Positions 1-64,000 of a stretch of DNA of 64,000 nucleotides are shown in pieces. This DNA is from Chloroflexota bacterium (lineage in GTDB: Bacteria > Chloroflexota > UBA11872), in NCBI GenBank assembly GCA_022825895.1, contig JAJDVX010000020.1, positions 62,001-126,000 of the forward strand, in the 5' to 3' direction. Numbering within the stretch: position 1 is the stretch's first letter; each line of letters opens with the position of its first letter. The notes beneath the pieces were generated by a model. That model did not search any database. It was not told the DNA's origin and worked only from the letters and a program-made list of their open reading frames with translations. The translations under genes and the position numbers were made by a program.

Positions 1-450
1 CACCAGACGAGCCGACGAGTCGTCCTCGATCGTGAGCGGCACCTTTGGCTCGAACTGCTCCGCCAGGACCTCGCCTGACGCATTGACCAGAAAGCTCTGA
101 CCGTTTGTCACCCAGTTTGCCACCGGCGCCTCGTAGGCGACCGTCACCGTAGCCCGGCCGTCGATCCCTACCCGAACCGTTGCGTCGGCCACTCCCGGAA
201 GATTCCGGATTTGCCGCCGCAGCGCGTTGCTGTCGATGCGAAACACGTTCTCGCCAATCAGGGGACGAGTGGCGGCCTCGATGCTGGCCGGATCGACCGC
301 TGGAGGCGGCGAAGAATCCGCCCGGTGTACGGCGACGTTTCTAACGTCAAATACGGGCGAATTGAGAAACCAGATGAGGACACCTGACGAGATCATGGCG
401 ATAACCAGCGACAACGCCTTGGTGAAGAGTCCTCCGCGTTGGTCGGTCAT
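1..450 (-). CDS. ftsQ: Cell division protein FtsQ/DivIB, 3' part cut off by window edge
   Basis: Reading the minus strand from the ATG at 450 gives 150 codons without a stop, so the gene runs off the left edge. Seen: a short cytoplasmic tail (MTDQRGGLFTKA), one membrane helix at about residues 11-30, then a POTRA-like stretch beginning FDVRNVAVH and containing PLIGENVFRID and LPGVADATVRV, a pattern typical of FtsQ/DivIB. FtsQ is the bitopic divisome protein that works with FtsL and FtsB. The start overlaps the murB stop by ATGA, so it is the last visible gene of the dcw operon. The identification is firm; only the C-terminal end is missing. Confidence 0.88.
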   Translation of the reverse strand, partial: MTDQRGGLFTKALSLVIAMISSGVLIWFLNSPVFDVRNVAVHRADSSPPPAVDPASIEAATRPLIGENVFRIDSNALRRQIRNLPGVADATVRVGIDGRATVTVAYEAPVANWVTNGQSFLVNASGEVLAEQFEPKVPLTIEDDSSARLV

Positions 451-1370
451 TTGAACAACGCCCGCGCGTGACTGTTCCAGCGGCCCAGGAGCCTTACTTC
501 GGGTGTGAGCCGGACGCCGCTTGCCCGGGCCACGCGTTCACGCACTGCAATGGCTAGGTCCAGTACGTCCGTAGCCGTCCCGCCGGGTCTGGCCGAGAGG
601 AAGTTTGCGTGGATAGGCGAAACAAACGCCCCGCCGAGCTCGTGGCCCTTGAGGCCGGCCGCCTCAATCAACCGTCCTGCGTAATCCCCATCCGGATTCA
701 TGAAGAACGATCCCGCGTTTTGTCCGAGAGGCTGGGTGGCGCGTCGCCGTCGCGCCAAGGCCAGCAACTCGCGGCGAAGCACGGCTGGGTCGGCAGGTTG
801 GACGCGAAAGCTCGCCGCCAGCACAACGGGTTCTTTGTCGTCGTCATGGAGGTTGCTTTGCCGATACCCAAAGTCAAAGTCCGATGCCGGGACTTCACTT
901 TCGTGACCACATCGCCACACGCGGGCGGACGTCAGAACGGCGGCAACGTCGGATCCGAACGCTCCCGCGTTGCCGTAGATGGCGCCGCCCACGGTGCCCG
1001 GGACGCCGATCGCGAACGACAAGCCGCCAAGACCCAAGCGCGCGCATCGCCCGGCGAGGCGCGCCATGCTGTGGCCCGATGCAACCCGCACGAAATCGTT
1101 GGCCGGGTGCGCGTTGAAATCCTGATAGCGGTTGTAGATCACCAGGCCGTCGATCCCAGCGTCGGCTACGAGGGTGTTGGTGCCGTGCCCCATGACAGTG
1201 CGAGGAATCCCCAGGCGATTCGCGGTCTCCAGGGCCAGGCGCAGCGCGGGAAGGCTGCGCACTTCAACCCACAGGTCGGCCGGGCCCCCCACGCCAAACG
1301 ATGTGTGGCGCTTCATGGGCTCGTGCGCGCGAACGCGGAGCGTCGAAGGGAATCTCGCATCCGCGCTCAT
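447..1370 (-). CDS. murB: UDP-N-acetylenolpyruvoylglucosamine reductase MurB
   Basis: MurB reduces UDP-GlcNAc-enolpyruvate to UDP-MurNAc with NADPH and FAD in the cytoplasmic phase of peptidoglycan synthesis. The 307-residue protein shows the FAD-domain motifs HTSFGVGGPAD and GHGTNTLVAD, then GVPGTVGGAIYGNAGAFG, the catalytic-serine motif NAGSFFMNP, GRLIEAAGLKG, and a C-terminal LTPEVRLLG carrying the conserved Glu. Length matches compact type II enzymes. The ATG start overlaps the murC stop by four bases (ATGA), and the stop overlaps ftsQ in the same way, implying translational coupling in the dcw operon. Confidence 0.97.
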   Translation of the reverse strand: MSADARFPSTLRVRAHEPMKRHTSFGVGGPADLWVEVRSLPALRLALETANRLGIPRTVMGHGTNTLVADAGIDGLVIYNRYQDFNAHPANDFVRVASGHSMARLAGRCARLGLGGLSFAIGVPGTVGGAIYGNAGAFGSDVAAVLTSARVWRCGHESEVPASDFDFGYRQSNLHDDDKEPVVLAASFRVQPADPAVLRRELLALARRRRATQPLGQNAGSFFMNPDGDYAGRLIEAAGLKGHELGGAFVSPIHANFLSARPGGTATDVLDLAIAVRERVARASGVRLTPEVRLLGRWNSHARALFK

Positions 1371-2755
1371 TTGACCGTTGCTTGTTTCAGGCGCGTTACC
1401 AAATGATCGGCCAGCGGAGTCACGGACTCCGGGCCCATGACCAGGACTATGTCACCGGCACGTGCCTCTTCGAGAACTCGTTCGGCAATCTCATCGAGAC
1501 TGGGAAGCGCTCGGGCGTTTGGGTGGCGTATTGCCTGAGCCAGGTCTCGTGAATTGATGCCGATGGCCGTTTCGCGTCCTGGCGGCGAGTAGACGTCCGC
1601 CAGAAACACCTGATCGGCATCTCCAAAGGCGTCGAGGAAGTCGTCAAATAAGTCTCGCGTCCGCGACGCCAAGAGCGGTTGATACACCGCGAGCACTCGC
1701 TGCGGCTCAAGTTCGCGCACGGCTTGCAGGCTGGCGCGCACGGCGGTCGGGTGGTGGGCGTAATCCTCAATGACGGCTATGCCCTGGCTGTTGGTCCGAA
1801 GCTCTAGCCGGCGTTCGGCGCCGGCGTAGCGCTCCAGCGCTCGCGCGGCTTCGGACCCTTCAATCCCGGCCAAGTTCGCTGTGGCCATTGCGGCCAACGC
1901 GTTCAAGGCGTTATGGCGCCCGGGAATTGGCAGGCTGAGCCTCAGGTGTTCTCCCGGGCCTCGCACGTGGAGGGTTGGTCCTGGCGCGCCCGGGGCGTAG
2001 TGCTCAATCTGCCAGTCGCCTCCTGGTCCAAACCACGAAATCGCGCCTGGATGCCGCTCAGCCACGCGCCGCAGCAGAGGTACGTCGCAGCGGGCGACAA
2101 GCGCGGAATCGGCGGGCAACTGGTCGACAAACTGCTCGAACGTAGAGACCATTCGGTCGACGGTGCCGAAGTGGTCCAGGTGGTCGGGTTCCAGGTGCGT
2201 CAGAGCGGTGATCCGGGGCCTATAGGCGAGGAATGCGTCGTCGAATTCATCCGCCTCCAGCACCATCCACGTCCCGACGCCGATCCTCCCATTGGCTCCG
2301 CCGAGCGACGGAATGTCGGCTCCAATGAGAAACGAGGGCGCCAGACCTGCGCGTTGCAGGATCGTCGCAGTCAGCGCTGATGTGGTGGTCTTGCCGTGGG
2401 TTCCCGCGACAGCGATTCCGCAGCGAGTGTTGAACAGGGCTGCCACGGCTTCAGCTCGCGTACCAACGGCGGTTCCCTGGGCTCGAGCGGTCACGAGCTC
2501 GGGATTGTCCACGCGTATCGCCGATGAGTGAATGACGATGTCGGCGTCGCTGATGTTCTCAGAGCGATGCCCTAAGGCGATCTGGGCGCCGCGACTCTCC
2601 AGTCGTTTCGATTGCGGCGAGTGCTTCAAGTCGCTGCCGCTCACGGTCTTGCCCAAGTCAAGCAGCGCCGCGCCGATCGCACTCATTCCCTTGCCGCCGA
2701 TGCCCACAATATGGACGTGGCGCACGCTGGGGTCCGTGACCTGTGGCGACATCAT
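1367..2755 (-). CDS. murC: UDP-N-acetylmuramate--L-alanine ligase MurC
   Basis: MurC adds L-alanine to UDP-MurNAc using ATP, the first amino-acid step of the peptidoglycan stem peptide. The 462-residue protein has the N-terminal Rossmann motif VHIVGIGGKGMSAIG (about 14-28), the Mur-ligase P-loop AGTHGKTTTSAL (117-128), the LEPDHLDHF substrate/metal motif and the C-terminal EDYAHHPTAV motif. It overlaps murG upstream and murB downstream by ATGA. It is the only Mur ligase in this cluster; murD, murE and murF are not between ftsI and ftsW, where they usually lie. Confidence 0.97.
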   Translation of the reverse strand: MMSPQVTDPSVRHVHIVGIGGKGMSAIGAALLDLGKTVSGSDLKHSPQSKRLESRGAQIALGHRSENISDADIVIHSSAIRVDNPELVTARAQGTAVGTRAEAVAALFNTRCGIAVAGTHGKTTTSALTATILQRAGLAPSFLIGADIPSLGGANGRIGVGTWMVLEADEFDDAFLAYRPRITALTHLEPDHLDHFGTVDRMVSTFEQFVDQLPADSALVARCDVPLLRRVAERHPGAISWFGPGGDWQIEHYAPGAPGPTLHVRGPGEHLRLSLPIPGRHNALNALAAMATANLAGIEGSEAARALERYAGAERRLELRTNSQGIAVIEDYAHHPTAVRASLQAVRELEPQRVLAVYQPLLASRTRDLFDDFLDAFGDADQVFLADVYSPPGRETAIGINSRDLAQAIRHPNARALPSLDEIAERVLEEARAGDIVLVMGPESVTPLADHLVTRLKQATVK

Positions 2756-3870
2756 CCGTCGACCGTCGAGTCCCGGCTCGCCAGCCCAAGGGCGATCTGG
2801 GCGATTTGCCTTGCCGCCCGCGGCCGTCCCCGTGACCGCGTGGCCTCACTCAAGCGGACCAACCGGCTTCGATCGTTCAGCAGATTGAGCAGCGTCCGGC
2901 CCAATTGACCGGATTTCAGGTCCGACTCAGAGAGCATCACCGCGGCACCGGCCGTCGCCATAGCTGTGGCAGTTGCAACCTGATGCCCGGCCCCGAACTG
3001 TCCCGGAATGAGTACAGCAGGCGCACCCACCGCGCTCAATTCGGCGACTGAGGTGGCGCCGGCCCGACTCACGACGACGTCTGCCGCGGCCAGAAGGTTG
3101 GCGAATCCGCTGTGAATAAAGTCGTGGAGACGGTAGCGTCCGCGCTGTGACGCGGGCAGTTGGTCGCGTGCGGCCGCGAGGGCTTGATAGTCGCGTTGAC
3201 CGCTGACATGAACTATCTGGGCTTTCTCAAGGAGACACGACAAGTCTGCGCGCAGCGCCTCGTTGATGACGTGGGAGCCCTGGCTCCCGCCCATCACGAG
3301 AATCAGGGGGTCGGTCTCGGGAACACCAAGCGCCGTGCGCCCAGTTGTCGCGTCGGGTGACGAAAAGGCGCTGCGAATGGGGTACCCCACCATTTCGACC
3401 GGGGTGCGCCAGATCTGACCGCGAGCTTCCTCGAACGCGATCGTGGCGACAGATGCCAGGGGGGCCATAACACGCGTGGCCCAGCCCAGAGCGGCATCAC
3501 CCGAGAAGATCACTGCTGGAATGCGCCGCAACCAACTGACGAGAAGCACGGGTGCGCTGACGTAGCCGCCACTGGCGACCACCGCGTCCGGGCGCCGCCG
3601 GCTGAATTCGCGCCAAACCAGAAGGAGTGACTGGATGAGCAGCCAGCCGCGCCACGGCAACCGCCACCAGTCAACACCGACGATTCCACGGGCCGGCAGC
3701 GGAACGACGTCGAGATCGACATCCCGATACAGCAGGCGATCGAGGTCCCGGGATCCGCAGACGACCCTGAGTTCAACCGCAGGCCCAGACAGCGCGGACA
3801 ACTGCCGGGCGACGGCGATCGTGGGAAAAATGTGACCGGCCGTGCCGCCGCCGACCAGCACAAGCCTCAC
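2752..3870 (-). CDS. murG: UDP-GlcNAc:lipid I N-acetylglucosaminyltransferase MurG
   Basis: MurG transfers GlcNAc to lipid I, giving lipid II at the inner membrane face (GT28, GT-B fold). The reading frame stays open far upstream inside ftsW, but the true start is the GTG at 3870, which overlaps the ftsW stop (GTGA) and begins the diagnostic glycine-rich motif VLVGGGTAGHIFPT. Further motifs are GGSQGSHVI and the UDP-GlcNAc-binding SRAGATSVAEL. From this start the protein is 372 residues, a normal MurG length. It overlaps murC by ATGA, and ftsW-murG-murC-murB-ftsQ form a tightly coupled block. Confidence 0.95.
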   Translation of the reverse strand: MRLVLVGGGTAGHIFPTIAVARQLSALSGPAVELRVVCGSRDLDRLLYRDVDLDVVPLPARGIVGVDWWRLPWRGWLLIQSLLLVWREFSRRRPDAVVASGGYVSAPVLLVSWLRRIPAVIFSGDAALGWATRVMAPLASVATIAFEEARGQIWRTPVEMVGYPIRSAFSSPDATTGRTALGVPETDPLILVMGGSQGSHVINEALRADLSCLLEKAQIVHVSGQRDYQALAAARDQLPASQRGRYRLHDFIHSGFANLLAAADVVVSRAGATSVAELSAVGAPAVLIPGQFGAGHQVATATAMATAGAAVMLSESDLKSGQLGRTLLNLLNDRSRLVRLSEATRSRGRPRAARQIAQIALGLASRDSTVDG

Positions 3871-5009
3871 GTGCTTCGTCCCAGATCGGATTGGCGGGCC
3901 ACATTCATCAGGATGCCCATCAGGATCATCGAGGCCAGAAGTGACGAGCCCCCGCGACTGATGAACGGCAAGGTGATGCCCGTCACCGGTGTCAGGCCCG
4001 TTACGACCGCCATGTTTACGAAGGCCTGGAAACACAATTGCGTCACGATTCCGATAGCCAACAACCGGCCAAACACGTCCTCGGTGGCAGCCGCAATCTG
4101 AATCCCGCGAACGAAGAGCGCGAGAAACAACACCAGCACTAGCCCGGTGCCCACGAGCCCAAACTCCTCGCCAAGGACCGCGAATACCGCGTCGGAATCT
4201 GGGATGGGCAGCCGGAACTTCTGCGTTCCCAGGCCGAGCCCACGACCGGTGATGCCCCCCGATCCCATGGCGATCTGCGCCTGCGCCGCCTGGTAGCCGG
4301 TTCGATTGATATCCGGGTCTCCACTGAGATACGTCAAGAGACGCTCGCGCTGATAGGAGTTTTGGGTCACGGACACAAACGCGACGGGAACCAACGACGC
4401 GAAGCCCAAAAGCAGGTGCCATAGTCGGGCGCCTGCGGCAAAGATCATTACGAAGCCGACGAACGCAATGGTTATGGCGGCGCCCAAGTCCGGTTCCAAC
4501 ACAATCGGGATTACCACCAGAGCCACGACGCCGCCCATGTACAGGATAGAAACCCGCAGTTCGCGGATTCGGCCTCCGAACTGCTGGGCCATCGCGGCCA
4601 GCATGACCACCATGGCGACCTTCGCAAACTCGCTTGGCTGCACGGTCAAGTCGCCCACGCGATACCAGCGGCGGGCCGCAAACAGGCTGGTGGCGTCTTC
4701 CACAAACAGCACACCGACAAGGGCAATGAGCATGCCCACCAACGCAACTGGCGCAATTCGCGCATAGCGCTGGTAATTCACTGCACTAAGCGTCAACGCC
4801 AGCGCGACGCCCACGGCTGCCAGCACCATTTGCTGGACCGACACACGTTCAAAAACCGAATCTGCGCCCAGGACCACTGGCACCCGGGCGCTGGCCACCA
4901 GCACGACACCCCCGAGCGGCAAGACGAACGACAGCAGCAGCAGGTATGGGTCGCGCGAAGGCCAGTTTGGTAGCCGCCCTGCCAGCCACTGGCCGGTTCT
5001 CGAACTCAT
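3867..5009 (-). CDS. ftsW: Peptidoglycan glycosyltransferase FtsW (SEDS family)
   Basis: FtsW polymerises lipid II at the division septum together with its cognate class B PBP. The 380-residue polytopic membrane protein has about 10 hydrophobic helices and SEDS landmarks: RWYRVGDLTVQPSEFAK in the first half, GSGGITGRGLGLGTQKF, PDSDAVFAVLGEE and the C-terminal FISRGGSSLLASM. It lies directly between ftsI and murG with 4-base overlaps on both sides. RodA shares the family, but pairing with ftsI and murG in a dcw cluster argues for FtsW. Confidence 0.95.
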   Translation of the reverse strand: MSSRTGQWLAGRLPNWPSRDPYLLLLSFVLPLGGVVLVASARVPVVLGADSVFERVSVQQMVLAAVGVALALTLSAVNYQRYARIAPVALVGMLIALVGVLFVEDATSLFAARRWYRVGDLTVQPSEFAKVAMVVMLAAMAQQFGGRIRELRVSILYMGGVVALVVIPIVLEPDLGAAITIAFVGFVMIFAAGARLWHLLLGFASLVPVAFVSVTQNSYQRERLLTYLSGDPDINRTGYQAAQAQIAMGSGGITGRGLGLGTQKFRLPIPDSDAVFAVLGEEFGLVGTGLVLVLFLALFVRGIQIAAATEDVFGRLLAIGIVTQLCFQAFVNMAVVTGLTPVTGITLPFISRGGSSLLASMILMGILMNVARQSDLGRST

Positions 5010-6799
5010 GCCGGCCCGGTTCGCGGGGGTACGCGAAGGTGAGCAAAGACTCGGCTCATCACACGGGCGAATGTGGGTGAAGCGACGTGGGCGCCGAAGA
5101 ACGCTTCCTGCGGCCGTTCGATGACAACCAGGGCCAGTACGCGGGGCAATTCCAATGGGCCGAATCCCACGTAGGACGCTATCGATGTGTCTTCGAGAAA
5201 TCGACCGCTCGATGCAATCTCCGACGTCCCGGTCTTGCCGGCGGTTCGGTATCCGGGAATACGGGCCAGGTTATTCAGCACGCCAGATTCCGCCGCTTCC
5301 ATCATCTTGATGAGGGTCAGGGCTGTCTCGCGCGAAATCACTCGTCGAATCGGCTGCGACTCAATCGTCTCGCGGCGTCCGCCCGCCTGGGTGACGGCGC
5401 GCGCCACATGGGGTCGCATCATCACCCCATCGTTCGCAATGGCCCCGACGGCGGTCGCTAGTTGTAATGGTGTGACCGATATCCCCTGGCCGAACGAATT
5501 CGAGGCAAGGTCAGGAAGAAACCAGCCCTGGTCACCTCGGCGTCGGACGATGCCCGGTACCTCGCCGGCCAGGTCAACTCCGGTTCGGGTGCCGAAGCCG
5601 AAGCGTTCAATGTATTCGTAGAAGTTGTCGGCGCCGATGGTGTCCGCGACGAAAATCGTGCCAGTGTTGCTGGAGTGCTGCAGCACGCTGACCATCGTCT
5701 GCGCCGGGTACGTTCGCTCGTCCCAGTTCTTGAACTCCTGCCCGAAGTAGTTGACGGTGCCCGGCAGATTGTGGGTGGTGTCGGGTCGAATCGCTCCGAT
5801 GTCGAGTCCCGCTGCCATCGTAATCAGCTTGAACGTGCTCCCCGGTTCATAGATCAGGCTGCACGCGCGGTTGGCAAACTCGGGGCCGAACTCACGATAG
5901 GAGTGAACGCGACCTGGGTCGTAGGTTGGCCTGTTGGCAAGCCCCAGCACTTCACCAGTCCGCGGATTGGTGATGAGAATGGTGCCTGCCGTCGCGCCGA
6001 ACTGCTCGATCGCGGCCTCGAGCTCCTGCTCGGCGATGTGCTGGATCGTCCGATCAATCGACAATACGACGTGTGCGCCGTGGCGAGGCGGTTGAAGCGC
6101 GTACCGGCCAATTGGGATCCGTCGGCCAAGTCGATCAATGTCCGAACTCACAAGTCCGGACTGTCCGCCCAGCACATCGTTATACCAGGCTTCCACTCCG
6201 GCTTGTCCCACCACTTCGCCGGGACGCGCCGTTCCTTCGCCAACGAAGCCCACGACATGTGCGGCCAGTGTTCGATTGGGATAGACGCGAACTCGATCGG
6301 GATCTAGTCGAACACCCGGCAGTTGGCCGTCGAGAATCGCGGCTTCGACGGCCTTTGCCGGCTCGCCAACGAGACCCCGTGCGATTTCCGTGTAGCGAAG
6401 ACTTGGATTACCGAGGCGTTCGGCCACGCTGGCTGAGTCCAGGTCCAGCAGCGCGCTAAGCCGATCGGCGATCTCAAATGAATCGGACGTCTCGTGGATG
6501 GCAAGCGGATCGCCTACCACCCGTACGGCACCTCGGCTGATGGCCAGGACGGCATCGTCACGGTCATAAATGCTGCCGCGCCTCGGGTTTATCTCGCTTC
6601 GCGTGAGTAGCGCGCTAGCCCCGCGGGCCGTGAGTTCGGCTGACTGTTGGACATGCCAGTCGTAGAGACGCCAGCCAAGGACGCCGGCTGCGGCCACGGC
6701 CCCACCCAGCATGACAATGAGCCGCCGCGTGGGGTCGGGCGGCTCTCCAGCTTCGTTCGCCAACTTAGGGCTACTCGGCGAGTCGCGACGTATGTGCAC
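5006..6799 (-). CDS. ftsI: Septal peptidoglycan transpeptidase FtsI (class B PBP, PBP3-like)
   Basis: FtsI is the septum-specific D,D-transpeptidase that cross-links glycan made by FtsW. The 597-residue protein has one membrane helix at about 26-44, a PBP dimerisation domain starting RRGSIYDRDDAVLA, and a transpeptidase domain with the serine motif STFK (321-324), SSN (376-378) and KTG (522-524). The called ATG at 6799 overlaps the upstream ftsL-like gene by 29 bases. A TTG at 6763 just after that gene's stop is a possible alternative that would only shorten the cytoplasmic tail. The stop overlaps ftsW by four bases. Confidence 0.95.
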   Translation of the reverse strand: MHIRRDSPSSPKLANEAGEPPDPTRRLIVMLGGAVAAAGVLGWRLYDWHVQQSAELTARGASALLTRSEINPRRGSIYDRDDAVLAISRGAVRVVGDPLAIHETSDSFEIADRLSALLDLDSASVAERLGNPSLRYTEIARGLVGEPAKAVEAAILDGQLPGVRLDPDRVRVYPNRTLAAHVVGFVGEGTARPGEVVGQAGVEAWYNDVLGGQSGLVSSDIDRLGRRIPIGRYALQPPRHGAHVVLSIDRTIQHIAEQELEAAIEQFGATAGTILITNPRTGEVLGLANRPTYDPGRVHSYREFGPEFANRACSLIYEPGSTFKLITMAAGLDIGAIRPDTTHNLPGTVNYFGQEFKNWDERTYPAQTMVSVLQHSSNTGTIFVADTIGADNFYEYIERFGFGTRTGVDLAGEVPGIVRRRGDQGWFLPDLASNSFGQGISVTPLQLATAVGAIANDGVMMRPHVARAVTQAGGRRETIESQPIRRVISRETALTLIKMMEAAESGVLNNLARIPGYRTAGKTGTSEIASSGRFLEDTSIASYVGFGPLELPRVLALVVIERPQEAFFGAHVASPTFARVMSRVFAHLRVPPRTGPA

Positions 6800-7235
6800 T
6801 GATTTCCCGAACTACGGCTTCCCACCATGGCGGCTCGAGCAGCCGCTGTGTTGGAGCGGCCCACAGTGGGAGGTCAAATGAGACACCGGGCGGAAGCGGC
6901 CGAGCCCTTGTGAAGACCGGCTTTCGAGTCTGGCGCATATCGAGTTCCGTAAACGCGATTCGCTGGACCCTGGAAAGGTCATTGCGCTCAGCCAACTCGG
7001 CCAGGATTCGTTGCCGCTCGAGTTCGACCGTCTCGAGCTGACGCTCCAAACGCTGAATCTCGCCGCCGAGCCGAACCAGAGTCTGCGTTTGCTGTACCCA
7101 GACCATGGCCAGAACGAACGCGGCGATGATGACGACAAGAACCAGGCGCGACAGCGGAATCGCCGTTGGAAGTCTCCGCGCGATTCGGGCCGGCCAGATT
7201 GAATCGCGAAGCAACGGTTCTTGTCGAAGGGCCAT
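6771..7235 (-). CDS. ftsL: FtsL/DivIC-like septum formation protein
   Basis: This small bitopic protein (154 residues) has the FtsL architecture: a basic cytoplasmic tail, one membrane helix at about residues 29-47 (LVLVVIIAAFVLAMVWVQ), then a heptad-like coiled coil rich in Leu, Glu and Arg (about 50-85). FtsL proteins form the FtsQLB subcomplex that activates FtsWI. The identification rests on architecture and position between rsmH and ftsI rather than on strong sequence motifs. The ATG at 7235 overlaps the rsmH stop (TGATG). The frame stays open further upstream inside rsmH, but nothing there looks conserved. The C-terminus runs 29 bases into the called ftsI. Confidence 0.82.
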   Translation of the reverse strand: MALRQEPLLRDSIWPARIARRLPTAIPLSRLVLVVIIAAFVLAMVWVQQTQTLVRLGGEIQRLERQLETVELERQRILAELAERNDLSRVQRIAFTELDMRQTRKPVFTRARPLPPGVSFDLPLWAAPTQRLLEPPWWEAVVREISAHTSRLAE

Positions 7236-8107
7236 CAGTTGCTCCCGAACGCGACAAACACACGCAGCCGGGCGCTGCGCGCACGGGGGTTTCGCTGCGT
7301 TTCGGACCGGTTGGGTCGAAGCGGCCGCCGTGTCAGCACTTCGCCGAGACCCTCTTGCGCCCACCGGCGAAATGTCTGCTTGACAATCCGGTCCTCAAGG
7401 CTATGAAAGGCGATTACCGCGAGCCGGCCGCCGGCACGAAGCGCCAGGCGCGTACCGGCCAGACCTTCGCGCAGCACCTGAAGCTCGTCATTCGTAGCGA
7501 TACGAAGCGCCTGAAACGTCCTCGTGGCGGGATGACGACGACGTCGTCCGGGAAACGCTCGCGCGACAACGCGGGCGAGTTCGGTGGTGGTTTCGATAGG
7601 ACGACTTGCGACGATTCGACGTGCGATGGCGCGGGACCGCCGTTCCTCACCGTACTCTCGAATGAGGGCGGCCAGATCAGCCTCGGGGAGGCGGTTTACC
7701 AGCTGCCCGGCCGGCGCACCGGCTGTCGAGTCAAACCTCATGTCCAGCGGACCTTCCAGCCGAAACGAAAAACCACGCGCCGGCGTCTCCAACTGTCTGG
7801 ACGACACGCCAAGGTCCAGCAAGACGCCCGCCGCGCGTTCGGCGCCGATGGCTTGCGATAGATCGGAATAGCTGGCGTGCAACGGCTGAACCCGCGTTTC
7901 GTCCTGAAACCGTATGGAGAGCCAGCGAACTGCGTCCGGGTCCAGATCGATGGCCAGAACCCGCTCGGCGCCCGCCTCCAGAAGGGCTTGGGTGTGGCCG
8001 CCGTGCCCGGCCGTTCCATCCACGATCAACCCACCAAGACACGGCCGTAGCGCATCGACGATGGCGTCTTGCATCACCGGCTGATGCCGACCAGCGCCTG
8101 GGATCAC
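7235..8107 (-). CDS. rsmH: 16S rRNA (cytosine1402-N4)-methyltransferase RsmH (MraW)
   Basis: RsmH uses SAM to methylate N4 of C1402 in 16S rRNA, tuning the P site. The 290-residue protein opens with HQPVMQDAIVDAL, followed by the SAM motif VDGTAGHGGHTQ, then LAIDLDPDAV, GVLLDLGVSSRQL, GFSFRLEGPLDMRFD and the C-terminal FHSLEDRIVKQTF, all hallmarks of the MraW family. It follows mraZ, as in most dcw clusters, but a 54-base gap with a strong hairpin separates the two genes. The stop overlaps the ftsL-like start. Confidence 0.96.
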   Translation of the reverse strand: MIPGAGRHQPVMQDAIVDALRPCLGGLIVDGTAGHGGHTQALLEAGAERVLAIDLDPDAVRWLSIRFQDETRVQPLHASYSDLSQAIGAERAAGVLLDLGVSSRQLETPARGFSFRLEGPLDMRFDSTAGAPAGQLVNRLPEADLAALIREYGEERRSRAIARRIVASRPIETTTELARVVARAFPGRRRRHPATRTFQALRIATNDELQVLREGLAGTRLALRAGGRLAVIAFHSLEDRIVKQTFRRWAQEGLGEVLTRRPLRPNRSETQRNPRARSARLRVFVAFGSN

Positions 8108-8118
8108 GAGATTCGGTG

Positions 8119-8154
8119 TGTGTGGGGCGCGGGGGAGGCGCCGCGCCCCACACA
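8119..8154. other. Perfect 13-bp inverted repeat between mraZ and rsmH
   Basis: Positions 8119-8131 (TGTGTGGGGCGCG) and 8142-8154 (CGCGCCCCACACA) are perfect reverse complements around a 10-base loop. In the mraZ-to-rsmH transcript this gives a very stable hairpin. No T-run follows on the minus strand, so it is not a textbook intrinsic terminator. It may act as an attenuator, a processing site or an mRNA stabiliser separating mraZ from the rest of the operon. Confidence 0.7.
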
Positions 8155-8161
8155 GAACACC

Positions 8162-8608
8162 CTAAGGGGAGTGCGGTACGCCTCCGCGGGCGCGCCGCAT
8201 GATGTCGGACGCATCGGCGACGATGCGCACGTGCCGCTTCTGCCAGGCCGTTGCGTCCCATAGTTCAATCACGTCACCCACACCCATGACGACCACTTCC
8301 TTGGTCAGTCCGGCGTGGTCGCGCAGGTGGACGGGAATCGGAATCCGACCTTGCTTGTCGAAGGACACGTCCTCGGCGGATCCGAATATCTGTCGTTTCG
8401 TATCGCGTGCGTCGGGATTCAGGGGATCCAGCGTGGCCAATTCGCGCTCCACGTCGCTCCATAGGCCGGCCGGGTAAAACGTGAGGCAATCCTCGGCGCT
8501 CACGGTCAAGGTTCCCCCCTCGGGAATCTGGGCGCGAAGTCGGCTGGGAAACGCAAGGCGTGCCTTGGCGTCCATCTGGTGGACATAGGTCCCCTTGAAG
8601 CTGGCCAT
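8162..8608 (-). CDS. mraZ: Transcriptional regulator MraZ
   Basis: MraZ is a DNA-binding protein with two SpoVT-AbrB-type swapped-hairpin repeats that represses its own dcw operon. The 148-residue protein starts FKGTYVHQMDAKARLAFP and carries the second repeat as SFDKQGRIPIPVHLRDHAG; both contain the DxxGR/K-type signature. Length is typical. It is the first gene of the dcw operon, and upstream DNA holds GTGG-type boxes at 10-bp spacing, as expected for MraZ autoregulation. The ATG at 8608 matches the conserved family start. Confidence 0.95.
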   Translation of the reverse strand: MASFKGTYVHQMDAKARLAFPSRLRAQIPEGGTLTVSAEDCLTFYPAGLWSDVERELATLDPLNPDARDTKRQIFGSAEDVSFDKQGRIPIPVHLRDHAGLTKEVVVMGVGDVIELWDATAWQKRHVRIVADASDIMRRARGGVPHSP

Positions 8609-8631
8609 GCACCGTTATTCGGCCGAAGCCT

Positions 8632-8668
8632 ACCCCTTTGTTCCCCACTACAACCCACCAATCACCAC
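8632..8668 (-). promoter_or_regulatory. MraZ-box array (10-bp periodic GTGGG repeats)
   Basis: On the minus strand GTGGT (8668-8664), GTGGG (8658-8654), GTGGG (8648-8644) and a weaker AAGGGG (8638-8633) recur at exactly 10-bp steps between the promoter and the mraZ ATG. MraZ is known to bind direct TGGG repeats separated by about 5 nt upstream of mraZ, so this is very probably its operator. Confidence 0.75.
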
Positions 8669-8691
8669 GTTCGTGGTCATTTGGCCTCAGA

Positions 8692-8720
8692 AGTGAAGCA
8701 TATTCCCCACCGCGTGTCAA
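8692..8720 (-). promoter_or_regulatory. Predicted sigma70-type promoter of the dcw operon
   Basis: On the minus strand a perfect -35 TTGACA (8720-8715) is followed after 17 bases by TTCACT (8697-8692), preceded by the extended -10 dinucleotide TG. The -10 is weak by itself, but spacing and -35 are ideal, and the promoter lies just upstream of the MraZ boxes. Transcription would start about 75 bases before mraZ. Confidence 0.6.
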
Positions 8721-8784
8721 CAACAATCCACCTACCCCCACCATGGCCGAAGGCGGATGACCGACTCGTCAAGTGCTGTAGGGC

Positions 8785-9207
8785 CTAGAACTCGTTCGGA
8801 ATGTCGGGCGAGGTGCGGTCGAGAGCCCAGTTTGCTAGCCGGTCAGCCAACGAATTCTCAGACCGCGCCACGTGCACGTATCTCACAGGCACGTTCTTGG
8901 GGGCGGCCGCGTGAACCCGGGTGGCTAGATCGCGAAGAGCAGCATTCTTGATCTTCCAAGCCCCAGACAGCTGTCGCACCGCCAACTCGCTGTCGAGCCG
9001 AAACTCGATTTCGCTGGGCTGAAGCTGCTCAACCAACCGCATGCCGGCCAGAACGGCTTGGTATTCCGCCTGGTTGTTGGTTAGCACACCCAGGCGAAGT
9101 GCAATGCGTCCGGCGATCGCGCCGAATCTATCGCAGATGACAACCCCGGCAGCGGCCTCGCCCGGATTGCCGCGACTGGCGCCGTCACAGTGGACCCGAT
9201 ATCGCAT
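8785..9207 (-). CDS. Ribonuclease HI family protein
   Basis: RNase HI cleaves the RNA strand of RNA-DNA hybrids. The 140-residue protein has the metal-binding acidic set in order: D8 in HCDGASRGNPG, E48 in NNQAEY, D72 in RLDSEL and D122 in NSLADRLAN, with the usual preceding VHVAR/N segment. It lacks the basic-handle region of E. coli RnhA, like many short bacterial homologues. I chose ATG 9207 because a GGCGAG-like site lies about 6 bases upstream; a GTG at 9228 would add seven residues. It is transcribed towards mraZ with a 176-base gap and diverges from the next gene. Confidence 0.85.
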   Translation of the reverse strand: MRYRVHCDGASRGNPGEAAAGVVICDRFGAIAGRIALRLGVLTNNQAEYQAVLAGMRLVEQLQPSEIEFRLDSELAVRQLSGAWKIKNAALRDLATRVHAAAPKNVPVRYVHVARSENSLADRLANWALDRTSPDIPNEF

Positions 9208-9219
9208 ACGTATCTCGCC

Positions 9220-9242
9220 GCCAATCACGGTCTAGGATTGGC
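9220..9242. promoter_or_regulatory. Inverted repeat in the divergent rnhA / unknown-gene spacer
   Basis: GCCAATC (9220-9226) and GATTGGC (9236-9242) are perfect 7-base reverse complements around a 9-base spacer, filling the gap between two divergent genes and abutting the GTG at 9243. It could be an operator shared by both genes; chance cannot be excluded. Confidence 0.35.
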
Positions 9243-10064
9243 GTGCATGGTACGCATGACTTCAAGCGCACCAAGGTGAACGGACAGTCCAAGCAGCCGC
9301 TGGATCCGGTCGTCAATTCGTCCGACGAGTTACGCCACCCGCCACCCGATCCCATTCGTCGCTTCGATGCTGAGCTCGAAGCTGGTTCGCACTGGTTCCT
9401 GGCGGCACTGCGCGCGTGCGGCCAGTGGCGGCTGGCGGCGGAAACTCACCAGGGGCGTCGTTTCACCTATCTCATTGCTCGCGAGGCCTTGGATCTCGTG
9501 CTCTTGATCGATCGCATCGCCGCGACACGACGTGATGCCGTGCCCCGGTCCGAACGGAACGAGCTACGGTTTCATGGACGTCCGCCTATCTACGTGCCCA
9601 ACCATGTGTTTGCCAGCGCCCTGGGCGAAGCCCGCTATCGCGCATATCTGAACCACTTCTACGGCATTGACGTGGAGGAGGCCGTCGTGCACGCCGTGGA
9701 GCTCGAAGCGTCCAAGGCCCATCCGCTTGATCGGACCTCGATCGATGTGAATCCGGTTGTTTATGGCACGACACTTCACGAATTGCTGGCGAGCTACCGG
9801 ACCGAGCGCGGGCTTGCCGATGTCGGACGACTTCACTGGGCTGACTGGAAGGACTTCACATACTGGCGCTTTCGGCGACGGCTGCGGACCCAGGTTCCGG
9901 CGCGCATTGCCAGCGACACGCGCAAGGGTATTGCGTTGCTACAACGGCTGCGCGGCGTTGGACCGGACGGATCGCCAGATCCGCTGCGTCCGGGTGCAGC
10001 ACCGTCCGCCACGCTGGAACCGACGGACGAGGCCCAGGTGATTGACCTGCGTCGACTCTCCTAG
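9243..10064 (+). CDS. Conserved-looking hypothetical protein
   Basis: This 273-residue soluble protein has no signal peptide, membrane helix or motif I recognise. The middle is rich in conserved-looking aromatic and charged segments (GSHWFLAALRACGQW, YLIAREALDLVLLIDR, RYRAYLNHFYGID, HWADWKDFTYWRFRRRL), suggesting a compact alpha-helical fold. The N-terminal 30 residues and the Pro-rich C-terminus look disordered. The GTG start has AGGA six bases upstream (9233-9236). It faces the MFS gene convergently and their stop codons overlap in CTAG. It is probably a real gene because codon use and frame are clean over 820 bases; function unknown. Confidence 0.65.
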   Translation: MHGTHDFKRTKVNGQSKQPLDPVVNSSDELRHPPPDPIRRFDAELEAGSHWFLAALRACGQWRLAAETHQGRRFTYLIAREALDLVLLIDRIAATRRDAVPRSERNELRFHGRPPIYVPNHVFASALGEARYRAYLNHFYGIDVEEAVVHAVELEASKAHPLDRTSIDVNPVVYGTTLHELLASYRTERGLADVGRLHWADWKDFTYWRFRRRLRTQVPARIASDTRKGIALLQRLRGVGPDGSPDPLRPGAAPSATLEPTDEAQVIDLRRLS

Positions 10065-11494
10065 CGCGCAGATTTTGGGCCAGAGAGCGGCGCCAGGGTC
10101 ACCAACACTCCCAGCAGAACGACCACGCCAGCAGCGCCGAAAACGATGCGAAAGGCGTTGACTGTGTCCGGGCCGGCAGCGGTGTCCGGTCCGGCTACCC
10201 CGAGTTGCAGCACGACGATAGACGCCCAAATCGTGCCCCAAAGCGCCTGACCCGTGGCTTGCGCCATGTTGCGGGCCAGGGCCAGGACGGCGCTGGCCTG
10301 GTTGCGGTGCTCGGCGGCGGCTGAGCCCATGAGCATGCTGGCGTTGCCGCTGTTGAACATGGCCATGCCGATGCCGATGACGGCCAGTCGCGGAACCACG
10401 GCCCACGGCGCCGTGTCGGCCGCGAGCGTGGTCAGCAGCCACAGCCCGACCGCGACGAGGCCTATGCCGAGCGCGCCGACGGTACGGGAGCTGGTCCGGT
10501 CGGCCAACATTCCCGAGGGCGTGCCGAGGAGTCCCATGAGGGCTGGGACCGTAACCATGAGGAGGCCGACCTGCTGGACCGGAAGTTCCAGCACGCGCTG
10601 GAGGTAGAAGGGCAGCAACAGGATCTGGGTGGCCGCGCCGGCGAACGCCAGGTAGCCGGCCAACATCGCGGCGGTGAAATCCGGCACGCGAAACATGGCT
10701 GGTTCGATCGTCGGCCAGCGCGTACGGGTTTGCCACCATCCGAACGTGAGCAGCAGCGCGATGCCCGTAACGACCAGCACGATGACAACGGGTGACGCGA
10801 TTCCGAGCGTCTGGATCCGATTCAGGCCGACGACCAGGAGGGTCAGACCGATTGTGAGCAGGGCGGCTCCGCGCAAGTCGAAGCGGCCGCCGGTGCCTTG
10901 CGCTCCCTCGGGCAGGATTCGAGCGCCCAGGGCTATGGCCGCCACGCCAATAGGGACGTTCAGCAGGAAGATGAACGGCCATCCCAGCGAGCCCAGAATG
11001 AAACCGCCCACGACAGGACCGCTGACGAGGCCGATCGATACCGCCGACAGGATGAAGCCGATGGCTTTGCCGCGTTCGCTGGGCGGGAAGGCGGTGACAA
11101 CCAGGGCCGGTCCCAGGGCCTGGGTGATCGAGCCACCTATGCCCTGGATGACGCGGAAGGCGATGAGCGCTCCGGCGTTCGGCGCGAGGCCGCAGAGGAG
11201 GGAGCCAATGGTGAAGACGACGAAACCAACCAGATAGAGCCGCTTGGCGCCGCGCATCTGGGCCAGCCGCCCGGCGGGCAGGAGCAGGCTGGTGATGGCG
11301 ATGACGTAGGCCAGCGTGACCCACTGGACGCGGTCGAAGGGGGCGTCAAGTTCGCGGACGAGGGTGGGCAGCGAGACGTTGACGATGCTGGCGTCCAGCG
11401 TGGCCATAAAGACCCCGCTGGCCACCACAGCCATGGTGGCCCAGCGGGTGGTTATCGCCGGCGGTGGGTTGGTACCGACGTCAGCGGCGGTCAA
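10061..11494 (-). CDS. MFS drug exporter, DHA2 (EmrB/QacA-like, 14 TM) family
   Basis: This is a 477-residue polytopic membrane protein with about 14 hydrophobic helices. N-terminal motif D1 (FMATLDASIVNVSLPTL), the loop 2-3 motif GRLAQMRGAKRLYL and antiporter motif C in helix 5 (SGPVVGGFILGSLGW) are those of proton-coupled DHA2 exporters such as EmrB and QacA. The likely role is efflux of hydrophobic drugs or metabolites across the cytoplasmic membrane; the substrate is unknown. The start overlaps the preceding small gene by ATGA, so both probably form one transcript. Codons end predominantly in C on the coding strand, as in nearby minus-strand genes. Confidence 0.92.
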   Translation of the reverse strand: MTAADVGTNPPPAITTRWATMAVVASGVFMATLDASIVNVSLPTLVRELDAPFDRVQWVTLAYVIAITSLLLPAGRLAQMRGAKRLYLVGFVVFTIGSLLCGLAPNAGALIAFRVIQGIGGSITQALGPALVVTAFPPSERGKAIGFILSAVSIGLVSGPVVGGFILGSLGWPFIFLLNVPIGVAAIALGARILPEGAQGTGGRFDLRGAALLTIGLTLLVVGLNRIQTLGIASPVVIVLVVTGIALLLTFGWWQTRTRWPTIEPAMFRVPDFTAAMLAGYLAFAGAATQILLLPFYLQRVLELPVQQVGLLMVTVPALMGLLGTPSGMLADRTSSRTVGALGIGLVAVGLWLLTTLAADTAPWAVVPRLAVIGIGMAMFNSGNASMLMGSAAAEHRNQASAVLALARNMAQATGQALWGTIWASIVVLQLGVAGPDTAAGPDTVNAFRIVFGAAGVVVLLGVLVTLAPLSGPKSAR

Positions 11495-11934
11495 GCGAGC
11501 GAGAGGCCGAACTGCGCGAGGGCCGAGGCCAGGCGTTCCATGTCGGCGCCGCCCAACTCAACGGTGAGCGGTAGCTCAACCAGCGATTCGGAATCGCCGG
11601 GAACGTGGGTTGGAAAGCGGGTCAGGTCGTCGCGTAAGCCGTCGATCTGCTCGGCGTCCACGCCTCGTCGCCGCAGGAGATCGAGGGCGACCTCGACGCG
11701 CGCCACCGGGTGGCGGCGGTCTGGGGCGTAGACCCAGGCGACGGTGGTCAGGCGTTCACCGTGCGGGGCCTGGAAGGCGAAGCCGCGCCGGGCGGGGCGC
11801 AGAGGCATGCCGGCTTGCTGCCAGCGACCCATCAGGCCTTCCACCAGCGCGAATGTCTCCTGCGGCATTGCGCGTTGCAGGGCGCGGACTTCCGGCGCAT
11901 CGATGTCGTAGGTGCGGAATTCTTCCTCAAACAC
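11491..11934 (-). CDS. Hypothetical protein upstream of MFS exporter
   Basis: The 147-residue soluble protein has no motif I can assign. It starts MFEEEFRTYDIDAPEV and contains AFQAPHGERLTTVAWVYAPD and RHPVARVEVALDLLRRRGV, giving a mixed alpha/beta pattern that could be a small ligand-binding or PD-(D/E)XK-like fold, but I see no clear catalytic set. It overlaps the exporter start by ATGA, so the two are translationally coupled and it may serve the exporter. Real gene likely, function unknown. Confidence 0.6.
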   Translation of the reverse strand: MFEEEFRTYDIDAPEVRALQRAMPQETFALVEGLMGRWQQAGMPLRPARRGFAFQAPHGERLTTVAWVYAPDRRHPVARVEVALDLLRRRGVDAEQIDGLRDDLTRFPTHVPGDSESLVELPLTVELGGADMERLASALAQFGLSLA

Positions 11935-12019
11935 ACTGCTTCTCCGGCTTGTCTCAGGGCTGATTATGCGGGGCTGGGCCTGTCAGTAGAATTCCTGAAA
12001 GGTTCTCGGAGGCTTGAGC

Positions 12020-13036
12020 GTGCAGACGCATGGCGTTGCCGTGCACGGGGCTGGATGGGTGGCGGCGGAGCATGTGCGGGCGTTTGCGGCGGATGCGCGG
12101 GCACGGGTGGTGGCGGTTTCGAGCCGGCGGGCGGAGTCGGCGGAGCGGGTGGCGCAGGCAACAGGTCATGCGGACGCGCTGATCGAGACGGACCTGGACG
12201 CGGTGCTGAGCCGGGACGACGTGGACATCCTGGCGGTTTGCACGCCGCACGATCTGCATCCCGAGAACACGATCGCGGCGGCGAAGGCGGGGAAGCACGT
12301 GCTGATCGAGAAGCCGGCGGCGCTGGACCTGGCAAGCCTGCGGGCGATGCGCGATGCCGTGAACGAAGCCGGTGTGCGGACGGTGGTGAGTTTTGTGCTG
12401 CGGTGGAATCCGCTGTTTGATGTGATTCGCGCCCAGCTAGCCAACGGGGCGCTGGGACGGCTGTTCATGGCCGAGGTGGACTACGTGCATGGGCTGGGGC
12501 CCTGGTATGCGCAGTACGAGTGGTCGCGAACGGCGGCGCAGGGGCGGTCGTCGTTCCTGAACGCGGGGTGTCACGCGGTGGACGCGCTGCGCTATTTCAC
12601 GGAGAGCGACATCGTGGAGGTGAGCGCGTACGCAGTGAGCGGCAGCGACCGGTTTGAGTACCCGGGGACGACGGTGATGATCTGCAAATTCGCCAACGGA
12701 GCGCTGGGGAAGGCTCTGTCGAACCTGGACGACGCCGCACCGTACAAGTTCCGGATCTCGCTGTACGGCGACGAGGGAACGATGCTGGACAACCGGATTT
12801 TCAGCCGGACGCTGCCGGGCCAGACCGACTACGCGGAGATTCCGACGGTGCTGCCGGACAGCGGCGACGTGTCGCACCATCCGTTCCAGGGCGAGGTTTC
12901 CCACCTGCTGGATTGCATTGAGCGGGGTGAGGAGTCGCACGTGAGCCTGGCGAATTCGATTAATACGCATGAGGCGTGCATTGCGGCGGATATTTCGTCG
13001 GCGGAGGGGCGGCCGGTGGAGTTGCCACTGCCTTAG
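12020..13036 (+). CDS. Gfo/Idh/MocA family NAD(P)-dependent oxidoreductase (copy 1)
   Basis: The 338-residue protein has an N-terminal Rossmann fold (VAVHGAGWVAAEHVRAFAA), the family EKP motif (VLIEKPAALDL) with its catalytic lysine, and a C-terminal alpha/beta domain with the substrate/catalytic region NAGCHAVDALRYF. Such enzymes oxidise or reduce sugars, inositols or related polyols; the substrate cannot be told. I chose GTG 12020 because GGAGG (12008-12012) is 7 bases upstream, whereas the in-frame TTG at 12014 is too close. Codons strongly prefer G in the third position, unlike core genes elsewhere in the window. Confidence 0.88.
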   Translation: MQTHGVAVHGAGWVAAEHVRAFAADARARVVAVSSRRAESAERVAQATGHADALIETDLDAVLSRDDVDILAVCTPHDLHPENTIAAAKAGKHVLIEKPAALDLASLRAMRDAVNEAGVRTVVSFVLRWNPLFDVIRAQLANGALGRLFMAEVDYVHGLGPWYAQYEWSRTAAQGRSSFLNAGCHAVDALRYFTESDIVEVSAYAVSGSDRFEYPGTTVMICKFANGALGKALSNLDDAAPYKFRISLYGDEGTMLDNRIFSRTLPGQTDYAEIPTVLPDSGDVSHHPFQGEVSHLLDCIERGEESHVSLANSINTHEACIAADISSAEGRPVELPLP

Positions 13037-13080
13037 GGAGGCTCTGACCTAAAGGGAGTCGATTCGACTGGGGTGCGGGT

Positions 13081-13135
13081 GTGGTTCGACACGGGCCTCC
13101 GAAAGACTCCGGCCCGGCTCACCGCGAACGGGTTG
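13081..13135. repeat. Dispersed repeat A, copy 1
   Basis: This copy starts GTGGTTCGACACGG and ends CGGCTCACCGCGAACGG, with a CGAAAGAC-like centre. The same ends occur at 59596-59650 and 61215-61290. It lies in the 116-base gap between two convergent genes and could act as a REP-like element or 3' boundary. Confidence 0.7.
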
Positions 13136-13152
13136 GCAAGTCCTTGGGCTGG

Positions 13153-13626
13153 CTAGCGCAGGAGGCGGCCGATCAGACGCGCGATTAGCGACGATGCGCC
13201 CAGCGCAATGCCGAAGGCGATGGCGGCGCGGGTTCCGAAGAGGCTGCGGACGTTGCCGGAGACGTTGCCGCCGACGACGGCCAGACTGAGGACGCGGTCA
13301 GCTTGCACGTTGCCGGCGACGACCCAACTGGCGGCGACGTTTTCGAGCCGGGCGTTACCGCTGACGTTGACGCCCATGGCGGCGTTGCGGACCTGGGTTC
13401 GACCGGAGGTGGCGCCACCCAGGGCGCTGCGGGTGACCTGCAACTGGTCGGTGCGGTTCATGAGCATGACGGAGCGGTCGGCTACGACATGCTGGGCGTG
13501 GGTGTGGCGCATGGTGGCCCGCTGGGAGACGACGCGGTCGGCGCGAACGGAGCCGACGGCGGCTTCGGTGACTCGGACGACGTCGCCCTGAGCGCTGGGG
13601 ACGACCGGGGCATCGGGTTGGGGCAT
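13153..13626 (-). CDS. Tail-anchored periodic (bactofilin/beta-solenoid-like) protein
   Basis: This 157-residue protein has no recognised catalytic motif. Residues about 15-125 show a short periodic pattern of alternating Val/Ala with Asn, Gly or Ser (VRADRVVSQ, NVSGNARLENV, GNVQADRVLSLAVVGGNVSGNV), recalling the beta-solenoid of polymer-forming bactofilin-type proteins. A single C-terminal hydrophobic helix (AAIAFGIALGASSLIA) ending in RLIGRLLR looks like a tail anchor in the membrane. It starts 12 bases after larC and is probably the last gene of the eno-larB-larC operon. The function is unknown; resemblance to bactofilins is only by pattern. Confidence 0.6.
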   Translation of the reverse strand: MPQPDAPVVPSAQGDVVRVTEAAVGSVRADRVVSQRATMRHTHAQHVVADRSVMLMNRTDQLQVTRSALGGATSGRTQVRNAAMGVNVSGNARLENVAASWVVAGNVQADRVLSLAVVGGNVSGNVRSLFGTRAAIAFGIALGASSLIARLIGRLLR

Positions 13627-13638
13627 TGGTTCCGCCTT

Positions 13639-14834
13639 CTAATCCGCGGGATCGGGCGTGGGGGGCGCGGCGGCGCGACCGGCGGATCGAGCGGCATCGT
13701 ACACGTCGCGCCAGGGGACGCCACGTTCGGCGGCGACGCGGTGGCAGTCGGCGGCCTCGGGGGCGGCGTCGCGGAGTGCTCCGTGCACGTAGGAGGCCTT
13801 GACGCCGATGTCGCCGAAGGGTGTCGTGACGCTGTAGCTGGCGCGTTGCAGCTTGGTGCGCTGAACCTGGTAGGCGCGTACGCCGAGGGTGGTGGTCTCG
13901 GTCAGGATCAGATCAATGAGCGCGGCGACGGTGTCGTTGGAGCCGAGTGCGCAGAGTTGGGTGGCCGGGCGGCCGCCTTTCATGACGATGGGGGCGGTCC
14001 AGACGTCGAGCGCGCCCTCGGCGAAGAGGCGGGCGGAGACGTACTCGTAGACCTCGGGGTTCATGTCGTCGATGTTGGTTTCGATGACGGTTGCGGTGTC
14101 GGTCTGGTGTGGCGCGACGGGCTGGCCGAGGGTTACGCGGAGGACGTTGGGGATGCCGAGGCGGGCAGTTCCGGCGCCGTAGCCGGTCTCGAGCACGCGC
14201 ATGGGCGGCAACGGTCCGTAGGCGTCCGCCACGTGGGTGAGGACGGCGGCGCCGGTGGGCGTGAGGAGCTCGAACTTGACGTCCGATCCGTAGGCGACGG
14301 CGCCGCTGCCGGCTAGCAATTGCGTGGTGGCCGGGGCGGGGACGGGTAGGCGCCCGTGGGCCGTCTCGACCCAGCCGCTGCCGGTATTGATGGGGGATAC
14401 GACGACGCGGTCGATGGCCAGCAGGTCGAAGGCAACGGCGGCCCCGACGACATCCAGGACGGAGTCGGCGGCGCCGACTTCGTGGAACTCGACCTCGTCT
14501 ACGGCCGTGCCGTGGACGTGGGCCTCGGCTTCGGCCAGGCGGCGGAAGACCTGGCGGGCGTGGGCGCTTACTTTGGGATCGAGGTTGGCGGCGGCGATGC
14601 GGGCGTCGACGTCGGGGTAGGGGTGGTGGTGGCCGCCGCGATCCTGGATGTCGAAGTCGACGAGGCGGGCCTGGATGAGACCGCGTTGGACGCGTTCGTC
14701 GCGGAGTTCCCAGGGGGGCAGGTCCAGCTTGCGGAGTTCGGCGAGGAGGCGGGTCTTGTCGAGGCCGGCGTCGAGCAGGGCGCCCAGGATCATGTTGCCG
14801 CTGGCGCCGGCCTGGCAGTCGAAGTAGGCGGTTG

Positions 14835-14838
<4 letters not shown>
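13639..14838 (-). CDS. larC: Nickel-pincer cofactor biosynthesis cyclometallase LarC
   Basis: LarC inserts nickel into the pyridinium bisthiocarboxylate mononucleotide, the last step in making the NPN cofactor of lactate racemase and related LarA enzymes. The 399-residue protein shows DUF111-family motifs: [20 protein letters not shown] at the N-terminus, a His-rich loop [53 protein letters not shown] and [10 protein letters not shown]. It is one uninterrupted frame, unlike lactobacilli where two halves are joined by frameshifting. The start overlaps larB by ATGA. larE and larA are not in the window. Confidence 0.93.
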
Positions 14839-17877
<3,039 letters not shown>

Positions 17878-17933
17878 GCGACCCATCGTCCGCAGGCCAT
17901 TCGACTGGGAGCCAACCGCGCAGAAACGGAATC

Positions 17934-19535
17934 CTATCGAAGCGCGACGTTGATGCCCTGGCCAGCCTCGTCGATGGGGATAAAGGTGATCGCGTCGTGT
18001 AGCGGTACCGGGATGCTGTCCAGGTCGTGCTCGTTCTGGCGCGGAAGCACGACGCGGCGGATTCCGCTGCGATGAGCCGCCAGGATCTTGGCCTGTACTC
18101 CTTCGGCGCGGCGCACGTGCCCGTGTGCCGTCATACCGCCGATGGCCAAGAACTCAGGGTCCGCCGCCCGGTCGCGCATGAGCGAAACCATGGCGATTGC
18201 CGCGGCGAGGGCGAGCGAGCCTTCGTCGCCGGGCAGCTCGCTCGCGGGCAGCATCAGGTCCGTGTCGAACTCTTCGAGCGACCGGGCGGACACGCCCAGA
18301 TCCGAGAGGCGCGAGCGCACGTATGAGGGCACGATCCGGTAGCGTGCCGTAAGGTCCGCGCCCGCCGTGTCCAAAATTCGAATCTGGCCGGAGCCCGGCA
18401 TTTGCACGGCTTCAACATGTCCGAGCACTCCACCGCCGCGCCGCACGACGGCAGCGGCGGTCTGTCCCGGCGTTTCGCGGCGGCGGCGATCAACGCGCAG
18501 TCGCGTCGGCCGCCCGATCGTGGCGCCAAAGTCCTCGATAGCAATGTCAAGCGGTCCGCTATCGCCGCGCAAGGCTCGATTACTCAACGCGCGTCGTACG
18601 ACCTGACGGAGCAACCCGTCAAGTTCGTCCACGCCAGGCTCGACCGTGTAGCTGCGGACGAGCGCGGACAGCGCATCATCCTCGATGGTGACGTTGTCCA
18701 GCGGTACGTTGTATTCGCTAAGCACGGCTGGCGCCAGCGAGTTACGTGCGATGGCGATCTTGTCATCGTCCACGTATCCGGGCAGTTCAACGATGTCCAG
18801 CCGGCTGCGTTCATGCGGCGGGATGTCCGGCAGCCAGCGCGCGGTTGCGACAACCAGAACGCGCGAGAGATCGAATGGGACATCAAAAAAGCGATCGCGA
18901 AAGTGCCGTCTCGTGTCGGCGTCGGTCAGGGCATTGAGCAGGGATGCGCGAGTTGCCGACCAATTCCCGCTCGCGGTCTGGCTCTGAGACGCGGCCGCGG
19001 GCCAGCTTCCTCCAACTGCGTCGAGTTCCTCGAGAACCAGGACGAATTCGGTTTGGCCGAGCCGCTCGACCGCCCCCATGATCTCGCCTGGAGCCTGCGC
19101 ATTTCCGAATAGCTCGTCGGGGGATCCCAGGCGATCGAGCCGGATCGTCGCTCTCGGCAGCTCGAGTTCCTCCGCGATCTGCCGGGCGATGTACGACTTG
19201 CCAACGCCGGGCGGACCGACCAGGCAGAGCAGCGCGCGCGGGCCCGACACGTCCGGCTCCGCCTCGAGTTGGTGCTCGCGCACGACCAGGTGGTCGCATA
19301 TCAGGTCGGCGACCGGCTCGGAAATCGCGAGATCTTCGACGAGGTCGGAGTGCAGGACCGCGAACTGTGGACGGGCAGCGCTCGCCGCGGCCCAGGGCAG
19401 GCGCAACGCGCGCGCTATTCGATCCCCCGAGTCCAGGCTCCCGTCGAGCTGGTCCAGGCGGCGACGCAGGACTTCGCTGACGTCGTCCGGCACCGGCGTT
19501 GTTGCAAGCTGGGATGCGAGTTCGGTGGTGTTCAC
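17934..19535 (-). CDS. Divergent Lon-like ATP-dependent protease (S16) without N-terminal LAN domain
   Basis: This 533-residue protein combines an AAA+ module with a C-terminal Lon (S16) protease domain. Walker A is GPPGVGKS (107-114). The protease dyad is present: Ser440 in PGDEGS, with the P-x-D-x-x-S spacing of Lon, and Lys483 in AKILAAHRSGI. Unlike Lon, the substrate-binding N-domain is missing, Walker B reads VLEELD (first acidic Asp is Glu169), the sensor-1 Asn position is Arg233 (VATAR), and the sensor-2 Arg position is Asp303 (EPGVDEL). The AAA+ module may hydrolyse ATP poorly or differently. The start is GTG with no clear ribosome-binding site. It diverges from the rhodanese-moeB pair. 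Confidence 0.85.
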   Translation of the reverse strand: MNTTELASQLATTPVPDDVSEVLRRRLDQLDGSLDSGDRIARALRLPWAAASAARPQFAVLHSDLVEDLAISEPVADLICDHLVVREHQLEAEPDVSGPRALLCLVGPPGVGKSYIARQIAEELELPRATIRLDRLGSPDELFGNAQAPGEIMGAVERLGQTEFVLVLEELDAVGGSWPAAASQSQTASGNWSATRASLLNALTDADTRRHFRDRFFDVPFDLSRVLVVATARWLPDIPPHERSRLDIVELPGYVDDDKIAIARNSLAPAVLSEYNVPLDNVTIEDDALSALVRSYTVEPGVDELDGLLRQVVRRALSNRALRGDSGPLDIAIEDFGATIGRPTRLRVDRRRRETPGQTAAAVVRRGGGVLGHVEAVQMPGSGQIRILDTAGADLTARYRIVPSYVRSRLSDLGVSARSLEEFDTDLMLPASELPGDEGSLALAAAIAMVSLMRDRAADPEFLAIGGMTAHGHVRRAEGVQAKILAAHRSGIRRVVLPRQNEHDLDSIPVPLHDAITFIPIDEAGQGINVALR

Positions 19536-19653
19536 GGGAATGTCGGCACGAGGGCGTGTCCGATCATAGCGTTGCGGTATCCCTTGCGGTCAGTAATGAA
19601 ACTTGCAGGACTCAGGCCCTTCGCGTTGACCTGACCGCGCCGCGGCGCGATGC

Positions 19654-20031
19654 TTGAGCGTAGACCGAATTCCCGAATGGTGCCAAACAATGGGTCTGCC
19701 TGGATCGCCTGACTTCGACGTCGATATTCACAAGGCGAAGGAGATGATCGAAAACGGTGAGGTGGACGTGGTGGACGTCCGCACCCAGTTTCACGCGCCG
19801 GCCATGCCAGGCGCGGATTATGTGCCGCTGGACGACATCCTGGCGCGCCCCGCCGAGGTCATCCCGTCTGGAAAACCCCTGCTGTTCATCTGCAACGTTG
19901 GGCAGACCAGCGCCGTCGCGACGCAGATGGCGCGGGCGTTGAACGTGACCGAGGCGTACAACATGGCCGGCGGGATGACCGAGTGGGCCGAGGCCGGCTA
20001 CGAAACCGAGGAGCCACCCGCCGGACACTGA
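19654..20031 (+). CDS. Rhodanese-like sulfurtransferase domain protein
   Basis: This single-domain rhodanese (up to 125 residues) likely carries sulfane sulfur on a cysteine. The active-site loop reads ICNVGQTSA, with the persulfide Cys in the standard place, preceded by VDVVDVRTQFHA and followed by YNMAGGMTEWAEAGY, the C-terminal rhodanese signature. The TTG at 19654 opens the frame; the ATG at 19690 is an alternative that still keeps the domain whole. It ends 31 bases before the moeB-like gene, with which it probably works. Confidence 0.87.
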   Translation: MSVDRIPEWCQTMGLPGSPDFDVDIHKAKEMIENGEVDVVDVRTQFHAPAMPGADYVPLDDILARPAEVIPSGKPLLFICNVGQTSAVATQMARALNVTEAYNMAGGMTEWAEAGYETEEPPAGH

Positions 20032-20062
20032 GTACCGGCACAACCTGGAAGGGTCTCGAATC

Positions 20063-20899
20063 GTGTTCACCGTTGAGCAAGTTCAACGCTATAGCCGCCA
20101 CATGTTGCTGCCCGAAGTCGGGGCGGCGGGGCAGGCGAAGATTATGAACGCCAAGGTGCTGGCAATCGGCGCGGGTGGCCTTGGCTCCCCCGTGCTCTAT
20201 TACCTGGCCGCCGCCGGCGTCGGCACGCTGGGCGTGGTGGACTTCGACACCGTCGACCGTTCGAACCTGCAGCGGCAGATCCTGCACCGCGACGACCGCG
20301 TCGGCATGCCCAAGACAGCCTCGGCGGAAGCCACGCTCACAGGATTGAATCCGGACGTCTCGGTCGTGCGCTACGACGAGCCGCTGACGTCCGACAACGC
20401 GCTCGAAATCCTTGAGCCGTACGACATCGTGGTCAATGGCTGCGACAACTTTCCAACACGATATCTCGCGAACGACGCCGCCTACTTCCTCGGCAAGACG
20501 TTGGTGGACGGGAGCGTGATGCGGTTTGAGGGCATGGCGACCGTGTTCGAGCCTGGCGCCGGCTGCTACCGCTGCCTTTATCCAACGCCGCCGCCTCCGG
20601 AGATGGCGCCGAGTTGCGCGGAGGCCGGCGTGCTTGGAGTTCTGCCGGGCCTGATCGGACTGATCCAGGCAAACGAAGTCCTCAAGTTGATCGGGGGCGT
20701 GGGGACGCCCCTGACCGGACGCCTGTTGCTGCTGGACGCCCTGGAGATGGAGTTTCGAGAGTTGAAACTTCGCCGTGATCCAGGGTGCCCGGTTTGCGGC
20801 GACCAGCCGACGATCACGGAACTGATCGACTACGAGGAGTTTTGCGGCTTCGCCGGTGGCGACGCGGCCCCGGCCGCCATGGAGGCGCTGGCCGTTTAG
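20063..20899 (+). CDS. moeB: MoeB/ThiF-family sulfur-carrier adenylyltransferase
   Basis: MoeB/ThiF enzymes adenylate the C-terminal glycine of a ubiquitin-like sulfur carrier (MoaD, ThiS or CysO). The 278-residue protein starts with YSRHMLLPEVGAAGQ, then the nucleotide motif GAGGLGSPVLYYLAAAGVG, DFDTVDRSNLQRQ, the D-N-F motif GCDNFPTRYLAND, and two CxxC zinc pairs (CYRC and CPVC). The GTG start follows a GGAAGGG site. Pairing with the upstream rhodanese splits what is a fused MoeB-rhodanese (MOCS3-like) protein in many organisms. Which carrier it serves cannot be told. Confidence 0.93.
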   Translation: MFTVEQVQRYSRHMLLPEVGAAGQAKIMNAKVLAIGAGGLGSPVLYYLAAAGVGTLGVVDFDTVDRSNLQRQILHRDDRVGMPKTASAEATLTGLNPDVSVVRYDEPLTSDNALEILEPYDIVVNGCDNFPTRYLANDAAYFLGKTLVDGSVMRFEGMATVFEPGAGCYRCLYPTPPPPEMAPSCAEAGVLGVLPGLIGLIQANEVLKLIGGVGTPLTGRLLLLDALEMEFRELKLRRDPGCPVCGDQPTITELIDYEEFCGFAGGDAAPAAMEALAV

Positions 20900-21154
20900 G
20901 AACGATCATTTGGCCTGATCGCTTACGAGCGAACGGGCTGGTCTGGCTTGGCCGGATTCGACTGGCTGAACGCCGGGTTGTCGCCACGTACGTCAGGGTT
21001 CCGGGCGTATGCTTAGCGTGCGCGCTGTCACGGGGGCAGGCCGCTGGCTCGAACACCCAGTCGCACACGTCGCCAGAGCCTCGGCGAGTGGCTCGCCGCG
21101 GAGAATCGTCGTCGCGGTGGTCTGGCGCGAATCAGGCCTCGCCGAGTCGTTCTC

Positions 21155-23452
21155 GTGGCGCTCGGACTTACGCTATGGGTCGCGGCGCTCACGCTGGCCC
21201 TCACGGTGGCGATGCAGCCGTTGGAGCATGGGGCGACGGTTGTCCAGGCCGAGCATGGTCAGTGGCTGGTTGAGAGCGTGACGCCGGGCGGGCCGGCCTG
21301 GCGCGCCGGCCTTAGCGCAGGTGAAATGATTGTTTCTGACGGCGACCCGGGAGCGCCGATTGGACGGCCCGTAGCTTTGGGCACTGCTATCGGCACAGGG
21401 GCGCTTGCCGATTCAGGAACCCGCGACGCGATCTTTATCCCAGGTCTTGATCCGGCGATGCGCGCTACCACCCTCGTGCTCGCGACAATCTTTGCAGCCG
21501 GTGGCGCGGTCATCGCCCTCTATGGACGACGCCGAGTGCTGGTATCGGCAAGTGCCGCCATGCTTGGCGTGGCCATTGGCCTTTCGCTGGGGTCCGTGGC
21601 GCCGGACGCCGAAGGTTGGCTGACACTGCTGGTCTTTGCGGCGACTGGCGCGACGGGCGTCGCCCTGCTGTGGTTTGCGTCGGTCTGTCCCATACGTGGA
21701 CCAGCGTTCATCGTGCCGTTCGTTCCGGCACTGGCGGTCACCGCACTCGCCGGTCCGATCGCGGTGCTGGTGGCGTCATTTCAGGGCCAACCGGAACTGT
21801 ATAACGCGGCCTGGGTCACGCTTGCGCTTCTTCCGGCGCTGGGACTGACGGCGCTCCTCGCCAAGTGCATGGTCACGCTTGTGGATATCACGTTTCCCCG
21901 TGACCGGCGGGTGGCCCGCGTGTTGCTGGCAACGTTTCTGACCGCCGCGCTGCCGCCCACGGCGCTCTCCCTTGTGCCGGCAGTCGTGAGCGGCGCCGAG
22001 ATCCTTCCCTACTCCGTCTCCATGCTGGCCATCGCGGCAACCGCGCTGGGGGTCGTCCACGTGGCCGTGCCGACCTGGCGCATCCGGTTCCAGCGCGTGC
22101 TTCGAACGCTATTTCTACACGGCGCGGCCTGGATCCTGCTCTTTACGTTCTACGCGCTCCTCGTCGGCGTGATCGGTCGTTACCTGACGGATCGAGCGGG
22201 GACGTTGCCGGTCGTGTGGACTCTGACGGCGGCGCTGGTTGGCATCGGCGTGACGATGCCATTCGCGCGCTGGCTGGTTCTTCGAGCGTTGTCCGGGTGG
22301 GTGTATCAGGATAGCTACGACACGCAGCGGGTGATGCGAATGGCCAGCGGTGCGTTGGCATCCACGGCGTCGGTCGACGAACTCGCCGAGTTGGTGTTAG
22401 CCCCCGTGCGTCGAGCCATCGGCCTCGACTGGATTGCCGTGACTCGCGCAGCTTCGCCGCACGACCTTGCGGCCATCGCATTCAATAGTCTTGCCCCGAC
22501 GCCCGACGACGCGCAGGTGCGGTCGGCCGTCGTCGCCGCGGGAGGCGACGGACGCTCGGAAATCGCCGCCGTCGTCGTTCCGTGCAAGATCGATGAGGCG
22601 GTGGTGGCCTACGTTGTTGCCTCGATCCGCGAAGAGTCGTTCGGACTCAGCCAGGCTGATGCCGAATTGCTGGATGCACTGGCTAGTCAGCTCGCCGGCT
22701 TCATGGTTCGGGTGGATCTGTGGGGTCAGCTGCAGGATCGACTCCGCGAACTGGACGAGACGGCGCGGCGTCTCCAGGACAGCCAACAGACGCTGAGCGA
22801 CCTGTACGACCAAGTCAACGGCATGTTAGAGGCGGAGCGGCAGCGCATTTCGCGCGACTTGCACGACGAGCCGCTGCAGAAGTTGGTGCTTCTCCAGCGC
22901 GCGCTTCGCTCGGCCGCGCCGGGGCCCTACCGGAGCCGCGAGGCTCTCCTGCGATTAGTCGACACCGTCGCCGGTGACCTGCGTGAAATCTGCGAACGTC
23001 TTCGCCCGCCGATCCTGGATGACCTGGGCCTCGAAGCCGCGCTGCGGTGGCTTGCGAACGAAGCCGGGCGTGCCGCGCCGTTCACCATTGACCTCCAGAT
23101 TGACGGCACCCCCGACGCCCAGCGACCTGACACTGACGTCGAGACGAACATTTACCGTGCGGCCCAGGAGGCACTGAACAACGCCTTGCGGCACTCGCGG
23201 GCGTCGCGGGTTCGGATTCGACTCACCTTCGCGGCAGACGCGATTCGTTTATCGGTTCAAGACAACGGCTGCGGTTTCGCCGCCTCGTCGGATCTCACGG
23301 CCTACGCAGCCATGGGGCACTTAGGCTTGGTTGGCCTTCAGGAGCGTTTCAGCCGGCTCGGCGGGCACTTGCACGTGGATTCCGGGCTCGGAGGGCCCAC
23401 TGTCCTGACTGTGGAGGCGCCGCTGCACCCAACGGAAGTTACTCGCCCGTGA
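21155..23452 (+). CDS. Membrane NarL-type sensor histidine kinase with N-terminal PDZ-like domain
   Basis: The 765-residue protein has a first membrane helix, then a PDZ-like segment (about 33-65: WLVESVTPGGPAWRAGLSAGE), several more helices (to about residue 375), a GAF-like region, a short coiled coil, HisKA_3 with phospho-acceptor His570 in RISRDLHDEPLQ, and HATPase_c with DNGCGF (about 704-709). The PDZ would sit between helices, probably outside, and could sense peptides or misfolded proteins. The GTG at 21155 is the only usable start in the open frame. The stop overlaps the response regulator by GTGA. Confidence 0.9.
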   Translation: MALGLTLWVAALTLALTVAMQPLEHGATVVQAEHGQWLVESVTPGGPAWRAGLSAGEMIVSDGDPGAPIGRPVALGTAIGTGALADSGTRDAIFIPGLDPAMRATTLVLATIFAAGGAVIALYGRRRVLVSASAAMLGVAIGLSLGSVAPDAEGWLTLLVFAATGATGVALLWFASVCPIRGPAFIVPFVPALAVTALAGPIAVLVASFQGQPELYNAAWVTLALLPALGLTALLAKCMVTLVDITFPRDRRVARVLLATFLTAALPPTALSLVPAVVSGAEILPYSVSMLAIAATALGVVHVAVPTWRIRFQRVLRTLFLHGAAWILLFTFYALLVGVIGRYLTDRAGTLPVVWTLTAALVGIGVTMPFARWLVLRALSGWVYQDSYDTQRVMRMASGALASTASVDELAELVLAPVRRAIGLDWIAVTRAASPHDLAAIAFNSLAPTPDDAQVRSAVVAAGGDGRSEIAAVVVPCKIDEAVVAYVVASIREESFGLSQADAELLDALASQLAGFMVRVDLWGQLQDRLRELDETARRLQDSQQTLSDLYDQVNGMLEAERQRISRDLHDEPLQKLVLLQRALRSAAPGPYRSREALLRLVDTVAGDLREICERLRPPILDDLGLEAALRWLANEAGRAAPFTIDLQIDGTPDAQRPDTDVETNIYRAAQEALNNALRHSRASRVRIRLTFAADAIRLSVQDNGCGFAASSDLTAYAAMGHLGLVGLQERFSRLGGHLHVDSGLGGPTVLTVEAPLHPTEVTRP

Positions 23453-24105
23453 CCGTCAGACGCCCGATTCGCGTCCTCCTGGTCGACGACCACGCAATGG
23501 TCCGTGAGGGAACCGCCGCGGTCCTGGCCAATGTGCCTGATATTGACGTTGTTGGATTTGCCGGTGACGCGGCCGCGGCGGAGCGTGCCTGCCGCGAGTG
23601 TTCACCCGATGTCTGTCTTCTTGACTTTCGCATTCCGGGCGGCGGTCCCTCCCTGGCTCGTCGCCTGGCGCATGTTGCGCCGGCGACCCGAGTTCTGGTC
23701 GTTTCGGCTTACAGCCAGGCGGACTATGTCGAATCCATGCGCGAGGCGGGAGTTGCGGGGTATGTGCTAAAGGATCTGGACACCGTCGGCCTCACGGATG
23801 CGATTCGCCGGGTACGCGCCGGGCGAACCGTCTTTCAGGAATCTCCGATAGCAGCGCCTGAATCCAGCGGCGGACGAACACTCGCCGAGCCGCTCACGAT
23901 GCGTGAACTGGACGTGCTGCGGCTCGTTGCGGAAGGTGCGTCCAATCGCGAAGCGGCGACCTCGCTGGGTGTCTCGGCCAAGACCGTCGAGGCCCACCTC
24001 AGCAGCGTCTACACCAAGCTGCGCGTTCGCTCACGAACGGAAGCTGTGGTTTCGGCGGTTCGCGACGGAATCATTACCGTAGACCGGTCGGATCGTATCC
24101 GGTAG
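23449..24105 (+). CDS. NarL/FixJ-family response regulator
   Basis: The 218-residue protein has a receiver domain with acidic pair D13/D14, phospho-acceptor D59 (CLLDFRIPGG) and K108 (GYVLKD), then a LuxR-type HTH (LTMRELDVLRLVAEGASN through TVEAHLSSVYTKL, about 148-190). It is the cognate partner of the preceding histidine kinase: the GTG start overlaps the kinase stop. It is expected to bind DNA when phosphorylated; its target is unknown. The last 75 bases overlap the 3' end of the convergent oxidoreductase gene. Confidence 0.95.
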   Translation: MTVRRPIRVLLVDDHAMVREGTAAVLANVPDIDVVGFAGDAAAAERACRECSPDVCLLDFRIPGGGPSLARRLAHVAPATRVLVVSAYSQADYVESMREAGVAGYVLKDLDTVGLTDAIRRVRAGRTVFQESPIAAPESSGGRTLAEPLTMRELDVLRLVAEGASNREAATSLGVSAKTVEAHLSSVYTKLRVRSRTEAVVSAVRDGIITVDRSDRIR

Positions 24106-25074
24106 CGATTTCACGGCGATCGAGACTCGATGCCGCGAACTCATCGATTCATAAGCTGAGTCGGTCAATTGAGCCGCTCGCACTCCGTCGTCGGCCACCG
24201 CAAGCGGTTTGCCTCGTCCCGCCACGGCATTCGCGAATGCCCTCACACCCTCGAACTGCCCGGCGTATGCGCCTGGCGAACAATCTCGTTCAACCGTTGA
24301 CGCATGTCCCGTCGCAGCTTCGTCCCATGGCAGGCTGCCTCGCGCGGTCGCCGTGACGGCGCCGTCGGTCGCATATGCGCGCCAAGGGGCGCAGGCGCGC
24401 GTGCGGCCGAATTCACCCACAATCACACGAGCAAGTCCTCCGTTCGCGTAGCGGATTCCCACCGTCACGGTGTCCGCCAGGGCCGCGCGTCGCGTGTGAC
24501 GTCCGCCCATGGCCTGGACGTACCGGGGCGTCGACTGCATGAGGTACCCGGCCAGGTCCAATGCGTGACTTCCGAACAGGCCCATCACGCCGCCGTGCTC
24601 GGGCATCCCTCTCGAGGACTCGGACAGCGGATGGACGACGGCCTCGACCTGAACGAACGTGGGACGCGGAATGCGGCGGCGCATACGACGCACTCCGGAG
24701 ACCGTACGCATCCAGAAGTTAACGGCCACTGTTGTCCTGGCTGCCCGGGCATACCCCAACACCTGCTGCGCGTCGGGAAGACGCAGGGCCACGGGCGGCT
24801 CAATAAAGACATGAAGCCCTTGTTCCAGCGCGCTTTGCACCAGCTGCGCACGGCTCGCATGCGGCCCCGCAATGCACACGGCGTCTGCTTTCGCTCGACG
24901 CAACGCGACGCTGGCGTTGTCGCTCCAGGCCGTGACGTTCAATCGGCCGGCAACTGTGTGCGCCCGACGTGAGTCAGCGTCGACAACGCAAGTGACCGAT
25001 GCGCCGGGCAGCGACTCAATCTGCGATCGGAGCGCGTGACCGGACCTGCCGTATCCGACAATGGCAAACTGCAT
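24031..25074 (-). CDS. Gfo/Idh/MocA family oxidoreductase with altered EKP motif (copy 2)
   Basis: The 347-residue protein has an N-terminal Rossmann fold (FAIVGYGRSGHALRSQI) and a C-terminal domain with GVMGLFGSHALDLAGYLM. The motif normally EKP reads EPP here (residues 92-94, VFIEPPVAL), so the conserved catalytic lysine is a proline. Catalysis may be changed or lost. It converges on the response regulator with a 75-base overlap, which suggests the C-terminal tail of this protein is not essential. It diverges from the LCP gene. Confidence 0.82.
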   Translation of the reverse strand: MQFAIVGYGRSGHALRSQIESLPGASVTCVVDADSRRAHTVAGRLNVTAWSDNASVALRRAKADAVCIAGPHASRAQLVQSALEQGLHVFIEPPVALRLPDAQQVLGYARAARTTVAVNFWMRTVSGVRRMRRRIPRPTFVQVEAVVHPLSESSRGMPEHGGVMGLFGSHALDLAGYLMQSTPRYVQAMGGRHTRRAALADTVTVGIRYANGGLARVIVGEFGRTRACAPWRAYATDGAVTATARGSLPWDEAATGHASTVERDCSPGAYAGQFEGVRAFANAVAGRGKPLAVADDGVRAAQLTDSAYESMSSRHRVSIAVKSLPDTIRPVYGNDSVANRRNHSFRS

Positions 25075-25243
25075 TCGGGAAACCCGGAGCGCACGGTCAT
25101 CAGGCTCAGCGTACTCGGTGATTCCGAGTGGACGTGGAAGTAATCCCGACGGCGTAACGCTCCCTTACGACGCTACGCTCTTTACTCGGAACCGACGACC
25201 GAAGTCGGGCAGACCGACTGATTTGTGGACTGCCTGGCTGTCG

Positions 25244-25249
25244 TATAGT
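25244..25249 (+). promoter_or_regulatory. Possible -10 element of the LCP gene
   Basis: TATAGT (25244-25249) matches the -10 consensus at five of six positions, 36 bases before the LCP ATG, in a 210-base divergent gap. The -35 is poor (TTGTGG at a short 15-base spacing). Confidence 0.35.
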
Positions 25250-25284
25250 GGGGATTCTGCTCGACATAACGCCGCAACTTCGCA

Positions 25285-26442
25285 ATGTCATCGGACCTTA
25301 GCCGCAGGCGACCGTCGGGACGCGCGCACCGCCTCCGTCGCGCCGAGGTAATCAGCGTCGCTTCCGCCGGCGTCGTTTTCGTCGTAGTGGCCGTGCTCGG
25401 TGCCCTGGTCTGGATCCGGTCGTCCGACGGGACGTCGACGACCGCGCCGCCAACGCCATCCGCCACAGTTTCCCCTCCGCAGTCGGCGGCGCCGATCGTG
25501 ACAGGCCGAACAACTTTTCCGCCGACTCCGTCGCCCGTGGTTGCCGCGACTCCGACGCCGGAGCCGCCAAGCCCGCTGGATCTCATTGCCGACTGGCCGG
25601 AAGACCAGCCCTTCAGCGTATTGTTTCTCGGGCTTGACCGGCGTCCCGGCGAGGGCGGCGGCCGAACCGACGCGATTATTCTGGCCCACATTGAGCCGCG
25701 TGCGCGGGCCGCGACCCTGGTGTCGATTCCCCGTGACATTTGTGTGGCGAACTGTCGAACCGACCCGTTTCGAATCAATTCCGTCTTCCAGGAGGAAGGC
25801 CCGGACGCCCTCAGCCGTCGGGTCTCAAACCTCCTCGGCGTGCAGGTGGATTACTGGGTCACGCTGGACTTTAACGGCTTCAAACGCCTGGTCGACTTTT
25901 TTGGCGGGGTTTCCGTGGACGTTGAATCAACGATTTACGATCCAAACTACCCCAACGCCACCGACACCGGTTTTGAGCCGTTTCACGTGGAAGCCGGGCC
26001 CAATCATTTCAACGGCGACATGGCGCTGCGCTATGTGCGCACACGGCATCAGGACGGAGCGTTTGCTCGTGAAGTGCGTCAGCAGCAGATGCTCCTGGCC
26101 CTGGTTGAGCAGGTGATTTCCCCTCAGACCCTTGTCGAGTCGCCAGCCTTTGTGCGCGAACTCAGCAACGCCTTCGAATCAAACCTGCCGCCTGATCTGG
26201 TGCCGTCGATGGCCAAGCTGGGGATGCGGATAGGGGCCGCTCGGACCGTGTCGGGCGCAATCCGGCCGGAGGACAACCTGGTGCGCGCCGTGATCGCCGA
26301 CAACGGCGCGTTCGTGCTTCAGCCCAATGTTCCGCTGATCCACGCCTACACGGCCGACCTGATGCGCCACAGCGAGTCACTCCCGCCACCCGAAGCAGGG
26401 CCCCAGGTCGAACTCGCAAACCGGCAGCAGCCGGCGTCCTAA
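25285..26442 (+). CDS. LytR-CpsA-Psr (LCP) family cell-envelope glycopolymer ligase
   Basis: LCP enzymes transfer undecaprenyl-linked glycopolymers to peptidoglycan or other acceptors on the outer face of the membrane. The 385-residue protein has a basic tail, one membrane helix at about 22-43, a Thr/Pro-rich linker to about residue 95, then the LCP domain: VLFLGLDRR, RTDAIILAHI, SIPRDI, FRINSVF, the DFNGFKRLVDFFGGVSVDV region and ALRYVRTRHQ with its conserved arginines. It is monocistronic, and its stop overlaps the convergent methyltransferase stop (CTAA). Confidence 0.92.
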   Translation: MSSDLSRRRPSGRAHRLRRAEVISVASAGVVFVVVAVLGALVWIRSSDGTSTTAPPTPSATVSPPQSAAPIVTGRTTFPPTPSPVVAATPTPEPPSPLDLIADWPEDQPFSVLFLGLDRRPGEGGGRTDAIILAHIEPRARAATLVSIPRDICVANCRTDPFRINSVFQEEGPDALSRRVSNLLGVQVDYWVTLDFNGFKRLVDFFGGVSVDVESTIYDPNYPNATDTGFEPFHVEAGPNHFNGDMALRYVRTRHQDGAFAREVRQQQMLLALVEQVISPQTLVESPAFVRELSNAFESNLPPDLVPSMAKLGMRIGAARTVSGAIRPEDNLVRAVIADNGAFVLQPNVPLIHAYTADLMRHSESLPPPEAGPQVELANRQQPAS

Positions 26443-27239
26443 GGCCGTCGGGCGACGACGAACAGCTCGCAGGGCTCGTAGGCCACCTCAAGGAAACGTC
26501 GCAGCACGCCGGCGACGCGAGCCAATTCCTGGCGGGTGTGAAGCAGACCGTCGGAAGTTTCATGAATGGCCCGCTCCAGGTCGCGGCCATAGGTCGAGCC
26601 GGCCAGCCGCCCGGCGATCCAGCGGGACGCTCGTGCGTCGGGCGGCTGGAGCGCATCGTCAGACTTCGAGGGCGGCGTCAGGCTAAGGTCGGCCAGTTCG
26701 ACCGGGAGGCCGCGTGGTGACTCGGGATTAATCCCTGCGACGACAGTTTCAAGTCCGGCGCCGATCGTCAAGTACTCGATGAGTTCCCGGTCGTAGGGCC
26801 GGGCGTGCGTTGGGTCGCGCCAAAACTCGTGCGCGATGGTGGGCAGGCTACCCGGATTCGGAGTGGCGATGATCAGTCGGCCCTCGGGCCGCAGCCGGTC
26901 GGCCGCAAGGCGCACAAAGGCTTCAGCCTCGCGAACCGCCAGGTGCTCTATCACATGGAATGCCGTGATCGAATCGTAGCGGTCGGGCGTACTCTGCAGA
27001 AAGTCCAGCGCGTCCCTCTGGTGCACAGGCAGACTGCCAACTTGCGCCAGCATTTCCGGGTCGTGATCGATACCAACGACGCGGTGACCGACCTCCGCCG
27101 CCACTTGAAGAAACTCCCCTCGTCCGCAGCCGACGTCAAGGAGGTCGCCGGGTTTCGGAAGGTGCTGCAAATACCAGGAGCGTGCAATCCGTACCGTCTC
27201 GGGCGAGAATCCGCGCTGTGCGTACCAGTCGGCACCCAT
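26439..27239 (-). CDS. Class I SAM-dependent methyltransferase
   Basis: The 266-residue protein carries SAM motif I LLDVGCGRGEFL, motif II VVGIDHDPEML and post-motif FHVIEHL, as in the Methyltransf_23 group that often modifies sugars, lipids or quinones. A C-terminal extension of about 80 residues after PESPRGLPVELADL follows the Rossmann core. I placed the start at ATG 27239 (MGADWYAQRGF); a GTG at 27281 would add 14 unremarkable residues, and neither has a clear ribosome-binding site. The substrate is unknown. It is next to the LCP gene, so an envelope substrate is possible. Confidence 0.85.
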   Translation of the reverse strand: MGADWYAQRGFSPETVRIARSWYLQHLPKPGDLLDVGCGRGEFLQVAAEVGHRVVGIDHDPEMLAQVGSLPVHQRDALDFLQSTPDRYDSITAFHVIEHLAVREAEAFVRLAADRLRPEGRLIIATPNPGSLPTIAHEFWRDPTHARPYDRELIEYLTIGAGLETVVAGINPESPRGLPVELADLSLTPPSKSDDALQPPDARASRWIAGRLAGSTYGRDLERAIHETSDGLLHTRQELARVAGVLRRFLEVAYEPCELFVVARRP

Positions 27240-27339
27240 TCCTCGTCCAACCTGTCCATGTGCCGGGCGGAAGGCTAGCACCGAGCGCCGCGGTTCAACT
27301 TAGAATGTTCTCCGGTTCCAACTTGCAGCGGCGGGCGCT

Positions 27340-28146
27340 ATGAACGACGACGTTGAGATCTTCTCGATCGGAACGGAACTCGTTTCCGGCCTGGTTTTGG
27401 ACACGAACTCTCACTGGCTTGCCGGCGAAGTGTCAGTTGCCGGCGGCGACGTTCGCCGAATCACCGCGCTTGCCGACGACCTGGACGCGCTGATCGCGGA
27501 GTTGCGAGCTTCCGTCGCACGTGAGGCCCGGGTGATTCTCACGACCGGCGGACTTGGCCCAACCCCTGACGATATGACGGTCGACGCAATCGCCGCAGTC
27601 GCCGGAAGTGCTGTGCATACGCCCTTCGAGGTAATCGAGGACTATGCGCGCCGCCGAAACATGACGATCGAAGAGGTCTCCGTTCCGCCTCGTCTCAAGA
27701 TGGGTTCAATCCCTCGAGCGTCCACCGTGCACCTCAACCCGGTTGGGTGGGCGCCCTGCTTCTCGACTGTTCTTGGTGAGACGACCATCTGGTCGATGCC
27801 GGGCCCGCCGCGCGAGGTAGAGGGGTGCTTCGAGAAGCACATCCAGCCGGTGTTGCACGGATTGTTCTCTTCCCAGACTGCTCGGATGCGTGTATTCATC
27901 GACTCGTTCGAATCCGAGACCTCGCCGTTCATGCAGCGAGTGATGCGGGAAGTGCCCGTGGCCTATCTGAAAGCGTACGTGGGGCAGTCGCGTGTGAACG
28001 GCCTGCCGGTTGACATTGTGGTTCGCAGCACCGACGGTGGCGACCCTAAGGTCCAGCTTGATGCCGCCTATGACCTCTTTTGCGCGATAGCCGCTGAGGC
28101 CGGCAAGACCGTCACGCTCGAACCCACGGCCCCGCTGCGCGACTAA
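27340..28146 (+). CDS. CinA-like protein, MoCF-biosynthesis (COG1058) domain only
   Basis: The 268-residue protein matches the N-terminal half of CinA: IFSIGTELVSGLVLDTN, the molybdopterin-binding-fold motif ILTTGGLGPTPDDMTVDA, and IWSMPGPPREVEGCFE. This domain in other bacteria is a nucleotide-sugar or ADP-ribose pyrophosphatase. The C-terminal NMN deamidase (PncC) domain of full-length CinA is absent. The gene lies 16 bases before the aldolase/dehydrogenase gene, so the two may be co-transcribed; a functional link is not obvious. Confidence 0.85.
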   Translation: MNDDVEIFSIGTELVSGLVLDTNSHWLAGEVSVAGGDVRRITALADDLDALIAELRASVAREARVILTTGGLGPTPDDMTVDAIAAVAGSAVHTPFEVIEDYARRRNMTIEEVSVPPRLKMGSIPRASTVHLNPVGWAPCFSTVLGETTIWSMPGPPREVEGCFEKHIQPVLHGLFSSQTARMRVFIDSFESETSPFMQRVMREVPVAYLKAYVGQSRVNGLPVDIVVRSTDGGDPKVQLDAAYDLFCAIAAEAGKTVTLEPTAPLRD

Positions 28147-28161
28147 CCGGAATCCATAACG

Positions 28162-30171
28162 GTGCGCTCACGTTGGTCGTCGGACGCCGTCGCTGGCCTC
28201 GACCCGGTAGCGCTGCGCGTATACACCTCTCGCCTGCTGGGCTCTGAGCCTTCCCTGGTTCTCTTCGGCGGCGGAAACACTTCGGTCAAGCACTTGCGGC
28301 CGGACCCGAGAGGCGGCATGCGGCGGACGCTCACAATCAAGGGCAGTGGAACCGACCTGTCCTCGATCGGGCGAGACGGATTTGCCCCGCTCGCCCTTGA
28401 CGATCTACTCCTGCTACGCGAACGCAAGACCCTGGACGACGACACTATGGTTGAGTTGGTCACGCTGGCGCTGCTCGACACCCGCGCGCCTCGTCCCTCA
28501 ATCGAGACGCTGCTGCACGCATTTATTCCACTGGGATGGGTCGACCACAGCCACGCCGACGCCATTCTCACCCTCACAAACCAGCCCGACGGTGCCGCAC
28601 GTGTACGCGACGCCCTGGGTGGGGCTGTCGGACTGGTTCCCTACGTTAAGCCAGGATTCGAACTCTCGAAGGCGGCTGCCAGTGTCTACGACGCAGACCC
28701 GTCGATCAGCGGGCTCGTCCTCGACAAACATGGGCTCGTGACCTTTGGGGAGACCGCGCAAGAGTCTTACGAACGTCATATCGAGCTCGTTTCACTCGCC
28801 GAAAAACGGATTGCTCGAGCTTGGTTCGGCCCGCGAATGCCAACGATCCAGTCGCAAGCTGATGTCTCCAGTCTCGCTCTCTCGCTCCGCGGCCTGCTGA
28901 GCCGTCGTCGCCACACGATCGTCCGATCTGACGCCAGCCCACGGATCCGTGCTTTTGTTGACCGGCCGGATCTAGGCCGGTTTTCTCAACAAGGTCCTGC
29001 CACACCCGACCATGTGCTTCGAACGAAGCGCCTGCCCTTGGTGTTGCCGTCAGCGGACCCCGCGGACGCGCCGCAAGCCGTGGCCCGCTATGAGGCCGCC
29101 TACGACGCGTATGTCACTGAACACGCGGATGCGGACCACGACTTCAGACACGATCCCGGACCTCGGGTCGTGCTGGTGCCCGGCGTCGGCATGTTTACCG
29201 CCGGTCGCACGGCAGCCGAGGCCGACGCCGTCGCTCAAATCTACCGACACACCATGAACGTGATCGAGGGCGCCGAATCAATGGGCGGCTACGCGGCACT
29301 TCCGGTGCGCGATTTCTTTGACATCGAGTATTGGCCGTTGGAGCTGTACAAGCTCAAGTTGGCGCCGCCCGATCGGGAGCTTGCCGGACGCGTGGCGCTG
29401 GTAACCGGCGCGGCAAGCGGAATCGGCCGGGCAGCCGCCCGGGTTCTGGCTGCGGCGGGTGCCCACGTTCTTGTTTCCGACATCGACGCGACTGGGGCTG
29501 GGCAGGTGGCTGGGCTGATATGCGAATCCGGCGACGCGGCCGAGCCTTTAGCGTTGGACGTAACCGACCCGTCCGCGGTCAGTTCAGCCATGCGGCGGGC
29601 GGCAATTGCGGTCGGTGGTATCGATATCGTGGTCTCCAACGCTGGCATTGCCGACGCCGCGTCAATTGCCGGCTTGGAGCTTGACGCGTGGCAGCGAAGC
29701 CTTGACGTGAACGCGACAGGCCACTTCCTCGTCACGAAGTCAGCGGTTCGCGCCATGCGCGAGCAGCGTATCGGCGGCAGCGTCATCCTGGTATGCACCA
29801 AGAACGCTCTTGACCCCGGGCGCGACTTTGGCGCCTACAGCGCCGCCAAGGCCGCGCAGCTGCAACTGGGACGTGTCCTCGCAATCGAAAACGGAGAGCA
29901 CGGAATCCGGGTCAACATGGTCAATCCGGACGCGGTATTTGCTGACTCGCGGCTGTGGAGCCGCGATCTCCGGGCAAGTCGAGCGGCCGCACACGGCGTG
30001 GACGTCGACCAACTTGAAGACTTCTACCGTCGCAGGAATCTCCTGCAAAGTCCGATTGGCGTAGACGACGTGGCGGAGGCCGTGCTGTTCCTGGCAAGCG
30101 ATCGGTCGTCGAAGACCACCGGCGCCATCCTGCCGGTAGATGGTGGAGTCCGTGGAGCGTTCCCGCGCTAG
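28162..30171 (+). CDS. Bifunctional class II aldolase / short-chain dehydrogenase (RhaE/RhaEW-like)
   Basis: The 669-residue fusion protein has an N-terminal class II aldolase/adducin domain (about 1-420) with LFGGGNTSVK, IKGSGTDLS, the metal-binding WVDHSHADAIL and LDKHGLVTFG, and a C-terminal SDR (about 425-669) with VTGAASGIGRAAA, SNAGIAD, the catalytic YSAAKAAQ and VDGGVRGA. Related fusions cleave rhamnulose-1-phosphate and oxidise lactaldehyde to lactate, so a deoxysugar-catabolic role is likely. Start is GTG. It lies upstream of galU and the GHMP kinase-xylulokinase operon in the same strand, separated by one minus-strand gene. Confidence 0.92.
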   Translation: MRSRWSSDAVAGLDPVALRVYTSRLLGSEPSLVLFGGGNTSVKHLRPDPRGGMRRTLTIKGSGTDLSSIGRDGFAPLALDDLLLLRERKTLDDDTMVELVTLALLDTRAPRPSIETLLHAFIPLGWVDHSHADAILTLTNQPDGAARVRDALGGAVGLVPYVKPGFELSKAAASVYDADPSISGLVLDKHGLVTFGETAQESYERHIELVSLAEKRIARAWFGPRMPTIQSQADVSSLALSLRGLLSRRRHTIVRSDASPRIRAFVDRPDLGRFSQQGPATPDHVLRTKRLPLVLPSADPADAPQAVARYEAAYDAYVTEHADADHDFRHDPGPRVVLVPGVGMFTAGRTAAEADAVAQIYRHTMNVIEGAESMGGYAALPVRDFFDIEYWPLELYKLKLAPPDRELAGRVALVTGAASGIGRAAARVLAAAGAHVLVSDIDATGAGQVAGLICESGDAAEPLALDVTDPSAVSSAMRRAAIAVGGIDIVVSNAGIADAASIAGLELDAWQRSLDVNATGHFLVTKSAVRAMREQRIGGSVILVCTKNALDPGRDFGAYSAAKAAQLQLGRVLAIENGEHGIRVNMVNPDAVFADSRLWSRDLRASRAAAHGVDVDQLEDFYRRRNLLQSPIGVDDVAEAVLFLASDRSSKTTGAILPVDGGVRGAFPR

Positions 30172-30192
30172 AGCACCGGCAACTTCGGTGGT

Positions 30193-30786
30193 CTAAGGAA
30201 CGGCGGCGCCGGAGACCAGCAACTCCCCATCGGTCACCACAAGCGTCTCGATGGCGATCGGCAGCCGTGGCAGTCCGGCGTCCAGCGTGCGTTCGGCCAG
30301 TGCAAGAGCAAGTGACCGCACGAATCCGGGGGCGTACATTTCGCCCACCTGGAATCGAGTGATCTCAGCGGTGCGCTGACTATTCTCCGTCGCGACGGCG
30401 ACGTCCAGGCGAAACGGGAAGCTCAAACCCACCGACTGCAGGACGCCCGTCAGCGTGAGCGTGCGGGGCCGGAACGAAAGTTGCAACTCGGTGATTGAGC
30501 CGAATCCGTGCTCTTGTCTGCCCCATTGACGCAACAGGGCGGTCAACTCGTCCTGGGTAAAGGCAACCTGCGCCGGGATCGGACGGCCCGCAAGACGGGC
30601 CTGCTCGGATGTCTGGCCAAATGCCCCAAGCTTTGCTTCTGCCCGCGCGCTCACGAGGGTATCGGGCTCAAGACGTGCCAGATCCGAGATATCGACGGAG
30701 CCGCGGGTAGCGAACACCCCGAGAACCACAAGCACGCCGGCAAGGGCCACGAGCATCCACAGGCCGAGCACCAGTGCACGACGCAC
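30193..30786 (-). CDS. Membrane-anchored hypothetical protein (DUF2993/LmeA-like pattern)
   Basis: The 197-residue protein has an N-terminal membrane helix or uncleaved signal (about residues 5-26: VLGLWMLVALAGVLVVLGVFA), followed by an extracytoplasmic domain of amphipathic beta-strands: FTQDELTALLRQW, LQLSFRPRTLTLTGVLQ, PFRLDVAVA and a C-terminal IAIETLVVTDGELLVSG. This layout recalls DUF2993/LmeA-type lipid-binding proteins, but no diagnostic residue is visible. It is convergent with the aldolase/SDR gene. Function unknown. Confidence 0.65.
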   Translation of the reverse strand: MRRALVLGLWMLVALAGVLVVLGVFATRGSVDISDLARLEPDTLVSARAEAKLGAFGQTSEQARLAGRPIPAQVAFTQDELTALLRQWGRQEHGFGSITELQLSFRPRTLTLTGVLQSVGLSFPFRLDVAVATENSQRTAEITRFQVGEMYAPGFVRSLALALAERTLDAGLPRLPIAIETLVVTDGELLVSGAAVP

Positions 30787-30950
30787 GCAGACTCACCTCA
30801 TTTCGCAGCCGCGCCTCACGTCACGGGTTCCATCCAACGGCTGCCATAATCAGATCGCCAGACGACGCCGCGCGTGACGTGCGGCGAGCGCAAACGTTGG
30901 TGTGCGTATGCTAGCGTCCGCTCGCTTGCGGTCCGCTCCGTCGGAATCCA

Positions 30951-31844
30951 GTGAACGCCGTCACTACCGCCCGACCCGTTCGCAAAGCCGTTGTTCCGGT
31001 TGCAGGGATCGGAACGCGCTTGTTTCCTGCAACCAAGTCCCAGCCCAAGGAGATGCTCCCGGTAGGCCGGAAGCCTGTCGTCCAGTACGTAATTGAAGAG
31101 CTTCGCGCAGCTGGTGTGGAACAAATCCTGTTGATTACCGGCCGCAAGAAGGCAGCAATCGAAGACCACTTCGACGCCGATCCCGAACTCAGCCGGTTGC
31201 TCCATCAGGCGGGACGTGTTGATTCGGCTGATCTGCCAATTGCCGACGGCATTCGCGGTGTGTTTTATACGCGCCAGGGCACACCCAGTGGAGTTGCCGA
31301 CGCCGTTGGTCTGGCGCGAGACTTTGCCGCGGGCGAACCCGTTGTCGTGGCCTTCGGCGACACGATTATTCGCGGTGGCAATTTGGTCGCGCGGCTCATG
31401 GCTGCGCACAGGCAGAGCGAGGCCAGCGGCACCGTTGCGGTGGAACAGGTCGCGCCGGAAGACGCGTTTCGGTACGGAATCGTCGACGTGTGTGAAGTCG
31501 ATGGAGGCCTGATTGCTACGGACCTGGTCGAAAAGCCGTCCGTGGGAACAGCGCCGAGCGATCTCGCGATCGTGCCGCGCTACGTCTTCGGTTCCGAGGT
31601 CTTTGATGCCATTGAGGCCACCAGGCCCGGCCTTGGGGGCGAGCGTTGGTTGACCGATTCCATCGCAATTCTGGCGCGCGAATCGCCGCCGGTTCGAGTG
31701 GTTCCGCTTTCGGCCAACGAGCACCGCTACGACATCGGGAATTTTGAGTCGTACTACCGCGCGTTCATTGACTTCGCCCTGGCCGACCCGCAGTACGGAG
31801 CCAGCGTTCGGCAGTACCTGAGCGAGCTTGGCCAGCGGCTGTGA
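30951..31844 (+). CDS. galU: UTP--glucose-1-phosphate uridylyltransferase (GalU-type)
   Basis: GalU makes UDP-glucose from UTP and glucose-1-phosphate. The 297-residue nucleotidyltransferase has KAVVPVAGIGTRLFPATKSQPKE, the family N-terminus with the UTP-binding glycine loop, then LPVGRKPVVQYV, ILLITGRKKAAIEDHFD and the metal-binding VVAFGDTI where most members have D-x-D-like residues. The start is GTG. The stop overlaps a GHMP kinase gene by GTGA, so a sugar-1-phosphate made by that kinase may be the actual substrate, for example glucuronate-1-phosphate. Confidence 0.92.
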   Translation: MNAVTTARPVRKAVVPVAGIGTRLFPATKSQPKEMLPVGRKPVVQYVIEELRAAGVEQILLITGRKKAAIEDHFDADPELSRLLHQAGRVDSADLPIADGIRGVFYTRQGTPSGVADAVGLARDFAAGEPVVVAFGDTIIRGGNLVARLMAAHRQSEASGTVAVEQVAPEDAFRYGIVDVCEVDGGLIATDLVEKPSVGTAPSDLAIVPRYVFGSEVFDAIEATRPGLGGERWLTDSIAILARESPPVRVVPLSANEHRYDIGNFESYYRAFIDFALADPQYGASVRQYLSELGQRL

Positions 31845-32953
31845 CCGCTGGTCTGCCAGTCGTAGCGTCGGCTCCCGGGCGGGCCGGGCTTCTCGGCAAT
31901 CCGAGCGACATGTACGGCGGAACCGTTATCGCCATCGCCGTTCCGAGGCGGGCATTCGTTGCCATTCGCTCCGCGCCGAGGCTTCGGCTGGCGGCATTGG
32001 ATGCGGCCCTGGATCTCACGGTGCATTCCCCGGACGACCTGCGATTGATACCGCCGCCAACTGGAGCGGCCGCGGCGCAAATGGATCGGTCCGAACTCCT
32101 GGCGGCGCGGCGTTCAACCTATTTGAACGTCCTCAAGGCGGTGGTACTGGCGCAGGGAATGCAGAACGTCCGGGCCGAGATTCGATGCTGGAGCCAGATT
32201 CCGCCGAGTGCCGGCCTCTCCAGCAGCAGTGCGCTGCTGGTTGCGGCGCTCCATGCCACCAACCTGTGGCTGCGGCGTGAGCCCCCGCTGCATGAGTTTG
32301 CCGAAGCGGCTCGCGAAGTCGAGTTCAGCCGGATGGGTGTTACGTGCGGTTTTCAGGACTTCTACGCCACCACGTTCGGCGGTCTGACCTGCATGGACTT
32401 TCGGGACAAGGAGCACTGGCGCGGCCCAACCGTCGACCCGCTGGCAACGGTCGAGCCCCTGCTGGCCCCCGACACATCGCTACCGTTTGTATTGGCACAT
32501 ACTGGGCGTCAGCGAGACTCCGGCGAAACCCACCGACCCTTGCGGGCGCGCTGGGTTGAAGGCGACTGCGAGGTGCGCGCCGCGATGCACGCCCTGGGGA
32601 CGATTGCTCGTCAAGCCAAGCGCTACGTCTTGGCGCAGGATTGGCTGGCCGTAGGAGCGGCCATGACCGAAGCACATCGCCACATTTCCGCCGTTGGCGG
32701 ATCCGGTCCCCTGGTCGACGCCCTCATTGAGCAGGCAATCACGCTTGGCGCTCGCGGCGCCAAGCTGGCCGGGGCGGGCTTGGGGGGAACCATCATCGTG
32801 CTGCACAACGACCCGAAATGGATGGCCAAGAGAATCGTCGAGCGTGGTGCGGCATCCGCGTTTTCGCTTCGGCGGGCGGCATCCGGCGTGCGCGTGGAGC
32901 CGGCCGACGTGTTTGAGGAGCCATTTCACGCTGCCTCAACGCCACCCACGTGA
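31841..32953 (+). CDS. GHMP-family sugar kinase, glucuronokinase-like
   Basis: The 370-residue protein has the three GHMP motifs: substrate-binding APGRAGLLGNPSDMYGG (about 10-26), the ATP loop PPSAGLSSSSALLVA and the C-terminal GAKLAGAGLGGTIIV. The LGNPSDMYGG wording is close to that of plant glucuronokinases (GNPSDVY) rather than galactokinase or mevalonate kinase. A C1-phosphorylating sugar or uronate kinase feeding the overlapping galU gene is therefore the best guess. The GTG start overlaps galU and the stop overlaps xylB, both by GTGA. Confidence 0.85.
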   Translation: MTAGLPVVASAPGRAGLLGNPSDMYGGTVIAIAVPRRAFVAIRSAPRLRLAALDAALDLTVHSPDDLRLIPPPTGAAAAQMDRSELLAARRSTYLNVLKAVVLAQGMQNVRAEIRCWSQIPPSAGLSSSSALLVAALHATNLWLRREPPLHEFAEAAREVEFSRMGVTCGFQDFYATTFGGLTCMDFRDKEHWRGPTVDPLATVEPLLAPDTSLPFVLAHTGRQRDSGETHRPLRARWVEGDCEVRAAMHALGTIARQAKRYVLAQDWLAVGAAMTEAHRHISAVGGSGPLVDALIEQAITLGARGAKLAGAGLGGTIIVLHNDPKWMAKRIVERGAASAFSLRRAASGVRVEPADVFEEPFHAASTPPT

Positions 32954-34470
32954 GCGCGGGCCTGGTGATCGGGCTGGATCTCGGTACGACCGGGGCGCGT
33001 GCCGTACTGGCCGATATCTCAGGAAAAATCCACGCTGTTCACGAAACCCCCTACGAACTGCAAACGCCCCAACCGGGATGGGCCGAACAGTCGCCGGATG
33101 CCTGGGAAGCGGCGGCCTTTGATGCCATGGCGTCGGTGGCCTCGCGCGCCCCACGACCTGGTGACGTTCGCGCTATCGGGCTCACCGGTCAGATGCACGG
33201 CCTCACATTGCTCGATGCCCGCCGTCGTCCATTACGCGATGCGATTCTCTGGTGCGACCTGCGAACCGGGCCGCAGCGACGTGAACTTGAACGCTCCCTG
33301 GGAATCCCGGCCCTCATCCAATACACGGGCAACCTGCCGTTGGAGGGACTCCAGGCCCCGAAAGTCGTCTGGGTCCGCGAGCACGAGCCTCACCTGCTCG
33401 AGCGCACCGCTTACATTCTGTTGCCAAAAGACTTTATCCGGCTGCGTCTGTCGGACGACTGTTGGACTGACGTGTCGGACGCCAGCGGGACTGGCTACTT
33501 CGACTCCGCCGCGCGACGCTGGTCCAGTGAAATGCTCGATTTCCTGGAGATTGAGCAATCGTGGCTGCCCGAAGTTGAGGAGTCGCCGCGAGAAGCGGGC
33601 CGCCTGACGTCCGGCGCGGCCGACCGTCTTGGCCTCCCCGCCGGCATTCCCATCGCGGCTGGCGCGGGCGACCAGCCAGCCGGTGCGGTGGCTGCTGGAA
33701 TCGTGGCGGAAGGCGATGCTGCCGTGACCATTGGGACGTCCGGCGTCGTGTTTGCCGCGGCCCGGGCCTACGCCGCGGCGCCGGATGGGCGGGTTCAGGT
33801 CGGCGCGCACGCCGTGCCGGAACGGTGGTATCTGATGGGCGTAACCCAGGCGGCCGGTCTATCGCTGCGCTGGCTTCGAGACACTCTTCTGCCAGGGCGT
33901 CACTACTCGGCATTAGTTGCCGAGGCGGAACACTCGCCGCCGGGAGCCCGCGGCCTTCTCTGGCTGCCCTACCTGCAGGGCGAACGCACTCCGCATCTCG
34001 ACGTCAACGCCCGTGGCGCGCTCGTCGGCCTCACGACGGCGCATCGCAGGTCCGACGTTGTCAGGGCGGTACTGGAAGGCGTGGCGTTCAGTCTGCGAGA
34101 CGCCGCTCAGTCAATTCAGGGTGTTGGCGCATCGGTCAATCGCTTCAAGTTGGCTGGTGGAGGAGCACGCAGCCTCATTTGGCGGCAGATTGTGGCGGAC
34201 GTTTTCGACGCCCCGCTGCGAATAGAACCGGAAGGTCGCGGACCGGCTTTTGGCGCGGCACGACTGGGTGCCGTGGCAGCCGGAGAATTCGCTTCCGTCG
34301 ACGAGGCGGTTTCGGCGACGGCCGTGTCTCACACCACAGTTTCGCCAAACGCCGCCTCGGCCGGATCGCTGGCCGCGGCCTATGACCGCTACCGTGACCT
34401 TTATCCGGCCCTGGCCAAGGTGAATCGATCCGCCGCCGCGGCGCAGGCTGCTGTGAACGCCGACGCATAA
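32950..34470 (+). CDS. xylB: Xylulokinase (FGGY family)
   Basis: XylB phosphorylates D-xylulose to xylulose-5-phosphate with ATP. The 506-residue protein has LVIGLDLGTTGARAVL, the xylulokinase-type GLTGQMHGLTLLD and LWCDLRTGPQ, the FGGY signature-2 region (FKLAGGGARSLIWRQIVAD), and AGAGDQPAGAVAAG for the phosphate loop. The GTG start overlaps the GHMP kinase stop. It shares an operon with galU and the GHMP kinase, so pentose/uronate metabolism is likely coordinated. Confidence 0.93.
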   Translation: MSAGLVIGLDLGTTGARAVLADISGKIHAVHETPYELQTPQPGWAEQSPDAWEAAAFDAMASVASRAPRPGDVRAIGLTGQMHGLTLLDARRRPLRDAILWCDLRTGPQRRELERSLGIPALIQYTGNLPLEGLQAPKVVWVREHEPHLLERTAYILLPKDFIRLRLSDDCWTDVSDASGTGYFDSAARRWSSEMLDFLEIEQSWLPEVEESPREAGRLTSGAADRLGLPAGIPIAAGAGDQPAGAVAAGIVAEGDAAVTIGTSGVVFAAARAYAAAPDGRVQVGAHAVPERWYLMGVTQAAGLSLRWLRDTLLPGRHYSALVAEAEHSPPGARGLLWLPYLQGERTPHLDVNARGALVGLTTAHRRSDVVRAVLEGVAFSLRDAAQSIQGVGASVNRFKLAGGGARSLIWRQIVADVFDAPLRIEPEGRGPAFGAARLGAVAAGEFASVDEAVSATAVSHTTVSPNAASAGSLAAAYDRYRDLYPALAKVNRSAAAAQAAVNADA

Positions 34471-34493
34471 CCGAGCGGACGCTTGATCGTTGC

Positions 34494-34499
34494 TATATT
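34494..34499 (+). promoter_or_regulatory. Possible extended -10 promoter of the methyltransferase gene
   Basis: TATATT at 34494-34499 is preceded by TGC, an extended -10, 44 bases before the ATG at 34543. No -35 is recognisable. Confidence 0.35.
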
Positions 34500-34542
34500 C
34501 GGTCCATAGCCCGAGCCCGACTGGCCGGGACTGAGCAACCCC

Positions 34543-35451
34543 ATGGCTGTTGACAGATCTGCGTCCGACGCCGTCCTTCACGCGCTTGCTTGTCGCCCCC
34601 TGCTCTTTGATGGCGCGATGGGCTCGATCCTCAATGACCTGCCTGAACGTGACTGGGAAGCGCCCGAGGAGGTCACGCTGCGCTTCCCTGAGCGCATGGC
34701 CGAGGTATACCAGGCCTATCTGGACGCTGGTGCCGACGTGCTATCGACGAACACGTTCGGCGGCAACCTCATCCGACTGCAGCGGGCCGGCTTGGTGGAG
34801 CAGTCTGAGGCCATCAACCGTGGCGCGGCCGAGCAGGCCCGGGCGGTCGCCGGCGACGATGCCTGGGTTGCTGGCGACATTGGGCAAAGCGGCGACTTTC
34901 TTGAGCCGCTCGGCGACGTAACCGAAGACCGGATGACCGAGGCCTTTCAAGTTCAGGCGGAGCAACTGGCTTCTGGCGGCGTAGATCTCCTGCTCTGCGA
35001 GACGTTCAGTGACATTCGCGAAGTCCAGATCGCCATTCAGGCAGCGGCTTCGACAGGGCTGCCCGTATTCGCCACCATGACGTACGACATAAACCTGCAC
35101 ACCATGATGGGCGTGGCCCCCGCCGACGGTATGCGTGCGTGCGAAGACGCGGGTGCGGCCGTCGTTGGCTGCAACTGCGGCAACGGTCCCGAAGAAATGA
35201 CGCAAGTTCTCGACCAGATGTTGGCCGCCGCTCCCCGCCGCCCTCTCATGGCCCAGTCCAATGCCGGCGTCCCCGAGTTGATTGATGGTCGTGTTTGCTA
35301 CCTGTATCCGCCGGAACGAATGGTTGACTTCGCCCGTCGCTGGATTGACGCGGGAGTGTCGGTGGTCGGCTCATGCTGTGGAAGCACGAGCCGAACGACG
35401 CTCCTTCTGCGCGAAATGATCGATCGGCTGCCAGCGCGAGTTCCGGCCTGA
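34543..35451 (+). CDS. Homocysteine S-methyltransferase family protein (betaine/SMM-type)
   Basis: The 302-residue TIM-barrel enzyme transfers a methyl group to homocysteine (or a similar thiol) through a zinc ion. The three zinc cysteines are present: one in GCNCGNGPEEM and two in GSCCGSTSRT. Other family features are LLFDGAMGS at the N-terminus, STNTFGGN and LLLCETFSD. The methyl donor (betaine, S-methylmethionine or a folate partner) cannot be told, and no corrinoid domain is present. It appears monocistronic, with no recognisable SAM riboswitch in the 72-base upstream gap. Confidence 0.9.
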   Translation: MAVDRSASDAVLHALACRPLLFDGAMGSILNDLPERDWEAPEEVTLRFPERMAEVYQAYLDAGADVLSTNTFGGNLIRLQRAGLVEQSEAINRGAAEQARAVAGDDAWVAGDIGQSGDFLEPLGDVTEDRMTEAFQVQAEQLASGGVDLLLCETFSDIREVQIAIQAAASTGLPVFATMTYDINLHTMMGVAPADGMRACEDAGAAVVGCNCGNGPEEMTQVLDQMLAAAPRRPLMAQSNAGVPELIDGRVCYLYPPERMVDFARRWIDAGVSVVGSCCGSTSRTTLLLREMIDRLPARVPA

Positions 35452-35480
35452 ACGGCACGTCAGGACCGCGAGGCACGGGT

Positions 35481-35511
35481 GAGACTCAAACGCAGCCCGA
35501 GCCCGAGTCTC
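35481..35511. promoter_or_regulatory. Inverted repeat upstream of the YesL-like gene
   Basis: GAGACTC (35481-35487) and GAGTCTC (35505-35511) are perfect 7-base reverse complements separated by 17 bases, in the gap after the methyltransferase gene. It may be an operator or a weak hairpin terminator; no T-run follows. Confidence 0.3.
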
Positions 35512-35565
35512 CGCTACTATGCGAAGCAGGCGAGACGGCTGTGTACGTTTCGGTAGCAGGGTGCC

Positions 35566-36312
35566 GTGGCTGACGTTTTTCGACACACTTGGTGGGCGTT
35601 CGCCCAGGTCTATTACGACCTTCGCTCGCTCGCGTTGGTCGGGAACTTCCTCTGGTTCCTCACGATCGTGCCGCTGGTTCCGATTGTCGGGATCCCTGGG
35701 TCCTTTGCCCTTCAGCAAGCCGTGCTGCAGGCAGACGCGACGGTCACCGGGGTACAGTACTTTGTGTTCATCGTCGGCGGGACTGTGGTCAGCGGTGCGC
35801 TGGCCGGGCCGGGGATCGCCGCGCTTTTCCATGTCGCGCATCGCCACATCGAGTTCGAGAACATTGAGCTGAGAGACTTCTGGCAGGGCTTTCGGTCCAA
35901 CTTCGTACGCGCCTGGATGTTGTTCGTGATTGACATGTGTCTGCTTTACGGATTGATCGTGGGCTTTATCTTCTACACCGGGACCGGCCAGTTGCTTATT
36001 CAGGCCTTTGGATTCCTCTCCCTCTACTTCGTGGTCCTGTGGACAGCGGCCCAGGCCTACCTCTTCCCGATGTTCATCCGCTACGACATGTCCGTATATC
36101 ACCTGTTCCGGAACGCGGCAGTCATGGCGCTCAGCGCGCCGGGGTCGTCAGTCGCCTTCTTCATCGTTGTGATTGCCAGCGTCGTGCTCAGTATCCTGCT
36201 CATATTCCCGGCGGTGTTCCTCCTGGCGAGCACCCTGGCTCTTGTGGCGATACGAATGACTCAAGACAGGCTCCACGCGTTCGGCGTCGAGCTGGAGGGG
36301 CGAGGCCTGTGA
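35566..36312 (+). CDS. YesL-like (DUF624) integral membrane protein
   Basis: The 248-residue protein has about 5-6 hydrophobic helices and the DUF624 pattern: an N-terminal WWAFAQVYYDLRSL segment, LVGNFLWFLTIVPL, a GPGIAALFHVAHR loop, FWQGFRSNFVRAW, then a helix pair and YLFPMFIRYD. In Firmicutes YesL sits in sugar ABC transporter operons and is thought to assist them. Here it precedes a MalK-type ATPase by 40 bases, which fits. No permease or binding-protein gene is in the window. Start is GTG. Confidence 0.8.
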   Translation: MADVFRHTWWAFAQVYYDLRSLALVGNFLWFLTIVPLVPIVGIPGSFALQQAVLQADATVTGVQYFVFIVGGTVVSGALAGPGIAALFHVAHRHIEFENIELRDFWQGFRSNFVRAWMLFVIDMCLLYGLIVGFIFYTGTGQLLIQAFGFLSLYFVVLWTAAQAYLFPMFIRYDMSVYHLFRNAAVMALSAPGSSVAFFIVVIASVVLSILLIFPAVFLLASTLALVAIRMTQDRLHAFGVELEGRGL

Positions 36313-36352
36313 CGACCCCGTTCTCATTTGACGGCAGGCTTGGAGGAGTTTG

Positions 36353-37534
36353 ATGGCTGACGTGCAGATTCGAGATGCCCGTGTGATCTTCAAGGAAGAC
36401 TCGGACCCAGCGGCCGTGATCTTCGGCCAGACCGGCGGCACGCCCGACGACGAAAAGTCCGACCTCGTAGGCCAAGCCAACTACCACGACGGCAACATTC
36501 ATGCCATCGACGGCGTGGACCTCGACATCCATGACGGCGAGTCGATTGCCATTTTGGGGCCGTCGGGCTGCGGCAAGTCCACCATGCTGCGTGTGGTTGC
36601 CGGTCTTATCAGGCTGGACTATCCGAATAGCGGGACCATCAGGTACGGCGAAGAAGACTGGACGATGCTGGGCGCCAAGGAACGGCGCGTGGGCATAGTC
36701 TTCCAGAATTACGCCCTCTACCCGCATATGCACAGCAAGAAGAACTTGGGCTTCTTCTTCAAGATGCACAAACGCGAGGAAGAGGTTGACGAGCGCGTCG
36801 AGATCGTTTCGCAGATCATGGGTGTCGGCTTCGATCAGCTTCTTGATCGTCGACCCAAGGCGTTGTCCGGCGGTCAGCAACAGCGCGTGGCGATCGCCCG
36901 CTGCATCGTGCGCGACCCGACGGTCTTTCTCTTCGACGAGCCGCTCTCCAACCTCGATGCCAAGCTGCGCAGCCGGACCCGCGTAGAAATCAAGCGACTA
37001 CTGCGCCGCTTCAACATCACCACCGTGTACGTGACGCACGACCAGACCGAAGCCCAGGCAATGGGCGACCGAATTGCCGTCATGCAGGCCGGAAAGATTC
37101 AGCAACTCGGCACGTATCGCGAAATCTACGACAATCCGGCAAACATGTTCGTCGCTGGATTCGTTGGCCTTCCGCCGATGAATCTGATGCCGGCCACGGC
37201 TGAGCGCGGCGGTGTGCGCGTGGATGGACACTTCGTGGACCTCCGGAATGATGCCCTTGGGCGGCGGGAAGGCGATTCCATAAACCTCGGGATTCGACCT
37301 GAGTCGATCGAGTTGAGTCATCACCAGGTCGAGGGCTCGGTGCCGGTGGACGTGTACTGGGTCGAGAGCCACTTTTCCGAGCAGCGTAAGGAAGTCACCT
37401 TTGATCTCGCGGGCTCCCGCGTGATCGCCAAGCGGCCGCTTGAAGAGGAATGGGACCGCAATACCACCGTCTACGCGAAGGTCCCCGTGGACGAGGCGTA
37501 TGTCTTCGACGCTGAAGAAGATCGGCTGATCTAG
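36353..37534 (+). CDS. MalK/UgpC-type ABC transporter ATPase with N-terminal insertion
   Basis: The 393-residue protein has Walker A GPSGCGKST, Q-loop FQNYALYPHM, signature LSGGQQQR, Walker B VFLFDEPLSNLDAKLR, H-loop VTHDQTEA, and a C-terminal TOBE/regulatory domain (LGIRPESIEL). These mark the carbohydrate-importer (CUT1) ATPases. Unusually, about 30 extra acidic/glycine-rich residues (from FKEDSDPAAV to the A-loop-like NYHDGNIHAI) split the first strand from the adenine-stacking loop. I chose ATG 36353 with GGAGGAG (36342-36348) upstream over the TTG three bases earlier. There are no permease genes nearby, so it may serve transporters encoded elsewhere, as MsmX does. Confidence 0.9.
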   Translation: MADVQIRDARVIFKEDSDPAAVIFGQTGGTPDDEKSDLVGQANYHDGNIHAIDGVDLDIHDGESIAILGPSGCGKSTMLRVVAGLIRLDYPNSGTIRYGEEDWTMLGAKERRVGIVFQNYALYPHMHSKKNLGFFFKMHKREEEVDERVEIVSQIMGVGFDQLLDRRPKALSGGQQQRVAIARCIVRDPTVFLFDEPLSNLDAKLRSRTRVEIKRLLRRFNITTVYVTHDQTEAQAMGDRIAVMQAGKIQQLGTYREIYDNPANMFVAGFVGLPPMNLMPATAERGGVRVDGHFVDLRNDALGRREGDSINLGIRPESIELSHHQVEGSVPVDVYWVESHFSEQRKEVTFDLAGSRVIAKRPLEEEWDRNTTVYAKVPVDEAYVFDAEEDRLI

Positions 37535-37650
37535 CTCTTGGCGTAAACGGGGTTGGACGGCACTTTGTCGGAGCAAGTCGGCCTCTAGCTTGGACTTTGT
37601 AGTTTCAAACGAGACGCCTCTCGGCAAGTTCGCTGAGTGCCGGCGAGCAG

Positions 37651-37659
37651 TGCTAGACT
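37651..37659 (+). promoter_or_regulatory. Possible extended -10 promoter of the nusA operon
   Basis: TGC followed by TAGACT (37654-37659) forms an extended -10-like element about 93 bases before the nusA GTG. There is no clear -35. The 217-base gap is otherwise featureless; rimP, the usual gene here, is absent. Confidence 0.3.
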
Positions 37660-37751
37660 GAGCGTAGCCGCACTGTCTGTCATGGGCGGGCGAGGGCTCG
37701 TCCTTTTCCCGGGGGAGGGAAGCGGTCCAAACGTCCTGAGGAGGCTATCCC

Positions 37752-38942
37752 GTGCGCAGTGACTTCATGTTGGCGCTGCAACAGCTTGCCGACGAGAAGG
37801 GCATCCAGATTGAGGCAGTCGTTAACGCGCTGCGCACAGCGATCATGTCAGCCTTCGAGGACTACAACAGCGACTACGACGACATCGACATTGAGATTGA
37901 CCCGGAGACTGGCGACTCAACCGTCTACGCGAACAAAACCGTCGTCGATGTCGTTTCGGACGATGTCCACGAGATCTCGCTGGCCGAGGCCCGAAGCTAC
38001 GACCAGACCATGGAACTCGGCGAGATCTTCCAGATCGACATCACGCCGCCAAATTTTGGGCGCATCGCCACGCAGAAGGCGCGGCAGGCCATGCAGCAGG
38101 CCCTGCGCGACGCTGAACGGCTGGAGATCTATACGCACTTCATTGAGCACCAGGGACTCTTGCTCGTGGGGCGCGTGACTCGCGTCGAGAATCGGGGAGT
38201 CTTCGTGGATCTCGGGCGCGGTGAGGCAATCATGCTCCCGGGCGACCAAGTGGCCGGCGAGTTCTACCGCTCCGGGCAGCGCATGCGCGTGCTGCTACTC
38301 GAAGTGGCCGAGGGCGGCCGCGGTGCGCAGTTGCGAGTTTCGCGCGCGCACGCGGATTTTGTCCGCCGGCTCTTTGAACGCGAAGTTCCTGAGATTCAGA
38401 ACGGTTTGGTCGACATTGCGGCAATTGCGCGCGATGCTGGCGTGCGTACCAAGCTGGCGGTGCGCTCGCGACAAGAGGGGCTTGATCCCGTTGGTTCGGC
38501 TGTGGGAATGCGCGGATCGCGCATCCAAAACGTTCTCCGCGAACTGGGACAGGAAAAGGTCGAGATCATTCTGTATGACGATGAACCGCGTGTGTATGTG
38601 GCCAACGCGCTCAGTCCGGCTCGAGTGCGCAACGTCCATGTTGACTTGAGCCATCGCGTGGCCGATGTATTTGTTCCGACGGACATGGTGTCGCTCGCAA
38701 TAGGACGCGAAGGTCAGAATGCCCGTCTGGCAGCTCGGCTCACGGGGTTCAAGATCACGATTCGAGATGCGTCGGAGCCCGCCGAGGCTTTGGGCGTTGC
38801 CGAGCCCGACGGGACCCCGGACGAAGAGGCGAAGCAGGACGATGTGGATGCACCACTTGATGAACCCGGGCTCTCGCCGGAATCCGATTCGGCGAGAATG
38901 GCGGAGCACGTGGGGCGCGGCGTCGCTGGATCCGGGAGTTAA
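37752..38942 (+). CDS. nusA: Transcription termination/antitermination factor NusA
   Basis: NusA binds RNA polymerase and modulates pausing, termination and rRNA antitermination. The 396-residue protein has an N-terminal RNAP-binding domain (FMLALQQLADEKGIQ), an S1 domain (GRVTRVENRGVFVDLG), KH1 (DPVGSAVGMRGSRIQ) and KH2 (SLAIGREGQNARLAARLTG), then an acidic, probably disordered tail without Helix-hairpin repeats. The GTG start follows GAGGAGG. It opens the operon nusA-ylxR-infB-rbfA-truB-ribF. Normally rimP precedes it; here it does not. Confidence 0.95.
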   Translation: MRSDFMLALQQLADEKGIQIEAVVNALRTAIMSAFEDYNSDYDDIDIEIDPETGDSTVYANKTVVDVVSDDVHEISLAEARSYDQTMELGEIFQIDITPPNFGRIATQKARQAMQQALRDAERLEIYTHFIEHQGLLLVGRVTRVENRGVFVDLGRGEAIMLPGDQVAGEFYRSGQRMRVLLLEVAEGGRGAQLRVSRAHADFVRRLFEREVPEIQNGLVDIAAIARDAGVRTKLAVRSRQEGLDPVGSAVGMRGSRIQNVLRELGQEKVEIILYDDEPRVYVANALSPARVRNVHVDLSHRVADVFVPTDMVSLAIGREGQNARLAARLTGFKITIRDASEPAEALGVAEPDGTPDEEAKQDDVDAPLDEPGLSPESDSARMAEHVGRGVAGSGS

Positions 38943-38947
38943 CCATC
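38934..38947 (+). promoter_or_regulatory. Shine-Dalgarno and predicted ATC start of ylxR
   Basis: GGGAG (38934-38938) is followed after six bases by ATC (38945-38947). This lies across the nusA stop (38940-38942), is in frame with the conserved YlxR sequence and is the only well-placed initiation signal, since no ATG, GTG or TTG occurs in frame between the upstream stop near 38857 and 39020. Confidence 0.6.
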
Positions 38948-39238
38948 GCCCGAAGTGAGCCGACGCGCACCTGCATCGTCACGCGCAAAAGGCGACGTAA
39001 ACGTGACCTCATCCGAATTGTGCGAACGCCCGATGGCGACATTCGCTGCGATCCGACGGGTCGCGTCGATGGGCGCGGTGCCTATCTCTCCGTCGACGGC
39101 GGCTCTGTGCAGGTGGCGCTTGCGCGCGGCATCCTGGGCAGCCACTTGGAGGCTTCCATAGATCGTGATCAGGCGGATATGTTGATCAAGCAATTTGAGC
39201 GTGAACGCTTGGTTCGGCTCACCGGGAGTGCTCGCTAA
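38945..39238 (+). CDS. ylxR: YlxR (RnpM-like) RNA-binding protein, predicted AUC start
   Basis: YlxR is a small RNA-binding protein; in B. subtilis it modulates RNase P. The frame gives RTCIVTRKRRRKRDLIRIV, RCDPTGRVDGRGAYLSVD and RLVRLTGSAR, that is the YlxR fold with the GRGAY signature. The first conventional in-frame start (GTG 39020) would cut away the conserved first 25 residues. The ATC at 38945, six bases after GGGAG, gives a normal 97-residue protein. The gene starts 3 bases after the nusA stop, and infB begins one base after its stop. Identity is secure; the start codon is an inference. Confidence 0.8.
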   Translation: MARSEPTRTCIVTRKRRRKRDLIRIVRTPDGDIRCDPTGRVDGRGAYLSVDGGSVQVALARGILGSHLEASIDRDQADMLIKQFERERLVRLTGSAR

Positions 39239-39239
39239 C

Positions 39240-41123
39240 ATGGCGCGCCGCCGCCGCACACGTCGTAGACCTCCGCCACGCCCACGCGCGCGCCGCCGTC
39301 CGCAGCAGCGTCCGAGTCCTCCGGCCGACGAGCAACCGGCCGAGGTGCCGGAGGCGCCGGCCGTCGAACTCCGCCAGGTCGCGATGCCGGCTTCAGCCTC
39401 GATTGCCGACATTGCGGAACGCGCCGCAGTGCCGCCGACCGACATCATCATGGAGTTGCTCAATCGAGGCGTGCTGACGACCATTAACGCGGCCATTGAT
39501 CGCGATACCGCACGCGCGGTCATGCGGAATCTTGGGGTCGCCATCACCGACGAATCTCAAGAGGACGACGCTACCCCGGTTGCCGCGCGAAAACCGAGTG
39601 GGCGCGATTCCACGCAGCCGTCGGATGGCGAGCCGCGTCCGCCCGTGGTGACCGTGATGGGTCACGTCGATCATGGCAAGACCACGCTCCTCGACGCCAT
39701 CCGCAGTACCAACGTGGTCGACAGCGAGTTTGGGGGAATCACCCAGCACATCGGGGCCTATCAAGTGTCGGTAAACGGCGGTGCCATTACGTTCATCGAC
39801 ACTCCTGGTCACGAGGCCTTTACGGCAATGCGCGCGCGCGGAGCGGGCGTCACCGACATTGCTGTGATCGTGGTTGCCGCCGACGACGGAATCATGCCGC
39901 AAACGGTGGAGGCCATTGGGCACGCCAAGGCAGCCAGCGTCCCGATCATCATCGCGGTCAACAAGATCGACTTGGCGTCCGCCAACCCGAATCGAGTGCT
40001 CCAGCAGCTCACCGAGCATGAAATCGTAGTCGAGGACTTTGGAGGCGATGTGGTGGCAATTCCTCTCTCGGCTCTCAAGGGAGAGGGTATCGACGAACTC
40101 CTCGAGTACATCAACTTGACGGCCGAATTGGAGGAACTGCGAGCACCGGTCGACGGGCCAGCGGCGGGAACGATTATCGAGACTCGCCTGGACCACAGCC
40201 AGGGGCCAATTGCCACCGTTCTCGTTCAGCGTGGCGTCTTGAAGGTTGGGGACACCATCACGACGGGTGAGATTAACGGCCGCGTACGGGCGCTCTTCGA
40301 CGAGAGCGGCGGACGACTCCGATCAGCCAAGCCCTCCACGCCAGTCCAGGTCATGGGACTGGACGCGATGCCAGACGTCGGCGATCCCTTGAACGTCGTC
40401 GCCAGGCAGCGAAAGCGTCGTCGCCAACGGAGTCGTACTCCTGCCCGCGGAAGCGGTGACCAAGCCATGCGGCTGAGCCTCGAATCGCTCGCCGCCCAGA
40501 TGACCGCAGGCCGTCTCCAGCAGATCAACCTGGTCGTGAAGGCTGACACGGCCGGCTCTGTTGATGCCGTGGTCAAGTCAATCGACCAACTTGGCGATGA
40601 TCGGGCACGAGCAATGGTCGTATTTGAGGGCGTTGGCTCGGTTACGGAGTCGGACGTGAACCTCGCCTCCGCCGCCAAGGGACTCGTGTTGGCCTTTAAT
40701 TCGCGTGTTGATGCCACCGCCGCAGCGGAAGCTGAGCGACAGGGTGTTGACGTACGTGCCTATCGCACCATCTATGAATTGATCGACGATGTCGATGCGG
40801 CGCTCAAGGGCTCGATCAAGCCTGAAGAGGTCGAAGTCGTCGACGGTCGGCTCGAGATCCGGGGCGAGTTCCGAACCGAACGTATGCGCCAGATTGTCGG
40901 CGGTATGGTGCTCTCAGGTCGAGTTTACGTCGGTGCGCGCGTTCGGATTCTGCGAAACAGCGAGGAGATCGGCACGGGCCACATCCTCACCGTACGGCGT
41001 TTCTCGGATGAAGTGGACGAGGTGCGCCAGGGCTTTGACTGCGGTCTTGCAATAGAAACGACAACCAAGATCGAACTCGCGGACATCATCGAGGCCAGCC
41101 ACACCGAAGAACGTCTCCCGTAG
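39240..41123 (+). CDS. infB: Translation initiation factor IF-2
   Basis: IF-2 is the GTPase that delivers initiator tRNA to the 30S subunit and promotes subunit joining. The 627-residue protein has a very basic Arg/Pro-rich N-terminus, an IF2_N domain (about 50-100), the G domain with GHVDHGKTT, FGGITQHIGAY, DTPGHEAF and NKID, and then domains II-IV (GTIIETRLDHSQGP; IVGGMVLSGRVYVG). The ATG at 39240 sits one base after the ylxR stop; the frame is open further upstream within ylxR. It is a short IF-2 with a small N-terminal region. Confidence 0.97.
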   Translation: MARRRRTRRRPPPRPRARRRPQQRPSPPADEQPAEVPEAPAVELRQVAMPASASIADIAERAAVPPTDIIMELLNRGVLTTINAAIDRDTARAVMRNLGVAITDESQEDDATPVAARKPSGRDSTQPSDGEPRPPVVTVMGHVDHGKTTLLDAIRSTNVVDSEFGGITQHIGAYQVSVNGGAITFIDTPGHEAFTAMRARGAGVTDIAVIVVAADDGIMPQTVEAIGHAKAASVPIIIAVNKIDLASANPNRVLQQLTEHEIVVEDFGGDVVAIPLSALKGEGIDELLEYINLTAELEELRAPVDGPAAGTIIETRLDHSQGPIATVLVQRGVLKVGDTITTGEINGRVRALFDESGGRLRSAKPSTPVQVMGLDAMPDVGDPLNVVARQRKRRRQRSRTPARGSGDQAMRLSLESLAAQMTAGRLQQINLVVKADTAGSVDAVVKSIDQLGDDRARAMVVFEGVGSVTESDVNLASAAKGLVLAFNSRVDATAAAEAERQGVDVRAYRTIYELIDDVDAALKGSIKPEEVEVVDGRLEIRGEFRTERMRQIVGGMVLSGRVYVGARVRILRNSEEIGTGHILTVRRFSDEVDEVRQGFDCGLAIETTTKIELADIIEASHTEERLP

Positions 41124-41127
41124 CACC

Positions 41128-41142
41128 GGAGGCCGCATCATC
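41128..41142 (+). promoter_or_regulatory. Shine-Dalgarno and predicted ATC start of rbfA
   Basis: A perfect GGAGG (41128-41132), starting 5 bases after the infB stop, is followed at 4 and 7 bases by two ATC codons (41137, 41140). The second has ideal spacing and starts the conserved RbfA sequence. The upstream frame has no ATG, GTG or TTG back to within infB, and the first such codon downstream is TTG 41269. Confidence 0.65.
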
Positions 41143-41529
41143 AAGACCCGCCGTGCCCAACGGATTGAAGCTCAGATCGCGCGTGAGATCAGCGGCCTTC
41201 TTGAGCGCCACCTGGAAGACCCGGCGATTGGATTCGTTACTGTTCAGCGCGTATCGATCTCGCCGGACTTGAGCAACGCCGTCGTGTTTGTAACCCCGCT
41301 TGGTGACACCCACGACATCAAGGAATCGGTGGCCGCGTTGCAGCGGGCAGCGACGTACGTTCGCCGGGAGCTTGCGAGTCGAATCCGTGTGTATCGCATC
41401 CCGCGTATTCAATTTCAACTTGATCCTCAGATGCCGACCGCTAGCTCAATGATCGAGCGAAAAACCGACGGCCCTGCAGCCGACCACGGGACGCAAGCTC
41501 TCGCAGCGCGGCCTGACGATGGCCCGTGA
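41140..41529 (+). CDS. rbfA: Ribosome-binding factor A, predicted AUC start
   Basis: RbfA is a KH-type 30S assembly factor needed for 16S rRNA 5' maturation. The frame gives KTRRAQRIEAQIAREIS, LLERHLEDPAIGFVTV, RVSISPDLSNAVVFV and IPRIQFQLD, covering the whole RbfA core from its usual N-terminus. No ATG, GTG or TTG precedes residue 44 (TTG 41269), and starting there would remove the first helix and strand. ATC 41140, 7 bases after GGAGG, yields 129 residues, a normal length. It follows infB and overlaps truB by 11 bases, the standard gene order. Confidence 0.85.
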   Translation: MKTRRAQRIEAQIAREISGLLERHLEDPAIGFVTVQRVSISPDLSNAVVFVTPLGDTHDIKESVAALQRAATYVRRELASRIRVYRIPRIQFQLDPQMPTASSMIERKTDGPAADHGTQALAARPDDGP

Positions 41530-42475
41530 CCGCCAGATGTCGCCACACGGCGGATTCCTCAACGTCTTCAAGCCAATTGGCGCAAGTTCCACGCAAGCTG
41601 TGGGACGAGTCCGCCGCGCCGTTGGCGTGCGACGCGTAGGGCACTGCGGCACGCTGGATCCACTGGCCTGGGGTGTCCTACCCGTAGCGGTGGGGCGTGC
41701 CACTCGGTTGAGCAGCTTTGTCCTGGAAATGCCAAAGTCGTACGTGGCCGCCGTGCTTTTCGGTGTCGAAACTCCATCCCACGATATGGAAACGCAACCG
41801 ACGGCCGAGCCGCGTACGTCTCCGGAACTGAAGTCTGTCGAACAGGTGCTCCCGGCATTCGTGGGCGAAATCGAACAGCATCCGCCGGCGTACTCGGCCC
41901 TCCACGTTGATGGCGTGCGGGCCTATCGGTCGGCTCGCGCTGGTCGGCGCGTGGAGCTGCCGCCGCGTCAAGTTCACATTCGCACACTAAACTTGGTGGC
42001 GGCCGGCCGCATTGGCGTGCGGATGGCCGACGGGCGCCTGCGCTTTGGCAGCGGCTCGGGCTGGCACGACGCCCTTCTTGCCGGAATTCAGGTCGAGTGC
42101 TCGTCCGGCACCTACATTCGCGCGCTCGCACGAGATTTGGGGGCAATGATCGGCTGTGGCGCCACGCTCTTTGGACTCATCCGTACTCGCGTCGGTCCAT
42201 TCACGCTGAGGTCCGCGACTGAAATGTGGCAGCTTTCCGTCGCGACCCGAGACGGCTTCCTCAACACACTGCTCTACGCCCCCGACACCGTGGTCGAACA
42301 CCTTCCGTCAGCCGTCCTGAGCGCCAGAGATCGCATTGACTTCGGCCACGGGCGCCCGTTGCCTCGGATGGCCGACGGACTGCACCGTCTGTACGACGGA
42401 CATGGCAGCTTTCTTGGCCTCGCAAACGGCCAAGACGGCTCCTGGTCGCCCCGCATCGTATGGAATCCAGCGTAA
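41519..42475 (+). CDS. truB: tRNA pseudouridine-55 synthase TruB
   Basis: TruB isomerises U55 of tRNA T-loops to pseudouridine. The 318-residue protein has GFLNVFKPIGASST, the catalytic-Asp motif VGHCGTLDPLAWGVLPVAVG, EIEQHPPAYSALHVDGVRAY, and SSGTYIRALARDLG, then a C-terminal PUA-like part. The ATG at 41519 overlaps rbfA by 11 bases; ATG 41537 (MSPHGGFLNV) is an alternative closer to the family start. The stop overlaps the ribF start (TAATG). Confidence 0.95.
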   Translation: MARDRQMSPHGGFLNVFKPIGASSTQAVGRVRRAVGVRRVGHCGTLDPLAWGVLPVAVGRATRLSSFVLEMPKSYVAAVLFGVETPSHDMETQPTAEPRTSPELKSVEQVLPAFVGEIEQHPPAYSALHVDGVRAYRSARAGRRVELPPRQVHIRTLNLVAAGRIGVRMADGRLRFGSGSGWHDALLAGIQVECSSGTYIRALARDLGAMIGCGATLFGLIRTRVGPFTLRSATEMWQLSVATRDGFLNTLLYAPDTVVEHLPSAVLSARDRIDFGHGRPLPRMADGLHRLYDGHGSFLGLANGQDGSWSPRIVWNPA

Positions 42476-43467
42476 TGGCGGGTGACACAAGTGCGCGCCG
42501 CGTCCGCGTCTTTCGCGAGGACGAATCGTTCGTTCCCGCGGGCGGTGCCTCAGTGACGGTGGGGCGCTTTGACGGTATGCATCGAGGTCACCGAGCCTTG
42601 CTGCGAGCGACCTGCCAGGTAGCTTCCGACCAACGGGACGGCCGCGCGATCGCGGTTACCCTTTGGCCCCCGCCAGAATGGGTATTGCGGCCGGCCGAAC
42701 CCCGTCAGTTGTTGACCACGCTCGACGACCGGATCGCTCTGCTGGCGTCATCCGGAGTGGATGACATCGTCGTTATGCGATTCGATCAGCAATTTTCGCG
42801 CCGTTCTGCCGAAGACTTTCTCGGTGACCTAAAGCAGCAGCTGAACTTGCGCACGCTCGTCACCGGTCCAACAGCGGCCATTGGACGAGATCGCGAAGGA
42901 ACGCCGAACGTCATCGCGCGCCTGGCGCCGCGGCTTGGAATCAAACACGTGCCCGTGCGCTACGAGGGATCGCCCGGCGCAATTTCCAGCACTCAGGCTC
43001 GCAACGCACTGTCTTCGGGCGAAGTGGACAGACTTCGTGCGATTCTGGGCCGAAGTCATAGTTTGTACGGCATGGTCAGTCGTGGCGACGGTCGAGGCCG
43101 CAAATTGGGATTTCCCACGGCCAACGTCGAGCTTCCCGAGTGGCTAGTTCTACCGGCAGACGGTGTCTATGCCGGTGCGGCGTTCGTGGACGGCGATCCA
43201 GAGCCATATTCGGCATTGATCAGCGTGGGAACGCGTCCCACCTTCAACTCCCGCTCCCGCCTGTTCGAGGTTCATCTCTTGGGTTTCGACCGCGACATAT
43301 ATGGCCGCGGCTTGCGCACATTCATTCATGCGTGGTTGCGCGTTCAGGAGGCATTTGACTCGGTCGAGGCCTTGGTAGCTGCCATGCGACGTGATCGGCA
43401 GGCCGCCGAGTACGTGGATCTCGCCGGGATGAGCGACGCGGCGCCCTTTGGTCGAGCGCCGGAGTGA
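42475..43467 (+). CDS. ribF: Bifunctional riboflavin kinase / FAD synthetase RibF
   Basis: RibF makes FMN and then FAD from riboflavin. The 330-residue protein has the N-terminal nucleotidyltransferase module (VTVGRFDGMHRGHRALL; ISSTQARNALSSGEV) and the C-terminal flavokinase module (GRGRKLGFPTANVE; DGVYAGAAFVDG; LGFDRDIYGRGLRTFIHAWLR). I chose ATG 42475, overlapping the truB stop, over an ATG 15 bases earlier within truB. In the FAD synthetase, GxFDGxHxGH is standard. It ends the nusA operon. Confidence 0.95.
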   Translation: MAGDTSARRVRVFREDESFVPAGGASVTVGRFDGMHRGHRALLRATCQVASDQRDGRAIAVTLWPPPEWVLRPAEPRQLLTTLDDRIALLASSGVDDIVVMRFDQQFSRRSAEDFLGDLKQQLNLRTLVTGPTAAIGRDREGTPNVIARLAPRLGIKHVPVRYEGSPGAISSTQARNALSSGEVDRLRAILGRSHSLYGMVSRGDGRGRKLGFPTANVELPEWLVLPADGVYAGAAFVDGDPEPYSALISVGTRPTFNSRSRLFEVHLLGFDRDIYGRGLRTFIHAWLRVQEAFDSVEALVAAMRRDRQAAEYVDLAGMSDAAPFGRAPE

Positions 43468-43618
43468 CGGCCTCGGCGGGTTAAGGGCATCGCCGGCGCC
43501 GGCCAGCCGGATTCCTGTGCCAACATATGAACCACGCAATCGGGTCGTCAGTCCAGGCTCATCGGAGAGCTCCAGCGCCTGGGAGCCTGACGACGCAAAA
43601 GATCTCGGGCGGAGAGCA

Positions 43619-44341
43619 ATGCGTGACGCTAGGCGGAATCCTGGACGACGCCCCGGCCAAGACCCCGATCCAGGCGCACTAAAGCGACGTTATCTGCAGC
43701 AGGTAGAGGTTTTCCAAGACCTGAACGACGCGCAGATATATGAGGTGGAGCGCAACACTCGAATGTCCACCGTTGGTCCCGGACGACTCTTATACCAGCC
43801 CGATGAGAAGTCGGAGATGCTGTTCCTCTTGAAAACTGGTCATGTTCAGATCTACCGAATATCTCCCGATGGAAAACGATTCGTTATTTCCAACATCGAG
43901 CCAGGCATGTTCTTTGGCGAGATGGCGTTGTTGGGACAGGCACTCCATGACTCGTTCGCCGAAACGCTGAAAGAATCGACGTTGTGCGTCATCAGCCGCC
44001 GAGACCTGGAATACTTGATCGGTCGCTTCCCCACTGTCGGCGTTCGCATCATGCAGACTCTGGCAGATCGCCTCAGCGAAGCTGAGGCTCAGCTTGAAGA
44101 TTTGGCTCTAAAATCACTTACCGCTCGACTCGCCACGTTGATTCTGCGTCTCTCCTCAAACGCCAACGCCCGCGTTACGGGACTTACCCACAACGACTTG
44201 GCTGAGCGCGTCGGCACATCGCGCGAGACGGCTACGCAGGCACTGAACGAACTCAAGAGCGCCGGCCTGATCGCCATTGGTCGTAAGCGAATTGACGTCC
44301 TGAATCGCCAGGCGCTGGAGGACTTGGCGGAAGCGTATTGA
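43619..44341 (+). CDS. Crp/Fnr-family transcriptional regulator
   Basis: The 240-residue protein has a cyclic-nucleotide-binding-type beta-barrel (MLFLLKTGHVQIYRISPDGKR; PGMFFGEMALLGQ), a long dimer helix (ADRLSEAEAQLEDLALKSL) and a winged HTH (LTHNDLAERVGTSRETATQALN). The cAMP-contact sequence differs from Crp and no Fe-S cysteine cluster of Fnr is visible, so the ligand is unknown. I chose ATG 43619 (GGAG four bases upstream); the frame extends to 43448 but the extra 57 residues are low-complexity and overlap ribF. Confidence 0.9.
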   Translation: MRDARRNPGRRPGQDPDPGALKRRYLQQVEVFQDLNDAQIYEVERNTRMSTVGPGRLLYQPDEKSEMLFLLKTGHVQIYRISPDGKRFVISNIEPGMFFGEMALLGQALHDSFAETLKESTLCVISRRDLEYLIGRFPTVGVRIMQTLADRLSEAEAQLEDLALKSLTARLATLILRLSSNANARVTGLTHNDLAERVGTSRETATQALNELKSAGLIAIGRKRIDVLNRQALEDLAEAY

Positions 44342-44448
44342 CCCCGTGCAACGTGCCAATAGCGGCACAAGCGCTCGCCGGATGTGCCACGATGCCGCGA
44401 TGCGCGCACCGCGCTGTTCTTTCACCCATGACAAGGAGTTGAACGCCC

Positions 44449-46050
44449 ATGTTTGGACGGCGTCCTAGCGTCACCTCGCGCCGCGGCGTAGTTGCGGCGG
44501 CACATCCTCTGGCGGCGCAAGCGGGCGCTCGCATTCTGTCCAATGGCGGCAACGCGTTTGATGCGGCCGTGGCCACTGCGGCTGCGCTCAACGTGGTCGA
44601 GCCTTACATGTCCGGGCTCGCCGGCATGGGCACGGCCATGGCCTACGTGGCCGCCGAGCGTCGCGTGTGCTGTCTTGATTTTACCCCGGCCGTGCCGCTG
44701 AAGTTTGACTCTATCGCTCGGCGTTACGACGACTTGACCCGAGGTCCGCACGGTGTAGGGCCGCCGGCCAGCCTGGCCGGATGGATGAAGCTGCTGCATA
44801 CGTACGGGACGAAGAGCACCGCCGAAGTCTTCGCCGACGCCATTGATCTCGCGCGTGGCGGCTTCCCTGTCAGCGAGGGCAACGCCCACATGATTGGCGG
44901 CCGACTGAACGACATTGCGGAGATCTTCGCCGGCTGGTCGGAGATCTTCCTGGACGACGGTGAGGAACCTGGCGCCGGCTGGATGCTGCAGCAACACGAT
45001 TTGGCCGACACGTATGAGGCCCTGGTCAGCGAGGGCCCCGACTACCTGTACCACGGTCCCCTTGGCGAGGCGCTGGTCAACGAGATCCAGGCGCTGGGCG
45101 GCGCACTGTCCATGGATGACCTGGCCGCCGTCGAGGCCCAATGGCAAGACCCGATTCAGATCGAGTACCGCGATCTGGAAGTCAACGGCGCCCCGCCGCC
45201 TTCCGAGGGCTTCCAGATGTTGATGACGCTCGGGCTCATCTCACATCTAAACGTCGGCGCTCTCGAACGCAACGGCCCGGAGCATCTGGACGCGATGATC
45301 CGTGCTATTCGGTTGTCATCTCGAGCCCGCTTCCGCCACGCCAATGCGCCAATAGAGATCGTTGAAGAAATCCTGGGAGACGAGAATCTGGATCGCCTGC
45401 GCGGCCTGCTGGACTCCCCCGAGGCCAGCAGCGGACCCACGGAGCAGATCGGAGCCGCGCCGCCGCCTGGCTCGCAGCCCGATCCCATGCTGGAGCACAC
45501 CACCTCGTTTTCCGTGATGGACGCCGACGGCAACACCGTGTGCCTGACTCAAAGCCTTGGCGCCGGCTTCGGCTCCGGCATCGTGGTCCAGGGCCATGGG
45601 GTGCTGACCAACGATCTCCTCCGATGGGGCGACCTGAACCCGCTCAGCCCGAATCACCTCTACCCCGGCGCGCCGCTCTCGTTACCAATTGCGCCCACCA
45701 TCTCGCTACGCGATGGCGAACCGGTCCTGGCACTGGGCACGCCGGGCAGCTACGGCATCTGCCAGACGCAGCCGCAGGCCCTGGTGCAGCACGTGGACTT
45801 TGGACTGGACGTGCAGGCGGCAATCGAAGCCCCGCGCATGCGGCTGATGGATGGCGACCTGGTGCTTGTCGAATCGCGTATCGATCAGAGTGTGATCGAC
45901 TCCCTTTGCGCCTGCGGCCACGGGGCGGAAGCCACCGAACCCTGGACCATGTCCGTCGGCGGCATGCAAGGCGCCAGCCGCAACCCGACTTCCGGCGCCC
46001 TCCAGGGGGGCGCCGATCCGCGGCGGGATGGCTACGCCATCGGCGTGTGA
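44449..46050 (+). CDS. Gamma-glutamyltransferase family protein
   Basis: This Ntn-hydrolase (533 residues) resembles gamma-glutamyltranspeptidases, which self-cleave before a threonine nucleophile. Visible are the N-terminal RRGVVAAAHPLAAQAG and ILSNGGNAFDAAVA, VEPYMSGLAGMG, and the cleavage-site region MLEHTTSFSVMDADGN with the second Thr as likely nucleophile, followed by GAGFGSGIVVQGHGVLTND. There is no signal peptide, so the enzyme is probably cytoplasmic or the substrate is internal; glutathione is not assured. GGAG lies about 10 bases before the ATG. It appears monocistronic. Confidence 0.92.
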   Translation: MFGRRPSVTSRRGVVAAAHPLAAQAGARILSNGGNAFDAAVATAAALNVVEPYMSGLAGMGTAMAYVAAERRVCCLDFTPAVPLKFDSIARRYDDLTRGPHGVGPPASLAGWMKLLHTYGTKSTAEVFADAIDLARGGFPVSEGNAHMIGGRLNDIAEIFAGWSEIFLDDGEEPGAGWMLQQHDLADTYEALVSEGPDYLYHGPLGEALVNEIQALGGALSMDDLAAVEAQWQDPIQIEYRDLEVNGAPPPSEGFQMLMTLGLISHLNVGALERNGPEHLDAMIRAIRLSSRARFRHANAPIEIVEEILGDENLDRLRGLLDSPEASSGPTEQIGAAPPPGSQPDPMLEHTTSFSVMDADGNTVCLTQSLGAGFGSGIVVQGHGVLTNDLLRWGDLNPLSPNHLYPGAPLSLPIAPTISLRDGEPVLALGTPGSYGICQTQPQALVQHVDFGLDVQAAIEAPRMRLMDGDLVLVESRIDQSVIDSLCACGHGAEATEPWTMSVGGMQGASRNPTSGALQGGADPRRDGYAIGV

Positions 46051-46164
46051 CCGGGAGCTTGAGGTGGTGAGGTATCGGGTCGCGTTGAACGATGCGACCT
46101 CGCGTCTGGAGTGCCATCTGGTCGCTGCTGCGCCGCGCGCAGTGACGGTAGGAGTGTTCGTCGA

Positions 46165-47427
46165 GTGCGCATAGTCCATGCGGCAGATATCCATCTGGAC
46201 ACTCCGTTTCGCCGGCACGACGCGGCGTTGCGCCAGAGGCTCCAGCACGCGGGCCGTGAAGCCTTCCGCGCTCTTGTCGACCTCACCCTCGAAGAGCGAG
46301 CGGACGCTCTGGTGATAGCCGGCGACCTCTTCGACAACGAATGGCTGACCATCGCCACCGAACGTGTTCTGACGAGCGAACTGGCCCGACTGGCTGATAC
46401 TGGCGTGACCGTGGTTTATGCCACAGGCAACCACGACCCTGGTCGTACCAACTACCGCGCCACCCACATCGCTTGGCCGTCAGCCAACTTTCACCTGCAC
46501 AGTTCACGGACAGCGCGAAGGATCCCAGTCAATCGAAGCGGCGAGCGTGTCGGTTGGATCGTGGCTGCCGGGCATCAGACGACCCATGAGTCGACCAATC
46601 TCGCGTCAACCTTCCCGCCGGCGCCGGGGCCTCAACCTGCGGTTGGGGTGTTACACGCCGACGTGGGCGGCGCGATCGGTGCGGCGGCGGACGAAGCTGG
46701 CAACGTCTACGCACCCGCCGCCCTGTCCGATTTGGATCCCGGCTACGACTACTGGGCGTTGGGACACATCCACAAGCGGCAGCGTCTCCGCGAGGACTCC
46801 CCGGCCTGGTACCCGGGCAACCTGCAAGGACGCGATTTTGGCGAAGTCGGCGCCAAAGGCGCGCTGGTCGTTGACCTCAACCCGCCCGAACCGCCACGCG
46901 TGCGCTTTCAGCCGCTCGCTCCGGTGCGCTGGGAGCGGCTGTCGGTTACCAACCTGAGTGAAGCTCGCGCCATCGGCGACGTCCACGCGGCGGTGCGAGC
47001 GGCGTTCGATGACCTACTCGAAGTCGACGAGCCCGTGCTCCCTGGCCAGGACTGGATCTTGCGAGTGGAGCTATCGGGTTCCTGCCCGCTGACGGCGGTG
47101 CTTCGAAGCGACGAGGAACGCGATGGCCTGGCCGAGTACCTGGGCGAATCCCTCGGCGCGCTGGACGTTGAGGTTCGCGATGCTGGGCTCTCTCCGCCTA
47201 TTGATCTGAGTCGCCACGTTGGCCAGCGACACGTGCTTGGCGAGGCCTTGGACCTGATTGGGCAGGCATGCCATGACAACGCGCTCCTGTCCCGCCTCGC
47301 TCCTTCGGAGTTGGCTCGTGGCGACGAGCTAGCCGACGACGGCGAGCGTCTGAAGTACCTTCGCCGGCTTGTTGAGGGACTTGACGCAGCCGCGGCGGAG
47401 CGTCTCTTGCGGAGAGACTCGGCGTGA
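46165..47427 (+). CDS. SbcD/YhaO-type DNA repair exonuclease (metallophosphoesterase)
   Basis: The 420-residue protein has the calcineurin-like metal motifs in order: HAADIHLDTPF (D-x-H), VIAGDLFDNEW (GDxxD), YATGNHDP (GNHD) and GHIHKRQRL. This is the nuclease half of Mre11/SbcD-type complexes; the pairing with a YhaN-like ATPase suggests YhaO. I chose GTG 46165 because the conserved sequence starts VRIVHAADIH; the frame opens at 46111 without conservation. The stop overlaps the next gene by GTGA. An inverted repeat (GGTCGC/GCGACC, 46078-46099) lies in the upstream gap. Confidence 0.88.
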   Translation: MRIVHAADIHLDTPFRRHDAALRQRLQHAGREAFRALVDLTLEERADALVIAGDLFDNEWLTIATERVLTSELARLADTGVTVVYATGNHDPGRTNYRATHIAWPSANFHLHSSRTARRIPVNRSGERVGWIVAAGHQTTHESTNLASTFPPAPGPQPAVGVLHADVGGAIGAAADEAGNVYAPAALSDLDPGYDYWALGHIHKRQRLREDSPAWYPGNLQGRDFGEVGAKGALVVDLNPPEPPRVRFQPLAPVRWERLSVTNLSEARAIGDVHAAVRAAFDDLLEVDEPVLPGQDWILRVELSGSCPLTAVLRSDEERDGLAEYLGESLGALDVEVRDAGLSPPIDLSRHVGQRHVLGEALDLIGQACHDNALLSRLAPSELARGDELADDGERLKYLRRLVEGLDAAAAERLLRRDSA

Positions 47428-50396
47428 GGATCGACGGATGGTCAATCGGCGCCTTTGGGCCGATTGACAAATGGACCGCGTCGGGTATGGCGGGCGACGA
47501 GGTGGTTGTGGTGCTGGGGCCCAACGAGTCCGGCAAGAGCGCCTTGTTTGAGTTCTTTGCCAGCGCCCTGTTTGGCTTTTCGCCCGCCAGGGCCGAGGCG
47601 CATCCGTACAGGCCCTGGGACGGTCGCTTTCTCGACGGCCGGCTGGACGTGGAGTTGAGCGGCGGCGAGCAGATTCGAATTGCGCGCAGGCTTACGTCAA
47701 GGCCCGAGGGCCGCATCATCCACGGACAGACTGAGGAGCGACTGGCCAATCGGCCGATTCCCGCAGTTGGCCTCATGACGCGCGACGTGTTCAAGAATGT
47801 CTACGCGTTGACCCAGGAGGAAGCGCTGGGCTTGGACGCGCGGGCCTGGCAACACGTTCAGGACCGGGTGTTAGGCGGTAGCTCGTACGACTTTCTGCGT
47901 CCATCGCGTGAAGTAGTGAGCGCGCTTGACACCGAACGTCGGCGTCTCTGGCGACCTGACCGTCGCGGCCGGCCGGCGGCTCGTGAAATCGCCGCCCAGA
48001 TCAGAAGTTTGCGGGACGGTCTTCGCGAGGCCGCTCAGCGGCGAGCGCAGATTGAAGCCGCCGACGAGCGACTCCAGGAAATCGCAGAGGAGCTTGCCGG
48101 TCACACCAGTGAGCTGCGGTGTATTGAGTTGGCCCTGGAACGAGACGCCACGCTGGCGCCGCTGGTCGGGCGAGTTGAACGCATGGAGCAGTTGACAGCT
48201 CAGGCGGACGACCTGCTGCCGGAAGGCGACTTGCCCGACGACCTCCCGGACCGTCGCGGTACTGTCATCGAGCGGCTTGACGAACTCTCGAAGGCCCGAA
48301 AGACACACCTGCGAGGAATCGAGGATTGCGAACAGGTGGTCGAGATCGACGACCCAACCAGGCGTCTTTTGGAAGCCCGCGTAGCGATTGAACGCCAGGA
48401 CCGCGAACTTGCGCTTGCTCGCGCTGATCAGGATCGAATCGACAGCATGAACGCGGAACTGCAGCGCCGCGACGGCGCCCTGCGCGAAGTCGCAGTGCGT
48501 GCCCTCGTCTCGGAGCAGGTCGATTCGACCGCAAGCGACGCGATTCTCAGTCTCTCAGTGGCCGAACTGCGTGGTCGGCTCAATAGTTCACGTGAAGCCC
48601 AACGCAGATTCGACGCCGCGTCGGAGGCGCTTCGCAGCGCCGCGGCTGAACGCCTGAATTTGGAACAGGTCGTCGAGGCTTCGGTATCGACGCACAGCCC
48701 GGCAAACCTCGACGAACGGTTGCGTGTGCTCGGCGAGGCCAAAGCAGCCCGGGAACTTGCAGCCCGTAGCCCGTCAGTGCCCGGAGGCTTCCCGGTTCCA
48801 TTGCTCGTCGCCGTTGGACTCGCGGGTATTGCGGCGCTGGCAGGAGGCTTTGTCATGGGCGGCCCGTTCGGCACGCTCCTGGCGGTATTGGGCGCAGTCA
48901 CGCTCGCTGCCGCCGTCGGTGCCATGGTGGCACGTCGGCGGTCCGTCCCGGCGAGCGGTAGCGACTGGAAAGCTCAGCTTCGTGGGCTTGGTTTCGACTC
49001 TGGAGTCGATATCGCGGAAGAGATCACACGTCTCCGGGCCGAGCGCGATGCCGCGATTCGGCGGGAGATTGCCGTCGAGCGGTTGGCAGCCTCTCAGGAC
49101 GCTGAAGCTACGGTTCGAGAAACAGCGCACACGGCGGAAGCTGAGTTTCAGGCTGCACGAACCGACTTCCTTGCGGTGATTGCCGAAGTGCCAGTGGCGC
49201 CTGTTCACCGCGAATCTCCCGACGACGGAGTGGTTCGCGATCTGGAAGAGATGCGCCAGTCGATCCAGGACACGCGGCGAATCATGAGCAATCGAGATGA
49301 GGTGGCCGAGCGACTAACGGCTTGGCGAACCGAGGTCGAACGCCTGCGCCAGACACTCGCGATCGAGTTGCCTGCCGATCCCGTCGAGGCCGCCCCAGCT
49401 ACACGGCGTGCGCTGGATGTCGCGCTGGATGCCGAGCGTGCCGCGTCTGAAGCTACGGCGGAGCTTGCCGAGTTACGCCAGCGCCTCGAGAGCTGCGATC
49501 AAGAACGCGAAGCCGCAATGCTCGAACTTGAGCAGATTGACGTCGCCCTGGCCGCTCTTGATCCCGATGGGGCCGAGCCTGCGGTGGGACTCGGCCGAAT
49601 TCGGCAGGCCTTGGAGCTCCGCGCCGAAGCCCGTCGGGTTCTGGCTGACTTGGAGCGCGACACACCCGGCTGGCGCGAGCGGATCGCGGAGGCTGAGGAG
49701 TTGGTCTCCTCCGGTGAGCCCATACGCCTCAGCGACGCCGAACGCGTCGAACATCGTCTGCGCGCGGAAGAGCTGCGCACTGCCGGACAGGATCTCGCGG
49801 CCGAAAGAGGCCAGTTGATGACCGAACGAGACCGGGTGGCCGGCGAGCCGGGACCTGCGCACATCATGGGAGCCATTCAGGCCGCCGAGGAGCAACTGGA
49901 CTTTGTGCGGCGTGAGCACGACCGGCTGGCTCTGCTGCGCCAGGTAGTCCTTATGGCCGAGCACTCGTATCGCGAGCGCTACCAGGCGCCGCTCTTGCAG
50001 GCCGCCGGCGCCCACCTGCGCCATTTCACCGGTGGGCGTTATGACTTGCTAACTGTGGATGACGCCTCGTCGGGGGACGTAAGGCTCCAGGTCCGCCGGA
50101 CCGGCGAGGACTTTCCTCAGGATGTGGACACGCCGCTGAGCCGCGGAACGATCCAACAGATTTACTTTGCGCTGCGGCTGGCGATGGTCGACCTAGTCGA
50201 AGGCGATGAACCGCTACCGATATTCCTCGACGAAATGTTCGTCAACTGGGATCCCGGACGGACTACCAGCGGCCTGGCGGCCTTGGCCAGCATGCCGGGC
50301 GACCGGCAGGTTTTCCTGTTCACCGCCGACCCGTTCTGGGCCGAGCGCGCCGTGCAGGATGTACCGGCGAAGATCGTGCGCACGCCCGCGGCCTAG
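47424..50396 (+). CDS. YhaN-type SMC-like ATPase with central membrane helix pair
   Basis: The 990-residue protein has a split ABC/SMC-type ATPase: N-terminal Walker A LGPNESGKSA (31-40) and C-terminal signature LSRGTIQQIYFALR followed by Walker B LPIFLDEMFVNWD (about 928-940). Long Arg/Glu/Ala-rich coiled coils fill the middle, interrupted at about 452-503 by two hydrophobic helices where SbcC/Rad50 has a zinc hook. AAA_27/YhaN proteins have this layout. The GTG start overlaps the YhaO-like gene; together they probably form a membrane-linked Mre11-Rad50-like DNA end-processing complex. Confidence 0.87.
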   Translation: MRIDGWSIGAFGPIDKWTASGMAGDEVVVVLGPNESGKSALFEFFASALFGFSPARAEAHPYRPWDGRFLDGRLDVELSGGEQIRIARRLTSRPEGRIIHGQTEERLANRPIPAVGLMTRDVFKNVYALTQEEALGLDARAWQHVQDRVLGGSSYDFLRPSREVVSALDTERRRLWRPDRRGRPAAREIAAQIRSLRDGLREAAQRRAQIEAADERLQEIAEELAGHTSELRCIELALERDATLAPLVGRVERMEQLTAQADDLLPEGDLPDDLPDRRGTVIERLDELSKARKTHLRGIEDCEQVVEIDDPTRRLLEARVAIERQDRELALARADQDRIDSMNAELQRRDGALREVAVRALVSEQVDSTASDAILSLSVAELRGRLNSSREAQRRFDAASEALRSAAAERLNLEQVVEASVSTHSPANLDERLRVLGEAKAARELAARSPSVPGGFPVPLLVAVGLAGIAALAGGFVMGGPFGTLLAVLGAVTLAAAVGAMVARRRSVPASGSDWKAQLRGLGFDSGVDIAEEITRLRAERDAAIRREIAVERLAASQDAEATVRETAHTAEAEFQAARTDFLAVIAEVPVAPVHRESPDDGVVRDLEEMRQSIQDTRRIMSNRDEVAERLTAWRTEVERLRQTLAIELPADPVEAAPATRRALDVALDAERAASEATAELAELRQRLESCDQEREAAMLELEQIDVALAALDPDGAEPAVGLGRIRQALELRAEARRVLADLERDTPGWRERIAEAEELVSSGEPIRLSDAERVEHRLRAEELRTAGQDLAAERGQLMTERDRVAGEPGPAHIMGAIQAAEEQLDFVRREHDRLALLRQVVLMAEHSYRERYQAPLLQAAGAHLRHFTGGRYDLLTVDDASSGDVRLQVRRTGEDFPQDVDTPLSRGTIQQIYFALRLAMVDLVEGDEPLPIFLDEMFVNWDPGRTTSGLAALASMPGDRQVFLFTADPFWAERAVQDVPAKIVRTPAA

Positions 50397-50410
50397 AGCC
50401 ACAATTCCAC

Positions 50411-50427
50411 CTCGGCGAGTAGCCGAG
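50411..50427. terminator. Possible small bidirectional terminator hairpin
   Basis: CTCGGC (50411-50416) and GCCGAG (50422-50427) form a 6-bp stem with a 5-base loop in the 51-base gap between two convergent genes. No T-run follows in either direction, so termination is only suggested by position. Confidence 0.3.
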
Positions 50428-50447
50428 CGCTGTCGGGTCTGACGTAC

Positions 50448-51506
50448 CTAGGGTGTGAAGTCGTCGTCGGCTGAGATTCGGTTTGCGAATTCGGCCAGCA
50501 ACGTGGCGGCCGCGTCGGCGTCGGCGAGCGCAACGATTTCGGACGGCGTGTGCATGTAGCGCAGCGGCACGCTGATCAGGCCCGTCGCCACGCCGGCCCG
50601 CGTGAGCTGGATCGCGTTGGCGTCAGTTCCCGTGCCGCGCCCCGCCGCTTCCATCTGAACCGGCATGTCCAGGGCCTCGGCGGCTTCGATCAGCTTTTCC
50701 ACCACGACCGGGTTGAAATTCGGCCCTCGCGAAATCGTGGGACCACCGCCCAACGTCACGTCGCCCGCCGTCTTCTTGTTGATGTTTGGATGATCCGTTG
50801 CATGGGTCACGTCAACGGCAACTGCGACCAGTGGGTTGATGCCGTACGCGCTCGTCTCGGCCCCGCGCAGCCCGATCTCTTCCTGAACCGTGGCCACGGC
50901 ATGAACCGACGCTTGCAGCTGCGCACCGTCGATTCGCCGAAGTGCCTCGGCGACTACCCAAGCGCCCACCTTGTTATCCAGGGCCCGCCCGGCCACCACG
51001 CCGTTCCGTAGGTCCTGGATACCGACGTCATAGGTGATCGGGTCGCCAATTCGTACCAGGCTCAGCGCCTCGTCTTTGTCGGCTACTGCGATATCGATCC
51101 AGATGTCCTCGACCTTGGCCGGCTTGCCACGATCGCTGACCGGCGTCAGGTGGATCGCCCGTCGCCCCGTCACGCCTGCGACAGGACCGTTTCGCGTGTG
51201 GATCACGACACGGCGGCCCGGGATGACGCCGGCGTCATGCCCTCCGATTGTGTTGAAGTAGATGAAACCCTCGCCGGTGACGTAATTGACCTGGAAGCCC
51301 AACTCGTCGCAGTGCCCGGCGAACATGACCCGCGGATTGCCATCAGGGTTGCGTGTCGCGATGACATTACCGTGCACGTCCGATCGGACGACGTCGGCGA
51401 ATCCTTCGGTGTATTCGTGGTAGACACGACGTACGGGTTGCTCGTAGCCCGACGGGCTTGGCGCCTCGACGAGGTCATTCAGGAAGCCGCGTTCCGGAGC
51501 GTTCAT
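50448..51506 (-). CDS. M42 family metalloaminopeptidase
   Basis: M42 enzymes are cytoplasmic dodecameric, two-metal aminopeptidases (or cellulase-type homologues). The 352-residue protein has EAPSPSGYEQPVR, FAGHCDELGFQV (first metal His and Asp), GRALDNKVGAWV, the catalytic VQEEIGLRGAETS and AVDVTHATD, with a final MHTPSEIV histidine. The frame extends another 74 residues upstream into fusA, but ATG 51506 gives the usual M42 start and length. It follows the EF-G-like gene by 28 bases on the same strand. Confidence 0.9.
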   Translation of the reverse strand: MNAPERGFLNDLVEAPSPSGYEQPVRRVYHEYTEGFADVVRSDVHGNVIATRNPDGNPRVMFAGHCDELGFQVNYVTGEGFIYFNTIGGHDAGVIPGRRVVIHTRNGPVAGVTGRRAIHLTPVSDRGKPAKVEDIWIDIAVADKDEALSLVRIGDPITYDVGIQDLRNGVVAGRALDNKVGAWVVAEALRRIDGAQLQASVHAVATVQEEIGLRGAETSAYGINPLVAVAVDVTHATDHPNINKKTAGDVTLGGGPTISRGPNFNPVVVEKLIEAAEALDMPVQMEAAGRGTGTDANAIQLTRAGVATGLISVPLRYMHTPSEIVALADADAAATLLAEFANRISADDDFTP

Positions 51507-51534
51507 TTGATAGGGCGTTCGGGCTGGGGCCCCT

Positions 51535-53601
51535 TTAGCCGGATTCCTCTCGCTTTCGCGCCGCCATTGCGACGATCTGTTCCTGAATGTTCGGTGGAAC
51601 TTCCTCGTAGCGTACGAACTCGCGCGTGAACCGGCCGCGGCCTTGCGTGATGGAACGCAGATCCGTCGCGTAGCGCTGAACCTCAGCCTCCGGCGCCTCG
51701 ACCTCAACGATTGAGAATCCGGGCTCACCTTCGGCCGGCGCCATGCCCAGTACGTGGCCTCGCTTCGAGCTGATGTCGCCGATCACGTCGCCTGTATTGG
51801 TGTCGGGAATCAGGATGTCGAGCTTCAGGATAGGTTCCAGGATCACTGGGTGCGCATTGGGAACGCCATCCTCGTAGGCCAGCCGCGCCGCGATGCGGAA
51901 CGACTCATCCGACGAGTCCACCGAGTGGTACTGCCCGTCAAACAGCGCCGCCTTGAGGTCCACCACGGGATATCCAGCGAGCAGCCCGCGATTGATCGTC
52001 TCGTTCAGCCCCTTTTCGACGGCCGGGATGTACTGGCGCGGGACTCGCCCGCCGACAACGCGGTCTTCGAACTCGAATCCCGAACCGCGCGCCAACGGCG
52101 AGAATTCAATGTGGACATCTCCGAATTGGCCATGCCCTCCCGACTGGCGCTTGTGACGGCCGTGCGCGTTGACGGTTCTGCGGATTGTCTCGCGGTAGGC
52201 CACCCGGGGAACGTCGGCCTGGAGACCGACACCAAACTTACGCCGTGCGCGCTCCAGGCTGATGCGCACGTGCGACTCGCCCAAACCGGCCAGAATCGTC
52301 TCGGCCGTTTCGTCGTTGCGGTAGGTCTGGAGCGATGGGTCCTCTTCTACCAGGCGAGCGAGGGCCGTTCCCATCTTGTCCAGGTCCGCTGACGTCTCCG
52401 GGGTGATTGACGCCTCAAACAGCGGGCGGGGCATGTCGAACGCCGGCAGCTCTGTCGACTGCGAGTTCGCGGTCAGCGTGTCGCCGGTCGTGACACCGTC
52501 CAGCTTGGTGACGAAGGCAATGTCGCCGGCCGACATCTGCCTGGCAGGGGTCCCATCCTTGCCGACTGCGAACTGAATGTTGGCCAGTCGTTCGGTCCGG
52601 CCGGTGCGTTGGTCCACGAGCTGCGCGTCACCGTCAATCTGGCCTGCGAACAGCCGGAACATCGAGACCTTGCCGACGAAAGGATCGGCAAGCGTCTTGA
52701 ATACCTGGGCCACAACCGGCCCGTCGATTTGTGGGGCGTTGCCGTCCAGCATGCTCTCGAGCCGCTCGGCCGGCGATGGCGCCAGCGCGGCCAGCGCCTC
52801 AATAGCCTCGCGCACGCCCTTGAGATTGGTCGCCGCGGTAAAAAGCACCGGAAAAATGTCGCCGTTCGCTATCCCGACCCGCAGCGCACGTTCGAGATCC
52901 GCGCGCTCCAATTCTTCGCCGTCCAGGTACCGCTCCAGAAGGTCGTCGTCGGTCGATGCCACGGCCTCCACCAGTTGCTCACGGGCCTCCTCAACCATGT
53001 CGACCAAATCGTCCGGAACCTCGGCAATCGACGACCCGTTTTCGGCGAAGATGCGCGCCTTGCCGTCCAGCAGGTCAACCACGCCCCGGAATTCGGAACC
53101 ATCGCCAATTGGCACCTGAATTGGAGCCACGTTGGCGCCGAAACGCTCGCGCAGATCGTCAACGACCGACTCGGTGTCGGCGTTGTCCCGGTCGACACGA
53201 CTCACGATCAGAAGGCGCGGGCGATTGAGGTCGGAAGCCAGACGCCACACGATTTCCGTTCCGACTTCTATTCCCGATGTAGCGTCGACGAGTACAGCGG
53301 CGGCATCGGCTGCATTGAGGCCCGAAATCACCTCGCCCACAAAGTCGGCATAGCCCGGCGTGTCGATGACGTTGATCTTCAATCCGTTCCACTCACAGGC
53401 GACGGCAGCCAGATTGATGGACATACCCCGCTCGTGCTCGTCCGGGTCGTAGTCGGAAATCGTGTTGTGCTCTTCGACTCGCCCGAGCCGGGACGCTTTG
53501 CCGGTGACGTAGTACAGCGCCTCGGCCAGCGAGGTCTTGCCCGCGCCGCTGTGGGCGACGAGGGCCACGTTTCGTATGTTATCGGTGTCGTATCGGTCCA
53601 T
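51535..53601 (-). CDS. Elongation factor G paralogue (EF-G2-like)
   Basis: The 688-residue translational GTPase has G1 AHSGAGKTSLAEALYY, G3 DTPGYADFVGEV, and EF-G domains II-V (GHGQFGDVHIEFSPL; AYEDGVPNAHPVILEP; SSKRGHVLGM). G4, normally NKxD, reads SRVD (IVSRVDRDN), which may weaken guanine selectivity. Sequence is that of the EF-G2 subfamily rather than the canonical str-operon FusA, and no ribosomal-protein genes are near, so the function may be specialised. A TATAAT lies 54 bases upstream. Confidence 0.9.
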   Translation of the reverse strand: MDRYDTDNIRNVALVAHSGAGKTSLAEALYYVTGKASRLGRVEEHNTISDYDPDEHERGMSINLAAVACEWNGLKINVIDTPGYADFVGEVISGLNAADAAAVLVDATSGIEVGTEIVWRLASDLNRPRLLIVSRVDRDNADTESVVDDLRERFGANVAPIQVPIGDGSEFRGVVDLLDGKARIFAENGSSIAEVPDDLVDMVEEAREQLVEAVASTDDDLLERYLDGEELERADLERALRVGIANGDIFPVLFTAATNLKGVREAIEALAALAPSPAERLESMLDGNAPQIDGPVVAQVFKTLADPFVGKVSMFRLFAGQIDGDAQLVDQRTGRTERLANIQFAVGKDGTPARQMSAGDIAFVTKLDGVTTGDTLTANSQSTELPAFDMPRPLFEASITPETSADLDKMGTALARLVEEDPSLQTYRNDETAETILAGLGESHVRISLERARRKFGVGLQADVPRVAYRETIRRTVNAHGRHKRQSGGHGQFGDVHIEFSPLARGSGFEFEDRVVGGRVPRQYIPAVEKGLNETINRGLLAGYPVVDLKAALFDGQYHSVDSSDESFRIAARLAYEDGVPNAHPVILEPILKLDILIPDTNTGDVIGDISSKRGHVLGMAPAEGEPGFSIVEVEAPEAEVQRYATDLRSITQGRGRFTREFVRYEEVPPNIQEQIVAMAARKREESG

Positions 53602-53654
53602 CGTCTCGCTTATCTGCAGCCATGCGGCGACCGGCGCCAGAGCCGCGGGCCGCC

Positions 53655-53660
53655 ATTATA
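53655..53660 (-). promoter_or_regulatory. Perfect -10 hexamer before the EF-G2-like gene
   Basis: TATAAT on the minus strand (53660-53655) lies 54 bases before the EF-G2-like ATG, in the 137-base gap divergent from proB. The -35 at 17 bases (CCAACT) is poor. For proB on the plus strand, TACAAT at 53695-53700 is a candidate -10, also without a -35. Confidence 0.45.
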
Positions 53661-53738
53661 GGCGCGAGACTATGGGGAGTTGGCGGCGCCTGACTACAAT
53701 CTGTCCGCCGATCCTCGCAGGCTAGGGAACTCTGGTTG

Positions 53739-54854
53739 ATGTCGCGCACTTCCCGTCGAATCGTCGTTAAGTGCGGCACTCGCCTGCTGGCGGGTGACTC
53801 TGGAATCAATCACGCGTTTATTGCCAACATGGCGCGGCAGATCGCGGACATTCGCTTGCAGGGGACGCAGGTTGCCTTCGTGACGTCCGGAGCGGTGGCT
53901 GTTGGTCGCTCTATCGTCCCGCTGACTGGCAACGCGCTGGTTACGCGTCAGGTGCTGGCGGCTATTGGGCAGGCGCCCCTGATGGCCCACTACTCGGAGT
54001 GCTTCGCGGAGGCGGGTATGACTGTCGCGCAGGCGCTGCTGTCGCGAGCCGATCTGCACAATCGCACCGGATATCTGAACGCCCGAAATGCGCTGACCGG
54101 ACTCTTTGACGCGGGCGTCGTGCCGATTGCTAACGAGAACGATGTGGTAGCGACGGAGGAACTCCGGTTTGGAGACAATGACCGGCTGTCGGTCCTGATT
54201 GCCAAGCTCATCGGCGCCGATCGGCTATACATCCTCTCTCGCACGGCCGGACTCTACACGGCAGATCCCGAACGCGAGCCCGCGGCGGAGCTGATTCCGG
54301 ATGCCAGCGACATGCCGCGTGCGAAACTCGAACAGATCGCAGGCGGGGCGTCGCAGGGTGGCCTCGGCGGCATGCGATCCAAGCTGCAGGCGGCGCTCGA
54401 GGCTTCGGCCGACGGTGTCGATGTCGTCATCGCCGGTGGCGACGTACCAGACGTGATCGTGCGACTTGAGTTGGGGGAACGCCTCGGTACGCGCTTTGCC
54501 AGTCAAGGTCCACGCCGGTCCAGCCGCGCTCGGTGGCTCAGTTCCAGCGTGGCGCAGCGCGGCTCCATCGTCGTGGACGACGGCGCTCGTCAGGCTCTGG
54601 TCAGCAACGGCAGCAGTCTGCTTCCAGCTGGCATTATTCAGGTGCAGGGCGCATTTGAGCGTGGTGATTTGGTCAGCCTGATTGACGCGCGCGGAAGGGT
54701 CTTCGCGCGCGGTCTTGCGAACTACCCCGCAAGCGACTTGGTCCGGATCTGTGGCAAGCCTTCAACGTCCATCGGCGCTATCCTCGGAAATTCAAGCGGT
54801 GATGAGGCAGTGCACCGCAACAATCTGGTCCTGATCGACCGCGACGCCGAGTGA
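53739..54854 (+). CDS. proB: Glutamate 5-kinase ProB
   Basis: ProB phosphorylates glutamate, the first step of proline synthesis and usually feedback-inhibited by proline. The 371-residue protein has RIVVKCGTRLLAG, FVTSGAVAVG, RTGYLNARNALTGLF, ANENDVVATEELRFGDND and GGLGGMRSKLQAA, then a C-terminal PUA domain (GSIVVDDGARQALVSNGSS; GLANYPASDL). The stop overlaps proA by GTGA. A TTG directly before the ATG also opens the frame. Confidence 0.96.
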   Translation: MSRTSRRIVVKCGTRLLAGDSGINHAFIANMARQIADIRLQGTQVAFVTSGAVAVGRSIVPLTGNALVTRQVLAAIGQAPLMAHYSECFAEAGMTVAQALLSRADLHNRTGYLNARNALTGLFDAGVVPIANENDVVATEELRFGDNDRLSVLIAKLIGADRLYILSRTAGLYTADPEREPAAELIPDASDMPRAKLEQIAGGASQGGLGGMRSKLQAALEASADGVDVVIAGGDVPDVIVRLELGERLGTRFASQGPRRSSRARWLSSSVAQRGSIVVDDGARQALVSNGSSLLPAGIIQVQGAFERGDLVSLIDARGRVFARGLANYPASDLVRICGKPSTSIGAILGNSSGDEAVHRNNLVLIDRDAE

Positions 54855-56146
54855 GCCCAATGACGACAGGAACGCCAATCCGTCCAGCCATTGACCTTGC
54901 TGCCATCGGCGCCGGGGCGCGCGATGCCGCCCGAGTTCTGGCGACCCTGCCAACCGGCGTCAAGAACGACATTCTGGATGCCATGGCCGCTGGGCTAACG
55001 GCGCAGACCGACGAAATCCTGGCTGCCAATCAGATCGACGTTGGCGCGGCGCGTGAGGCCGGTATGGCTGACGGGCTGATCGACCGGCTCACCCTCACCC
55101 CGGAACGGATTGCTGACATTGCCGCTGCCGTTGGAACTGTTGTTGGACTTGCCGACCCGGTCGGCAGCGTGGAGGACGCCCGACGCCTCAAGAACGGGCT
55201 TGAGGTCGGTCGCCGGCGCGTTCCACTTGGCGTTGTTGCCGTGATTTTCGAGGCCCGGCCCAACGTGACGGTGGACATCTCGGCGCTTTGCCTCAAGGCG
55301 GGAAACGCCGTGATCCTGCGGGGCGGACGCGAGGCGCTGCACAGCAATATCGCGTTAGCCGGCGTGATCGGCGAAGCGGCCGAGTCAGCCGGGGCGCCGC
55401 CCGCTGCGGTTCAGTTGATCGACGATCCCGATCGTGCGTTACTCAATGACCTGCTGCGAGATCGTGAACACATCGACGTCATCGTGCCCCGCGGGGGGGC
55501 CGGCCTCATCGAGTTCGTGACCGAGACGGCCACCATTCCCGTCATCGAGACCGGCTGGGGGGTCTGTCACACCTTCGTGGACGCCGGCGCCGACCTTGAA
55601 ATGGCGCAGCGGATCGTGGTCAACGCCAAGACTCGCCGTCCCTCAATCTGCAACGCGCTCGATACGCTGCTGGTGCATCGGAATGTCGCTGCAGAGTTTC
55701 TGCCCTCAATCTCTCGAGAACTGGCCGCGCGTGGTGTGGAACTGCACGCTGGTCCCGATGTCAGCGGGCTGCTTGACGAACATGCGCGGGTTGAGCCGGT
55801 TGGGGAGCACGACTTCGATACCGAGTGGTTGTCGCTGCGGATGTCGGTTGCGCTGGTCGACGGCATGGACGAAGCCATCACTCACATTCGCAGGCACGGC
55901 GGCGGGCACTCCGAAGCGATTGTGACAAACTCGCATGCCAACGCGCGGCGCTTTACCGATGAGGTGGATGCGGCGGCGGTGTACGTCAACGCTTCTACTC
56001 AGTTCACCGACGGCGGCGAGTTTGGTCTTGGAGCCGAAGTCGGTATTAGTACGCAGAAGCTGCATGCGCGCGGACCGATGGGCCTACAGGAAATGACGAC
56101 CTACAAGTGGGTCGTTCTGGGCGACGGTCACGTCCGACCCCTTTGA
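54851..56146 (+). CDS. proA: Glutamate-5-semialdehyde dehydrogenase ProA
   Basis: ProA reduces glutamyl-5-phosphate to the semialdehyde with NADPH. The 431-residue protein has RRVPLGVVAVIFEARPNVTVD, VILRGGREALHSN, VIVPRGGAGLIEFV, the catalytic-Cys region RRPSICNALDTLLVH, and TQFTDGGEFGLGAEVG. GTG 54851 overlaps the proB stop; ATG 54860 is an alternative. With proB it forms a two-gene operon; proC is not in the window. Confidence 0.97.
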   Translation: MSPMTTGTPIRPAIDLAAIGAGARDAARVLATLPTGVKNDILDAMAAGLTAQTDEILAANQIDVGAAREAGMADGLIDRLTLTPERIADIAAAVGTVVGLADPVGSVEDARRLKNGLEVGRRRVPLGVVAVIFEARPNVTVDISALCLKAGNAVILRGGREALHSNIALAGVIGEAAESAGAPPAAVQLIDDPDRALLNDLLRDREHIDVIVPRGGAGLIEFVTETATIPVIETGWGVCHTFVDAGADLEMAQRIVVNAKTRRPSICNALDTLLVHRNVAAEFLPSISRELAARGVELHAGPDVSGLLDEHARVEPVGEHDFDTEWLSLRMSVALVDGMDEAITHIRRHGGGHSEAIVTNSHANARRFTDEVDAAAVYVNASTQFTDGGEFGLGAEVGISTQKLHARGPMGLQEMTTYKWVVLGDGHVRPL

Positions 56147-56226
56147 GTTGGGTCTCTTGAAGCCCTGGGCGAGGCGGTTGAGATGACCGCGGGCAGGGCG
56201 CCTAAGGGCTGACGCCCGTCGTCCGG

Positions 56227-57132
56227 TTGCCGCGGCTTCCGCACCCGGGGCCAGCAGCGCGTCCGGTGGCGATCGTTGGGCTGCTGCTGTTAGTCGCGTT
56301 GGTGGTGCTGGGTCAAGCGGTGGGTGGCCCATCCAAACGCTCGACACCGCCACCGCTGCCCGCCGGGCAACTCGAGCTTCGAGTGTTTGACGTTGGACAG
56401 GGCGACTCGATCTTGCTGCGCTTTGGGGAGCGAGCCTTGCTGGTTGATGCCGGCCCGGATCCCCAGACGGCTCGGCGGGTTCTGCTGCCGAGGCTCGCAC
56501 GGTTGGGCGTCAAACGTCTGGACGCCGTGGCCCTCACGCATGCGGATGCCGATCACATCGGCGGCGCGGCCGACGTTCTGAAGGCACTTCCGGTATCGAC
56601 AGTCTGGATGGCCGCGAAAGGCCACGCGCACCCGTTGCTATCGGTCATCGAGGCCGCAGCCCACCGGAGCGGAGCGGCGATCGAACGGCCTGGGAACCGC
56701 CAGTTCCTGGATTGGCATCCGGCGGTATCGCTCCGAGTGCTGTTCGCTTCGCCGGACGTTGCGCGTGGCGATAACGACCAGTCGATGGTGTTGCAGGTTC
56801 GGTTCGGCGAGGCTGACATTCTGCTGACCGGCGATATCGAACAGGCCGCCGAGCGAGACCTCGTTGCACGAGCTTCCGGGTTGGAGGCCGATGTTCTGAA
56901 GGTTGCGCACCATGGGGCGGGCACGTCGAGTTCGCATGAGTTTCTGGCGGCCGTGCAGCCGCAAGTGGCGATCATCTCGGCTGGGCTCGGTAATGCGTTC
57001 AACCATCCGCGGGATGATGTGTTGCGACGGCTGCGTGGGATGGGCGCGCAGGTGTTTCGAACCGATCTGGCAGGGGATGTGGTGGTGCGGACTGACGGCC
57101 ACGAGATCACGGTGGCATTGGAGCGTTCGTAG
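56227..57132 (+). CDS. ComEC/Rec2-type metallo-beta-lactamase-fold hydrolase, single membrane anchor
   Basis: The 301-residue protein has an N-terminal membrane helix (about 14-32), a short Pro-rich linker and one MBL-fold domain of the type found at the C-terminus of ComEC: LRVFDVGQGDSILLRFG, LVDAGPDPQ, the metal-ligand ALTHADADHIGGA, ILLTGDIEQ and LKVAHHGAGTSSS. ComEC competence and OB domains are absent, so it is not a DNA channel; related stand-alone proteins are extracytoplasmic nucleases or hydrolases. The TTG start is uncertain; a GTG at the helix is possible. Next gene is convergent, one base away. Confidence 0.87.
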   Translation: MPRLPHPGPAARPVAIVGLLLLVALVVLGQAVGGPSKRSTPPPLPAGQLELRVFDVGQGDSILLRFGERALLVDAGPDPQTARRVLLPRLARLGVKRLDAVALTHADADHIGGAADVLKALPVSTVWMAAKGHAHPLLSVIEAAAHRSGAAIERPGNRQFLDWHPAVSLRVLFASPDVARGDNDQSMVLQVRFGEADILLTGDIEQAAERDLVARASGLEADVLKVAHHGAGTSSSHEFLAAVQPQVAIISAGLGNAFNHPRDDVLRRLRGMGAQVFRTDLAGDVVVRTDGHEITVALERS

Positions 57133-57133
57133 G

Positions 57134-58003
57134 TCAGGCGACGGCGATCATTACGACACCTGCGGCCACGAGGACTGCGCCGCCGATGCGTTCGCGGCGC
57201 AGCGGTTCGCCGAGGAAGAGGATGCCGAGGACTGCCCCGATCACGATGCTGAGTTCGCGGGCGGCTGACACGTAGGGCGTGGGAGCCATGGTCAGTGCGG
57301 TGAGCACGAGTGAGTAGGCGGCGATTGACAGCACGGCCAGGGCAACGGCTTGGGCCCAGGGTCTGGGCTGACGAAGCGCACTCCAGTCGGGTGGGCGAAC
57401 AGCAAAGATCACGAGTACTCCAAGCCCTGACAGGGCGTACATGAAGTAGATGTACACAAGGGGGTGAATGACCGAGACGCCCTGGTTGTCGATCAGGGTG
57501 TAGGCGGCAATGGAGACACCGGTGGCGGCGGCGTAGCGGCCTTCGGGGCGGGTGAGGGCCTGGATGGGAGCCAGCCAGGAGCCGGGTTGGTTGCGCTGGA
57601 GGTTGATGGTGTAGATGCCGAGGACGACGGCGAGGACACCGGTAACGCCGAGGGCCGAAACCGGTTCGCGGAGGACGCCGACGGCGACGACCAGGACGAG
57701 GGCGGGGCCGAGGCCGCGGGCGATGGGGTAGGCGACGGAGAGGTCGGCGCGACGGTAGGCGGTGGCGAGGGTGCCGAAGTAGAAGGTGTGGATGATGCCG
57801 GTGAGGATGATCCAGATCCAGCCCTCGGGCGGGAAGGGGTTCTGGATGAGCAGGACGATAAACGGGCCAAGAAAGATGACGGTTGCGGCAACCAGGGCCT
57901 GGAAGAAGAAAAGGGAACTGCCGCGGTTGTGCTTGGCGATCAGGTTCCAGCTGGCGTGAAGAACCGCGGAGATCAGGACGAGGGCTAGCGCGCCGAGGGG
58001 CAC
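57134..58003 (-). CDS. EamA/DMT-family transporter (10 TM)
   Basis: The 289-residue membrane protein has two five-helix EamA repeats: an N-terminal LVLISAVLHASWNLIAKHNRG and a C-terminal ELSIVIGAVLGILFLGEPLRRERIGGA, both typical of drug/metabolite transporters (compare the GLXXGE-type signatures). The substrate is unknown; exporters of amino acids or nucleobases are common. Codons end mainly in C. It sits alone, 51 bases downstream of the third Gfo/Idh/MocA gene on the same strand, and may be co-transcribed with it. Confidence 0.9.
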   Translation of the reverse strand: MPLGALALVLISAVLHASWNLIAKHNRGSSLFFFQALVAATVIFLGPFIVLLIQNPFPPEGWIWIILTGIIHTFYFGTLATAYRRADLSVAYPIARGLGPALVLVVAVGVLREPVSALGVTGVLAVVLGIYTINLQRNQPGSWLAPIQALTRPEGRYAAATGVSIAAYTLIDNQGVSVIHPLVYIYFMYALSGLGVLVIFAVRPPDWSALRQPRPWAQAVALAVLSIAAYSLVLTALTMAPTPYVSAARELSIVIGAVLGILFLGEPLRRERIGGAVLVAAGVVMIAVA

Positions 58004-58054
58004 GGGGCGCTCCCATTGGGTTGGCTGCCGAAGGGCGGTGTCAGGTTCGCCGGA

Positions 58055-59212
58055 TCAGCCCTCCCAGGGGTTGCCGCGGGATTCGAGCGGGAGGTCGAGG
58101 CGGCGGCCTTCGAGGTGGCTGCGCTGGGGGCCGATGATCATGTCGACAACGACCGCGGCGTCGTGGATGCCGCTGGCGTCGACGGGGGCCCGGTTTTCGC
58201 GGAGGCAGCGGACGAGTTCGGCGCCGATGGTGCGGTTGCTGCAGGCGGTGGATTCGCGGCCGGGCCAGTCGGCCCAGTAGGGGGCGCCGGGGTCGTCGGC
58301 GGGGGGCGTCCAGCCGGTGGGGAGGAGGGGCTCCCAGGCGCCAAGTTCGGGCTGGGGAAAGATGTCGCCCTGGGGAAAGATGTGGATGGCGGCGTCGGGC
58401 TTGGCGCGGGTGGTGACGACGGCGTTACGGAAGAAGAGATCACAGCCGAGGGCGTCGCCGCCGTTGGAGCCGTCGCCGATGGGGAGGGATTCGTAGGAGC
58501 CGATGATGCCGTTGGGGAAGGTGTACTGGGCGTAGACGCGGTCGCCGACCTGCGGGCCGGATTCGTACATCGCGTCGTCGGCGGCGTCGCTGAGCTGGGC
58601 GGGGGCGCCGTTGGTGAGGACGGTGCCCCAGCAGGCGATGGGGTTGGCCTCGGCGAAGTAGAGCATGGTGTTGAGCTCGTGGGTGCCGAGGACGAGGGCA
58701 TCGACGACGCCGCAGCGGTGGTCGCCCTTTCCACGAGCTTTGATCTGGACAAGGGGACCCCACTTGCCGGTGGCGGCCTGGCGCTTGACTTCGCGAATGG
58801 CGGGGTTTTCGCGGCCGCGGTGGGCGAGGACGACGCGGGCGCCGGCGGCGTCGGCGGCGGCGACCATCTGGTCGGCGTGGGCGGGCTGTGAAGCGATGGG
58901 CTTTTCGATGACGATGCCCTTGACCCCGGCGGCGATGGTGTCGAGGAAGGCGTCGAGGCGTTCCTGGTGGTAGCGGTGGATGGCGATGATGGCGATGTCC
59001 GGGGACTCGGCGGCGAGCATGTCGCGGTAATCGGCGTAGCCGGTGGTTGCGCCGGATTCGCTGAGCCAGCGGTCGCGGTGGTCGTCGGAGGGGTCGGCGA
59101 GGGCGACGGTTTGGACGTCGGGGTGGCGGTCGAAGGTGCGGTGGAGGCCGTGGGAGGGGCCGCCGCGGTCGTGGGTGCTGTCGGTGATGACGACGGCTCG
59201 GAAGTCAGGCAT
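58055..59212 (-). CDS. Gfo/Idh/MocA family oxidoreductase (copy 3)
   Basis: The 385-residue protein starts with a less standard Rossmann strand (RAVVITDSTHDRGGPSHG), has GIVIEKPIASQPAHADQM with the catalytic EKP lysine, and a C-terminal domain including GTHELNTMLYFAEANP (catalytic-His-like). I chose ATG 59212 instead of 59308 because the sequence MPDFRAVVITD begins the Rossmann fold there; the extra upstream part is unrelated. Substrate unknown; it belongs with the other sugar/polyol enzymes in this window. The coding strand is C-rich. Confidence 0.85.
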   Translation of the reverse strand: MPDFRAVVITDSTHDRGGPSHGLHRTFDRHPDVQTVALADPSDDHRDRWLSESGATTGYADYRDMLAAESPDIAIIAIHRYHQERLDAFLDTIAAGVKGIVIEKPIASQPAHADQMVAAADAAGARVVLAHRGRENPAIREVKRQAATGKWGPLVQIKARGKGDHRCGVVDALVLGTHELNTMLYFAEANPIACWGTVLTNGAPAQLSDAADDAMYESGPQVGDRVYAQYTFPNGIIGSYESLPIGDGSNGGDALGCDLFFRNAVVTTRAKPDAAIHIFPQGDIFPQPELGAWEPLLPTGWTPPADDPGAPYWADWPGRESTACSNRTIGAELVRCLRENRAPVDASGIHDAAVVVDMIIGPQRSHLEGRRLDLPLESRGNPWEG

Positions 59213-59352
59213 GGGGCATCGGCTAGGTGTCAAGTGCTGCGGGATTCTATGTGGCGCGAGACGGTCGTGTCCGCCGACTACGCTGAGCTGCGAATCAAGG
59301 AGTCGCATAGCCTGCCCGAGAGACTCCGCGCGGACGTAGCAACGACGAGTAG

Positions 59353-60207
59353 CTAGCGGGCCAGTTCAATCTGCTCGTAAATCCAGGTGGCGGTGACTGA
59401 GCCGGCTTCTTCCATGGCGTGCTGCTGGGTTCTTTCAGAGTCGGGTGGGAGGTTGAATGAGTGGTTGGCGCTGGGGATGACGTGGAGGGTTGCGTGGCGG
59501 TTGGGTGAATGCCGCTGAATGGGTTGGGCGCCAGGGGTGGCCTGGGTGCGCGGGGACTGATCGGGGTATTGGGTCCCGGCCGGGGACGCCGGGATGTGGT
59601 TCGACACGGTGCGCCGAAGACAATGGCCCGGCTCACCACGAACGGATTGGGAGCGTAGCTGGTCGATGACAGTTTGGAGTTCGTGGAGGTCGGTGTACTC
59701 GGGGTCGCGGGCGCCCTGGATGAAGAGGGTCGGGACGGGGACGTGGGGGAGGTGGTCAAGGGTGTCTCGGAGGAGGGCGTGCCAGCGGGTGGGGTAGACG
59801 TAGCAGATGAGGCCGCGGACGTGGGGGCAGGGTTCCTCGGCGAGGAGGAGGGACATGACCTGGCCGCTCATGGAGCGGCCGGCGAGGAAGAAGGGGAGGT
59901 CGGGGGCGAGGGCGTGGGCGGCGGCGGCGGCGGCGCGGGTCGTTTGGAGGAGGACTTCGAGCGGGTCGATGAGGTCTTCGCGGTAGCCGTCCTGGAGGCG
60001 GTGGCTGTAGGGGTAGTCGTAGCGGAAGGTGGCGATGCGTTGGTCGGCGAGGGCTTCGGCCATCTGGTGCATGAGGGGGGCGCACATGGGGGTGCCGGCG
60101 CCGTGGCCGAAGAGCATGAGGGCGAGGGGGTTGTGAGGTTGGAGGAGGAGGGCGGGGAGGTGGGGACCGGCGGGGGTAAGGGGGAAGGTGGTTTGGTGAA
60201 TGTCCAT
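59353..60207 (-). CDS. Alpha/beta hydrolase (KANL3/Tex30-like) carrying an in-frame repeat insertion
   Basis: The 284-residue protein has LMLFGHGAGTPM (oxyanion strand), FFLAGRSMSGQVMS with the probable nucleophile Ser112, LFIQGARDPEY and a catalytic-His region IPSANHSFNLP. About 53 residues (roughly 185-237) between TVIDQL and ATLHVIPS are Pro/Arg/Gln-rich and do not look like the family; they are encoded by dispersed repeats at 59521-59650. Without them the protein would be about 231 residues, the usual size. The frame is uninterrupted. ATG 60207 begins MDIHQTTFPL; the frame extends 105 Pro/Ser-rich residues upstream, considered non-coding. Confidence 0.8.
   Translation of the reverse strand: MDIHQTTFPLTPAGPHLPALLLQPHNPLALMLFGHGAGTPMCAPLMHQMAEALADQRIATFRYDYPYSHRLQDGYREDLIDPLEVLLQTTRAAAAAAHALAPDLPFFLAGRSMSGQVMSLLLAEEPCPHVRGLICYVYPTRWHALLRDTLDHLPHVPVPTLFIQGARDPEYTDLHELQTVIDQLRSQSVRGEPGHCLRRTVSNHIPASPAGTQYPDQSPRTQATPGAQPIQRHSPNRHATLHVIPSANHSFNLPPDSERTQQHAMEEAGSVTATWIYEQIELAR
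59521..59595. repeat. Dispersed repeat B, copy 1
   Basis: This copy begins GGGTTG and contains GACTGATCGGGGTATTGGG and TCCCGGCCGGGGACGCCGGG. A second copy is at 60415-60484. It directly abuts repeat A copy 2, forming a 130-base composite inside the hydrolase gene. Confidence 0.7.
59596..59650. repeat. Dispersed repeat A, copy 2
   Basis: Starts GTGGTTCGACACGGTG, has CGAAGAC in the centre and ends GGCTCACCACGAACGG, matching 13081-13135 and 61215-61290. It lies within the hydrolase reading frame, on its antisense strand. Confidence 0.75.
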
Positions 60208-60414
60208 TGGGGCGGCGGGGGACGGCGAAGAAGGAGTGAGCTTAGAGGAATGAGCGGTGAGAGAAGAGGGGACGGGAGTGGTCCACCGAGGGGCACGACG
60301 GTGGTGGCCTGGACGGGGTCCCCGGGGTTGGGTGCTGGGAAGAGGCCGATAGGAATCCGGCCCGAACGCAGGATTTGGGATGGGACGGGCAGGTTGGGAG
60401 GTCTTGGTCTGGAT

Positions 60415-60484
60415 GGGTTGCCATGGGTGGCGCGTTGCACTGGGACTGATCGGAGTGCTGGGTCCCGGCCGGGAACGACGGGAT
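60415..60484. repeat. Dispersed repeat B, copy 2
   Basis: Starts GGGTTG and has GGACTGATCGGAGTGCTGGG and TCCCGGCCGGGAACGACGGG, matching 59521-59595 with a few differences. Repeat A does not follow here, so B and A can occur separately. Confidence 0.7.
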
Positions 60485-60534
60485 GGCGGAGAGCGGATTC
60501 GGTCGAGCTCCCGATTCAGCAAGCTCAGGGCGGG

Positions 60535-60565
60535 GGTATGATTTGTTGGATAGGTTTTTCATACC
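60535..60565 (+). promoter_or_regulatory. vapBC promoter with overlapping operator palindrome
   Basis: GGTATGA (60535-60541) and TCATACC (60559-60565) are perfect 7-base reverse complements with a 17-base spacer. A good -10, TATGAT (60537-60542), overlaps the left arm; the -35 (TTCAGC at 60515) is weak. VapBC complexes usually bind such palindromes to repress their own operon. Confidence 0.55.
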
Positions 60566-60574
60566 GGGTGTGTC

Positions 60575-60793
60575 ATGCGGATTTCGGAGCGGGGGCAGAT
60601 TACGATTCCGAAGCGGTTGCGGGATCGGTTTGGGCTGCATCACAACGTTGAGGTGGAGGTGGTGCCGACGGCGAAGGGTCTGCTGATTCAGAAGCGGACG
60701 GCGGCAGAGCATCCGGTGGACCAGGTGTACGGCGTGCTGGGCGGCGCGGGCATTGACGTGGATGCGTATATCGAGGAAGTCCGCGGACGGTGA
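60575..60793 (+). CDS. vapB: VapB/MazE-type antitoxin (AbrB swapped-hairpin)
   Basis: The 72-residue protein has an AbrB/SpoVT-type DNA-binding N-terminus: MRISERGQITIPKRLRDRFG, then VEVEVVPTAKGLLIQKR. The C-terminal tail (VDQVYGVLGGAGIDVDAYI) would neutralise the toxin. It is expected to repress its own operon through the upstream palindrome. The stop overlaps the vapC start (GTGA). Confidence 0.88.
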   Translation: MRISERGQITIPKRLRDRFGLHHNVEVEVVPTAKGLLIQKRTAAEHPVDQVYGVLGGAGIDVDAYIEEVRGR

Positions 60794-61191
60794 TTACGGC
60801 GGTGGACACCAGCGTGCTGCTGGATGTCTTTGGTCCTGATCCACGCTTCGGACCAGCGTCAGCGGATTCGCTGAGTACGGCGTATGACCGGGGAGCGCTT
60901 CTGGTCTGCGACATCGTGTATGCGGAACTGGTTCCGTTTTTTGCCGAGCGGACGGCGTTGGACGAGTCGCTGCGAACGGTCAACGCGATGGTCTCGCCGA
61001 TCGATACATCGATGGCGTTTGAGGCGGGGGTGCGGTGGATGCGGTATCGGCAGGCGGGCGGGCCGCGGGCGCGGATTATGGCGGATTTCCTGATTGGGGC
61101 GCATGCGCTGGCTTCGGCTGACAGTTTTCTGACGAGGGACCGCGGGTTTTATGGGACGTATTTTCCGGAGCTGACGACACCGCAGCGCTAG
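60790..61191 (+). CDS. vapC: VapC-type PIN-domain ribonuclease toxin
   Basis: The 133-residue PIN-domain protein has the four acidic metal sites expected: AVDTSVLLDVF, VYAELVPFF, ADFLIGAHA and LTRDRGFYG. Such toxins cleave tRNAs or rRNA when the antitoxin is degraded. GTG start, overlapping vapB by four bases. Next to it are repeats, as is common for toxin-antitoxin modules in variable regions. Confidence 0.9.
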   Translation: MITAVDTSVLLDVFGPDPRFGPASADSLSTAYDRGALLVCDIVYAELVPFFAERTALDESLRTVNAMVSPIDTSMAFEAGVRWMRYRQAGGPRARIMADFLIGAHALASADSFLTRDRGFYGTYFPELTTPQR

Positions 61192-61214
61192 AAACGGCGC
61201 GCGGACGCCGAAAT

Positions 61215-61290
61215 GTGGTTCGACACGGTCAGGCGAAGACGCCTGCCAGGCCGCTTCGACAAGCTCAGGACAGGCTCACCACGAGCGGGG
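61215..61290. repeat. Dispersed repeat A, copy 3 (longer form)
   Basis: Starts GTGGTTCGACACGGTC and ends GGCTCACCACGAGCGG, with CGAAGAC in the middle, as in the other copies. It contains an extra internal segment (GCTTCGACAAGCTCAGGACA) of a type that recurs as a REP-like repeat in many genomes. It lies between vapC and the aldo/keto reductase gene. Confidence 0.72.
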
Positions 61291-61342
61291 GTGTGCCGAG
61301 GTTAGCGGGTGTGCGCGTGGGACTAGAATCCGGCGGCGTGGA

Positions 61343-62311
61343 GTGTCGGGGTGTGTTGTGGAGATTCCGCGGCGGCGGTTGGGGCGGTTTGGGCTGGAGT
61401 TGACGGAGATCAGCCTGGGGGCGGCGTTTATCGGCGGGCGGACGGATCCGCTGATGGATGACCCGGCGGCGATGACGCGTCGGCTGGATGGCGTGGCGGT
61501 GGCGGCGGTGCAACGAGCGCTGGAGTTGGGGATTACACATATCGATACCTCGCCGCTGTATGCGCCGAGTGAGCGTCGAATCGGGATGGCGCTGGCGGAG
61601 GTGGAGGCGCCGGAGTTGACGATCTCAACAAAGGTGGGAACGCACGCGGAGCGTCGGTATAGCTATGTGGCGGACGACATCCGGTGGTCGCTGGAGCAGA
61701 GTTTGAAGTTGCTGGGCCGGGATCGGGTGGAGGTTGTGCTGATTCACGATCCGCCGACGATGGAGCCGGTGTTTGCGACAGGGGACGGGTTTGACGCGCT
61801 GGACCGGCTAAGGGACGAGGGACTGCTGGACTATGTGGGGCTGGGGGCGCGGGATATTCCGTTTCACGAGGCGGCGATTGAGGCGGGGCGGGTGGACGTG
61901 ATCCTGACGTTTGCGGATTACAACCTGGTGCGCCGGCAGGCGGCGGGGCTGATCGACAAGGCGTCGGCGGCGGGCGTGGGGGTACTGCTGGGCTCGCCGC
62001 AGATGCTGGGACTGCTGGCGAAGGGGGACCCGCGGGAGACGGCGAAGATGCGGGGATATGGCTACTTTCCGGACGAAGACGTGCGCGGGGCTACCGAATG
62101 GTGGGAGTGGTGTAGGGAGCGGGAGATTGAGTTTCGTCACTTGAACATGCGGTATGTGCTGGATCGGCCGGGGATCAGCGCGGTGCTGAGCGGGGCGGCG
62201 ACGGCGGCGGAGATTGAGACGAATGTACGGGAGGCGCGGACGCGGGTTCCGGATGCGATATGGGACGAGGCGCTGGCGCGGGTGGCGGAGCTGGACGCAG
62301 GCTCCGCCTGA
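61343..62311 (+). CDS. Aldo/keto reductase family oxidoreductase
   Basis: The 322-residue TIM barrel has the AKR tetrad: D68 and Y73 in HIDTSPLYAPSE, K97 in LTISTKVGTHAE, and H135 in VVLIHDPP. It resembles the group that includes galactose and pyridoxal dehydrogenases (L-fucose/D-threo-aldose type: RRIGMALAEV), so a sugar dehydrogenase role is likely. GTG 61343 opens the frame; GTG 61358 (VEIPRRRLGRFG) is an alternative nearer the usual start, and neither has a good ribosome-binding site. Codons prefer G at the third position. Confidence 0.87.
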   Translation: MSGCVVEIPRRRLGRFGLELTEISLGAAFIGGRTDPLMDDPAAMTRRLDGVAVAAVQRALELGITHIDTSPLYAPSERRIGMALAEVEAPELTISTKVGTHAERRYSYVADDIRWSLEQSLKLLGRDRVEVVLIHDPPTMEPVFATGDGFDALDRLRDEGLLDYVGLGARDIPFHEAAIEAGRVDVILTFADYNLVRRQAAGLIDKASAAGVGVLLGSPQMLGLLAKGDPRETAKMRGYGYFPDEDVRGATEWWEWCREREIEFRHLNMRYVLDRPGISAVLSGAATAAEIETNVREARTRVPDAIWDEALARVAELDAGSA

Positions 62312-62329
62312 TTTTCTGAATTCTTGGCT

Positions 62330-63289
62330 ATGGCGACCTGGGTTGCGCGGGTGGTTGGGGATCGGATCCGGCTGCGGAAGTTGCGGTGGAATAGCGACGT
62401 GCCGGCGTGGCAGGTGGCGGGGGTGGTGTCGCGGTCGGACGGTGAGCGCTTGGACGTGCACGTGCCGAAGGGGACGGCGTATGAGATGCCGGGGCGGGAG
62501 TTGTGGATTTCGGACCACGGGGAGCACCTGACCTTTCGGCGTGGGGCGTGGTGGCACGTGATGCACGCGGAGGCGCCGGGGGTGCACTGGTATTGCAACG
62601 TGACGACGCCGGTTGAGTACCGGGGCGGGGCGCTGACGTGGACGGACCTGGGGATTGACGTGGAGGTGTATCCGGGCGGGGACGTGGCGATTGACGATTT
62701 GCCGGAGTTCCTGGAGGTGCGGGAGGCGCTGCCGAAAGCGGAGTTTGATGAGGCCGTGCGGGCGGCGCGGCGGCTGATGGCGGATGGGGCGGCGGGGCGA
62801 GGGCCGTTTCGGTCCGACGGCGGGCGGGCGGCGTGGATTGAACAGAAGCTGTTCTGGTTGGCGCCGGGGTTGGGCGACGGGCTGGCGGCAGTTGGGGAGG
62901 TGGCGCAGGCGCGGCGGCCGGAGGTGGTGGATCGGGTGCTGGAGACGGGCAGGCCGGGCGCGCTCACAGGGCTGGGCGCGGGGGCGCTGATGGGGCTGGC
63001 GGAACGTGATTCGCCGCGGGACGGGGTGACGGTGGTGGCGGCGGAGTCGGAGTTGGCGATGGGGTTGGATTCGGTGCGGTTTGGGCTGCAGGTGTGGGGT
63101 CCGGGTGTGCACGTGCGGCTGGTGGTGGTGCGGGATGAGCCGGTGGACGTTGCCACGGAGTTTGAGGCGGCGTTGCGACGGCCCAAGACTTCGGCGGCGA
63201 TGCGATTGACAGGGGCGCTGGCGAAGGGGTTGCCGGGGCCGCATGGGTTTATTACGACGAGCGGGTTTGTAGCGGCGGTGTGGCGGTGA
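62330..63289 (+). CDS. DUF402-domain protein fused to an unknown C-terminal domain
   Basis: The N-terminal about 145 residues match the DUF402 fold found in nucleoside di/triphosphatases and FomD: WWHVMHAEAPGVHWYCNV, TPVEYRGGALTWTDLGID and VEVYPGGDVAIDDLPEF, with KAEFDEAVRAARRL. The remaining about 170 residues (including WIEQKLFWLAPGLGDG and VTVVAAESELAMGLD) have no fold I know. I chose ATG 62330; a TTG six bases upstream is also in frame. It follows the aldo/keto reductase by 18 bases and may share its transcript. Third codon positions are strongly G. Confidence 0.7.
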   Translation: MATWVARVVGDRIRLRKLRWNSDVPAWQVAGVVSRSDGERLDVHVPKGTAYEMPGRELWISDHGEHLTFRRGAWWHVMHAEAPGVHWYCNVTTPVEYRGGALTWTDLGIDVEVYPGGDVAIDDLPEFLEVREALPKAEFDEAVRAARRLMADGAAGRGPFRSDGGRAAWIEQKLFWLAPGLGDGLAAVGEVAQARRPEVVDRVLETGRPGALTGLGAGALMGLAERDSPRDGVTVVAAESELAMGLDSVRFGLQVWGPGVHVRLVVVRDEPVDVATEFEAALRRPKTSAAMRLTGALAKGLPGPHGFITTSGFVAAVWR

Positions 63290-63316
63290 GGATCCGTAGG
63301 CGTGGCTGCGATGCGC

Positions 63317-63745
63317 TCAGGCGGCGGTGACCTCGACCTTGATCGTTCGGCCCAGAGCACGAAGCGCACGCTGAACTTGGCCGACATGCGAACGGTGGTC
63401 AGGGTTGGCGAGCTTGCGAATGGCGGACTCGCTGAGGCCAAGCCTGCGGGCAAGTTCAACCTTCGTGATGCGCTGGTCCCGCATTGCCGAGTAGAGCGCA
63501 AGTTTTGCGGCAACGACGGTGGGCACCGGCACTCGTGCCTGACCCGGGAGCGTCGCGCTTGGCTCCGGGATGTCCCGCTTCTCGTGCACATAACCGGCCA
63601 AGGCGGTCGCGAGCGCATCTTCGGCCAAAGCCAGGACTTCGGACCGGTCGGCACCGCCGGTGACGGCCTCCGGGACGTCCGGGAAAGTGGCAACAAGGCC
63701 GCCATCCTCATCGGCTTCAAGGATGCAGGGGTATTCGTAGATCAT
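63317..63745 (-). CDS. hicB: HicB-type antitoxin with C-terminal HTH
   Basis: The 142-residue protein has the HicB degraded RNase H-like fold (MIYEYPCILEADEDGGLVATFPD... with DVPEAVTGGADRSEVLALAEDAL) and a C-terminal HTH (ITKVELARRLGLSESAIRKL) for autoregulation. It is encoded 3 bases after hicA, the usual order. A perfect palindrome upstream of hicA is its likely operator. Confidence 0.9.
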   Translation of the reverse strand: MIYEYPCILEADEDGGLVATFPDVPEAVTGGADRSEVLALAEDALATALAGYVHEKRDIPEPSATLPGQARVPVPTVVAAKLALYSAMRDQRITKVELARRLGLSESAIRKLANPDHRSHVGQVQRALRALGRTIKVEVTAA

Positions 63746-63748
63746 GGT

Positions 63749-63955
63749 TTAGAAGTCCTCTCGGTCGATCTCAAGCTGACGCAGCATCGCGGCAACGAGT
63801 CCCCTGGATAGTTCGCCCTTCTTTAGCGTGGTGAACCTGGAACCAACGTAGATCCGACCGTGGCTGCCTTGGCCGTGAGCCGGATCGAAACGGAAGTCTT
63901 GACCTCTTCGACGCGCATACCTCCTTGCTCGAAGAATGAACTCGCGACTGGACAT
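63749..63955 (-). CDS. hicA: HicA-type mRNA interferase toxin
   Basis: The 68-residue protein is the HicA double-stranded-RNA-binding-like fold with its catalytic histidine in GQGSHGRIYVG; the SREFILRARRYARRRGQ and ELSRGLVAAMLRQLEI parts match. It cleaves mRNA when not bound by HicB. The ATG at 63955 starts MSSREFI. It is the first gene of the hicAB operon near the right edge. Confidence 0.87.
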   Translation of the reverse strand: MSSREFILRARRYARRRGQDFRFDPAHGQGSHGRIYVGSRFTTLKKGELSRGLVAAMLRQLEIDREDF

Positions 63956-63965
63956 CGACCGATGA

Positions 63966-63983
63966 TCGCACCTTTAGGTGCGA
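63966..63983. promoter_or_regulatory. Perfect palindrome upstream of hicA (putative HicB operator)
   Basis: TCGCACC (63966-63972), TTTA, GGTGCGA (63977-63983) form an 18-base inverted repeat 11 bases before the hicA start. HicB/HicAB operators are short palindromes at this position. The promoter itself would lie near or beyond the window edge. Confidence 0.6.
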
Positions 63984-64000
63984 ATCGCAACGGTGTCGTG

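Follow-up and report, generated by a model that had tools for sequence, protein, structure and literature searches.

A predicted AUC start codon of rbfA, accompanied by one at ylxR, is conserved across a genus of Chloroflexota

Where does translation of rbfA begin in a genus of uncultured bacteria whose gene offers no ATG, GTG or TTG at the conserved N terminus, and what might an unusual start codon do there? The question arises from a 64,000-nt stretch of DNA (hereafter the window), which is part of genome G000 (contig 34; Chloroflexota, 3.54 Mb); the other named members of the genus are metagenome-assembled Chloroflexi/Chloroflexota. The operon in the window runs in the order nusA - ylxR - infB - rbfA - truB (Table 1), and the letters at the infB-rbfA junction read TAG CACC GGAGG CCGC ATC ATC AAG, which places GGAGG 4 nt upstream of the ATC at 41137-41139 and 7 nt upstream of that at 41140-41142. 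A sequence-only reading of the window had described this junction in the same terms, and the letters agree with it. It had also proposed that rbfA and ylxR both start with AUC and that start-codon fidelity coordinates the supply of ribosome-assembly factors, in analogy to infC.

Table 1. Features of the nusA-truB region, in window coordinates
Feature	Position	Strand	Remarks
nusA, GTG start	37752..38942	+	TAA at 38940-38942; from frame and product
Shine-Dalgarno GGGAG of ylxR	38934..38938	+	Inside the end of nusA; pairing -6.9 kcal/mol
ylxR (rnpM-like) CDS, predicted AUC start at 38945-38947	38945..39238	+	ATC in 13 of 13 genus genomes
infB (IF2), ATG start	39240..41123	+	From frame and product; TAG at 41121-41123, 16 nt before the rbfA AUC
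Shine-Dalgarno GGAGG of rbfA	41128..41132	+	Kept in 12 of 13 genus genomes; GGAG in G010
First ATC of the rbfA junction	41137..41139	+	Spacer, not start; codon varies within the genus
Predicted AUC start codon of rbfA	41140..41142	+	ATC in 12 genus genomes, ATT in the 13th (G003); ATG in the sister genus
rbfA CDS, 129 codons and TGA	41140..41529	+	Matches profiles PF02033 and TIGR00082
truB, ATG start	41519..42475	+	Overlaps the 3' end of rbfA

The rbfA frame measures 157 codons from stop to stop and is open back to 41056-41059. In the window it contains no ATG, GTG or TTG upstream of the two ATC codons, the first such codon being TTG 41269, 43 codons past the second ATC. With translation beginning at 41140, the protein reaches 86.4 bits with TIGR00082 (cut-off 51.15) and 91.9 bits with Pfam RBFA (PF02033), aligning to positions 1-101 of 105, and with the AUC start it is a full-length RbfA above the curated cut-off. 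Translated from TTG 41269, it shrinks to 86 residues and falls to 39.8 bits with TIGR00082, under the same cut-off; with Pfam RBFA it still reaches 44.7 bits (cut-off 34.7), over profile positions 41-101 only. The claim that the first standard codon would cost 43 residues is therefore correct, and the shortened form no longer passes as RbfA by TIGR00082. The gene is the sole match in a search of genome G000 with the RBFA profile, and its Shine-Dalgarno (SD) sequence pairs with the 16S tail at a computed -9.5 kcal/mol, more strongly than that of infB (-6.9) and less strongly than that of nusA (-11.5).

We found rbfA in 97 of 101 genomes and read its start in 67, leaving 30 unread. Those read comprise 13 genomes of the genus, six of the sister genus and 48 others, the last made up of G020, 19 of the same order or class (18 ATG, one GTG) and 28 further members of the phylum, which came from 30 loci, two of them duplicating the order/class set. 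Within the genus, the 12 named loci correspond to genomes G001-G012 and are counted once; G001 is nearly a duplicate of G000 (99% RbfA identity) and G003 is 76% complete. The codon aligned to 41140 is ATC in 12 of the 13 genus genomes and ATT in G003, while that aligned to 41137 is ATC, ACC, CCC, GCC or GTT. Since the latter varies and the former hardly changes, the second ATC would be the start. Codons on the 3' side drift as well, through AAG, GCT and AGC at the next position and ACC, ACG, ACT, TCG and GCG at the one after; over rbfA positions 2-45, the 13 genomes show a mean of 3.55 different codons per position, with two or fewer at only 7 of 44 positions. Set against this drift of its neighbors, the alignment indicates that conservation of the 41140 codon exceeds chance.

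The SD sequence is spaced 7 nt from this codon in 12 of the 13 genus genomes, and G010 has GGAG in the same place. The nearest in-frame standard codon lies 17-57 codons upstream or is absent, and 31-48 codons downstream, where its place differs among the genomes. In G003 a stop stands five codons before the ATT, so that the N terminus of RbfA cannot come from further upstream in frame. The sequence marks of starts of the infC and sigR kind are found at rbfA: all 13 genomes lack a usable ATG, GTG or TTG at the conserved N terminus, and the codon present differs from AUG by one base, is conserved in the lineage and sits at a usable distance from its SD. As judged from these alignments, rbfA translation is predicted to start at AUC 41140 throughout the genus, with AUU in one species. 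All six genomes of the sister genus have ATG exactly at the equivalent of 41140, behind a weaker GGAG, and all 48 other genomes have ATG, GTG or TTG at the usual rbfA start; in the sample read, AUC is therefore a trait derived in the genus.

The second gene proposed to share this start is ylxR, the product of which scores 72.2 bits with Pfam YlxR (cut-off 26.9) and 76.8 bits, just below the cut-off of 80, with the RnpM model NF047356. Its AUC in the window lies 2 nt past the nusA stop and 6 nt downstream of GGGAG, and all 13 genus genomes have ATC at the aligned start position. The unusual start in two genes of one operon thus holds across the genus, with one reservation: seven of the 13 genomes carry an in-frame TTG at the second codon before the ATC, which adjoins the SD without a spacer, while the remaining six have TTA, CTA or another codon there. 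A usable standard start is accordingly lacking without reservation in six of the 13; that the start is one base from AUG (conserved in 13 of 13) and has a usable SD (in the window) applies to ylxR as to rbfA. In the sister genus, none of the six ylxR loci (L074-L079) has a standard codon at the start place. The region there reads GGAG-AC-ATA-GCT-CTG-CGT, with the CTG 8 nt past GGAG and aligned with the usual Met-Arg-His start; the ATA overlaps a TAG just before this CTG. Comparing the starts of both genes across relatives, which the sequence-only reading had suggested as a check, the alignments indicate that a standard start is absent from ylxR in both genera read and from rbfA in one only. 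Start codons of nusA and infB in relatives are ATG or GTG. As a further observation on this operon, RimP_N (PF02576) finds no match in any of 19 related genomes, G000 included, but does find one in 10 of 14 control genomes, and the nusA operon is without rimP.

The initiation machinery looks ordinary. The single initiator tRNA found, among the 30 of 49 tRNA matches that were typed, has a CAU anticodon and the GGG:CCC pairs (CGGGCTCATAACCCG); the 16S rRNA ends in GGATCACCTCCT, a normal anti-SD; and IF3 is full-length, both of its domains aligning with solved structures (E 2.6e-43). Four of nine 16S search strings went unmatched, and the stretches concerned are ordinary conserved blocks with a few base differences. 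In the 30 typed tRNA matches, the 16S tail and IF3 we saw nothing unusual that would account for the AUC. A second initiator may lie among the other tRNA matches, but the data require no altered code or initiator. The gene for IF3 has itself an unusual start. In the genus, infC begins with CTG behind GGAG at all 12 loci read (the genus-type copy of G004 being left out), as it does at all six loci of the sister genus. A TTG abuts the SD at 11 of the 12 genus loci, but G003, G015 and G018 have no standard codon at that place, which settles the CTG start. Several relatives of families f2 and f4 start infC with ATA. A near-cognate start of infC is a known hallmark of IF3 autocontrol, so the autocontrol logic is likely intact here. 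G004 also holds a second infC (G004:C12:152370-152624, L097) of the f4 type with an ATA start, which probably reflects bin contamination or transfer.

How far such starts extend beyond these genes bears directly on the idea of a scheme for assembly factors. Stretches from six genomes were screened for conserved stop-to-stop ORFs whose homology extends upstream of the first standard codon, with identity limits of 38-85% or 35-85%, and the flags were sorted by eye. In these stretches, which were chosen around rbfA, infC and rplB and are not a random genome sample, the conserved non-edge ORFs and the flags among them numbered 183 and 11 in G000, 185 and 25 in G002, 230 and 28 in G013, 196 and nine in G020, 43 and four in G029, and 20 and none in G045; because of that choice, enrichment of translation genes cannot be judged from the counts. 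Accepted as probable were rbfA, ylxR and an ABC exporter in G000; ylxR, a CorC-like gene and the ABC exporter in G002 (cdsA, an esterase and a second ABC protein being unsure); the ABC exporter, the CorC-like gene (with a GTG eight codons on), cdsA and uvrC in G013; infC, the ABC exporter and a GHMP-kinase-like gene in G020; and infC in G029. The remaining flags were judged to be neighbor overlap, shadow frames or conserved upstream DNA. The screen overlooked infC in G000, G002 and G013, rbfA in G002 and ylxR in G013, all seen separately, and so misses cases. It supersedes earlier comparative screens that were flooded by low-complexity and shadow ORFs. Expectation-maximization of start-codon use from single genomes gave no evidence either way, the change point in codon usage being too blurred: one run was dominated in G002 by TCA, CTA and TTA, a sign of the wrong strand, and another put CCC, CGC and CCG implausibly level with ATC or CTG.

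Among the individual cases, the clearest outside the operon is the ABC exporter (G000:C2:50016-51806, - strand), which has ATA at its conserved start in G000, G002 and G013, which belong to two genera, and CTG in G020, with a standard codon 18-25 codons downstream. The CorC-like gene apparently starts with ATC in G002 (stretch b 117358-119220, - strand) and ATA in G013 (C10 stretch 46721-48049, + strand); cdsA has CTG in G013 and probably in G002 too, and uvrC has CTG in G013 versus ATG in G000. For the ABC exporter, the CorC-like gene and cdsA, a standard codon follows 8-26 codons downstream, which makes them less secure than rbfA. A metallophosphoesterase also ranks among the genes with probable near-cognate starts and no link to the ribosome. 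Conversely, ybeY starts with ATG in 10 of 12 genus genomes read, whereas G002 and G003 lack a standard codon where one is expected; separately, in the ybeY frame of G021 (L315) the opening codon is ATT, immediately after AGAAGGGTAA, and the first standard codon lies well within the domain. With probable near-cognate starts in genes unrelated to the ribosome and ybeY mostly on ATG, such starts are not peculiar to assembly factors. Of the scheme proposed in analogy to infC, there remain the genus-wide AUC of rbfA and ylxR and the CUG of infC; its restriction to assembly factors is not supported, since the ABC exporter, the CorC-like gene, cdsA and the metallophosphoesterase probably share the feature, whereas ybeY (10 of 12), nusA and infB keep ATG or GTG. 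Across the order, near-cognate starts are gained and lost from one gene to another; those of rbfA and ylxR are well fixed, but they do not prove a dedicated scheme.

What, then, could the AUC do? It probably keeps the levels of RbfA and YlxR low and sensitive to the stringency of start-site selection. Our main reading, to which we give a probability of roughly 0.6 and which draws on analogy with characterized starts, is that the AUC of rbfA (and of ylxR) is a weak start discriminated against by IF3 and aided by its SD and by coupling, the output of which would rise when IF3 scrutiny is weak or the 30S is poor in RbfA. Ordinary fMet-tRNA would read AUC with a third-base mismatch, and IF3 would destabilize the mismatched complexes; a good SD and ribosomes that have just terminated on the preceding gene would partly compensate. 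rbfA would then be translated weakly, by re-initiating ribosomes or by new arrivals guided by the SD, and the amounts of RbfA and YlxR would be small fractions of those of IF2 and NusA, output going up when IF3 scrutiny is weak. In vitro, more IF3 lowers initiation at AUU with CAU (PMC10158994, excerpt); in Staphylococcus aureus, output from non-canonical starts is about 10% of that from AUG (PMC13009471, excerpt); and in Streptomyces, repression by IF3 of the GTC start of sigR was shown by experiment (PMC5472188, excerpt). In Escherichia coli, IF3 over-production cut re-initiation, in the authors' reading, only for a coupled AUG gene without an SD (PMC2268962, excerpt), which means that coupling alone may also confer sensitivity to IF3. 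For ylxR, the TTG that adjoins the SD in seven of 13 genomes speaks against this reading.

Other explanations of the rbfA AUC have to be weighed against this. That it is a sequencing or assembly error has next to no chance of being right: all source genomes are derived from metagenomes, but the same codon recurs in all 13 genomes, which stem from several projects and include a single 3.0-Mb contig, and the ATT of G003 differs as a real third base would. The sequence-only reading was right to argue against random error. Nor is it at all probable that RbfA is made from TTG 41269 or by frameshifting out of infB. This TTG is the first standard codon, onto which standard gene callers are forced, but using it would remove 43 conserved residues and bring the score under the TIGR00082 cut-off; the first standard codon shifts over 31-48 codons downstream among the 13 genomes, while GGAGG is conserved at the AUC, and the stop five codons before the ATT of G003 bars an N terminus arising upstream in frame.

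The two explanations that accept the AUC as the start differ in what they make of it. The lineage may simply be lax about start codons, rbfA having reached AUC by drift that a strong SD made tolerable, with no adaptive meaning. Such laxity fits the probable near-cognate starts of several genes across families f1 and f2 (the ABC exporter, CorC-like gene, cdsA, infC and a G013 gene with ATC where its G045 homologue has ATG), but we hold this explanation to be quite unlikely: ATG, GTG and TTG are still the rule (of the 183 ORFs screened in G000, 11 were flagged and three accepted by eye, plus infC), a drifting codon should have reached GTG, TTG or ATG in some of the 13 species and did not, and neither the tRNA, the 16S tail nor IF3 shows relaxed selection. 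Alternatively, the two AUC codons may act as fixed attenuators that set low ratios of RbfA to IF2 and of YlxR to NusA within one operon and convey no signal. Each of the two genes immediately follows a highly expressed translation gene, the gaps being 2 and 16 nt, and YlxR and RbfA are expected in smaller amounts on general grounds. The start of S. aureus cvfC1 acts as a constant attenuator (PMC13009471, excerpt). GUG, UUG or a weaker SD would serve that end equally well, however, whereas here a strong SD is paired with a codon of the class that IF3 discriminates against, and we regard fixed attenuation as unlikely.

The reading of a weak start under IF3 scrutiny can be extended to a closed loop, which we put forward as a tentative and rather doubtful possibility, by analogy with E. 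coli. There, mutations in the rRNA leader that impair 30S assembly raise initiation at AUC 2- to 4-fold, loss of rbfA is listed among other factors as lowering fidelity, and 30S subunits from rbfA-deleted cells bind IF3 poorly, a result cited from Sharma and Anand 2019 (all PMC10250234, excerpt). Because RbfA is needed for the 30S to bind IF3 well in E. coli, an AUC start would make rbfA output rise with exactly the defect that RbfA corrects. Subunits poor in RbfA would bind IF3 poorly, accept AUC and preferentially translate rbfA and ylxR until RbfA is restored and IF3 shuts the AUC again; with the CUG of infC, this would form a small start-fidelity regulon tying IF3 level, 30S maturation and the supply of assembly factors. 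Related families manage with ATG as the rbfA start, which shows that such a loop is no general requirement.

Gene callers accept only ATG, GTG and TTG. Conserved AUC starts are for that reason seldom recorded, and an annotation of this rbfA would either lack the first 43 residues or overlook the gene. Some precedents exist all the same. E. coli pcnB is reportedly the second chromosomal gene with an AUU start and limited by its start codon; unlike rbfA and ylxR, it is a single gene, for poly(A) polymerase. A 2020 preprint is said to find that translation-related bacterial genes prefer non-AUG starts and to suggest control by IF3. The start of infC is AUU in E. coli, ATC in Streptomyces and AUA in S. 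aureus, and like that of rbfA it is near-cognate, of the class rejected by IF3, conserved in a lineage and borne by a gene of the translation machinery (PMC5472188, PMC13009471, excerpts). The two differ in that IF3 represses its own start directly, while RbfA acts on the 30S to which IF3 binds. We know of no role of RbfA in judging start codons. The nearest match is Streptomyces sigR. Behind a strong SD, 32 of 34 species have a non-canonical start for this gene, its third base being T in two (GTC/GTT); in sister genera a canonical ATG is annotated, and gene callers misannotate the start (PMC5472188, excerpt). The pattern closely resembles that of rbfA here, with its 12 ATC, one ATT, sister-genus ATG and strong SD; sigR is another gene with another function, and its dependence on IF3 is experimental, whereas that of rbfA is predicted. 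S. aureus cvfC1 (AUU) and ccpN (AUA) likewise combine conserved near-cognate starts, a strong SD and about 10% output (PMC13009471, excerpt), but they are not translation genes and do not lie in the IF2 operon.

The sequence-only reading had called the combination undescribed. A literature search of incomplete coverage found no paper on a start other than AUG, GUG or UUG in rbfA or ylxR, in keeping with that claim, while repression of non-canonical starts by IF3 is in print for infC and for Streptomyces sigR (PMC5472188): a start codon outside the standard set and discriminated by IF3 is already a known device, and rbfA and ylxR may be new as its bearers. Should the AUC be regulatory, the matching of assembly-factor supply to 30S maturation could be tested by a one-base change in a reporter. 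There is, moreover, a whole order of Chloroflexota in which near-cognate starts can be traced gene by gene. A short conserved gene of G013 (C10 stretch 22476-22964, - strand), for example, opens with ATC GAT behind GAGGAGG, and its distant homologue in G045 has ATG at the aligned place.
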